Below are positions 1 through 42,492 of a DNA stretch of 42,492 nt, in pieces. Under the pieces are notes generated by a model, which worked only from the letters and a program-made list of their open reading frames with translations, was not told the DNA's origin and ran no database searches. The stretch is from Caldifarciminota bacterium (GTDB lineage: Bacteria; Hydrothermota; Hydrothermia; WGAB01). Numbering within the stretch: position 1 is the stretch's first letter; every line of letters begins with the position of its first letter. The translations under genes were made by a program, and so were the position numbers. The DNA lies in the NCBI GenBank assembly GCA_015490555.1, contig WFXO01000083.1, positions 1 to 42,492 of the forward strand. Reading direction: 5' to 3'.

Positions 1-2
1 GG

Positions 3-941
3 ATCAGTCAGGGGGCCGGGGTCCTGGGAATCGGGATTCTTATTGATCGAAATGGGAATGACGTTTACACCTGTGGCCCCATTGGGCAGGGGGCCGGCCT
101 CTTCGGACTGGGCGTGCTGTGGGATCGACAAGGCCATGACCTCTACACCCTGGATTTCTTTGGGCAGGGGGCCGGAAATTTTGGCTTGGGTCTCCTCATA
201 GACAATGCCCGGAATGACCGCTATCTGGCGACCGATTGGGTCCAAGGGTTTGGGTCAGTCTGGGGCTACGGGCTTCTGGTGGACCAGTCGGGCAACGATC
301 TCTATTACGCAGGAGGCCATTACCGGCATCGTCCGCTGTTACCCGGCCATTATCGCTCTTTCGCGCAGGGGTTCGGGATGGGGTGGCGCAGCGATGCCTC
401 CGGCGGGATCGGGTTCCTCCTGGACGCCGATGGCAACGATGTCTATGCAGTAGAAGTCTACGGCCAGGGGACCAGTTACTGGTTCAGCCTGGGGATGCTG
501 GCGGACCTGGGAGGCAATGACTTCTACCAGGCCACAGAATACGCTCAGGGGGCAGGGATCCATCTCTCCCTTGGGATTCTCCACGACCGAGAAGGCGAGG
601 ACCATTACTACGCCAGCCGTGGCCCGTCCCAGGGGGAAGGCCATGACTACTCGGTCGGGATTTTGATCGATGAGGCGGGGAATGATGACTACACGGTATC
701 GGGAGGACTGGGGATCGGCTTATACAACTCCGTCGGGCTCTTCATTGACAAGGGGGGATCAGACACGTACATGATCCGAGAACGCTTAGGCCTCGGCGAC
801 GCGAATGCGAGCCGAGGCCTGTTTGGGATCGGCGTCTTTTTGGATCTGGGCGGTGCCGATGTCTACCCGAAAGGGCAACCGGCGAAGAACCGGGCCCTAT
901 GGATTCAGGGTACCTACGGGGTCGGCTACGACCGGGAGTGA
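3..941 (+). CDS. Tandem-repeat protein (about 26-residue QGxGxxxxLGxLxDxxGNDxY repeats), 5'-truncated by the window edge
   Basis: Frame is open from nt 3 upstream of the listed ATG at 114 and reads ISQGAGVLGIGILIDRNGNDVYTCGPIGQGAG..., continuous with the repeats; stop at 939-941. Confidence 0.8.
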   Translation: MSQGAGVLGIGILIDRNGNDVYTCGPIGQGAGLFGLGVLWDRQGHDLYTLDFFGQGAGNFGLGLLIDNARNDRYLATDWVQGFGSVWGYGLLVDQSGNDLYYAGGHYRHRPLLPGHYRSFAQGFGMGWRSDASGGIGFLLDADGNDVYAVEVYGQGTSYWFSLGMLADLGGNDFYQATEYAQGAGIHLSLGILHDREGEDHYYASRGPSQGEGHDYSVGILIDEAGNDDYTVSGGLGIGLYNSVGLFIDKGGSDTYMIRERLGLGDANASRGLFGIGVFLDLGGADVYPKGQPAKNRALWIQGTYGVGYDRE

Positions 942-962
942 ACCCCGAACATCCTTCATGGG

Positions 963-1847
963 TCAAGAGTCCCCACCGTTTTTCCGTTCCCGGAACTCCA
1001 CAGTCCCACCCGCAATCTCGATCCGGATCTTGGCCTGAGGCTGCGTTCCAATGCGGTAGATCCCCGGAGCAACCTTCTGGAGCCGGCCCTGGAAGCCTTC
1101 AGAAAAGATCACTTCTTCACCGAGGACTTCTTCTTCCTCCGAGGCTCGCCACCCGGGAGGAAATCTGAACCGTTCATGTTTCACCTTGACCTCCACCTCA
1201 AATTCTGCCTCCCGGGGGATCAACAAAGTCAGATCTCCACCGGCCACTTTTACACGAAGGTCATGGAGTTCTTTAACATGAGCGGTAGCGTCTCCGCCCA
1301 TAATGGTCCACTCTCCTTTCTGCTGAAGATCGAAGATCTCGACATCACCGCCCATAATTTTGAGCGCCAGGGGTTTGTCTGGCGGGAGGGTGAGTGAGAG
1401 GTCACCGCCCATATCTTTGATCACGAGTTCCTCTCCCATGCGCTTCACGACACTGTGCATTCCTGAGCCCGAGACTTGAATTTCTTGGATCGGGCGGATA
1501 TGGATATCGAGGTCGCCTCCCATCACCTTCACGAGGACCCGACGCACCCGGTCTGTGGGGATCGTCTGTTTCATAGTTGCCCACCGGGTCTTCACACTGG
1601 ACTCTACAACATCCGGAACCGCGCGGATGAGTTCTGAAACCATGGAGCCGATGCCCCGCATGAATCCGGAGAATCCGGAGGGTCCTTCGCCCCAATGTTC
1701 ATGGACCCGATGGCGGGCACGATGATGCACATGTTCGTGTTTCGGAGGTCCGGCATGTTCCAGGGACTCCAGGAGCCGCGCCGCCTCCTCGGCGCTGATT
1801 TTCCCCTCTTCCAGCATCTTCAAAATTCTCAACCTTGGATCTTCCAT
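963..1847 (-). CDS. YvlB-like protein: N-terminal SHOCT-like motif (LRILKMLEEGKISAEEAARLLESLE) plus C-terminal DUF4097-type beta-solenoid with MGGD repeats
   Basis: Translated ORF; SD-like GGTGGAG upstream of ATG; repeated MGGDxxxx strands. Confidence 0.75.
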   Translation of the reverse strand: MEDPRLRILKMLEEGKISAEEAARLLESLEHAGPPKHEHVHHRARHRVHEHWGEGPSGFSGFMRGIGSMVSELIRAVPDVVESSVKTRWATMKQTIPTDRVRRVLVKVMGGDLDIHIRPIQEIQVSGSGMHSVVKRMGEELVIKDMGGDLSLTLPPDKPLALKIMGGDVEIFDLQQKGEWTIMGGDATAHVKELHDLRVKVAGGDLTLLIPREAEFEVEVKVKHERFRFPPGWRASEEEEVLGEEVIFSEGFQGRLQKVAPGIYRIGTQPQAKIRIEIAGGTVEFRERKNGGDS

Positions 1848-1849
1848 GG

Positions 1850-2218
1850 CTACTCCACCCAGATTTTGACTTGTGTTCCATCCGTGGATTCGAGGTCTAA
1901 AATTTCCCCAGCTTCAAACCCTTCTTGTTCCAAGGTTCGCAAGAGTTCACGGAGATCGATGTCATGCCCGTTTAACTTGGTCTGGACTTTGGAGGGAACC
2001 AAGTGGATCGCCCAACGAATAAAGGCCCAGGGCATCCGAATATTGACGGTTTCTTCATCGTCCACCACGCGGATGCGGAACCAGCGGATTCCGCGCTTTT
2101 TCGAGGGAAGACTCTGGGCCGAAGACGGGGGTTCTAACGCCGAGAGGAGCCGTTCGGCCTCCTCGGCGCTGATTTTCCCCACTTCCAGCATCTTCAAAAT
2201 TCTCAGGCGTTCCTCCAT
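1850..2218 (-). CDS. Small protein with the same N-terminal SHOCT-like motif (LRILKMLEVGKISAEEAERLLSALE)
   Basis: Translated ORF; SD AAAGGAGAGG upstream of ATG; N-terminus nearly identical to the downstream gene. Confidence 0.75.
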   Translation of the reverse strand: MEERLRILKMLEVGKISAEEAERLLSALEPPSSAQSLPSKKRGIRWFRIRVVDDEETVNIRMPWAFIRWAIHLVPSKVQTKLNGHDIDLRELLRTLEQEGFEAGEILDLESTDGTQVKIWVE

Positions 2219-2219
2219 G

Positions 2220-2600
2220 TTACACCTCTCCTTTCAAGAGACGTTCGGCCTCTTCAATGGTAATTTCGCCACGTTCCAGTCGGTCCAGGACCTCATTCAC
2301 ATCCACGGACTCCTCTTCGGTAATAGGCCCCGGCATGGCGGGATAGCCCAGGGCGTCCAGCACCTCATCCAGCCGGGCCCGTGCCGTGGGTCGAGACACC
2401 CCAAGTTCCTGTGCTACCATCGAGAGATTCCCTCGAAACTGAAGGAACAACCGGAGGAATGCCAGTTGCTCCTCCGTCAATTGCTCAAACTCCGTCCTTG
2501 GGAATGCCCCAACAATCTTGGTCCCGCACCGACTACATTGGTATTCCAAGACCTGTAACGGCCCTTCACACACCGGACAACGATGGAGTCGCTTCATCAT
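2220..2600 (-). CDS. DUF2089 family protein (zinc-ribbon-like N-terminus, HTH-like middle, SHOCT-like C-terminus)
   Basis: CPVCEGPLQVLEYQCSRCGTKI zinc-ribbon pattern; LSMVAQELGVSRPTARARLDEV HTH-like; DRLERGEITIEEAERLL. Confidence 0.8.
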   Translation of the reverse strand: MMKRLHRCPVCEGPLQVLEYQCSRCGTKIVGAFPRTEFEQLTEEQLAFLRLFLQFRGNLSMVAQELGVSRPTARARLDEVLDALGYPAMPGPITEEESVDVNEVLDRLERGEITIEEAERLLKGEV

Positions 2601-2635
2601 GTCATTATGATAAGCATTTGTTTACAATTTGTCAA
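2600..2635 (-). promoter_or_regulatory. Near-consensus sigma70-type promoter: TTGACA (2635..2630) - 17 - TATCAT (2612..2607), predicted +1 at about 2600
   Basis: Read directly from the sequence; predicted +1 coincides with the A of the DUF2089 ATG. Confidence 0.75.
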
Positions 2636-2663
2636 GTGTGGGTTGATACTTTGAAAGGAGCCC

Positions 2664-3710
2664 TTAGGAAAAGAGGGTATAGAGGGTTTGGTGCCACTGG
2701 TGCATCGGGCGGGTGTCCAGGACGGTATAGCGCTCAGGGCGCATCTGAGGAGCCACCTCGAGGGCCCGGGACAACATGTCTACGCTGACTCCCAAGGCCC
2801 TGGGATGGGTGGGTAGCCCAAGGGTTTCAAAGAGTGTTCGGACCCGCGAAGAAAGGGGGTGATCCTGAAAAGACAAGGCCATCAGGGTTCCGAGGGCGAC
2901 CTGTTCCCCGTGGAGTCCCGTGCCGATCCCCAGGTGATCCAGGGCATGGGAAATCAGGTGTTCCGAGCCAGAACAGGGTCGGGAAGAGCCTACGAGACCC
3001 ATCGCGATTCCTCCCAGGATCAGGCCCCGCGACAGAAGCCGCAGGGTCTCAAAGTCCTGAAGACTCGGAGACGCTGCATAAAGAAACGTCTGGGCACCGG
3101 TTTCGGCGAGGGTTGCCGCCAATTCGTCCACAGGCTCCTTGCCGTGTGCCTCGGCGAGCCGCCAATCCTGCACCGCGGAAAGGTTTGCGATGAGATCCCC
3201 GACCCCTGCCTTCAAGTACCGGATCGGTGCTCTCTGGACAATCTCCAGATCGACCAATACGCCAATCGGCATGACGGCCCCCACCGAATGGGTCTTCGCA
3301 ATCCCCTGGATTACAGCAACCGGCGATGCAATCCCATCGCTACTGAGCACCGTGGGGATCGCTACAAAAGGTAGGTTTTCCAGGTATGCGGTGTACTTGG
3401 CCACGTCTATGGGCTTCCCGCCACCAATGGCGAGGAACAATCGGGGACGGGTTTCCCGGACCTGGGAGCGAACCTTCTCGACGGCATGGATATCGCTTTT
3501 TTGAACCGTGATGTGGAACGCGGAGAGACCGCTGGCCTGGAGTCGTTGGAGGAGGTCTTGTGCCAATTCGGCAGTCAATCCCGGCCCGGAAACCAGAAGA
3601 ACAGGGCCCTGCGAAAGATGGTGTTCCTGAAGGATCGAAGGGATCTTGGCCCAGAGTCCGATATCCAACCGGATCAACGCGGGAAGGGAAACCAGTCTCG
3701 GAGACGCCAT
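2664..3710 (-). CDS. sn-glycerol-1-phosphate dehydrogenase family protein (archaeal-type G1PDH / AraM-like)
   Basis: GGGKPIDVAKYTAYLENLPFVAIPTVLSSDGIASP, SGSEHLISHALD and HGEQVALGTL motifs. ATG at 3710 directly after the upstream stop (TGAGC-ATG); the longer 473-aa ORF N-terminus overlaps the GH57 gene out of frame. Confidence 0.85.
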   Translation of the reverse strand: MASPRLVSLPALIRLDIGLWAKIPSILQEHHLSQGPVLLVSGPGLTAELAQDLLQRLQASGLSAFHITVQKSDIHAVEKVRSQVRETRPRLFLAIGGGKPIDVAKYTAYLENLPFVAIPTVLSSDGIASPVAVIQGIAKTHSVGAVMPIGVLVDLEIVQRAPIRYLKAGVGDLIANLSAVQDWRLAEAHGKEPVDELAATLAETGAQTFLYAASPSLQDFETLRLLSRGLILGGIAMGLVGSSRPCSGSEHLISHALDHLGIGTGLHGEQVALGTLMALSFQDHPLSSRVRTLFETLGLPTHPRALGVSVDMLSRALEVAPQMRPERYTVLDTRPMHQWHQTLYTLFS

Positions 3711-3712
3711 GC

Positions 3713-6700
3713 TCAGGGAATGCGGACGGACGGAACTAAGGTATAAGGAGGCGAAAGGAGTTGGGATTGGGAGACCGAGGCATCGGAAGGGTCTAAGAGG
3801 TCCATCACCGGGGGATCTTGAGGGGATTTTCGACCTCCCAATGTCCACTGACCGGGTTGAGGGTCTAAGGGCCGAACCTGGTCTTCCGCATATCCATCCT
3901 GGGAACAAACCAGGATGGTCAAGGCATCTCCAGACTTCAGTTGAAGCAGAGAATGTGGGACTTCCACGACCACGTGATTCCCCTCGGCCCAGGCCTTGAA
4001 GGCGCCAGCCTGGACCCGTCCGGAGGCATCCATGTACTCCAGGCCATATTCTGGCCAGCCGGCGATTTTGAGACGAGCAGACCAAGGCGTAGAAGGGTCA
4101 AAATGGAGTCCCCCCAATGCAGGAGAGCCGGCGTCCGTCCTCTGTTTGGGTGCACCGGGCTGGTGTACGTAGACCCAGATCAAGGGGTGGGAGAACCCCA
4201 AGGGGGCGTTCCAAGGGTTCGGCAAATCCTGGAAGGTCAACACCCAATAGTCTGCATCCGTGCCTCGATAGAGCGCAAATTTTGTAAGATCGAAGATCCC
4301 GGGGGTAAAGACCGGATCCGTCGGATATTGATAGGTTCCGGGACCGTGATCGTCGCCGACCGGGTCCGAGATCTCGAGGATCTTGGGGAGGTCGGACCAG
4401 GCGGGCCTTTTTTGGCCGGGGGCCATCACGCCCCCGGTTGTCGTCGGGAATGAACCTCCTACGATGGGAGAATCGAGGACCGCAGGGGGAGTCTTACCTA
4501 AAGCCGTGTAGACAGTTTTCAGGGTCTTTCGGAACATGTCATCAAAGCGTATGTCCCCGCCGGGGCTGGTCTGATCGTTGCCAAACCACCAGAACCAATC
4601 GGAGCCCTCCGCTGCCATCATGGCGAGCCGTGCCGATTCTACCTGAGGGGGCGTCAGATCATCCTGAGCCAGGAACTGGTCCAAATCGCGTCGAACCCGA
4701 CCCAGGATCTCCCATGCTCGATTTTCCTCGCGTTCACCGATCCAGGTCGAGAAGTCTGCACTAATCCAGGAGCCTGCGAACAGGTGATCGATCGTTGCAG
4801 AGGGGGGATATTGTTCCAGGTATTCCGAAACGGTGACCGTTCGGATCCAAGGAGTTTCTTGAAGTTGGCGATAAAAGGCATGGAAGAATTCCTTGGCATC
4901 GTGAGGATACCATTCCCAGGCGTTTTCACCGTCCAAAATCACGGTCACCAACGGGGGAATCGGTTGATTTGCCAGGGCCTTATGGATCGCGTACAGGGCC
5001 TGTACAAAGTCATTGGCAGCGGCCACAGGGTCCATGGATTTGTAACGGAACCCGATCCGGTCTGACAGATCCGTATCGCGGAACACCATGAACACGGTAT
5101 CCTTTTGTCCAATGACGCGGTAGGGGCGATAGCGTTGACTCATCGAGACCATGGTTTGGCCCAGGGATCGAGCCAACACCTGGACGTCCGAGGCGATCCA
5201 TCGGACCCCGGCTTCCCGGAAAAGATCCACGACAGCGTCTGCTACGGCCCCCTCGGCCGGCCACAAGCCCTTCGGAGGTCGGGCGAAACGCTTCTGATAA
5301 AACTGAACGGCCTTTTGGACATGCCAGGCTGCATCCTGGGGATAGTGGAACCGTGGAGGTAACGGGGTCAGGGGCATGGCCTCCTTCGCCAAATCGGTGT
5401 CATAGATCAACGGCAAAATCGGGTGATAAAAGGGTGTGGTAATGACCTCAATCTGGCCTTTTTCTTGGAGTTCCCGGTGGATGGGAACAACCGCCTTCAG
5501 GATCTTAAATTGGAGGTCGATCACCGCACGCTTGTCTTCTTCAGAGAAATCGCGGCCTTTCTCAATCCAGGGTTGGACGGTGACCGTGTCGCCGGTCGGT
5601 AAGACCACCGGCCCTTCCTGGAAATCCGGATCAAACCAGGCCAAATTGAACCACATTTGCAAGTCCCGCCAGTCCTGTGTTGTAAAGCGTGGGATCGAGG
5701 CCTGAACATCCACACTCCCATCGGACCTCATGATCCGCTTTAAGCGGAGTTCCCGATAGCGGGGCCAAATGTCTATCATGTTGTCCCAGTTGGCGGAGAA
5801 GAAGTGTTCCAGGAGGAAGGCCTTGTCCTCGTCCGTCAGAGAAGCAGCATCCTTGAGGGTTAATCGGACATAGCGATCGGGGCTCTTACCAGCCTCGTAC
5901 CGTTGAATGAGATCTTCCAGTTGCATAAGGAGGACCGGGGTCAGATTGATGGTCACGTGAACCTGGGGGTATTGTTGGAGGATGGCGGCCATGTCGTAGT
6001 AGTCTTTGATGGCATGGAGGCGGACCCAGGGTTCTTCATATTCACCGGTCTCAGGATCTTTGAAATACCGAGGCTGATGTTGATGCCAGACAATGGCGAG
6101 ATAAACCGGAGAACCCAGGGCGGGCAATTCGGGTCCGATGGGCTTCTCCGATGTGCCCTGTTTCGGAACTTCTTGGAGGATTTTGCCGTCTTCGGTCAGG
6201 ACAAACACCGAGTTAAAACCGCCATAGCCATCATCTACACGTGCAGGATTCAGGGGATCCTCGCGCCACTCGGTGCCATTGATGACAAACTTGTATTGGT
6301 AGACCCCTGGATTCAAGGGAACCACTGCTTCCCAATGGTCTTTCACGCGTTTCATCGGCAACGCCGTGGGGGCCCATTGATTGAATGTGCCAGCGAGGTA
6401 TACTTGTTGGGCCTCCGGTGCCATAAAACGAAACACGACCCCGTTCGGGGTTGCTTCCAGGTTCTTGAAGGCCTTGCCACCGGTCACGATCAGAACCGAA
6501 TTGAAGCCCCCATAGGGATCCGGGGTCTTGAGGGGGTTGTCAGGATCTTCAAGCCAACGAGAACCGTCTACGACAAACTTGTACTCGTATCGGCCCGGGG
6601 GGAGGGATAAGGCAACCTGCCAAACACCCGGCTTGATTTCCTTGAGGGGTTGGGCTTGAGGGTTCCACTGATTGAACGTTCCGGCCACGGTGACGGACTG

Positions 6701-6808
6701 AGCACGGATATTCAACGTAAAGACGACCTTGCCGTCTTTTTCTTCAACCTTTCCGAACAACACCACAGGGATGAAAAGCCAGATCCATCGGTTTCGACAT
6801 GCCCTCAT
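3713..6808 (-). CDS. Secreted glycoside hydrolase family 57 (amylopullulanase-like) with two N-terminal CBM48-like domains and a C-terminal glucodextranase/DOMON-like domain
   Basis: IVWHQHQPRY, GLWPAEGAV and VILDGENAWEWY motifs; duplicated VYLAGTFNQW...YEYKFVVDGSRW-type repeats; signal peptide; SD AAGGAGGT. Confidence 0.88.
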   Translation of the reverse strand: MRACRNRWIWLFIPVVLFGKVEEKDGKVVFTLNIRAQSVTVAGTFNQWNPQAQPLKEIKPGVWQVALSLPPGRYEYKFVVDGSRWLEDPDNPLKTPDPYGGFNSVLIVTGGKAFKNLEATPNGVVFRFMAPEAQQVYLAGTFNQWAPTALPMKRVKDHWEAVVPLNPGVYQYKFVINGTEWREDPLNPARVDDGYGGFNSVFVLTEDGKILQEVPKQGTSEKPIGPELPALGSPVYLAIVWHQHQPRYFKDPETGEYEEPWVRLHAIKDYYDMAAILQQYPQVHVTINLTPVLLMQLEDLIQRYEAGKSPDRYVRLTLKDAASLTDEDKAFLLEHFFSANWDNMIDIWPRYRELRLKRIMRSDGSVDVQASIPRFTTQDWRDLQMWFNLAWFDPDFQEGPVVLPTGDTVTVQPWIEKGRDFSEEDKRAVIDLQFKILKAVVPIHRELQEKGQIEVITTPFYHPILPLIYDTDLAKEAMPLTPLPPRFHYPQDAAWHVQKAVQFYQKRFARPPKGLWPAEGAVADAVVDLFREAGVRWIASDVQVLARSLGQTMVSMSQRYRPYRVIGQKDTVFMVFRDTDLSDRIGFRYKSMDPVAAANDFVQALYAIHKALANQPIPPLVTVILDGENAWEWYPHDAKEFFHAFYRQLQETPWIRTVTVSEYLEQYPPSATIDHLFAGSWISADFSTWIGEREENRAWEILGRVRRDLDQFLAQDDLTPPQVESARLAMMAAEGSDWFWWFGNDQTSPGGDIRFDDMFRKTLKTVYTALGKTPPAVLDSPIVGGSFPTTTGGVMAPGQKRPAWSDLPKILEISDPVGDDHGPGTYQYPTDPVFTPGIFDLTKFALYRGTDADYWVLTFQDLPNPWNAPLGFSHPLIWVYVHQPGAPKQRTDAGSPALGGLHFDPSTPWSARLKIAGWPEYGLEYMDASGRVQAGAFKAWAEGNHVVVEVPHSLLQLKSGDALTILVCSQDGYAEDQVRPLDPQPGQWTLGGRKSPQDPPVMDLLDPSDASVSQSQLLSPPYTLVPSVRIP

Positions 6809-6831
6809 GTTGACCTCCTTGGCTTCGGGAA

Positions 6832-6837
6832 ATTATA
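6832..6837 (-). promoter_or_regulatory. TATAAT -10 element upstream of the GH57 gene (no good -35)
   Basis: Exact TATAAT on the minus strand 24 nt upstream of ATG, SD in between. Confidence 0.5.
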
Positions 6838-6917
6838 AACCGGTCTGCCGGATTTTCCGGTTAGGGGTCTTGGATGGCTGAAGGAATCTGTAAAATAGTG
6901 GCCAAAGGAGGCTGTGT

Positions 6918-8201
6918 ATGCGGCGAATGTTTTGGGTGTGGGTTCTGAGCACATCTCTGGGGTCCGGGCTTTGGGCCGGGGTGGGCTATTGGTCTTGGCT
7001 GGGTCCGGTCTCCGGAGAAGTCACGGCGCTTCATGTTACCACGAATGCGCTCTATGTGGCCATCGAGGGACAAGGCCTGTTCCGGTACGACCTTTCCAGC
7101 CAAACCTGGGATACGTTGGTTGCCCCCGGCTCGCCGATCCGTGCGATTTACGTACATCCAGTTAACCCCAACGATCTCTTGGTCGGGATTGACGCTACCG
7201 TGGGTGTCACGGTCTGGCGTTCCCAAGACGGAGGGCTCTCGTGGGCTCCTTCCGACTCCGGACTGACGGCCCCCGGCCTCTCGGACGTCCTCCCGGTACG
7301 TGCCATTGCCGGGACAGCCCAACGACCGGATACCGTCTTCCTGGCCACGATGGATGGGGCCTGGATGTCGCCCGACTTCGGCGCCCATTGGCTCTATGTC
7401 TTTAGCGAAGACCCTGCGTATTATTACAACGCCCGGACTCTAACCATCGCTACACCGGAAACCCTTTTTTTGGGATCCCAGAACTTTGTGTATGAGGGGC
7501 AGGTGTGGCGGTCCGTCGATGGGGGACAGACCTGGGACTTTCTCTGGGGAACCTATGATGTCGGCGGGGAGGGGCTTCTCAACGGCATTACCCAACATCC
7601 GAGGGTTCCCGCCCTTCTCTTGGTCGCCGTGGGCGGCTTCTTTGTGCCCGGCATCTATCGGAGTCTGGACGGGGGGATGACATTTACCCAGACCTTCTCA
7701 GCGTGGGCCAACGCGGTCCTCTTCCATCCACAAGACTCTTCGGTGGCCTATGCCGCGACCGATGCGAACGGGGTGTTGAAATCTCAAGATGCAGGATTGA
7801 CCTGGTCGGAAATCAATGATAGTCTTCCCCTGGGTGAGGTGGATCTCCTGGTCATGGGGTCGGACGAACGCACAATTTTTATCGGAACCCCCATAGGGGT
7901 TTACGCCTATACCGATCCCTATGTGTCCGTTGAAGAACGGTCCGGTTCCTTCCCGTCCCCGCTCCTCTCCCTTACCCCCAACCCTGTCCGTCGCTGGCTC
8001 ACCCTCCGTGCGTATGCAGGGCAAATCCAATCCGTTGCGGTCTATGCTTTAGACGGTCGGTCCTTGGGGCAGATTCAACGCCATCCAAACGCGATCTGGC
8101 GTGTGGATCTCAGTCCTTACGGCCGTGGCCCAAGGGCCCTCTTTCTGGAGATCCGGACCACACGGGGTCGGATGACGAAGCGGGTGTTTGTGATCCCGTA
8201 A
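6918..8201 (+). CDS. Secreted BNR/sortilin-type beta-propeller protein with T9SS type A-like C-terminal domain
   Basis: Repeated VWRSxDGGxTW motifs; C-terminus LTPNPVRRWLTL...VYALDGRSLG...VDLSPYGRG...KRVFVIP; SD AAAGGAGG. Confidence 0.78.
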   Translation: MRRMFWVWVLSTSLGSGLWAGVGYWSWLGPVSGEVTALHVTTNALYVAIEGQGLFRYDLSSQTWDTLVAPGSPIRAIYVHPVNPNDLLVGIDATVGVTVWRSQDGGLSWAPSDSGLTAPGLSDVLPVRAIAGTAQRPDTVFLATMDGAWMSPDFGAHWLYVFSEDPAYYYNARTLTIATPETLFLGSQNFVYEGQVWRSVDGGQTWDFLWGTYDVGGEGLLNGITQHPRVPALLLVAVGGFFVPGIYRSLDGGMTFTQTFSAWANAVLFHPQDSSVAYAATDANGVLKSQDAGLTWSEINDSLPLGEVDLLVMGSDERTIFIGTPIGVYAYTDPYVSVEERSGSFPSPLLSLTPNPVRRWLTLRAYAGQIQSVAVYALDGRSLGQIQRHPNAIWRVDLSPYGRGPRALFLEIRTTRGRMTKRVFVIP

Positions 8202-8211
8202 AGTCGCCGAC

Positions 8212-8973
8212 CTAAAGGCCGGTGGGAAGGTCTAAGAAGTGGAACTCCAGGCCAAATCGTTCTTGCAGGTGTTTCCCCAGGGCTTTCACCCCGTAGCGTT
8301 CGGTCACATAATGGCCAAAGAAGACCACGTGGACCCCCAACTCCTGGGCCAGCCAGTAGTGGGCATGACTCGTCTCACCGGTGACCAGGAGGTCGACTCC
8401 AGCCTGTTTCAGGTCTGGAAGTAAGGAGACGGCCTTCCCCGAAACGACGGCAACCTTCCGGATTTCCGAAGGACCAAACTCCCAGACCGTTAAAGGGGGC
8501 ACGCCAAAGAAGGATTCGAGTTCTTGGACCAGATCCGAAAGGGTCCGAGAGGGTGAAAACTCGGTGTATCGGCCGATTTCTAATCCCTTATAGTTTCCGA
8601 GAGAGCCGAAGTCCTGCCAGCCCAATTCCCTTAGGATCACGGCGTTATTCCCAAATTCCGGATGCAGGTCCAGCGGCAAATGACTGGCATAAAGCGCGAT
8701 GCCGTTTTGAATAAGGCCTCGGACACGCCGGAAATAGGGACCGGTGATTGCCGTGGGCTGACCAAACCAATAAAGACCATGGTGGACGATCAGGAAGTCA
8801 ATGTTCTTCGCGATGGCCTCTGCGACCGCGACCTCCGAGATATCGACCGCTCCACCGACCCTCTGGATTTCTCGTTCTTCATGCTCCACCTGGAGCCCAT
8901 TGAGGGCATCGTCCGGGATCTCCGAGGTCTTCAGTAACTCATCGAGATAGCGGACCAGTTCCTTTGTTTTCAC
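8212..8973 (-). CDS. Nif3-like dinuclear metal centre hexameric protein
   Basis: LNGLQVEH, VHHGLYW, HLPLDLHPEFGNNAVILRELG motifs. GTG start at 8973 preferred because GGAGGT lies 7 nt upstream; a longer ATG start at 9012 is possible. Confidence 0.85.
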   Translation of the reverse strand: MKTKELVRYLDELLKTSEIPDDALNGLQVEHEEREIQRVGGAVDISEVAVAEAIAKNIDFLIVHHGLYWFGQPTAITGPYFRRVRGLIQNGIALYASHLPLDLHPEFGNNAVILRELGWQDFGSLGNYKGLEIGRYTEFSPSRTLSDLVQELESFFGVPPLTVWEFGPSEIRKVAVVSGKAVSLLPDLKQAGVDLLVTGETSHAHYWLAQELGVHVVFFGHYVTERYGVKALGKHLQERFGLEFHFLDLPTGL

Positions 8974-9976
8974 GGAAAAGACCTCCGGGTTGTTCCAAGC
9001 CCAAATGGGCATATGCCAAGGGTAAGGCCACTCGGCCCCGAGATGTCCGTTTAATAAATCCCTCCCGGATCAAGAACGGCTCATAGACCTCTTCAATGGT
9101 CTCCGGTTCTTCCCCAACAGACATCGCGAGGGTTTTCAAGCCGACCGGGCCTCCCTTGTAGAGTTCAATCAAATTCCGAAGGATCCGTTTATCCATATCA
9201 TCCAAGCCCTTTCGATCGACCTGTAATTTCTCCAGGGCGTATTCTGCCAACTCCTTGGTAATCACCCCGTCCCCTTCAATCTCCGCAAAGTCTCGAACAC
9301 GGCGAAGGAGCCGGTTGGCGACCCGGGGGGTTCCCCGAGACCGTTCAGCAATCTCCCGAAGTCCCTCCTCGGTGTATCGGATCTTCAGGATTTTGGAACT
9401 CCGGACCAGGATCTGGAAGATCTCGTCCGGGGAGTAGTAGTCCAACCGGAAGGTAATGCCAAAGCGGGCCATGAGCGGAGAGGTGATCATTCCCGCGCGG
9501 GTCGTTGCTCCAACGAGTGTAAAGGGATTGAGTTTGATCTTAATGGATTGGGCTCCCGGCCCCCGGTCGATCAGGATATCGATGCGAAAGTCTTCCATGG
9601 CGGCATAGAGATATTCCTCGACCGGACGGGGGATGCGGTGGATTTCGTCAATAAAAAGGATATCTCGGGGAGCCAAGGAGGTCAGAATCCCCGCAAGGTC
9701 TGCGGGCCGTTCCAGAACCGGGCCTGAGGTGGCTTTGATGTTGACCCCCAACTCATGAGCAAGGATGTGGGCCAGGGTTGTTTTCCCCAACCCTGGAGGG
9801 CCATGGAGCAAGACATGATCTAATGCCTCCCCCCGGTTTTTGGTGGCTTCAACAAAGACCTGGAGGTTATATTTCAGGTCCTCCTGGCCGACAAACTCGG
9901 CGAATGTCCGAGGACGCAGGGTTCGATCCAACTCGGTTTCCCCGGCCAGCGGGGCTGGATCTGTCAATCTGGGCAT
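8939..9976 (-). CDS. ruvB: Holliday junction branch migration DNA helicase RuvB
   Basis: LRPRTFAEFVGQ, LLHGPPGLGKTTLAHILAHELG, LFIDEIHR, GATTRAGM motifs. Confidence 0.97.
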   Translation of the reverse strand: MPRLTDPAPLAGETELDRTLRPRTFAEFVGQEDLKYNLQVFVEATKNRGEALDHVLLHGPPGLGKTTLAHILAHELGVNIKATSGPVLERPADLAGILTSLAPRDILFIDEIHRIPRPVEEYLYAAMEDFRIDILIDRGPGAQSIKIKLNPFTLVGATTRAGMITSPLMARFGITFRLDYYSPDEIFQILVRSSKILKIRYTEEGLREIAERSRGTPRVANRLLRRVRDFAEIEGDGVITKELAEYALEKLQVDRKGLDDMDKRILRNLIELYKGGPVGLKTLAMSVGEEPETIEEVYEPFLIREGFIKRTSRGRVALPLAYAHLGLEQPGGLFRENKGTGPLSR

Positions 9977-10003
9977 GGCATAAAGATTTTAAAGGACGTT
10001 CGG

Positions 10004-10612
10004 TTATGCTGTTTCGGTTTGGCGTTGCAACACTTCACGGATGAGATCCTCTTCGGTCGGTTCGGTCTCTCCCTCCCAACTTCTGAGTGCTTCCCGGACG
10101 GCTTCCCGTGCTTCAGTTTCACGCAAGCCAAGCCGGACCAAGGCGAGAACAGCGCGTCGCAGGGTTTCTTCCCGCCCTGTAAATCTCTTTTCGCGGATCT
10201 CGGGCAATCGAGAGCCCAATTCGAAGATCAAGCGTTCCGCCCGTTTGCGGCCGACCCCCTTCACCTGTGCGAGGAGGTTCACATCCTGGGTCTCCACGGC
10301 CTGCAAGATTTCCGAAGCGCGGAGACCCGACAACAGGCGAAACGCCAGAGACGGCCCGATATTAGGCAACTTCACCAGGGTCTCAAATAGGTTTCGATCC
10401 TCTTCGGTTGCAAAGCCGTAAAGGGCCTGTGTCTTGTCTGTCCAAATGGGGACCACAAACAGACCCTGGACAGAGTTCACCTCTCCCAACTGTTCCAAGG
10501 TCGTGGTGGGAACCAGGATCTCCAAAACGATCTCCGTGGCCCCCATCTCAAGGCCCAGTAAACACTTTTGCTGGGTCTTTCCGCGGATTTTACCTTTGAG
10601 ATAGTAGAGCAT
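10004..10612 (-). CDS. ruvA: Holliday junction branch migration complex subunit RuvA
   Basis: MLYYLKGKIRGK...; LPNIGPSLAFRLLSGL, VKGVGRKRAERLIFEL HhH motifs; adjacent to ruvB and ruvC. Confidence 0.93.
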   Translation of the reverse strand: MLYYLKGKIRGKTQQKCLLGLEMGATEIVLEILVPTTTLEQLGEVNSVQGLFVVPIWTDKTQALYGFATEEDRNLFETLVKLPNIGPSLAFRLLSGLRASEILQAVETQDVNLLAQVKGVGRKRAERLIFELGSRLPEIREKRFTGREETLRRAVLALVRLGLRETEAREAVREALRSWEGETEPTEEDLIREVLQRQTETA

Positions 10613-10613
10613 G

Positions 10614-11087
10614 TTACTCTCCGATCAGCCTTTGCATTTTCAGTTCCCGTTGGACGGCAAGGGCACAAGCCATGGCATCTGTGACATCCAGGGGAACCTC
10701 CTCTTGGAAATTCAGTAATTGACGCACCACGTAGGCTACCTGGGGTTTTGAGGCGCGTCCATTGCCCGTAAGGGCCTGTTTGATCCGGGTGGGAGAAAGT
10801 TCCATGACCGGAATTTCCTTTTGATAAAGGGCTAAGAGAGCGACGCCCCGGGCACTCCCCAAGGTCAGGGCGGCGCGGACATTGCGGTGATAGATCACGG
10901 TCTCCATGACGGCCAACTCGGGAGTCCACGCCTCCAAGAGGTCTGTAAACGACTCGTAGAGACTCTTCAGTTTTGCGCCCAAATCCGGTCCCCGAGGTCG
11001 AAAGATGCGATAGGCAGCCACGGTTTGGTCTTCTATGAGGACAACGGCAAACCGATGAATGCCCGGATCAATGCCGAGGATTTTCAA
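10614..11087 (-). CDS. ruvC: Crossover junction endodeoxyribonuclease RuvC
   Basis: MKILGIDPGIHRFAVV..., AVMETVIYHRNVRAALTLGSARG, ALTGNGRASKPQVAY. Confidence 0.94.
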   Translation of the reverse strand: MKILGIDPGIHRFAVVLIEDQTVAAYRIFRPRGPDLGAKLKSLYESFTDLLEAWTPELAVMETVIYHRNVRAALTLGSARGVALLALYQKEIPVMELSPTRIKQALTGNGRASKPQVAYVVRQLLNFQEEVPLDVTDAMACALAVQRELKMQRLIGE

Positions 11088-11839
11088 GATGTCGAAGCAA
11101 GCGCTTGGAGGACTTCTTCCGGAACGTCAAAGTTGGCATATACCGCCTGAACATCGTCCAGTTCTTCTAAGGCCTCAATGAGTTTCAAGACCTTTTCGGC
11201 GTCTTTTTTGTCCAGGGGAACGGTGTTTTGCGGGATCAAGGTGAGTTCTGCTTGCGCAATTTTGAACCCTTTCTGTTCAAAGGCCTGTTTGACGCTATAA
11301 AACTCCTTCGGGTCGGTCCAAACCTCATACGTATCGGCCTGGACTTTTACATCTTCGGCGCCCGCTTCGATGGCGGCTTCTAAGACTTCGTCTTCATCCA
11401 GCCCTTCTTTCTCCAGGTAGATGACGCCCTTTTCTTGGAACTGCCACATCACGCTCCCGGCACCTGCAAGGTTCCCTCCATGTTTGGACAGAACATGGCG
11501 AACCTCACTCACGGTTCGATTCTTGTTGTCTGTCAGGGCTTTAATGAGAAGGGCCACGCCGCCGGGTGCATACCCCTCATAAGTAACGCTCTCATACTTG
11601 ACGCCCTCGAGTTCGCCGGTTCCTCGTTTAATGGCCTTTTCGATATTCTCCCAGGGCATATTGTGTTCTTTTGCCCGCTCGATGGCGAGCCGAAGGCGTG
11701 GGTTAAACTCCGGGTCTCCTCCCCCCATCCGGGCAGCAACCGTGATCTCCCGGATCAACTTGTTAAAAATCTTCCCACGCTGGGCATCGACCCGGGCTTT
11801 CTTGTGTTTAATCTGTGCCCACTTCGAATGTCCAGCCAT
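11084..11839 (-). CDS. yebC: YebC/PmpR family protein
   Basis: MAGHSKWAQIKHKKARVDAQRGKIFNKLIREI; SD GGAGGTGAC before ATG at 11839. Confidence 0.95.
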   Translation of the reverse strand: MAGHSKWAQIKHKKARVDAQRGKIFNKLIREITVAARMGGGDPEFNPRLRLAIERAKEHNMPWENIEKAIKRGTGELEGVKYESVTYEGYAPGGVALLIKALTDNKNRTVSEVRHVLSKHGGNLAGAGSVMWQFQEKGVIYLEKEGLDEDEVLEAAIEAGAEDVKVQADTYEVWTDPKEFYSVKQAFEQKGFKIAQAELTLIPQNTVPLDKKDAEKVLKLIEALEELDDVQAVYANFDVPEEVLQALASTS

Positions 11840-11858
11840 ATTGTCACCTCCATCGTTT

Positions 11859-11888
11859 AGTATAGCCAAGGGGGCGGGAACATTGCAA
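11859..11888 (-). promoter_or_regulatory. Promoter candidate for yebC-ruvCAB: TTGCAA (11888..11883) - 18 - TATACT (11864..11859)
   Basis: Read directly; lies between the dnaB stop and the yebC SD. Confidence 0.6.
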
Positions 11889-11899
11889 CCCACTCCCCC

Positions 11900-13264
11900 T
11901 TAGAAGTACTCCTCGCCCGTAACAAATTCTTGGGCTTCATAGCCCGCATAGGGCTCAAAACGCATAATATCCTTCAAGAAGGCCAATTTGACGGTTCCCA
12001 CCGGCCCGTTTCTCTGCTTCCCAATGATGATCTCTGCCAGCCCCTCATACTCGGGGTTTTGATAGTACATTTCCGGTCGGAAGATAAACAGGACCACATC
12101 CGCATCCTGCTCGATGCTTCCAGACTCTCGAAGGTCCGCCAAACGAGGGCGGCGGTCTTCCCGCCGATGCTCCGGAGCCCGAGATAACTGGGAAAGTGCC
12201 ACAACCGGGATCTTCAGTTCTTTCGCAAGCGACTTGAGCGCCTGTGAGATTCCCGCGATCTCCTGGACCTTACTCTCCGCACGGAATCCCCGCACCAACT
12301 GGAGGTAGTCAACAAAGACAATCTTGACCCCCTCTTCCTTGACAATCCGGCGGGCCTTTGCCTTTAACTCCAAGATATGGATCGAGGGGGTGTCGTCAAT
12401 GAAGATCGGGGCATCCCGGAGACGGTGAACCGCCTCGGTTAAATCGGGGATCCGGTCCTGGCTTACAAACCCCGTCCGCAAGGCCTGAGAGCTGACCCCG
12501 GACTCCATGCTCAAAAGCCTCATCACCAACTGTTCTCTCGACATCTCTAAACTGAAAATCGCCGACGGAATCCCCTTCTCCACTCCCAAAAAACGCATAA
12601 TGTTCAACGCAAAACTGGTCTTCCCCATGGAAGGACGGGACGCAATGATGACGAGATCCCCCGGTTGGAATCCGGAGGTCAGGTTATCTAACTCATCAAA
12701 TCCCGTTGGGATCCCCGTGACATGTCGGCGTTGAAGAATCAGGTCGTTGATCATGGTGAACACATCTTGGACCATATCTCCGACCCGAATAAAGGCTTCC
12801 GAGACCTGTTTTTGGCGGATCTCTAAGATCTTGTGTTCTGCGTAATCCAGAAGTTCGTCCGCAGGGACACTCTCTTTGTAGGCCTTTTCAATCACATCCA
12901 TGGTTACATCGATAATGGACCGGTAAATCGACTTTTCGACCACGATCCGGATGTATTCATCCACCAACGCCGGTGAGACGACGCTCTCCACGATATTCGC
13001 CAGGTATTCCACACCGCCGATCGCCTCTAAGTCTCCCGATCGTTTCAACTCCTCTTTGACCGAGACGGAGGAGATTTCGGACCTTCGTTCAAACAGGTTT
13101 CGAATGGCGCGAAAAATCTTACGATGGCGCTCGAAGTAAAAGTCTTCCTCGCGCACGCTTTCCAGCGCCTTATACAAGGCCGTATCCTGGAGGATCATCG
13201 CCCCCAGGAGTTCCATCTCGGCCTCTTCGGAGTACGGCGGTTTTTTATCCAGTTCCTTTGCCAT
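11900..13264 (-). CDS. dnaB: Replicative DNA helicase DnaB
   Basis: YSEEAEMELLGAMI, ASRPSMGKTSFALNI, VFVDYLQLV, ALSQLSRAPEHR, ADLRESGSIEQDADVV motifs. Confidence 0.96.
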   Translation of the reverse strand: MAKELDKKPPYSEEAEMELLGAMILQDTALYKALESVREEDFYFERHRKIFRAIRNLFERRSEISSVSVKEELKRSGDLEAIGGVEYLANIVESVVSPALVDEYIRIVVEKSIYRSIIDVTMDVIEKAYKESVPADELLDYAEHKILEIRQKQVSEAFIRVGDMVQDVFTMINDLILQRRHVTGIPTGFDELDNLTSGFQPGDLVIIASRPSMGKTSFALNIMRFLGVEKGIPSAIFSLEMSREQLVMRLLSMESGVSSQALRTGFVSQDRIPDLTEAVHRLRDAPIFIDDTPSIHILELKAKARRIVKEEGVKIVFVDYLQLVRGFRAESKVQEIAGISQALKSLAKELKIPVVALSQLSRAPEHRREDRRPRLADLRESGSIEQDADVVLFIFRPEMYYQNPEYEGLAEIIIGKQRNGPVGTVKLAFLKDIMRFEPYAGYEAQEFVTGEEYF

Positions 13265-13266
13265 GG

Positions 13267-16200
13267 CTATTCAAAAGGGGTTGAGATCACCAAGGGCCGG
13301 TTGATGACCACCTGACGAAGACCCTTTACCGCCCGGAGTTGCACAATGTACATCCCCAAGGGAACCTTTTCCCCATTCTCTTTGGTGCCGTCCCAGGTTA
13401 CAACGCCTGTCCTTGCAGGGGATCCCTCGAAGAAGACCCGGACGATCCGACCTTTCAAATCAAAGATTTTCAATGAGTACGAGTAGTCCGGAGGGCCGGT
13501 GACGGTAATCGACAACCGTTCACTGGCCAGATCCGGCGCAAAGACATTCGTCGAAAGCGTCAGTTGGACTTCTGCGGTCGTATCCGGCGGCTGGAGGAGG
13601 ACCACATCCTCCGGAAATCGGGGGAGAATCTGGTAGCCAGAGGTATACGGGGGATCGGCATCGTATTGTCCCAAGACCCCATACACTTGGATCCGATCCC
13701 CGACCCTGAGGCTCTGGACATCAATGCCCGTCCCTGGATAGATATAAACCGTCACCGGAACCTGTCCATTCCAGACCTCCATCGTGTATCCGGCTCCGGC
13801 CAAGGCGGGTTCTGTAGCGACCACGCCCTCCGGAAATTCCAAGAACCTCCCCTCCATCGCTTCTTTAAGGACCTCTCCGGGACGCAACCGATAGGTGTCG
13901 GGGATCGCAAAGCCTCGGTCCAGACGGAGAAGATTCTGTGATTGACTGACCAAGATCTCTGTAAGCCCGTTGTATTCAGTGACCACACCGCGTGCAAACA
14001 CAATATCCCCCACCTGGAAAGGCAGTAAGGCACCGGAATAATAGACATTGACCCCGCCTGTTGGATCTTGCAGGAAGAGGCTGGTTCGATCTGTACTGGA
14101 GACACCCGCAGGGAAGGTCACCACCCCGGCAACGGTTACCTCCTGTCCCTCCATCGCAGAGGTATAGCCATCGGATCCGGGTTGTTGGACCTGAGCAATC
14201 GGGGTGGTGCTGTAGAGGACGGGTTGGACAACGATGGGGCGAAGTCCCTGAGGTCCTGACGTGGCGGTTTTCACGACGACCGGATACACACCGGTATCCG
14301 GGACCACTACGCCATGGAAAATCAGGGTATCCACCACAACAGAGGCACCAGAAATTCGGACGGATTCCGGATACGCCGTTACGGTCGCGCCAACCCACCC
14401 ATCGCCCAACAAAGTCAGATCCTGGAGTTCCCCACTCCACCATGTGGAGGCGGGAAACTCGATCTTGAGATATCGCAAGGTGTCGATCCCCATCTGGATT
14501 TCTAAAGAGAGATCTGTGGGAGTCCCTCGGACGGCGAATGGAGGAATCCATCGAGCGGAGCCAGAGCCATCACCCCCTGTGATCAGGTCAAAACTCCCGC
14601 GGGGAACAATTTGATGTCCTTCAAAGTAGGGCGGATCGGGATCATACTGCGAGACCACACCCGTCAGGTGGAAAGGACCGGTAGGGGTGGGCTGTCCCCC
14701 AAGATCGGTATCGTTGTCAATATAGACTGTGAACGAACCAGTCGAGTCTTGGATCGTGAGGGTCCCGCTGGTCGGGAACGTTGTCGCATTCGTGGTCACA
14801 TATCGAACCTGTACCAGGCGTCCTTCGTAGGCCTCCCCACTGTCTGCCAACTGAGCCAACGTGACGACCAACGGTGTGGGATCCTCTCCAAATTTCTGGT
14901 CCAACATTTCGGCATCGTTCAGTTCGACGAGGCCATTGTACTGGGTCACGAGTCCGGTAACTGTCACGGTATCTCCCCGGCCCGCCGTGAAATTTGGAGC
15001 ATAGAGGACGCAGCCCCCGGTGGCATCTTGGATGTAATACGCGGGGCCCAACTCTCCGGCAACCGTCAGGGCGCCGCGGATGGTAACCTGTTGGCCCAAG
15101 AGAATCGAATTCCCCTGATCGTCCAGGACATGGAGCGCAGACATCGGCAGGATCCCGGAAAGATCCGGGACCTGGTATCCAAGCGTTTCACTGACGGTCT
15201 TGGCTCCTGCATCGTCTCGTGCCACCACAAACAACTCCACCGAGGTGCCCCCAGGCTGAGGTGGAATGTGGTAGAAATACAGGTCGTTAAAGGTGGAATC
15301 GTGAGGATAGGCGTAGAACGTCCCCTCATTCAAGCGGTAGTACAGGGAATCTTCAGCAACCTGGGTGTCATCGGTAATTTTGGCTCGGACAAGAACCGGG
15401 TCGTTGGGGAAGGGGTAGGCCGGTTCCCAGACCACATAGTGGATGATGGGAGGAGGATTGGGGATCACCGTATACGAGAGCGTTTCACTGACCGTCACCT
15501 GTGAGGAGTCGTCCATGGCCCAGAGAAAAAAGTCCACGGAGTCCCCTGCAGGACGACCGGGAATCGTGAAAAAGTATTCTGTACCAATCACAGAGTCATG
15601 GGAGACGCTTTGAAATCCCGATCCGTTGACTTGGTAAAAGAGAGAGTCTCCGACAACCATGGAGTTATCCGTGATGGTGGCTTGAACGATAATGGGGCGG
15701 TCCGCCGGGGGTACTTCGGGAAAGAGGTGGATATTGGTGATCACAGGAGGGGGATCTGGCGAGAATTGGATGTCTGAACTGTCTCTTGGTTCCAGCCGAA
15801 AGGATCCGTAGCCGTAACTCAAACACCCCACAATATCGTAGGGTTGACCCAAAATCGGCACATAGGGCACCCCCAGGTCATCAATCATGAGGGGGCCGGT
15901 CCCGTCGTTCACCCACCACTCCCCGTACTGGTTCGGCAGGGATTCCGCCACCGCATATTGGACCTTGATCAGGACACCCTCGTAGGCCTCTTGGGAGACC
16001 TGGCCGGTCGGCAATACCGTGGGCCCAGGCAAGGGGTGCCCCGAAGAAAGGACTTCTACATACCCGTTGCCCGGAGTGGCATCCAACTCTGTTAAGCCGT
16101 AGTACTCGCTCACCACTGCAACGACACGAACGCTATCCCCGATGCTTACGGAAGGGGAGGAATTCCCGCCACGAAAGATATAAATCCCATGCCATGCGCC

Positions 16201-16401
16201 CCCGGGGTACTCTTCCATGAAGAAACGGTATTGCTGGAAGATCCCGGTGACGATCCCGTAGGTGACCACCGTATCCCCAACGTGCGGGGAACTCCCATCC
16301 GGATTTGTGGTGTACTGTATCTCATAAATACTCAGTTCTTGTTGGGCAAAAGCAATGGCTGGGACCCACAACAGGAAGAACCAAAGGTTGCGCCATTTCA
16401 T
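13267..16401 (-). CDS. Large secreted multi-domain protein: several OB-fold-like (BOF/DUF5689-like) repeats, two Ig-like repeats, FlgD-like C-terminal domain
   Basis: Signal peptide; GQ(Q/E)VTVxGxVT...LQDPTGGVNVY...GDxVxxxGVVTEYNGLTEI repeats; C-terminal YSLKIFDLKGRIVRVFFEG...VTWDGTKENGEKVPLGMYIVQLRA. Confidence 0.75.
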   Translation of the reverse strand: MKWRNLWFFLLWVPAIAFAQQELSIYEIQYTTNPDGSSPHVGDTVVTYGIVTGIFQQYRFFMEEYPGGAWHGIYIFRGGNSSPSVSIGDSVRVVAVVSEYYGLTELDATPGNGYVEVLSSGHPLPGPTVLPTGQVSQEAYEGVLIKVQYAVAESLPNQYGEWWVNDGTGPLMIDDLGVPYVPILGQPYDIVGCLSYGYGSFRLEPRDSSDIQFSPDPPPVITNIHLFPEVPPADRPIIVQATITDNSMVVGDSLFYQVNGSGFQSVSHDSVIGTEYFFTIPGRPAGDSVDFFLWAMDDSSQVTVSETLSYTVIPNPPPIIHYVVWEPAYPFPNDPVLVRAKITDDTQVAEDSLYYRLNEGTFYAYPHDSTFNDLYFYHIPPQPGGTSVELFVVARDDAGAKTVSETLGYQVPDLSGILPMSALHVLDDQGNSILLGQQVTIRGALTVAGELGPAYYIQDATGGCVLYAPNFTAGRGDTVTVTGLVTQYNGLVELNDAEMLDQKFGEDPTPLVVTLAQLADSGEAYEGRLVQVRYVTTNATTFPTSGTLTIQDSTGSFTVYIDNDTDLGGQPTPTGPFHLTGVVSQYDPDPPYFEGHQIVPRGSFDLITGGDGSGSARWIPPFAVRGTPTDLSLEIQMGIDTLRYLKIEFPASTWWSGELQDLTLLGDGWVGATVTAYPESVRISGASVVVDTLIFHGVVVPDTGVYPVVVKTATSGPQGLRPIVVQPVLYSTTPIAQVQQPGSDGYTSAMEGQEVTVAGVVTFPAGVSSTDRTSLFLQDPTGGVNVYYSGALLPFQVGDIVFARGVVTEYNGLTEILVSQSQNLLRLDRGFAIPDTYRLRPGEVLKEAMEGRFLEFPEGVVATEPALAGAGYTMEVWNGQVPVTVYIYPGTGIDVQSLRVGDRIQVYGVLGQYDADPPYTSGYQILPRFPEDVVLLQPPDTTAEVQLTLSTNVFAPDLASERLSITVTGPPDYSYSLKIFDLKGRIVRVFFEGSPARTGVVTWDGTKENGEKVPLGMYIVQLRAVKGLRQVVINRPLVISTPFE

Positions 16402-17675
16402 GAACGTCTCCTTTCTTGGAATAGGCCGAGCCCTATTATCATAAGGCCGATGAGAAAGACCCCAAAGTTCCCGTATTTCACATAGAGGGTGGCCCCTTCA
16501 TAAAGCCGGACGGTCCCGATGAGGAGCCCTTGGGTCCCAAAAGGGAGCCGCTGTCGGACTTTCCCCTCCCGATCTATGATCGCAGAAGTTCCCGTTTTTG
16601 CTGCGCGGACCACTTCCCGTCCGGTCTCCAGCGCCCTCATCCGTGCGAACTCAAAATGTTCCAGCGGTCCCAGAGACTTACCAAACCAGCCGTCATTAGT
16701 GAGGTTCGCCAGGAACTGCGCGCCTTCCCGTACAAGCCCTCGTGCCAACTCGGGAAACATTGACTCGAAGCAGATCAAGACCCCGATTTTCACACCTTCC
16801 CATTCCAGGGGGCGTAAGGTATCCCCGGGGAGGTAGTCCCCCTCTCCAAAGTTGATCCGCTGAAGCCAGGAAATCCGATTTTCCCATGGAATCCACTCTC
16901 CGAAGGGCACCAAGTGGATCTTGTCATACGTTCCCAAAACCCGGTCGCCTTGAATTAAAAAGGCGGTATTCGTCGGACGTTGCTCCTGGTTCCAGGCACG
17001 TGTATCGCCCGACCCAAACAGGATCGCACGGACCCGAACCTTCTGAAAAACCTTCCGAATGTAATCTTGTTGGATTCGGGAATAGCGATAGAATCCGGGG
17101 AACGCGGACTCGGAGAGAATGAGCAGGTCGAGGGAGTCTCTCTGTGAGGCTAAGGAGTCCAGGAGGGGGTCGTATCCCTCTTTTGTGATTTTCCAGTCCT
17201 CCCAATAGGATGCGGCCGGCAGGACATTCGGCTGGAGGATCGCAACCCGTAGGGTCCCTGCTGGCTGGACACCCCGCGAACCCACATGCAATCCACCTCC
17301 CAAGAACAGAAGAACGAGAAGGGCTATGGCGCCAGATCGTGTCTTGGGGCTCGGATGGACCACCAGGACGGAAAACAGCATCACCCACAGCCCCACCCCG
17401 TACATTCCCACGACCGCGAACCACTCTTTCAGCCAAGGAATCTCCACGACCGGCAGGGCAACAGGGGCCCAGGGGAACCCGGTGGCGCCCTGTCCTCTGA
17501 GCCACTCGAGAAGAAGCCAAAGGACCGGAATCCAGAGTTCCCGTCCCCGTTGGACCAGGTGAACCGCACCCCAGCCGAGGACTCCCCAATAGGCCGCCTC
17601 GTAAAGAACCAAAAGAACCCATCCCAAAACCAAAAACTTTTCCACCCAGGGCTCAACCTGCAGGTGCAAAATCAT
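16398..17675 (-). CDS. lnt: Apolipoprotein N-acyltransferase, C-terminal part (periplasmic nitrilase-like domain and several TM helices)
   Basis: RVAILQPNV, ESAFPGFYRY, KIHLVPFGEW, IGVLICFESMFPELAR, NLTNDGWFG; ATG at 17675 overlaps the stop of the N-terminal ORF. Confidence 0.85.
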   Translation of the reverse strand: MILHLQVEPWVEKFLVLGWVLLVLYEAAYWGVLGWGAVHLVQRGRELWIPVLWLLLEWLRGQGATGFPWAPVALPVVEIPWLKEWFAVVGMYGVGLWVMLFSVLVVHPSPKTRSGAIALLVLLFLGGGLHVGSRGVQPAGTLRVAILQPNVLPAASYWEDWKITKEGYDPLLDSLASQRDSLDLLILSESAFPGFYRYSRIQQDYIRKVFQKVRVRAILFGSGDTRAWNQEQRPTNTAFLIQGDRVLGTYDKIHLVPFGEWIPWENRISWLQRINFGEGDYLPGDTLRPLEWEGVKIGVLICFESMFPELARGLVREGAQFLANLTNDGWFGKSLGPLEHFEFARMRALETGREVVRAAKTGTSAIIDREGKVRQRLPFGTQGLLIGTVRLYEGATLYVKYGNFGVFLIGLMIIGLGLFQERRRS

Positions 17676-17962
17676 GAAAGGTGGACCGTAAAAAAGATGA
17701 CCCCCGCGGTCCCCCAAAGGATCAGGCCCTTCCAGGGCCGATCCAGGCCATACACCACCACGAGTAAAGGAGCCCAAGCGAACCAAATCAGCGGGCTCCA
17801 GCGGAAGGGCGGGTAACTCAACAGGAGCAGGACGGTCCCCAAAAACGTCAAGCCCCACAGCCGTAAGGGAATCCGAAGAAATTCCACGGATGAGCACGGA
17901 AGAAAATGCTTCCACCTCGGTTGAAAAGGGGAACCGAGCGACCAAAGGTGGGGCCTGCGCAA
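17672..17962 (-). CDS. lnt: Apolipoprotein N-acyltransferase, N-terminal part (separate ORF)
   Basis: LWGLTFLGTVLLLLSYPPFRWSPLIWFAWAPLLVVVYGLDRPWKGLILWGTAGVIFFTVHLS* resembles the Lnt N-terminus (PP...WxPLxWFAxxPL). Start codon not certain. Confidence 0.7.
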   Translation of the reverse strand: MRRPHLWSLGSPFQPRWKHFLPCSSVEFLRIPLRLWGLTFLGTVLLLLSYPPFRWSPLIWFAWAPLLVVVYGLDRPWKGLILWGTAGVIFFTVHLS

Positions 17963-17969
17963 TGGACCC

Positions 17970-18938
17970 TTATTTAATCTCAGCAGGTTGGAGAATCAAC
18001 TGGGTCGGATCGATATCCACTACGAGGATCTGTGCCTCTTTGCAAGCCTCGACGACCTTTTGTAGCCGTGCCGGTTCAATCTCCTGATAGGTGGAAAAGC
18101 GAGGCAGGTTCACAACTGCTGAATCCGGAAGTTCAAACCTTTGCCTGTAAATCTGTACAACGGAGTCGGGATAATTCCGTATAAAGGACAGGGCCATCTC
18201 TAAGGCCTGGTAGACCCGTTGAACTTTGACCTTGTTGAGATTGAGGTTCACGATCGAAGTGACCCCTAAGGAAACCGGAAGTGGGGTCACGATCCGCTTC
18301 TCCAGAAAGCCATCCTCTAAAACACGAATCCCTTTCCGATCCATTAACAGGGAGCGATAGGGTTCCGGTGCCAGAAGCACATCGACCAAGTTCTTCTCTA
18401 AAGCCGAATCCATCTCGGAGGGCAAGAGACCGACAAACGAGATTTTATCTGGATCCACCCCCTCTTTTTTCAGGAAATCTTTGAGGAAGAAATCAAAACG
18501 GGACCCCCGGAGAAAACCCACTTTTTTCAACTCTAACTGCTTCAGTTTCCGGATGCGTTTCTTCCGCAGAGTCAACAGTGCAGTATATGGATGATCTGCT
18601 CCATAAGATGCCGAATATAACACCCGATAGGCCTCTGGCCGGGTTGCCATCTTGAAGAGTGCGTTCATCCAGTTGATGCCCACCAGGACCTGTGCCTTCC
18701 CTTTTGCCACATCTTCGATGCCTTCAATACCGTACAGGGCTTCTTTGGACTCGACTTTGACGTTGGTCGAATCAAAAAAGCCATATTTTTCCGCTACGAA
18801 CAACGGCAGCGCCCCTACGTCCAACTGATACACCACGGTGGCTTCCACCGTTTTCCGGGCCTGCATCTGAGGGTAGATCAAGATGTACACCAGGATCCCA
18901 ATGAGAATCAGGTTTAAGACTGTCAAGATTTTGTTCAT
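17970..18938 (-). CDS. Membrane-anchored periplasmic substrate-binding protein (NMT1/SsuA-like), no adjacent ABC permease or ATPase
   Basis: N-terminal TM segment; LPLFVAEKYGFF...VKVES...GIEDVAKGKAQVLVG...; domain pattern typical of nitrate/sulfonate/thiamine-precursor binding proteins. Confidence 0.7.
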   Translation of the reverse strand: MNKILTVLNLILIGILVYILIYPQMQARKTVEATVVYQLDVGALPLFVAEKYGFFDSTNVKVESKEALYGIEGIEDVAKGKAQVLVGINWMNALFKMATRPEAYRVLYSASYGADHPYTALLTLRKKRIRKLKQLELKKVGFLRGSRFDFFLKDFLKKEGVDPDKISFVGLLPSEMDSALEKNLVDVLLAPEPYRSLLMDRKGIRVLEDGFLEKRIVTPLPVSLGVTSIVNLNLNKVKVQRVYQALEMALSFIRNYPDSVVQIYRQRFELPDSAVVNLPRFSTYQEIEPARLQKVVEACKEAQILVVDIDPTQLILQPAEIK

Positions 18939-19345
18939 CCTTGCCTCCTTTCTTCAAAGAAAAAGGGGATTTCATAAGCGGCAGACTCGGCCGAATCGGA
19001 CGCATGAACCGCGTTCTCTTGAATATTCGATCCATACAATGCTCGAATACTTCCAGGCCGAGCCTTCGCGGGGTCGGTGGCCCCGATAAAGTCACGAAGC
19101 CGCTGGATTACATTTTCTCCTGTGAGCAATAGGCCCACCACAGGCCCTGAGGTGATGAACTCTACCAATGGCTCAAAAAACGGCTTCCCACGGTGAACTG
19201 CGTAAAACCGCTCTGCCTCTTCACGGGTGAACCGTTTCATGCGGATATCCGCAATCTCAAACTCTTGTTCGATCAAATCAATGATTTTACCGATGCGTCG
19301 GGCACGTACGGCATCAGGTTTGATCATGAGAAGGGTCTGTTCCAT
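18935..19345 (-). CDS. ndk: Nucleoside diphosphate kinase
   Basis: EQTLLMIKPDAV, GATDPAKARPGSIRALYG, NAVHASDSAESAAYEI. Confidence 0.95.
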   Translation of the reverse strand: MEQTLLMIKPDAVRARRIGKIIDLIEQEFEIADIRMKRFTREEAERFYAVHRGKPFFEPLVEFITSGPVVGLLLTGENVIQRLRDFIGATDPAKARPGSIRALYGSNIQENAVHASDSAESAAYEIPFFFEERRQG

Positions 19346-19377
19346 GGGTCCTTTCCTCCGGAGCGTTTGAGGCCATT

Positions 19378-19406
19378 AGCATAAACTCCCTGTAAGAAGC
19401 AGTCAA
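19378..19406 (-). promoter_or_regulatory. Promoter for the ndk run: TTGACT (19406..19401) - 17 - TATGCT (19383..19378)
   Basis: Read directly; followed by a short leader with SD GGAGGAAAGG. Confidence 0.7.
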
Positions 19407-19413
19407 CCAAGGC

Positions 19414-19428
19414 GCCGCATGCTGCGGC
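19414..19428. terminator. Short GC hairpin GCCGCA-TGC-TGCGGC downstream of the PorV-like gene, no T tract
   Basis: Perfect 6-bp inverted repeat in the intergenic region; weak as a terminator without poly-U. Confidence 0.25.
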
Positions 19429-19439
19429 CCCATTGGGGG

Positions 19440-20654
19440 TCAAAAAATGCGAGAGACCAAGACATTGACCAGGTCTCCGGTCCCCACATAGCGTTCTCCA
19501 TTTGCATCTTCTACTTCCAAACGGTATCGGTATCGCCCTCTGGGGACCAGGCGTCCTGTCGCATCTCGGCCATCCCAGGCCAGGCGAAGGGGCGGCAAGC
19601 CATCACCCGAAAATACCCGTGCAGGTTCGCCTGTAGGGGCATAAATCTGAAGTTGCCAACGGACCGGATGAGCCTTGGTACGGACGTGGAGATAGATGTA
19701 TGTCAAAACCCCTGCGGCCCCAACCCGAAGCGTAATATCCTTTGGGTCCGCGTGTGCCCAAACATGATAGCCGCTGTATTGGACCGTGATGGTAAGTCGG
19801 TGGGAGAATTGGGTCAAGAAATCGAGCCCAAGGGTTTGCGAGATAGCATAATCCAATCGTACCACTCGTTGGTTTTGAATGGACCAGATCCCAAACCCAG
19901 CCGACAGACTTTTGGGATCATACCCAAAACGGACGGCAAAGAGATCCAAGGGACGGACTTCCAGTCCAGCATGGAACTGAGTAGATCGGGGGCCCGGCTT
20001 GACCCAATCTGTCATAAACCGGACCTGAGGAAACGGCCGGAGTTCAACTCCAATTCGGGCCACACGCGGGAACTGCTCCCGAACCCGGAAGTATTTCACA
20101 ATCGGGGGAATCACGTTGAGCACGGCAGCCCCTATCTGGACCCCCGGCCGGATCCGCCATTGGGCCCCGATATCAAACCCGATCCCTGCACCGGTAAACT
20201 GTTGAAGCCGGCCATAGTAGAACTTTCCCGTGGCTCCGAGAGATAGTTGGGGCGAGACTCTCCTCGCGTAGGCCAAAAGGCCCCCTGCCTCCAAAAAAGA
20301 GAAGGGCGAGGTAGGCCGTGCATAGATGTCCCGTCCAGGGGTGGTTCTTGTGCGTAATGCCACCAGCATGAAGCCAAATCCAGAGCGGGCATCCACAGGA
20401 TAAACGGACGAAAATCCTCCATAAGAGTGAAGCCAGTGTAGAGAAGTATAACTAAACGTGATCTCTCCCCGTTGGATTTCGGAAAGGGCCGCAGGGTTGT
20501 AATACACACTTTCGGAGGATCCTGTGGCACCGGTATAAGCCCGGCCCAAGCCGAAGGTTCGAGCCCCGAAGCCGTATAAGAAGAGTTCCCCTCCAATCCC
20601 GGCATCCGGCGCAGAGGAAAGCAAGAGACTGAGAATCAGCAACCCTCCACTCAT
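19440..20654 (-). CDS. PorV/PorQ-like (UPF0164-type) outer membrane beta-barrel protein with FlgD-like C-terminal domain
   Basis: GARTFGLGRAYTGATGSSESVYYNPAALSEI motif; C-terminal PLRLAWDGRDATGRLVPRGRYRYRLEV; ATGA overlap with the upstream gene. Confidence 0.75.
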   Translation of the reverse strand: MSGGLLILSLLLSSAPDAGIGGELFLYGFGARTFGLGRAYTGATGSSESVYYNPAALSEIQRGEITFSYTSLHWLHSYGGFSSVYPVDARSGFGFMLVALRTRTTPGRDIYARPTSPFSFLEAGGLLAYARRVSPQLSLGATGKFYYGRLQQFTGAGIGFDIGAQWRIRPGVQIGAAVLNVIPPIVKYFRVREQFPRVARIGVELRPFPQVRFMTDWVKPGPRSTQFHAGLEVRPLDLFAVRFGYDPKSLSAGFGIWSIQNQRVVRLDYAISQTLGLDFLTQFSHRLTITVQYSGYHVWAHADPKDITLRVGAAGVLTYIYLHVRTKAHPVRWQLQIYAPTGEPARVFSGDGLPPLRLAWDGRDATGRLVPRGRYRYRLEVEDANGERYVGTGDLVNVLVSRIF

Positions 20655-22393
20655 CGGATCACTCCCACACTTCGAGAAAATTGGCGGTAGATCTCTCGAC
20701 CGCTGTAGAAACTTACAAACACATCATACATTCCGGATGCAACCGTCTGACCGCGTCCGTTCTTCCCGTCCCACGAAACAAAATTTAATTCATTGAGCCG
20801 TGCTCCTTCTTGACCGACGGGAATCTCGCGTTCCCATACCCGCTCCCCATAGGGAGTTAAAATCGTGATTTTCACTTTGGAGAGATCTCGGTCTTGTGGA
20901 ACCTCGAGGCGATACGCAATGGTCAGGATCTCTCCTTCAGAGAGGATCACGGGGTTGGGATACACCTCAAAGTCGCTACGGATGCGTTGTCCCCGAACCA
21001 CCACTCTGACGGTATCCCACAGGGAGTCCACATGGACTTGGATCCAGGCGGTGTCACCGGTTGCGAACCCTGAGGCGGTATATACCGAGAATGCGATGCC
21101 GTCCAGGTCTGTTTCGACCTCTGGGGGATTGAGGGTCCCATCGCCCGCCAAGAGTGTGTAAAAGACCGTTTTCCCGGGCATCGGATTTCCGGAAGGGGAT
21201 TGGACCCGAGCGTAAATCTTGGAGACACCTCCATTGGAAATTTTCGTGGGCTCTGCCCAGGTTTCTAACTGACCGGCTCGAGCCTCCACTCGGACCACGG
21301 TCACCCAAGGAGTCGAATAGGCCGGAAACGTGGAATCGGAAACGAAAAAGCGATAATGCCCCTGATATGGACACACGACCTGAAATTCTTGTCCCTGTTG
21401 TTGGAAGAATTGGGGGCCGTTGGATTCTGCCGACTGTCCCCCATAGGGATCAAATCCGATGATGTCCACAAGGTGTCCCTGGACAGAGGTGAGGTCTTGT
21501 ACCGGATTGAAGGCAGCATCCACAGCATACACGTGGACCGTAAAAGGACGTTCAAGAAACTGGATGGCCGGGGCACCGGCTTTCCCCGGTGTGGAATCTG
21601 CGTTTGTTGTCGTGTCTCCGGGCAAGAGGGCTTCCCCCGGGAACACCGGGAGAAACCAAGCAATGCTGTCTGGAAGAATCGTGAGGGGTGTACTCCATCC
21701 TTGCACTTGGGGGAACGATCGACTTTGGACAACCAGCCACACGGAGTCTGCCGCACTTCGAAACTGCACCCAGAAAGTGTCTTCTCCCACGACTTCGGGG
21801 CGAATGGGGATCTGAGCAAAGGGTAAACTCCCAAAAAGGGTCTGAACCGAGAACTGCAGGGAATCTGTTTGATCCAGTGGATTGGCGTAGGAGTCGGTCA
21901 GTCGCACTCGAAAGGGGACGGTATCCAGGGTGGTGTACTGTGCGGGATTCGGGGAACCTTGCTTCCCCCACGCAGTCCCGGGATCTGGGACTTCACCCGG
22001 CCAAAGGATTTGAATGCGAGCGTACGGACCGGGATACACCAAAAATGGAGGAGAGGTATCTGTGAGTGTCGGAGTGGCACAGATCAGTCGGAGGGTCCCG
22101 GCCAGGAAAACCCGGAGTTGCACCTGTGCAACCCCAGCCCAAAATGACAGGGTATCTGGTTCCACATAAACGGTGTCCGTTCGTTGAGGGCCTATGACCC
22201 ACAAGACGCCCGGTTCCTGAAAATTCGGGTCAATGTAGCCTTGGGCTGTGAGGGCATTGACTCGCAAGGTGAACGGTTGATCCACGACAAGAGAGTCAGG
22301 GAACATAAACTCAAAGGAGGTAGGTTGGGCTTCCAGGGGGGGTCCTATGAAGAGTCCGAGGAAGAGAAAAAACGCAAAAAAAGATTTTAGAAT
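20651..22393 (-). CDS. Large secreted Ig-like protein with FlgD-like C-terminal domain; start codon unresolved (putative ATT at 22393..22391)
   Basis: Signal-peptide-like (M)LKSFFAFFLFLGLFIGPPLEAQ immediately downstream of tRNA-Gln; C-terminal DFEVYPNPV...VSWDGKNGRGQTVASGMYDVFVSF. The 706-aa ORF N-terminus is translation of the two tRNA genes. Confidence 0.65.
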   Translation of the reverse strand: MLKSFFAFFLFLGLFIGPPLEAQPTSFEFMFPDSLVVDQPFTLRVNALTAQGYIDPNFQEPGVLWVIGPQRTDTVYVEPDTLSFWAGVAQVQLRVFLAGTLRLICATPTLTDTSPPFLVYPGPYARIQILWPGEVPDPGTAWGKQGSPNPAQYTTLDTVPFRVRLTDSYANPLDQTDSLQFSVQTLFGSLPFAQIPIRPEVVGEDTFWVQFRSAADSVWLVVQSRSFPQVQGWSTPLTILPDSIAWFLPVFPGEALLPGDTTTNADSTPGKAGAPAIQFLERPFTVHVYAVDAAFNPVQDLTSVQGHLVDIIGFDPYGGQSAESNGPQFFQQQGQEFQVVCPYQGHYRFFVSDSTFPAYSTPWVTVVRVEARAGQLETWAEPTKISNGGVSKIYARVQSPSGNPMPGKTVFYTLLAGDGTLNPPEVETDLDGIAFSVYTASGFATGDTAWIQVHVDSLWDTVRVVVRGQRIRSDFEVYPNPVILSEGEILTIAYRLEVPQDRDLSKVKITILTPYGERVWEREIPVGQEGARLNELNFVSWDGKNGRGQTVASGMYDVFVSFYSGREIYRQFSRSVGVIR

Positions 22394-22466
22394 GGCTGGG
22401 GGACAGGGATTCGAACCCCGACTTCCTGGTCCAGAGCCAGGCGTCCTGCCGTTAGACGATCCCCCA
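22393..22466 (-). tRNA. tRNA-Gln (anticodon CTG), CCA encoded
   Basis: TGGGGGA...TCCCCCA acceptor stem, CCTGG-CTCTGGA-CCAGG anticodon arm, GGTTCGAAT T loop, terminal G-CCA. Confidence 0.95.
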
Positions 22467-22500
22467 TTGTTGAACAAGATCGGATTTTCCTTTGAAGAAG

Positions 22501-22575
22501 CAGCGCCACCGGGATTTGAACCCGGGTCTCCTGGCTGAGAACCAGGTGTCCTCGGCCTGGCTAGACGATGGCGCC
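22501..22575 (-). tRNA. tRNA-Glu (anticodon CTC), CCA not encoded
   Basis: GGCGCCA...TGGCGCT acceptor stem, CCTGG-TTCTCAG-CCAGG anticodon arm, GGTTCAAAT T loop. Confidence 0.94.
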
Positions 22576-22589
22576 GTGTAGGGGTTGAA

Positions 22590-22618
22590 GTTATAACGCC
22601 ACATCCCATAGATGTCAA
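22590..22618 (-). promoter_or_regulatory. Promoter of the tRNA-Glu/tRNA-Gln unit: TTGACA (22618..22613) - 17 - TATAAC (22595..22590)
   Basis: Read directly; about 15 nt upstream of tRNA-Glu. Confidence 0.8.
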
Positions 22619-22661
22619 CGGAGGGAAAGAGTAAGGCATACCCTCTCCTGGCGCCGGAGGG

Positions 22662-25271
22662 TCACCACTCAGCTCTGAGACCCACATAAATGGTTCGGGG
22701 CTGCCGATATCGGGCGGGATTGAGATAGTCGATTGGGCGCCGACCCGGAGGCAGAGGATCTCCGGGCTCATAGGCTCGACCGGTCAAGGGATTCACATAA
22801 TAAACATTGCGATGGTCAAACAGATTGCGGACGGAAATTTCTAACCACAGGATCCCGGGACCTAAGGGAAACCCTTTGGCGATCCGGAGGTCTGTACGAT
22901 ACCAGGGTGGACCCAACTTGCTATTCGGATCTCCGTAGATGCCCAAGGAATCTATCGGAGTATATCTTCGTCCGGAACGGAAGGAAGAGGAAAGGCTCAG
23001 TCGGAACCAGGGGGGCATCGGGATTGGGCCCAGGTGGTCTCCCTTGTCCCGAGTTCGGTAGGAAAGATACAAAAAGACTTGATAGGGCTGGTCCCAGCGG
23101 AGATACCACTCCCGGAGAGATTGAGCTCGACCGCTCCAGTATACGTCTTCGGATGTGGATGCTCGTCCCTTCGATTGACTCAACGAGAACTCCAGAGAGC
23201 CATAGAAGGGACCCGGGGGGTTCCACTTGAAGGTGACTTCCACCCCCAGGGAACGGGCATAGTCCGAGTTGAGATACATCCAGAAATCTGGATTGGGAGG
23301 AATGCCAGGGACTCGGGTCGCAGTCGGGTAATTGAAGATGTCTTTGTAGTAAGCGGCAATGGTGGCGCGAAGATCGGAGGAAAATCGGTGTTCCATGCCA
23401 AGTTCGTAAGCGACGGTGATGGTCGGGTCCAGATTCGGGTTTCCTACCAGTTCGTAGGTTGCGGTAGCCCTGCGGCCCAGTTTGGAATAAATGTATTTAA
23501 AGTCGGGGATTTGGGAAAAATGGCCGTAATTAAAATAGAACTTATCGCGATCGGTGACTGGATAACTGACCCCGAACCGGGGGGAAAAGTGGCCTTTAAA
23601 GGTCAATCCCAAGAAAGGCAATTTTCTTCCTTTCGCCAGAAACTCTTCATACTGGTTCCGGACAAACGGATGGAGGGTCGGGTCTTCCAGAACGCGTCGT
23701 ACGCCATCTTCCACATACTTGCCGGGCACCCAGTAGTCGTACCGCACACCGATGTTGGCCACCATCCCCGCAAAATACACCTGGGTCTGAATATAAAAGG
23801 CCCCTTCGGTTGTATAGACCCGGTATAAATCGTAGTTAAGGCCCAACCCACTTTCGCGGTTATACCAGGGGTATTGGATATCCAGCCACTGGGCCGTGAT
23901 ATAATCCGTTTCCATCCCCCATTTCCACTCCTGGACTGAAGAACGTTTAAAGGTGTAGTCCCATCGAAGGCCATAGGTTTCTGCATAGTGGTCGTGCCAA
24001 TACGGAGCGTCTCCAAAATCGTAAAAGCCATCCCCGGGATACGGATGGGTATCCGAAGGTTCAGGTAAGAGATCCAGGAGTTCCTCGTATTCCGTCCAAT
24101 GTTTGTCATCCACGTTGACTCGAAGACCAGTAAAGAACCGCCAAATCCGGAGGTCTAAGAAGGCGCGTGAACCGATGATTTTTTTAAGGGAAAGGACAGC
24201 CTGTTCCCCAGAGCGGGTAAAGGTGGGATACCCTTCGAGATGATGGATATAGCGATAGGGGAAGCCATATGCAAAGGGATACTCATGGCGAGAATAAAAG
24301 TATCCCTGGTTCACCTCGAAAGACCGACCCAGAGTAAGGGAAAGATTGGTGGTGGGCCATTTCTTTGTGATCTTCAAGAGTGCGGACCCCGTATTCATGG
24401 CATGGTCAAAACGGCGATGAAGGAGGGAGGAATACAGGGCGTCTGCGTGAGGCAAATACGTATCCGTGAAATTGCCACTAATCGTCATGAAGTAGGTGGT
24501 CTTCCCAGGGCCTGGACCGCTCAAGGAAAGGCCCATGCGTTGGGAATTAAAGGATCGAATCATCGGCATTTGATCTGTGAAGTATTCCACCTGACCTTGA
24601 AACTTTGAACTCCCCTCCCGTACCTGGAGGTTGATTACCCCACTCATGGCCTGTCCATACTCGGCGTTATACCCGCCAATCAAGGCCTCTGCTTCCCGCA
24701 CAGCCGTTGCGGGGACGTAAATCCCCCATGCACTTCCAGAAAGAGGATCGCGAATGGGAACTCCTTCCAAAACCAAGAGGATCTCGTTGGATCGTCCACC
24801 CCGCACATGGATTTCGGTATTTTCGAAGGTGGTGACCCCGGCCTTGGTGGCCAAGACCTCGGAAATATTCTCTGTCCCCAAACTCGCAATTTCTTCCTGA
24901 CTTACGCTCCGGATGGACCCGGAAATTTCGGGGTTCATCTCTGGTTTTTTCGCAACCACCAAAACTTCCTTCTCAATACGAACGACAGACTCTTCCAAGT
25001 AAAAGTCCTGGGTAATGACGGCATCTTCAGAAGGAACGCGAATTTTGACTTTCTGTTCTTTATACCCGAGCATGGAGGCGACGAGGGTGTAGGTCCCGAT
25101 AGGGACACGGGAAATGACGTATTGGCCGTCGGCGTCGGTACTTGTGCCCCGTTGCGTTCCTTCCAGATAAACGTTGGCTCCAACGAGTGGGACACCGGTT
25201 CGGGCATCGAAGACACGCCCGGAAATGACCGCAGAGACCATAAAGGCTGTCACAAGGATGGTCTGGAGCAT
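22662..25271 (-). CDS. TonB-dependent receptor with N-terminal CarboxypepD_reg-like domain
   Basis: SGRVFDARTGVPLVGANVYLEGTQRGTSTDADGQYVI; ENTEIHVRGGRSNEILLVLEGVPI plug; barrel to terminal W. ATG at 25271 preferred over TTG at 25280. Confidence 0.88.
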   Translation of the reverse strand: MLQTILVTAFMVSAVISGRVFDARTGVPLVGANVYLEGTQRGTSTDADGQYVISRVPIGTYTLVASMLGYKEQKVKIRVPSEDAVITQDFYLEESVVRIEKEVLVVAKKPEMNPEISGSIRSVSQEEIASLGTENISEVLATKAGVTTFENTEIHVRGGRSNEILLVLEGVPIRDPLSGSAWGIYVPATAVREAEALIGGYNAEYGQAMSGVINLQVREGSSKFQGQVEYFTDQMPMIRSFNSQRMGLSLSGPGPGKTTYFMTISGNFTDTYLPHADALYSSLLHRRFDHAMNTGSALLKITKKWPTTNLSLTLGRSFEVNQGYFYSRHEYPFAYGFPYRYIHHLEGYPTFTRSGEQAVLSLKKIIGSRAFLDLRIWRFFTGLRVNVDDKHWTEYEELLDLLPEPSDTHPYPGDGFYDFGDAPYWHDHYAETYGLRWDYTFKRSSVQEWKWGMETDYITAQWLDIQYPWYNRESGLGLNYDLYRVYTTEGAFYIQTQVYFAGMVANIGVRYDYWVPGKYVEDGVRRVLEDPTLHPFVRNQYEEFLAKGRKLPFLGLTFKGHFSPRFGVSYPVTDRDKFYFNYGHFSQIPDFKYIYSKLGRRATATYELVGNPNLDPTITVAYELGMEHRFSSDLRATIAAYYKDIFNYPTATRVPGIPPNPDFWMYLNSDYARSLGVEVTFKWNPPGPFYGSLEFSLSQSKGRASTSEDVYWSGRAQSLREWYLRWDQPYQVFLYLSYRTRDKGDHLGPIPMPPWFRLSLSSSFRSGRRYTPIDSLGIYGDPNSKLGPPWYRTDLRIAKGFPLGPGILWLEISVRNLFDHRNVYYVNPLTGRAYEPGDPLPPGRRPIDYLNPARYRQPRTIYVGLRAEW

Positions 25272-25280
25272 AGGACCCAA

Positions 25281-25286
25281 ATTATA
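25281..25286 (-). promoter_or_regulatory. TATAAT -10 element 10 nt upstream of the TonB receptor ATG (-35 not recognisable)
   Basis: Exact TATAAT on the minus strand; no SD between it and the ATG. Confidence 0.5.
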
Positions 25287-25309
25287 CAGGGGACCCCGTG
25301 TCCTCGATG

Positions 25310-26038
25310 TTACGGACTCTTTTCTTCATCCCGCGGTTTTTCCAGGTCTGGCGGAGGTTCACTGGGGGGTGGAAACTTCCGTTGAAGCCACTGATCAATC
25401 CACGGTTTCGCCCCCAGCCCCACAGCAATTCCAAAGGCCAGCCCAAACCCAAGAGCCAAACCGCCGAGAAGAATCAGAAGAGAAACCACCAGGAGGGGCG
25501 TGGCGATATGGAGTTCTTCCAATGCCATCCCAATTCCTAAAACGATCAGAAAGATCTGGAGGGCACCCGCAATGACACCATACCAGGGGACTTCCCGTTT
25601 GCCCAATTCGTGGCGAAGAACATTAGACACAAACTGGGCCAAGACCAAGGCGATGAAGAGGACAAAAAGTGCTAAGAGGAAATTGGGGGTATAGGAGATG
25701 AGGTTTCGTAGGTCTTGAGCCAGGGTCTCCAGTTTCATGGTGCTTGCGGCCATGGTGAGGAAGATCAGGAATACAAAGAGGTATGCAAGGACTCCCAGAA
25801 GGGACGCGAAAGAATAGCGGATGTCTCCACGTCCAAAGAGTCTTCCCAGTCCCATCAACTCGGAGATTTTCTCGAGGCGGAACGTGAGGGAGACCTGTTT
25901 GACGATTCCCCGGGCGGCCTTTGCAACGAGATGCCCTACGATCAGAAGAATCACACCGGCCACCCAGTAAGGAAAATACCCAACGATGGTCTTGGCCATC
26001 TCTACGAACGGCTGGAGAATCACCTCTTTCCAATTCAT
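25310..26038 (-). CDS. Small mechanosensitive-channel-like membrane protein (MscS-associated conserved TM helix type)
   Basis: VGYFPYWVAGVILLIVGHLVAKAARGIVKQ plus further TM helices with LGGLALGFGLAFGIAVGLGAK. Confidence 0.65.
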   Translation of the reverse strand: MNWKEVILQPFVEMAKTIVGYFPYWVAGVILLIVGHLVAKAARGIVKQVSLTFRLEKISELMGLGRLFGRGDIRYSFASLLGVLAYLFVFLIFLTMAASTMKLETLAQDLRNLISYTPNFLLALFVLFIALVLAQFVSNVLRHELGKREVPWYGVIAGALQIFLIVLGIGMALEELHIATPLLVVSLLILLGGLALGFGLAFGIAVGLGAKPWIDQWLQRKFPPPSEPPPDLEKPRDEEKSP

Positions 26039-26039
26039 G

Positions 26040-28313
26040 TCAGGACTCCTCCGTTATGTGTTCTTCCTTCCGGGAGAAGGTCGATGTGGCAGCTTTCCAG
26101 AGGACAGCAAGCCGCCGTTTCTTGATTCGAGGTTCCGAAACCATGAACAGGGTATTTTCAGTTCGGTCTGCAATGTTCTCAGGGACAGACCCCAGGAGAA
26201 ACCGCTCCCAGGGGCCACCGCGTCCCATCCCCATCCAGATCCAATCCGTGGGATGGACTGCCTGAAGGATGGCTTCCTCCGTAAACGGGGAGCGGATTTC
26301 CTCAATTGTGGTGTCGATTCCCGGTCCCAAAATCTTTTCAATGGACTGCACGAAAACCAGTTGAAGTTTTGGAGAAGATCGAGGATCGGTCACGACCAAA
26401 CAATGGACGGGTGCCTTGTAATGTTGAGCCACAGGACGCAAGAGTTCGGCAGCACGTCGGGTCGATGGATTGGGTGCTAAGGGGAAGAGGAATCTTGAAG
26501 GTTCATCGGGACCTGGTCGGACGATCATCACCGGGCAGGGGGCATCCTGCAGGACGGCATCGAACAAGGTGTTGAACATTCGATCCCAAAGGTTCCGCCG
26601 TTTCGCGCGCCCCATAAGGATCAACTGCGCATTCTCTTCCCGGGCAGTGGAAAGGATGCCATAAGAGAGACGATGGGTGATGGTGACCATTGGGTGGAAC
26701 GCAACACCTTCTCGATGTGCGATCTCCTGAGCCATCAACAGGAGTTTTTCGCCCCGCTCGACCAATTCAGGGCTTGGATAAAGGGGATGGGTGGGGGGAA
26801 CTTCCGAAACAAAGAGTCCAATGATCTCCCCTTGATGTTCTCGTGCAAAAATTGACGCCAGGTGGATCAGAAACGGGACATGGGCCGGATTGGCCACGGG
26901 CACCAAGACCCGGTATCGGGTTTCCGTATAAATTCGTCCTCCTGGCACATGGGATAGAACTCTGGTTTTTGCATAGCCTTGATATACTGCCACCCCTGCA
27001 GCAATCCAAATTGCGGTGGAAAACCAGGCTTTAGGGGAAAGCCGAAGCAAATAGAGGGCAATCAGAATTTGCAGGATGACTGCAAGGTAAGGAATGAACG
27101 GCACTGCGGGCACTTTAAATCCGCGATCAAGATCGGGTCGTTTTTCTCGCAATTTCACCAGAGCAAAGTTGACCTGGACAAAGAGCAAAAGGAACATGAT
27201 ATCGGCTGCAGAGGCTACATCCTCAATGGGGAGGGCTAAGGCCATCCAAAGAATGATCAGCACGGAGAAGAAGATAGCCCAATGGGGGCTCTTGGTTTTG
27301 GGGTGAACTCGGCTTAAAAAGTTGGGAAGGGCTCGATCCCGGCCCATGGCGAAAGAGACCCGAGACGAGGAGTAAATGGTTGCGTTTAAGGCTGAAAGCG
27401 TGGACAAAAGCCCCCCAATCAAAACCATTACGCCACCCCCCTTAAAGATGTGGCGTGCGGCATCTACAATCGCCAATTCCTTGAGTTTTCCAAGAAACTG
27501 GTATGGGGGGATCGATCCAGATTCTACGACTCCCAGGGACACAAAGGCCACCAAGATGTAAATCGGGATCACAATGGCAAGGGACAAAAAGATGGCAATC
27601 GGGATTCTGCGTTTAGGATTTTCGACCTCTTCACCGGACTGTGCGATGACTTCATAGCCTTCAAAGGCAATGTAGGTTAACCCCATGGCCAGGAACACCC
27701 CGCCCCAGCCTTTCGGAAGAAAGGGCTGGTAGGCCACTTGCCAATTGGGTTTGTGAAAGACGACCCACAGGCCGAGCACAATAAAAACCATGAGGATGGC
27801 GACTTTCCCCACGCTGACGAGGGCCCCGGCCTTTCCGGTTTCCGAGGCTCCTTTGAAGTTAATGTAGCCGAAGGCCAGGATGACAAAGACGGCCAGGGCT
27901 TTGACCGCCAGGTCCTCGGGAATGGGCAACTGGATATGGAGGTACTTTAAGGTTTCCAGAAAATAGGCACCGAATCCTAAGGAGTAGAGAGAACAAGCAA
28001 CGGCATGAGCAAACCAAGACATCCATCCTGAAAGAAACCCATTCGGGCCGGGAAGTGCCTCTTTCACCCACAGGTAGCCTCCTCCTGCTTCTGGGTACGC
28101 GGACCCGAGTTCTGCGTAGGCCATCGCGGTCAGGAAAGCGATGAGGCCGTTCAAGGAGAACGCCAGGATCAAGCCCGGACCTGCCACGCCGGCGGCAATT
28201 CCAGTGAGCACAAAGATTCCCGCCCCAATCATGGCCCCGACCCCAATCATGGTCACCTGGAAAAGGGTCATCTCCCGGGCTAATCGAACCTCAATCTTCT
28301 TCCGTTGCGCCAT
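26040..28313 (-). CDS. APC-family amino acid permease with C-terminal tandem UspA-like domains
   Basis: GVGAMIGAGIFVLTGIAAG...; YPEAGGGYLWVKEA; C-terminal LILMGRAKRRN...APCPVMIVRPG. Confidence 0.85.
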   Translation of the reverse strand: MAQRKKIEVRLAREMTLFQVTMIGVGAMIGAGIFVLTGIAAGVAGPGLILAFSLNGLIAFLTAMAYAELGSAYPEAGGGYLWVKEALPGPNGFLSGWMSWFAHAVACSLYSLGFGAYFLETLKYLHIQLPIPEDLAVKALAVFVILAFGYINFKGASETGKAGALVSVGKVAILMVFIVLGLWVVFHKPNWQVAYQPFLPKGWGGVFLAMGLTYIAFEGYEVIAQSGEEVENPKRRIPIAIFLSLAIVIPIYILVAFVSLGVVESGSIPPYQFLGKLKELAIVDAARHIFKGGGVMVLIGGLLSTLSALNATIYSSSRVSFAMGRDRALPNFLSRVHPKTKSPHWAIFFSVLIILWMALALPIEDVASAADIMFLLLFVQVNFALVKLREKRPDLDRGFKVPAVPFIPYLAVILQILIALYLLRLSPKAWFSTAIWIAAGVAVYQGYAKTRVLSHVPGGRIYTETRYRVLVPVANPAHVPFLIHLASIFAREHQGEIIGLFVSEVPPTHPLYPSPELVERGEKLLLMAQEIAHREGVAFHPMVTITHRLSYGILSTAREENAQLILMGRAKRRNLWDRMFNTLFDAVLQDAPCPVMIVRPGPDEPSRFLFPLAPNPSTRRAAELLRPVAQHYKAPVHCLVVTDPRSSPKLQLVFVQSIEKILGPGIDTTIEEIRSPFTEEAILQAVHPTDWIWMGMGRGGPWERFLLGSVPENIADRTENTLFMVSEPRIKKRRLAVLWKAATSTFSRKEEHITEES

Positions 28314-28332
28314 GCTCCGCTCCTTTCCCCTG

Positions 28333-29073
28333 TTAGGCTTCCAACCTTTGAGTCACCAGTTGTTTCAGTTCTTTGGCATTTTTAAAGGCGTATCCGCCGA
28401 CATCGTTATTGAAATACACAAAGATCTCCCGGCCATACCGGGTTTGGCCCACCACAAACTCTGCCCAATCTTCCAAAATTTCGAGGGGATAATCTCCTCC
28501 GTAGCGTCGGTGATACCCATGGAATCGAATATACACGATTTCCGATGTGACAACCCGTGGACATGGGATTTCGGGGTGGTCAAAAATGCAGAAGCCGATG
28601 TGGTCATCTTCCAGGACGTGGTACACACGATCCACAAACCAACTGGGGTTTCGGAACTCGAGCACATACTTTAGGTCTTTCGGAAGCAACTTTATAAAAG
28701 CTCGGAGAAGGGAGAGATTGGGAGGCATTTGTGGGGGGAGTTGGATGAGGATGGGCCCCAGATAAGATCCCAGGAGTCGTGTCCGAGTCAAAAAGGACTC
28801 CACAAAAGCATCCACTTCCTGCAGACGCTTGAGGTGGGTGATCACCCGCCACATTTTGACAGCGAAGAGGAATCCCTCCGGGGCCTTTTCTGCCCAAGAT
28901 TTGAAGACATGTTCTTTCGGGAGTCTGTAAAACGTCGAGTTGATCTCGACGGTATCAAACGTTTTGGCATATTCGAAGAACCATTCTCGTTTGGGCATCC
29001 CCAAGGGGTACACTACTCCCGCCCAATGGTTATACATCCAGCCTGAAGTCCCGATCCGGATGGGAAATTTCAT
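28333..29073 (-). CDS. DUF72 domain-containing protein
   Basis: IRIGTSGWMYNHW...EYAKTFDTVEINSTFYRLP...YVLEFRNPSW...YVYFNNDVGGYA-type motifs. Confidence 0.9.
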   Translation of the reverse strand: MKFPIRIGTSGWMYNHWAGVVYPLGMPKREWFFEYAKTFDTVEINSTFYRLPKEHVFKSWAEKAPEGFLFAVKMWRVITHLKRLQEVDAFVESFLTRTRLLGSYLGPILIQLPPQMPPNLSLLRAFIKLLPKDLKYVLEFRNPSWFVDRVYHVLEDDHIGFCIFDHPEIPCPRVVTSEIVYIRFHGYHRRYGGDYPLEILEDWAEFVVGQTRYGREIFVYFNNDVGGYAFKNAKELKQLVTQRLEA

Positions 29074-29076
29074 TCT

Positions 29077-30411
29077 TCACGTACCCCGTTTCTTGAAATA
29101 CGCGAGGGTTTCCACATGGAACGTTTGGGGGAAGAAGTCATAGGGACGGAGGAAGACTAAGTCATAGCCCAGGTCAAGGATTTCACGCGTATTTTTCGCC
29201 AAGGAGACGGGGTTGCAAGAGACATACAGGATGATTTTGGGTTGGCGTAAAGCGATCCCGTTGAGTACTCCTTCCCCAATCCCCTTTCGGGGTGGGTCCA
29301 AGAGTAAGACGTCCATATTTTCAATCCCTGGGAGCAGATCTTCAGCCTTCCCGACTTGGAACTCGACATTGAAAGCGTCGTTTCGTTCGAGATTATCCTG
29401 GGCATCCACCACGGCGGGGCCCAACATTTCGATCCCGATCACCTTCCGGGCCAAGTCCGAAAGACCAATCGCAAAGACTCCCACCCCCGTATGGGCATCC
29501 ACCAGGGTATCATAGGCTTCGCCCTCCAGTAATGCTCTGACATCCTCTAAAAGTTTGGTCAACTGTGGAACATTGACCTGGAAGAAAGAGGTAGCGGAGA
29601 CACGAAACACCCACGAGTGGATCCGCTCGATGTAAAAGGGGTTGCCCAACACCCTCCGGGTCTCGAAGCCAAAGATCCGATTGGTGCGCTCCGGATTGCG
29701 GTTCTCTGCAACACCGATGATGTGTTCAGGATCTAAACGTTCGACTTTTTGGGCCAATTCCTTAGAGATGCCCCACTCTTTAGTGACAAACACCACGAGG
29801 GTTTCGCCTGTTTGTTCACTGCCACGCAAAACTACATGTCGAAGTTTCCCATAATGGGCGTTTTCGTTGTAAATCGAAAGGGGTTCTCGATCCAACAGTT
29901 CTTTGATGGGGGAAATGAGGCGATCCAGGGATTCGATGGCGACAGGACAACTCTGGGCATCCACAACATAATGGGTTCCAGGCTCATAGAAGCCCATCAA
30001 AAGGCGCCCTTTGATTTTTTTCACCGGCATTTGCAACTTGGAGCGATAACGCCATTGTTTCGGTGAAGGGACAATGTCTTCCAAGGGGATCTCCCGGATC
30101 TTCGCGACGCGTTCAAAGGCATCTCGCACGACATCGGTCTTGAGGGTGAGTTGATAAGAGTAGGCGGCCATCTGCCACTGACACCCGCCACATCGATCGA
30201 AGATCGGACAATCGGGGTCGATCCGATGCGGCGAGGGCTCGATGATCTCCAGCGCACGCGCCCGACCATAATCTTTTTTCTTTTCCGTAAAACGGATGCG
30301 AACGCGCTCTCCGGGTAAGACCCCGGGGACGAAAACGACGTAGCCGTTCAGGTGACCCAAGCCTTCGCCGCCTGGAACGATCTTCTCGATGGTTAGAATG
30401 GGTGCGGCCAT
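29077..30411 (-). CDS. rlmD: 23S rRNA (uracil-C5)-methyltransferase, RlmD/RumA family, with TRAM domain
   Basis: CPIFDRCGGCQWQ Fe-S motif, TSFFQVN, DAHTGVGVFAIGL, LLDPPRKGIGEGV, YVSCNPVSLAKN. Confidence 0.88.
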   Translation of the reverse strand: MAAPILTIEKIVPGGEGLGHLNGYVVFVPGVLPGERVRIRFTEKKKDYGRARALEIIEPSPHRIDPDCPIFDRCGGCQWQMAAYSYQLTLKTDVVRDAFERVAKIREIPLEDIVPSPKQWRYRSKLQMPVKKIKGRLLMGFYEPGTHYVVDAQSCPVAIESLDRLISPIKELLDREPLSIYNENAHYGKLRHVVLRGSEQTGETLVVFVTKEWGISKELAQKVERLDPEHIIGVAENRNPERTNRIFGFETRRVLGNPFYIERIHSWVFRVSATSFFQVNVPQLTKLLEDVRALLEGEAYDTLVDAHTGVGVFAIGLSDLARKVIGIEMLGPAVVDAQDNLERNDAFNVEFQVGKAEDLLPGIENMDVLLLDPPRKGIGEGVLNGIALRQPKIILYVSCNPVSLAKNTREILDLGYDLVFLRPYDFFPQTFHVETLAYFKKRGT

Positions 30412-31845
30412 CTACATTCCCTTGATCACGAGGAGCCTTGGCTCCGTGTACTCGAGGTATGCGTACGCAATTCCCTCTCGCCCTAACCCAGATGCCTTGA
30501 TTCCCCCATAGGGCATGGGATCTACACGAAAGGTGGGGGACTCATTGATCATCACGCCCCCCACTTGAAGGGTCTCAAAGGCCTGAAGGGCAAGGGAAAG
30601 ATTTTGTGTAAACACACCGGCCTGGAGGCCATATTTGGTTCGGTTGACTCCTTCCAGGGCCTCTTCAAAGGTTTGATACGGTTTTAAGCAAACCAATGGA
30701 GCAAAGGCCTCCTCATCCCAGATTTTTGCGGATTCTGGAACATTTTCAAAGATCACCGGGTACAGGGTGCGTCCTTCCCGTTTGGGAGGGTCTGGCCATG
30801 GCTTTGCGCCGGCCTCCAGCGCTTCTTGAATCCATGCCCATGCCCGATCTGCCTCCCGATCACTGACCTGGCATGAAAGATCCGTCTCCGGGTCTTGGGG
30901 ATCCCCTACCTTCAGTTGTGCAACGAAACTCTTTAACTTCTCTCGGAAGGGTTCGTATATGGACGTATGCACAAAGACTCGCTGCACTGAAATGCAGATC
31001 TGGCCACTGTACAGGAATCCACCCTTGGCGATTTTCCGAGCGGCCTGGTCTAAATCCGCGTCTTCGTGCACGATCACACCCGCATTGCCTCCAAGTTCCA
31101 GGAGAACTTTCTTACGACCTGCAATCGACTTGAGGTACCAGCCCACTTTTGCGGACCCCGTAAAGGTGAGAAGGGCGATCCGTTCATCCCGGACCATGGT
31201 CTCGGCGAGTTCATTCGTAGTGGGAACGACGCTCAAAGCCTCCGGAGGCCAACCGGCTTCGATAAACAGTTGCCCTAACCGTATGGCCGTGAGGGGGGCC
31301 TGCGGAGGGGGTTTGAGGATAATCGGGGTTCCCGCAACCACACCAGGGAGAATCTTATGAAGGGCCAAGTTTAAGGGGAAGTTGAAGGGTGTGATCGCCA
31401 GGACCGGACCAACAGGAAACCGCCGAACAACTCCCCATTTTCCCGTTGCTTGCGGATGGAAATCCAGCGGGAGACTTTCGCCCCGGATCTGGTACAAAAA
31501 TGCCACCGCGCTCTTGATGTTCACAATTCCTCGTTTGACCTCTCCCAAGGCCAGAGAATAAGGCTTTGCCACCTCTTTCACGATCAACTGGGTAAACGAT
31601 TCCTTCTGCTCCTCTAAGAGTTGTGCGGCCCGCTCGAGAATCTCGATTTTCTTGTACAGCGGGAGTTCTGCCACCCGATCCCGAAAGGCCCGATCGGCAA
31701 GGTCTAATGCCCGGGAGACTTCGTCGGCACCAGCGAGGTGAACCACCCCCACCACATCTCCGTGGTATGGATCCCGGACTTCCTCTGTATGGCCCGTTCG
31801 AACCTCTTCCCCTCCAATCCAAGGACCTGATTCAAGCACTGACAT
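30412..31845 (-). CDS. Aldehyde dehydrogenase (NAD(P)-dependent)
   Basis: VLAITPFNFPLNLALHK, LTFTGSAKVGWYL, LELGGNAGVIV, SGQICISVQRVFVH; SD GGAGGG before ATG at 31845. Confidence 0.92.
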   Translation of the reverse strand: MSVLESGPWIGGEEVRTGHTEEVRDPYHGDVVGVVHLAGADEVSRALDLADRAFRDRVAELPLYKKIEILERAAQLLEEQKESFTQLIVKEVAKPYSLALGEVKRGIVNIKSAVAFLYQIRGESLPLDFHPQATGKWGVVRRFPVGPVLAITPFNFPLNLALHKILPGVVAGTPIILKPPPQAPLTAIRLGQLFIEAGWPPEALSVVPTTNELAETMVRDERIALLTFTGSAKVGWYLKSIAGRKKVLLELGGNAGVIVHEDADLDQAARKIAKGGFLYSGQICISVQRVFVHTSIYEPFREKLKSFVAQLKVGDPQDPETDLSCQVSDREADRAWAWIQEALEAGAKPWPDPPKREGRTLYPVIFENVPESAKIWDEEAFAPLVCLKPYQTFEEALEGVNRTKYGLQAGVFTQNLSLALQAFETLQVGGVMINESPTFRVDPMPYGGIKASGLGREGIAYAYLEYTEPRLLVIKGM

Positions 31846-32269
31846 GATCAACCCTCCATTGTTGCCAAAGCAACCCCAGGCTGAAAAGCCATGCCAAAGC
31901 GACGAGTTGGATGTGTAAAAGGTTAATCTGCGAACTCCCGGAAGTGCCAAAGCATCCACACTCAATATCCAATCCGTGGAGGTATGCCCACAGTAGGGCC
32001 ACCAGGAATCCTGTAAAGAGGATTCCCATCCACACCAACCCTCCGCGATAAAAGATTCTTGTGAGAACAGAAAACCCAACCACGACCTCCACCCACGGAA
32101 GAAGCCACCCAACCCAGGGGATGATCAATTCCGGGAGAAGCCGATAATTGGCGATTGCATGTGAGAAACCGCGGGGGTCCGGGATCTTAGAAACCCCAGC
32201 ATAAATCAATACTCCGCTGAGGCTCCAGCGGACGACTCGGGTCAACCATTGCCATCCACGACCCTTCAC
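31832..32269 (-). CDS. DoxX/MauE-like membrane protein
   Basis: LSGVLIYAGVSKIPDPRGFSHAIANYRLLP...GLDIECGCFG; GTG start at 32269 with SD GGAGG and GTGA overlap to the upstream stop. Confidence 0.8.
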   Translation of the reverse strand: MKGRGWQWLTRVVRWSLSGVLIYAGVSKIPDPRGFSHAIANYRLLPELIIPWVGWLLPWVEVVVGFSVLTRIFYRGGLVWMGILFTGFLVALLWAYLHGLDIECGCFGTSGSSQINLLHIQLVALAWLFSLGLLWQQWRVDHVSA

Positions 32270-32778
32270 GGACCTTCCTCCCTCACCACAGGATACCCTG
32301 CGTTTTCCCATTCTTTCCATCCGCCAAAGAAGACCAGGACGTGGCGGTACCCCATTTGCTTCAGATTCCGCATGAGGTGGAGACTCGCCTCGCATTCGGC
32401 ACCACCACAATAGACTATCACCGGGGTATCCACAGGAATCTGTACAAGGACCTCCAGGTTCTGATCCACGGCGTTATATGGAAGATTCAAGGCCCCGGGG
32501 ATGTGACCCGATCGGTAGGCCTCCGGAGGCCGAGCATCCACAAAGATGGCCCAGCCGGAATCAAAGATCACTTTCGCTTCTGGTAATTGCAAGAGTACCG
32601 TGTCTGGAAGATCCACGTTGAGAAGGGCCTGATATGTCACGGAGTTTGAGAAAGAAAACGTTGGGTATGTAGGTTTCACCGTTGTTGCAAGAGGTGGATG
32701 GGCCACCTGTCGATATCCGAAAGCCAGGAAAAAGGCAACAAGAAAAAGGACAAAGGCTTCCCACGCATAGCGAAACAT
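32266..32778 (-). CDS. Membrane-anchored rhodanese-like protein
   Basis: FVDARPPEAYRSGHIPGALNLPY...VIVYCGGAECEASLHLMRNL; N-terminal TM helix. Confidence 0.88.
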   Translation of the reverse strand: MFRYAWEAFVLFLVAFFLAFGYRQVAHPPLATTVKPTYPTFSFSNSVTYQALLNVDLPDTVLLQLPEAKVIFDSGWAIFVDARPPEAYRSGHIPGALNLPYNAVDQNLEVLVQIPVDTPVIVYCGGAECEASLHLMRNLKQMGYRHVLVFFGGWKEWENAGYPVVREEGP

Positions 32779-32864
32779 GGGAAAATTCTACATGGTTCCC
32801 CATCCCCAAGCAAGATAAGAAAGGTTGTTTTTTAGTGATCGTCTCTTAAAAGAGGGAAAGGGCC

Positions 32865-33224
32865 TCAGTATTCCGGTTCTTCGTCGTAATAATCCTGGTA
32901 ATCGTCGTCAGATCCAAATTCCAAATCTAAGAGTTGATTCTCAAATTCACCGAGGGCTTCCCCATACGCTCGGAAGGCGTTTTCCAAATCTTCCATAGTG
33001 ATTTCGCCTTCCCGTGCACGTTCGACCGTTTCCTCGATCTCGTCACGAAGTTCCAAGATCTTTTCTTTGAGGTCGTCATAGAGGCCCTGGTCGGCCGCAT
33101 CGGCGAGGGCCTGGACCTCTTCGATCCGTTCGATAAACTCGCGGATGGCTTCTTCCCAGCCATCCGTGAAGTCCGTAACGCTGTTCCACACAGCGAGGAT
33201 TTCCTCATCCGTGAGTTCTCTCAT
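32865..33224 (-). CDS. Small, highly acidic, helical protein of unknown function (about 119 aa)
   Basis: MRELTDEEILAVWNSVTDF...; SD GGGGAGGAG before ATG at 33224; C-terminal DDDYQDYYDEEPEY tail. Confidence 0.65.
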   Translation of the reverse strand: MRELTDEEILAVWNSVTDFTDGWEEAIREFIERIEEVQALADAADQGLYDDLKEKILELRDEIEETVERAREGEITMEDLENAFRAYGEALGEFENQLLDLEFGSDDDYQDYYDEEPEY

Positions 33225-33266
33225 AGCATCTCCTCCCCTTTTTAGAAATGTTTTGGGTGGCGGTCT

Positions 33267-33320
33267 AATATAACACAACTTTATCCTCTGTTGCAAGGGG
33301 TGGGGAACGTAGCGTATCCT
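33267..33320. promoter_or_regulatory. Back-to-back divergent promoters sharing a palindromic TTGCAA -35 (33291..33296): plus TATCCT (33315..33320), minus TATATT (33272..33267), each with an 18-nt spacer
   Basis: Read directly on both strands in the only divergent gap of this segment. Confidence 0.5.
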
Positions 33321-33341
33321 ATTGCGGAAGGAGCGTGGCTT

Positions 33342-34478
33342 ATGAGATTTGGCATTCCTAAAGAAGTTCAAAGCAAAGCAAGAGAAGAGCGGCGTGTCGG
33401 CCTTTCCCCGGCTGGAGTTGCCGAACTCGTGCGCGCCGGGGGTGAGGTCTTCGTCGAGACCGGAGCCGGTGAAGGGGCAGGATTCTCCGATGAGGAGTAC
33501 CGGGCGGTCGGCGCGCAAATCGTCTATACTCCAGAAGAGGCCTACCGACGCGCAGATGTGGTCGTGAAAATCCAAGTCCCCAAAGAACACGAACTCTCCT
33601 TTGTCCGACCGAACTCAACCATCATGGGATTCCTCCACCTCGCAGTGGCATCCCAGGAGATCCTGGATACCTTCATCCAGAAGGAGGTGACCGCAATTGG
33701 CTATGAAGTCATCCAACGGCCCGACGGGACGCTTCCTGTCCTGAAGCCGATGAGCATGATCGCCGGACGGATGGCGGTCCAAATCGCCGGACGACTCCTG
33801 GAGGTCCACCAAAAGGGAGGACGCGGAATTCTTTTGGGGAGTATCCCTGGGTTGCCACCCGCAGAGGTGATCATTGTGGGCGCTGGGAATTTAGGGTTAC
33901 ACGCGGCGGATTCCTTCATCGGTGTAGGGGCACGCGTCATCTTGGTGGACCGGGATCCCGAAAAACTCGAACGAGCCACCCATCTCTTTAACGGTAAAAT
34001 CACCACCATGCTCTATAGCGATCATGCCCTGAAAAAATTGGTGAAGTTCGCCGACGTCGTGGTCCTGGCAGTTCTCGTGCCCGGCGAACGGGCTCCCATC
34101 CTCATTACAAGAGACATGGTCAAAACAATGAAACCCGGTTCGGTCATTCTTGATTTTTCCATTGATCAAGGCGGGGCAGCCGAGACTTCACGCCTCACAC
34201 CCACCGAGGATCAAATTTACAAAGTTGACGGTGTGATCCACTTCGCCGTTCCCAACGTCCCCTCCTGGGTCGCACGAACCAGCACCCATGCTTTAACCAA
34301 CGCACTTCTGCCCTACCTACTGGAACTCGTAGGGCAAGATCTCCCCACAGCCCTTCTCAAGTATGAGGATCTTCGACGCGGTGTGTACATCTACAAAGGT
34401 CAAATCGTGAAGGAAAGCCTTCTGAAGCCCGGGGAATTCGGTGTGGATTTGCTCAGCCTCTTGAAAAAGGAGGCGTGA
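33342..34478 (+). CDS. Alanine dehydrogenase / NAD(P) transhydrogenase alpha-like protein
   Basis: RFGIPKEVQSKAREERRVGLSPAGVAELVRAG, LKPMSMIAGRMAVQIAG, VIIVGAGNLGLHAA; SD GGAAGGAG before ATG at 33342. Confidence 0.85.
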   Translation: MRFGIPKEVQSKAREERRVGLSPAGVAELVRAGGEVFVETGAGEGAGFSDEEYRAVGAQIVYTPEEAYRRADVVVKIQVPKEHELSFVRPNSTIMGFLHLAVASQEILDTFIQKEVTAIGYEVIQRPDGTLPVLKPMSMIAGRMAVQIAGRLLEVHQKGGRGILLGSIPGLPPAEVIIVGAGNLGLHAADSFIGVGARVILVDRDPEKLERATHLFNGKITTMLYSDHALKKLVKFADVVVLAVLVPGERAPILITRDMVKTMKPGSVILDFSIDQGGAAETSRLTPTEDQIYKVDGVIHFAVPNVPSWVARTSTHALTNALLPYLLELVGQDLPTALLKYEDLRRGVYIYKGQIVKESLLKPGEFGVDLLSLLKKEA

Positions 34479-34480
34479 CA

Positions 34481-35797
34481 ATGAGTTGGCTTTCGGAATA
34501 TAAACGGAAACTCTGCACACCGGAGGAAGCGGTTTCTGTCATCCAATCTGGGGATCGCGTTTACATCTCTGGTAACGCAGCCACACCTTTCCCGTTATTG
34601 GAGGCCTTGGCGCAACGTAAGGACGAATTGGAAAACGTCGAACTGGTTCACGTCTTGCTTCTGGGGGATGACCCCCTTTCAAAGCCGGAGATGGAGGGCC
34701 ACTTCCGCCACAACTCCCTCTTTGTTGGGCCCGCGGACCGGAAGGCTGTGAACGAGGGGCGAGCCGATTACGTTCCCATTCACCTTCACGAAATCCCCAA
34801 AGTGCTCCGGGAGAAATTGCCGCTGGATGCAGCAATCCTTCACCTCTCCCCACCGGACGAACATGGATTCATGAGTTTTGGGGTCGAAGTGATGGCCTCG
34901 AAAGTTACCGTAGAGACCGCCAAGGTCATCATCGCATTGGTGAATGACAAAATGCCCCGGACCCATGGAGACTCCTTTGTCCATGTCTCACGGGTCGATA
35001 AAATCGTCGAGGTCTCCATGGACCTGCCGGAGTTGCCCCGTGGGACCTTTGGAGAATTGGAACGCAAAATCGCTCAGCACATTACGGATTTAATTGAAGA
35101 CGGCGCCACGCTCCAATTGGGGATCGGGGCGATCCCCGACGCCGTTTTGGCCGGCTTGGAGGGGAAAAGGGATCTCGGAATCCACACGGAAATGGTCTCC
35201 GATGGCGTGATGGAGGCCATTGAGAAGGGCATTATTACGGGGGCCCGAAAGACCTTGCACCCTGGGAAGGTGGTCACGACCTTCATCTTGGGGACACGAA
35301 AACTCTACGAGTTCGCCGATGACAACCCCATCTTTGAACTCCACCCGGTGGATTACACCAACAACCCCTTCATCATTGCTCAGAATGAGAAGATGGTCTC
35401 CATTAACTCCGCCTTGGAAGTCGATCTCACAGGCCAAGTCTGTGCAGACTCCATCGGATCTTACATCTACAGTGGGTTTGGAGGACAAGTGGATTTTGTT
35501 CGAGGAGCGGCCGAATCTAAAGGTGGGAAACCCATTATCGCTTTACCCTCTACGGCCAAGAAAGGGTCCGTCAGCCGCATTGTTCCATATCTTAAACAGG
35601 GGGCTGGGGTTGTCACCTCCCGAGCCGATGTCCATTATGTGGTCACCGAGTATGGAGTGGCCGATCTTCATGGCCGGAACTTAAAGGAACGTGCCAAAGC
35701 CCTGATCGAGATCGCCCATCCTAAATTCCGGGAAGAATTGGAAAAAGCGGCATATGAGCGGAAACTCCTTCCCAAAATCTTCTCCTTCGGTTCCTGA
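34481..35797 (+). CDS. Acetyl-CoA hydrolase/transferase family protein (4-hydroxybutyrate CoA-transferase-like)
   Basis: Family architecture; LQLGIGAIPDAVLAGL, SGFGGQVDFVRGA, YVVTEYGVADLHGRNLKERAKALIEIAHP; SD AAGGAGG before ATG at 34481. Confidence 0.9.
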   Translation: MSWLSEYKRKLCTPEEAVSVIQSGDRVYISGNAATPFPLLEALAQRKDELENVELVHVLLLGDDPLSKPEMEGHFRHNSLFVGPADRKAVNEGRADYVPIHLHEIPKVLREKLPLDAAILHLSPPDEHGFMSFGVEVMASKVTVETAKVIIALVNDKMPRTHGDSFVHVSRVDKIVEVSMDLPELPRGTFGELERKIAQHITDLIEDGATLQLGIGAIPDAVLAGLEGKRDLGIHTEMVSDGVMEAIEKGIITGARKTLHPGKVVTTFILGTRKLYEFADDNPIFELHPVDYTNNPFIIAQNEKMVSINSALEVDLTGQVCADSIGSYIYSGFGGQVDFVRGAAESKGGKPIIALPSTAKKGSVSRIVPYLKQGAGVVTSRADVHYVVTEYGVADLHGRNLKERAKALIEIAHPKFREELEKAAYERKLLPKIFSFGS

Positions 35798-37418
35798 TCT
35801 CGCACGCTCCCTGAAGGCGCTCACCGTCGTCCTGGTGCTTCTGTACGGATGTCAGAAGAACTCCAGTGCTCCTTCCCCTCCCGAGTCTCGTTGGACCATA
35901 GACGCGTTTACGGTGTTGGGGCCGGATACGGTGTTTCTCTCGCAACCGGTGGTCGTCACCTATACTACGTTAAAAATTCTACCGGGGACGATCCTGAAAT
36001 TTGATTCTTCCGCCTATCTCCTGGTGGCAGATTCCGGTCGGCTTGAGGCCATCGGAACGGCTCAAGAACCGATCCTTTTCACCGGCTCTCCTTCCTGGAG
36101 GGGCATGATTCTCACCGCCCAAGAACAGGGCTCAGAACTTCGACATGTAATAATCGAAAATGCGACAGGGACTGCCAATCTTTTGCTCTTCTCAGATCGA
36201 AAAACGCGTCTCACGCATGTCACCTTCCGGTCTGCTCGCCACTTCGGGCTGGCCCTCGGGGCACAAGCCGCTCCCTTATGGGCCGACAGCTGCACTTTTT
36301 TAGCCAATCAGGAAGTCCCCCTTTACACAAATACCATTGGCGGCCTTTTTCGATTTGGCAGCCACCTTGTCTTCGAACAGAATGGAGATCCCCGCATTTT
36401 GGTAGAAGGGACCTCCACGACAACCGTGTCTGGAACCCTTTCGATCTCGGGATATCCCATTGTTTTCCCCGAAGGGTGGACAGTACAGACAGAAGTCGTC
36501 ATCCGTCCAGGTGTTCAGATTTGGCTCAAAAAGACTCTCAAGGTCATCGGGGGGAAATTCGAGGCTTCCGGGGTGCTCTTTCAGGGTGAAAACGGTTCTG
36601 CATGGCCCGGCATTGTCACGATCGGAGGAGCCCTCCGGCTTGATTCGGTCCGAATCGTTCGAGGTGGGGAGGGGGGTGACGGGGCACTCTCGCTCCTTGG
36701 TGGGACCTCCATCGTGATCAAGCGATCCATCGTGGACTCGTCTTTGAGCAACGGGGTGTATATCGCCACAAAGGTCGATACCTTCTCCGATAACAGGATC
36801 CGAACGGCAGCGGGATACCCCATTCTTGTTTCGGAGCCCCAGTATTTCCCTCCGATTGTTAACACTGTCTACGAAAACAACCAACTGCCCTATATCCGTG
36901 TCTCCGGCCTGTACCTGCAACACTCTGCCACATGGGGGAATCCCGGTCTTCCCGTCCTCTTGAATGGTTTGATTCTCAGAGGCGATCCTCCTCCTCTTCT
37001 CACGCTCCTTCCGGGGCTTACACTGACATTTTTAAGTTCTGGAAAACTCGAAGTCGGTGTTGGACCTTCCGGGCTTGTTGCCGAGGGGGTAACGTTCACC
37101 GCCCTTTCGGATTCCTTAGGATGGACGGGGATTGTGATTGGACCCGAGATCACAACTGCCCAGATCCAAAACTGCATCGTGGAGTTTGGAGGGTATGCGA
37201 AGGCAACCGTAGATTCCGGGAACATCACCATCCACGGGACCACGCTCCCGGTGATCACGGGGTCCATCATTCGGTATAGCCAAGCCTATGGTATCTATTT
37301 GGTGGGAGCGGCCAACGATCCGGCCTATCGTGCATGGCTCCTTTCACAGAATGAGTTCACGGGGAATCCCAAAGGAGACATCGGGCCCCCTGGGAAACGA
37401 TGGACACAAGGTCGATGA
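35754..37418 (+). CDS. Lipoprotein with right-handed parallel beta-helix repeats
   Basis: Lipobox VLVLLYGC; repeated solenoid strands; 44-nt overlap with the upstream CDS. Confidence 0.65.
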   Translation: MSGNSFPKSSPSVPDLARSLKALTVVLVLLYGCQKNSSAPSPPESRWTIDAFTVLGPDTVFLSQPVVVTYTTLKILPGTILKFDSSAYLLVADSGRLEAIGTAQEPILFTGSPSWRGMILTAQEQGSELRHVIIENATGTANLLLFSDRKTRLTHVTFRSARHFGLALGAQAAPLWADSCTFLANQEVPLYTNTIGGLFRFGSHLVFEQNGDPRILVEGTSTTTVSGTLSISGYPIVFPEGWTVQTEVVIRPGVQIWLKKTLKVIGGKFEASGVLFQGENGSAWPGIVTIGGALRLDSVRIVRGGEGGDGALSLLGGTSIVIKRSIVDSSLSNGVYIATKVDTFSDNRIRTAAGYPILVSEPQYFPPIVNTVYENNQLPYIRVSGLYLQHSATWGNPGLPVLLNGLILRGDPPPLLTLLPGLTLTFLSSGKLEVGVGPSGLVAEGVTFTALSDSLGWTGIVIGPEITTAQIQNCIVEFGGYAKATVDSGNITIHGTTLPVITGSIIRYSQAYGIYLVGAANDPAYRAWLLSQNEFTGNPKGDIGPPGKRWTQGR

Positions 37419-37873
37419 CACGGAAGCGGACAGCACGAGAGGTAGCGCTCCATCTCCTTCGAGTCCGTCCCAGAACCCGGAAAGAACTCCGACAAAGGCT
37501 CCAGGGAAAAGGGTTCCCAGAAGAAAAGATCGAAGAGGTCATCCAAGAGTTACAAAACACAGGGCTTTTGGACGAACAAGAGTTTGCAGAGGCCTTTGTG
37601 TTGGGCAAGGTCCGAAAACTGTATAGCCGTTCCTGGATTTTTAAAGCCCTCATGAAGGCAGGGGTCACCGAAGCAATGGCGACGCGGGTTCTGGAAGAAC
37701 TTTATTCTGACGAGGACGTGTATCGTGGTCTGTTGCAGCATGCTCAGGAGGTTGCAAGCCGTGTCCGGGATCCGGAAAAGGCGAAACGGCGGATTTACAA
37801 CTTTATTCTTCGTCGGGGACATTCTGCCTCCCTCGCCTATCAGATTTTGCGAGAGATCTATGGGAAGGTCTGA
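37415..37873 (+). CDS. recX: Regulatory protein RecX
   Basis: TAREVALHLLRVRPRTRKELRQRLQGKGFPEEKIEEVIQELQNTGLLDEQEFAEAFV; ATGA overlap with upstream stop. Confidence 0.85.
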   Translation: MTRKRTAREVALHLLRVRPRTRKELRQRLQGKGFPEEKIEEVIQELQNTGLLDEQEFAEAFVLGKVRKLYSRSWIFKALMKAGVTEAMATRVLEELYSDEDVYRGLLQHAQEVASRVRDPEKAKRRIYNFILRRGHSASLAYQILREIYGKV

Positions 37874-37877
37874 CCAT

Positions 37878-37925
37878 TTGCTTTCAGGACAAAAACCCTG
37901 TAGTATATTACTATGAAACGTAGTA
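37878..37925 (+). promoter_or_regulatory. Promoter TTGCTT (37878..37883) - 17 - TAGTAT (37901..37906) with overlapping palindrome TAGTA-TAT-TACTA (37901..37913) and further TAGTA (37921..37925)
   Basis: Read directly; palindrome covers the -10 and the first base of the BlaI-type ATG. Confidence 0.6.
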
Positions 37926-38380
37926 ATCAGATTACAACCAAACGGATCCGGGTGGGGTCCCAAGGACTGGCAAAATTTCTTGGAGAACTGGAAGCCCAGG
38001 TGATGGAGGAGGTCTGGGCTCGGAATGGGGCGACGGTTCGCGAGATCTGGAACGAACTTTCCAAACGTGCCAAACTCCAAAATCGCCATGAACCTGCCTA
38101 TACCACCATCCTCACCGTCATGCAGAACTTGGAGAAAAAGGGATACCTGCAAGCCGAACGGCGGGGGCGTCAGAATTTCTACACCCCTTGTTGTGGCAAA
38201 GAGGAATTTCTCAGAGAAAACATCCAGCGAGCAATTACTGACCTCCTCAAGGATTTCCCGGAATACGTGATCGCAACCCTCCTTCCCCAGGAATCCGAAA
38301 AACTCTCTCCGGAGGAATTAGAGAAGTTCCGCAAGATCCTCGAGCAACGAGTTCGTGCGGAATCTGATCGCCATGCCTGA
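37913..38380 (+). CDS. BlaI/MecI/CopY-family transcriptional regulator
   Basis: LGELEAQVMEEVWARNGATVREIWNEL...YTTILTVMQNLEKKGYLQAER. Confidence 0.9.
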   Translation: MKRSNQITTKRIRVGSQGLAKFLGELEAQVMEEVWARNGATVREIWNELSKRAKLQNRHEPAYTTILTVMQNLEKKGYLQAERRGRQNFYTPCCGKEEFLRENIQRAITDLLKDFPEYVIATLLPQESEKLSPEELEKFRKILEQRVRAESDRHA

Positions 38381-39341
38381 ATGGATTGTTCTGATCTCCA
38401 TTGGAGTTGGTGGGGCCCTCTTTCTCTTTCTCCCTACACTGGCCCGTAGGTGGACCTTTTCGTCGACAGAATATCTGTTGGTCACGACCGGAGCAGGGTT
38501 CCTCCTCGTAGGGTATCCACTCTTGGTGGCCGGGACTCATATCCAAACGTGGGTCCACCATTTCCAATCTTGCGGGGGCGGGGTCTTTCCCTGTAATGTG
38601 TCTGGTGCGATTGCACAAATTCAGTTCCTGTTCCCCATCCTTTGGACCGGTGCTTTATCTGCGATCGCACTTCGGACACTGAGTACCTGGATCCAAAGGC
38701 ATCGGAACCTTCAAGACTTGCTCCAGGCCTTGGACCAAAAGCTCGTTGGGAACGCAAGAGCCCGAATCTTACCCTGGCCAGAGCCGTTTCTTGGCCTCAT
38801 CGGGGTCTGGCGGCCTCAATTGGTGATCAGTGAAGGGGCCTTACAGATTTTGAGTCGGGAAGAACTTCAGGCGGCTATTCTCCACGAAGAGGCACACCGC
38901 CAACTCCGCCACAACGTGAAAGATCTGGCACTCAGGATCATGATCGCAGGACTCCCTTACAGGCTCCGCCAAAAACTCTATGAGGGCTATGTATACCTTC
39001 GAGAGGTTGAGGCGGACCAACAGGTCCCCACTCCTACGGCTCTTGCTTCGGCACTTTTAAAGGCCTCTACAGTGACTTCCCCTCTGGAGTACAGTCTTGC
39101 TCTGCATTCTCATTCGTCCATCCTCCGTTCGCGCTTGGAATATCTCCTGGGGGTGACCTCCCCACCTTCCCCATGGTCTTTGCGGTCCATTGTAGGTCGG
39201 TTCGCACTCTTGTTTGTGTTCCTCACGGTCCCTCTGTTTGGGCTCTACCATCTCCATGAAGATTCACTCATGGTTTCTTCCCCGGCCCCTGAGGTCTGCC
39301 CTGCTGTGGTCACGACTTGCTGCCCCTCCTCGACGTCTTGA
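38373..39341 (+). CDS. M56-family (BlaR1-type) membrane metallopeptidase lacking an obvious sensor domain
   Basis: AAILHEEAHRQLRHN (HExxH); TM helices; overlaps the regulator gene. Confidence 0.78.
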   Translation: MPEWIVLISIGVGGALFLFLPTLARRWTFSSTEYLLVTTGAGFLLVGYPLLVAGTHIQTWVHHFQSCGGGVFPCNVSGAIAQIQFLFPILWTGALSAIALRTLSTWIQRHRNLQDLLQALDQKLVGNARARILPWPEPFLGLIGVWRPQLVISEGALQILSREELQAAILHEEAHRQLRHNVKDLALRIMIAGLPYRLRQKLYEGYVYLREVEADQQVPTPTALASALLKASTVTSPLEYSLALHSHSSILRSRLEYLLGVTSPPSPWSLRSIVGRFALLFVFLTVPLFGLYHLHEDSLMVSSPAPEVCPAVVTTCCPSSTS

Positions 39342-39443
39342 TCGGCGTCTTTATCAACCTCTGTATCTTGGATCCTTTCCCTTCCCCGGGATTTCCCTGT
39401 ATCATTCAATCTATAAAACCCATCGAGAAAGGAGGTTTCAACC

Positions 39444-39764
39444 ATGGATAAACCCACTGGACCCACCCCGTTTAAGGTGGAAATTAAGGAGGAGGAAGGT
39501 TTAGGGATTTACTCGAATCTGGTCATGATCACCCATTCTCCCTCGGAGTTTATCCTGGACTTTGCTCGGCATCTTCCAGGGCTTCCTTCTGCCAAGGTCA
39601 TGGCCAGGATTGTCATGACCCCTCAACATGCGAAGTTGCTGCTCAAGGCGCTGGAACAGAACATTAAAAAGTATGAGGAACGGTTCGGGGAGATCAAACT
39701 CTTCGGCATGGAAGAAAAGAAAATTGGCTTTGCCGGTCCGGAGGGAGGGATTCCTGCAACATGA
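39444..39764 (+). CDS. DUF3467 family protein
   Basis: YSNLVMITHSPSEFILDFARHLPG...ARIVMTPQHAKLLLKALEQNIKKYEERFG; SD AAAGGAGG. Confidence 0.85.
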   Translation: MDKPTGPTPFKVEIKEEEGLGIYSNLVMITHSPSEFILDFARHLPGLPSAKVMARIVMTPQHAKLLLKALEQNIKKYEERFGEIKLFGMEEKKIGFAGPEGGIPAT

Positions 39765-41155
39765 AACGTTGGCTTGTCATCAGCGTCTTGGGGTGTCTCC
39801 TTTGGGTTCAACCGGGTTGGACAACTACGGTCCAGTTCCCTAAAATTGCCTGGCATGGGATCTATATCCAGGGGGCAAAGGTCGGGTATTCCTACTGGGA
39901 AGCGCGAAAAACTGACGATGGCTACCGAATCCTGGACCGGACAACCATTGATCTCAATATGCTGGGCGTACCCAAACGACTCATCACCGTCACGGATGTA
40001 TCCTTGGACACCCAATTGAAACTCCGCTCCTTTGATTTCCAGATGCAAACCAATGACCAGAAACTTCGGTACTCCGGCCAGATGGCCCGCAATCAACTCG
40101 TTCTGAAGGGTGCCGATGTCCCCAAGAAATCCTTTCATGTCGAGGGCACGGTGGTGCTAACCCCCATGATTCCCTTGTTGGTTGAATTTGGTCAACTTCC
40201 TTCGACATTTCAAGTTTTTGATCCCTCTACCTATACCCTGGCCGATGCCAAAGCGATCCTCCTTGGGAAGGCCACGACCGAGATCGGCGGAACGTCCTAT
40301 CCTGCTGTCAAAGTTCAATTGGAATACATGGGCGCGAAATCCACGGTCTACATCGCGAACGGGGTGTTGATCAAAGAAGAGTCTCCGATGCAAATGGAGA
40401 CGGTTTTAGAGCCGGAATCGAAGGCCACTCAACTTCAAGGCAAACGGGTGGATATCCTCTCGATGTTTGCGGTCAAGCCGAAGGGGCTCAAAGGCTCTCC
40501 TCAACAGTATCGAGTCTTGACCCTGAAACTGGAAGGGCTTCCGGATCCCAGTGAAGTGCCGTTAGATCTGGATTTCGCGAGCCAGAAACTGATCAAAAGG
40601 GAAGGCTCCACGGCCATTTTAGAGATTCGGGCTCCGAAAATTCCCACCTCGATCACGTCGGATGGGACACCCCCTGGAGAAGAGTATCTGCAACCCACCC
40701 CCTCGATGCAGGTGGATGACCCAAGGATTCAATCGCTTGCCAAGGAACTGACCCAAGGGATTCAAGATCCTGTAGCCAAAGCCCAGCGGCTCCTGGAATA
40801 TGTATATACAAGCCTTGCGAAACGACCCACTGTCACCTTGCCCACTGCTTCGGAGGTTTTGGATTTGGGCTACGGGGACTGCAACGAACACGCGGTGCTC
40901 TATGGGGCACTCGCACGTGCTGCGGGAATCCCGACGGTGATCACCGTGGGCCTGATCTACCAAGGTGGGGCCTATTACTACCACGCCTGGAACGCTTCCT
41001 ATCTCAACGGCCGGTGGGTCTTTGTAGACCCGGTGATGGGAGAATTCCCCGCCTCGATCGGCCACATTCTCCTCAAAATTGGAGAAATTGAAGAACAAAC
41101 CCGACTCTTGCCAGTGGTCGGGAATTTGTCCATCGAGGTCCTGCAGGCACAGTGA
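39761..41155 (+). CDS. Secreted transglutaminase-like domain protein
   Basis: LDLGYGDCNEHAVLYGALARAAGIPT...YYHAWNASYLNGRWVFVDP (Cys-His-Asp triad pattern); signal peptide. Confidence 0.85.
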   Translation: MKRWLVISVLGCLLWVQPGWTTTVQFPKIAWHGIYIQGAKVGYSYWEARKTDDGYRILDRTTIDLNMLGVPKRLITVTDVSLDTQLKLRSFDFQMQTNDQKLRYSGQMARNQLVLKGADVPKKSFHVEGTVVLTPMIPLLVEFGQLPSTFQVFDPSTYTLADAKAILLGKATTEIGGTSYPAVKVQLEYMGAKSTVYIANGVLIKEESPMQMETVLEPESKATQLQGKRVDILSMFAVKPKGLKGSPQQYRVLTLKLEGLPDPSEVPLDLDFASQKLIKREGSTAILEIRAPKIPTSITSDGTPPGEEYLQPTPSMQVDDPRIQSLAKELTQGIQDPVAKAQRLLEYVYTSLAKRPTVTLPTASEVLDLGYGDCNEHAVLYGALARAAGIPTVITVGLIYQGGAYYYHAWNASYLNGRWVFVDPVMGEFPASIGHILLKIGEIEEQTRLLPVVGNLSIEVLQAQ

Positions 41156-42120
41156 ATCTCCTGGTCCGTGCACCGAACTGGCTCGGTGACGTGGCCATGA
41201 GTTTGCCGTTTTTTGAGGCGATTCGGCCACTCCACCCCCATATCGTCGCTCGACGCCCCCTCCATGAACTCCTGGAAGGCTATGGCACGGTCCATCCCTT
41301 TTCTACAAAACGGGAACTCTGGTCCCTGAGCCAGAAACTCCGCTCTTTGGAATTTGACGCCGGGATTGTTCTTCCCCCCTCCTTTTCGTCGGCGCTGTTC
41401 ATGAGACTCAGTGCTCCCAGACAAGTCATCGGATATCCGGGGGATGGCCGTAAGTTTTTACTCCACGTAGCGCTTCCCAAAACGCCGAAAGGTCAGAAAC
41501 ACTTCATCGAGGAAATTCTGGATCTCCTGCGTCCCCTGAACCTCTCGCCGGCCACCCTGCCGGTTGTCCAATTCCCTTGGCAAACTTCCGAAGTGCAGGA
41601 ATACACAGCGCACTTGCGAGCCCTCCATCTTGTTCCAAAAAACTTTGTCGTCGTAGCGCCGTTTGCGGCGTATGGCCCCGCAAAGGAGTGGCCGTTACCC
41701 CGCTACCTCGAATGGGCGGAACGGATCCAGAGACACACCCACCTGACATCTGTGTTCGTTGGGAGTGCGAACGAGCGGACTCGGCTCCCAGAATCCCTGC
41801 CAGGGGTAAATCTCACCGGCCAGACATCGCTTCGATTCCTGGCGTTCCTCCTTGCCCATGCCCGACTGGTGATCGGAAACGACTCTGGGATTCCCCATCT
41901 CGCGGATATCCTCCAGACCCCAACGCTCATGATTTTCGGCCCCACAGAGCCCAGGTGGACCCGCCCTCTCCACGGTCGAATGGTGACGCCCTCGGTGGCT
42001 TGTGCGCCCTGTGGATACCGAACATGCCCATACGGACACCACCGATGCATGACGGAGACGACCGTCGACCAGGTGCTTCACGTTGCCCTCTCTATGCTCG
42101 AAGAAAACCAGGGATCATGA
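41152..42120 (+). CDS. Glycosyltransferase family 9 (lipopolysaccharide heptosyltransferase II-like)
   Basis: RAPNWLGDVAMSLPF, GPAKEWPLPRYLEWAERI, VIGNDSGIPHLADILQTPTLMIFGPTEP. Confidence 0.85.
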   Translation: MNLLVRAPNWLGDVAMSLPFFEAIRPLHPHIVARRPLHELLEGYGTVHPFSTKRELWSLSQKLRSLEFDAGIVLPPSFSSALFMRLSAPRQVIGYPGDGRKFLLHVALPKTPKGQKHFIEEILDLLRPLNLSPATLPVVQFPWQTSEVQEYTAHLRALHLVPKNFVVVAPFAAYGPAKEWPLPRYLEWAERIQRHTHLTSVFVGSANERTRLPESLPGVNLTGQTSLRFLAFLLAHARLVIGNDSGIPHLADILQTPTLMIFGPTEPRWTRPLHGRMVTPSVACAPCGYRTCPYGHHRCMTETTVDQVLHVALSMLEENQGS

Positions 42121-42492
42121 CGCTACAGGAACTTCTTCGATTCCGAGATGCCATTCGTTCCACCTCTCGTCGAACAGAAAAAATCCAAATCTTCGGAGAA
42201 CTTTTCCGTTTGCTGCGGGACGATGAAGTGGAAATCGCACTGGCTTTATTCACAGGAACTCTGCCATTTGGGAAATTAGGGATTGGACCGGCCACCCTCC
42301 GTCAGGCCCTTGCTCTTTCCCACTCCAAGGGAACACACTCTGTGTCCTTACAAGACCTATGGCAATCGCTCCACCCTCTTTCTCAAATTGAAGGTCCTGG
42401 CAGTCAAGAAAGAAGAATCCAACATCTCACGGAAATCTTCCGGAGGCTTGCCCTCGAAGAGGCCCAATGGCTTGCTGAAGTCTTGTTAGGGG
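42117..42492 (+). CDS. ATP-dependent DNA ligase (archaeal-type), N-terminal fragment running off the window
   Basis: Frame open to the window end, absent from the ORF track: MTLQELLRFRDAIRSTSRRTEKIQIFGELFRLL...RRLALEEAQWLAEVLLG; ATGA overlap with GT9. Confidence 0.65.
   Translation, partial: MTLQELLRFRDAIRSTSRRTEKIQIFGELFRLLRDDEVEIALALFTGTLPFGKLGIGPATLRQALALSHSKGTHSVSLQDLWQSLHPLSQIEGPGSQERRIQHLTEIFRRLALEEAQWLAEVLLG

Follow-up and report, generated by a model that had tools for sequence, protein, structure and literature searches.

In mitochondria, tRNAs act as punctuation: they are excised from polycistronic RNA, leaving leaderless mRNAs, some of which start with AUU. The thrU-tufB unit of Escherichia coli likewise combines a tRNA with the protein gene that follows it. 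In Thermococcus, a tRNA-Lys is embedded in the 5' untranslated region of an archaeal mRNA, TK0306 (PMC4247193). Leaderless and short-leader mRNAs are also described in bacteria, among them Actinobacteria (PMC4633059, PMC3848588), and AUU initiates translation of infC and pcnB in E. coli (PMC9410913). The genes described here resemble those of mitochondria in lying at, or a few nucleotides past, a tRNA 3' end, without a Shine-Dalgarno (SD) sequence and probably co-transcribed with the tRNA. Unlike the mitochondrial case, they reside on a bacterial chromosome with SD-led genes elsewhere, one ORF is startless at the junction in both genomes that carry it, and processing at the tRNA is presumptive. 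As in thrU-tufB and TK0306, tRNA and mRNA would share one precursor, but the protein genes of those units have their own start after the tRNA. The use of ATG, GTG or TTG without SD by the tRNA-linked genes of the family recalls leaderless mRNAs, whose ends come from transcription start sites, whereas here the preceding tRNA would need to be cut off. Finally, an ATT occupies a plausible start position, as in infC and pcnB, yet it lacks an SD and is not kept in the relative. In a partial search of the literature, whose silence is weak evidence, we met no description of this arrangement in bacteria and no paper combining WOR-3, tRNA and leaderless.

A surface-protein ORF abutting tRNA-Gln

The window, a 42,492-nt stretch of contig WFXO01000083.1 (genome G000, like its relative G001 below an uncultured WOR-3 bacterium), carries on its minus strand a promoter, tRNA-Glu(CTC), a 33-nt spacer, tRNA-Gln(CTG) and, without a gap, a 580-codon ORF on the same strand (Table 1). 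The tRNA-Gln is the single Gln-CTG gene found in this genome. From the tRNA onward the ORF encodes (ATT)LKSFFAFFLFLGLFIGPPLEAQ..., a signal peptide, and then Ig-like domains, whose matches to Big_1 and FlgD_ig were both under the Pfam cut-offs. An outer-membrane-protein-like gene comes next, as it also does in the relative described below (G001) and in genome G031. The promoter escaped our automatic scan because the scan demands a T at the last -10 position; its assignment in the preliminary description is supported by a similar sequence at the equivalent place in the relative. Co-transcription of the ORF with the tRNAs, suggested in the same description, is likely, given the conserved promoter and the absence of space behind the tRNA for a second one.

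Table 1. Features of the tRNA-Glu/tRNA-Gln/surface-protein locus in the window. SD energies assume the canonical anti-SD, taken from the SD-led genes of the window (16S found only partial).
Feature	Position	Strand	Remark
Promoter TTGACA-17-TATAAC	22590..22618	-	5' of tRNA-Glu; G001 counterpart TTGACG-17-TATAAT
tRNA-Glu(CTC)	22500..22575	-	CCA unencoded
AAAGGA	22488..22493	-	Candidate SD of the upstream TTG; modest, -5.8 kcal/mol
TTG, in frame	22475..22477	-	Preferred candidate start, 22 nt past tRNA-Glu
tRNA-Gln(CTG)	22393..22466	-	CCA encoded; frame open across the tRNA
ATT	22391..22393	-	Start proposed in the preliminary description; overlaps A76 of tRNA-Gln; no SD (0.1 kcal/mol); AAT in G001
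T7-GCG-T6 tract	22367..22382	-	Inside signal-peptide codons; direct sequence reading
ORF, 580 codons	20651..22393	-	Signal peptide, Big_1-like and FlgD_ig-like domains
Next gene, outer-membrane-protein-like	19440..20654	-	FlgD_ig-like C-terminus (weak Pfam matches)

Of the three frames, that of the ORF alone becomes strongly hydrophobic after the tRNA in both genomes, and in neither does an in-frame ATG, GTG or TTG stand between the tRNA cut site and the signal peptide. In the window, the first canonical in-frame codon 3' of tRNA-Gln is ATG 22306..22304. The preliminary description, which looked no further upstream than tRNA-Gln, had reported none between the tRNA-Gln 5' end and the hydrophobic core. 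This held, and extends to the ATG, but the in-frame TTG just upstream of the tRNA had been omitted. That TTG (22477..22475) sits 10 nt after the AAAGGA, and the frame is open from it onward; the open frame extends upstream across both tRNAs. Openness through tRNA-Gln is unsurprising, because two of the three frames through it are open. The alternative frames were set aside: one has an ATG at the tRNA-Gln 5' end but stops at TAA 22390..22388, and the other has a stop within tRNA-Gln and no start from that stop to the ORF.

The startless junction in a second genus

Among the compared genomes the sole other family member is G001 (contig JALXEF010000088.1, candidate division WOR-3), which represents another genus of the same taxonomic family and was also the one close public relative recovered by a search of genome contigs. 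There, too, a promoter is followed by tRNA-Glu(CTC), a 65-nt spacer, tRNA-Gln(CTG) and an ORF directly after. The two tRNA-Gln genes are identical at 74/74 bases, and the proteins share 46% identity across some 570 residues, both reading frames being free of stops and frameshifts. As the genes 5' of the promoter differ and the downstream gene is the same, the stretch from the promoter through the tRNAs and ORF to the downstream gene looks like the conserved unit. Relative to tRNA-Gln, the ORF lies in the same frame in both genomes; the aligned length from the tRNA end to the signal peptide differs by 18 nt, a multiple of three. A signal-peptidase-like site before Q-P is also kept in both, and only in the ORF frame.

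The junction of the relative, CCA-GCC-AAT-TTT-TTC-TGG, is read ...CAGCCAATTTTTTCTGG (codons GCC AAT TTT TTC TGG). Between the tRNA and the signal peptide it has no in-frame ATG, GTG, TTG or ATT, and the hydrophobic stretch, NFFWALLLVAAPLLWSQ, starts where the tRNA ends and brings no basic residue itself. The startless junction noted in the preliminary description is real and is strengthened by this second genome. Its recurrence in another genus, behind unrelated upstream genes, is more than chance. The same comparison weakens the interpretation of the ATT as a putative start. The codon was placed correctly, at 22393..22391 with 22393 the A of the encoded CCA, yet an ATT start cannot explain both genomes because the relative has AAT at that position.

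Across orthologues, AUU at the start position is not conserved. Distant orthologues in two other families (30-31% identity) have their own ATG, a hydrophobic N-terminal segment and no tRNA in front, and the tRNA-ORF fusion thus looks derived. Further members were found neither among the compared genomes nor, by protein search, in viral contigs, where five DNA matches to the tRNA 3' end had no similar ORF beside them.

Possible translation through tRNA-Gln

The reading that we tentatively prefer places the start upstream, so that translation would run in frame through tRNA-Gln into the signal peptide. One promoter would yield an RNA with tRNA-Glu, tRNA-Gln, the surface-protein ORF and probably the outer-membrane-protein gene. 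The protein gene would belong to tRNA-Glu and start at the spacer TTG in the window or at a GTG in the relative; the ribosome would read the tRNA-Gln sequence in frame (GGSSNGRTPGSGPGSRGSNPCPPA) and continue into the signal peptide. With tRNA-Gln nested in the coding sequence, each precursor RNA would give mature tRNA-Gln or protein, not both, in line with the preliminary description, which had recognized that tRNA maturation clashes with keeping the 5' end of the coding sequence intact. The observations beneath this model are the layout, the common frame, the lack of other starts and the conserved promoter.

An in-frame start followed by an open frame is present upstream of tRNA-Gln in both members, the only two. 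These starts (TTG at +22 and GTG at +27 from tRNA-Glu) fall inside the range of distances of other tRNA-linked genes in these genomes, and the Glu-Gln spacers that hold them measure 33 and 65 nt, versus 0-10 nt for the majority of the other families in the class. Against the upstream start, chance alone yields an in-frame start in 20% and 45% of the shuffled spacers, and in both together about 9% of the time, so that translation through the tRNA is the best single explanation yet mainly by elimination. The SD is of modest strength in the window and weak in the relative, the spacer-encoded residues are dissimilar between the two, and such an mRNA would not survive efficient cleavage by RNase P. 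We rejected the perfect identity of the tRNAs as proof of dual coding: tRNA-Gln is 73/74 identical in another family as well, and its conservation therefore says nothing about coding. It is possible, if doubtful, that an apparently single-copy functional tRNA gene also serves, across two genera, as the sequence encoding the N-terminus of a secreted protein, with each precursor choosing between a tRNA and an mRNA fate and tRNA-Gln supply tied to the surface protein. If the tRNA were translated, the DNA of one strand would carry a tRNA and a protein N-terminus as mutually exclusive products, and the locus would allow one to study, in a simple setting, how RNA processing and translation compete.

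The start could instead lie in the T-rich stretch right after the tRNA, masked by an indel or restored by slippage, as polymerases slip on T runs. One extra T in the T6 run (T6 read as T7) would bring the out-of-frame TTG 22377..22375, which lies 15 nt after the tRNA, into frame and give M-R-FFLFLGLFIGPPLEAQ, an ideal short signal peptide; other tRNA-linked genes in both genomes begin with ATG, TTG or GTG 5-16 nt after the tRNA, behind T-rich spacers. We nevertheless consider such a start somewhat unlikely. By inspection, no single indel places a canonical start close to the tRNA in the relative, so a separate event would be needed in each genome, and six or seven T's are short for slippage and easy for short-read sequencing. 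A true AUU start overlapping the A of CCA, on an mRNA from a tRNA uncut at its 3' end, would have the codon exactly where a start would fit, a good signal peptide (LKSFFAFFLFLGLFIG) and the precedent of infC and pcnB (PMC9410913). It would also leave the relative to start otherwise, for there the AAT is followed by 30 nt without a near-cognate codon; this and the missing SD make it unlikely.

Assembly errors in both genomes could conceal an ordinary ATG, GTG or TTG. One changed base suffices in the window (CCATG read as CCATT, a possibility raised in the preliminary description), and some doubt attaches to assemblies with a contig coverage of 2.75 (the relative, a metagenome assembly) or fragmentation into 109 contigs (the window's genome). 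As the relative would require its own independent defect, at the same junction and with both ORFs otherwise intact, we regard this explanation as quite improbable. Initiation at ATG 22306..22304, the first canonical codon available, or at a later GTG would dispense with the signal peptide and make the upstream frame meaningless. Such a start is very unlikely in view of the hydrophobic stretch and signal-peptidase-like site kept in this frame alone, the hydrophobic segment with which orthologues begin, and the lack of alignment between the first downstream start codons of the two genomes. It is barely plausible that the tRNA fusion killed the gene and left an untranslated remnant; the missing start codon would fit, but not the extent of protein identity and the uninterrupted frames in both genomes.

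Protein genes directly after tRNAs

Firmer than the proposed translation through tRNA-Gln is a wider pattern of protein genes placed just after tRNAs. In the two genomes, 26/79 tRNAs that are last in their cluster have a same-strand ATG gene within 16 nt, against about 5% of control positions (binomial P about 1e-14). The count covers ORFs of 100+ aa and tRNAs with enough downstream sequence, and the controls are random positions. The spacers of up to 16 nt are mostly T-rich, with an SD-like match in only 2/26, versus 9/12 for spacers of 17-45 nt. Examples are L035, L046, L052 and L094 in the window's genome and L060, L081, L098 and L103 in the relative. Enrichment is weaker in G009 (4/29), G011 (5/26) and G052 (4/26) versus 3-4%, with part of their tRNAs sampled. 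With a tRNA directly before a protein gene being ordinary here, the startless junction appears as the extreme case, lacking even the start.

Were these mRNAs generated by tRNA 3' processing, they would carry leaders of 3-16 nt, as in mitochondrial tRNA punctuation, and the tRNA-linked genes of the family may be a bacterial counterpart to it. Gene finders may mis-start such genes. Orthologues in the window's genome and the relative, with starts assigned by eye from translations, begin with TTG at +11/+7 after tRNA-His, ATG +9/GTG +9 after tRNA-Leu(TAA) and ATG +9/TTG +9 after tRNA-Ser(TGA). In the orthologue pairs L040/L070, L085/L077 and L095/L105 the start position is approximately kept and no SD is evident. 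The start codon switches between ATG and GTG or TTG in two of three pairs and is TTG in both members of the third.

The Glu(CTC)-Gln(CTG) pair also occurs in three further families of the class, f4, f10 and f11 (L111-L114, L117, L119-L123, L125-L127), where the ATG of a guaB-like gene (IMP dehydrogenase), identified by eye from its N-terminal sequence, follows at a distance of 9-14 nt. In family f8 (L134, L136), tRNA-Gln precedes an EF-Tu-like gene with a strong SD. A tRNA-Ser(GCT) of the window's genome (L086, 1501-1705) ends in CC-ATG, with the ATG overlapping the A of CCA and beginning a 36-codon ORF whose first residues (MRWMALLFCAPLWAG) resemble a signal peptide; we set it aside as a precedent on account of the shortness of the ORF. 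Only some of the tRNA genes in the two genomes encode CCA, and its presence differs between orthologues.
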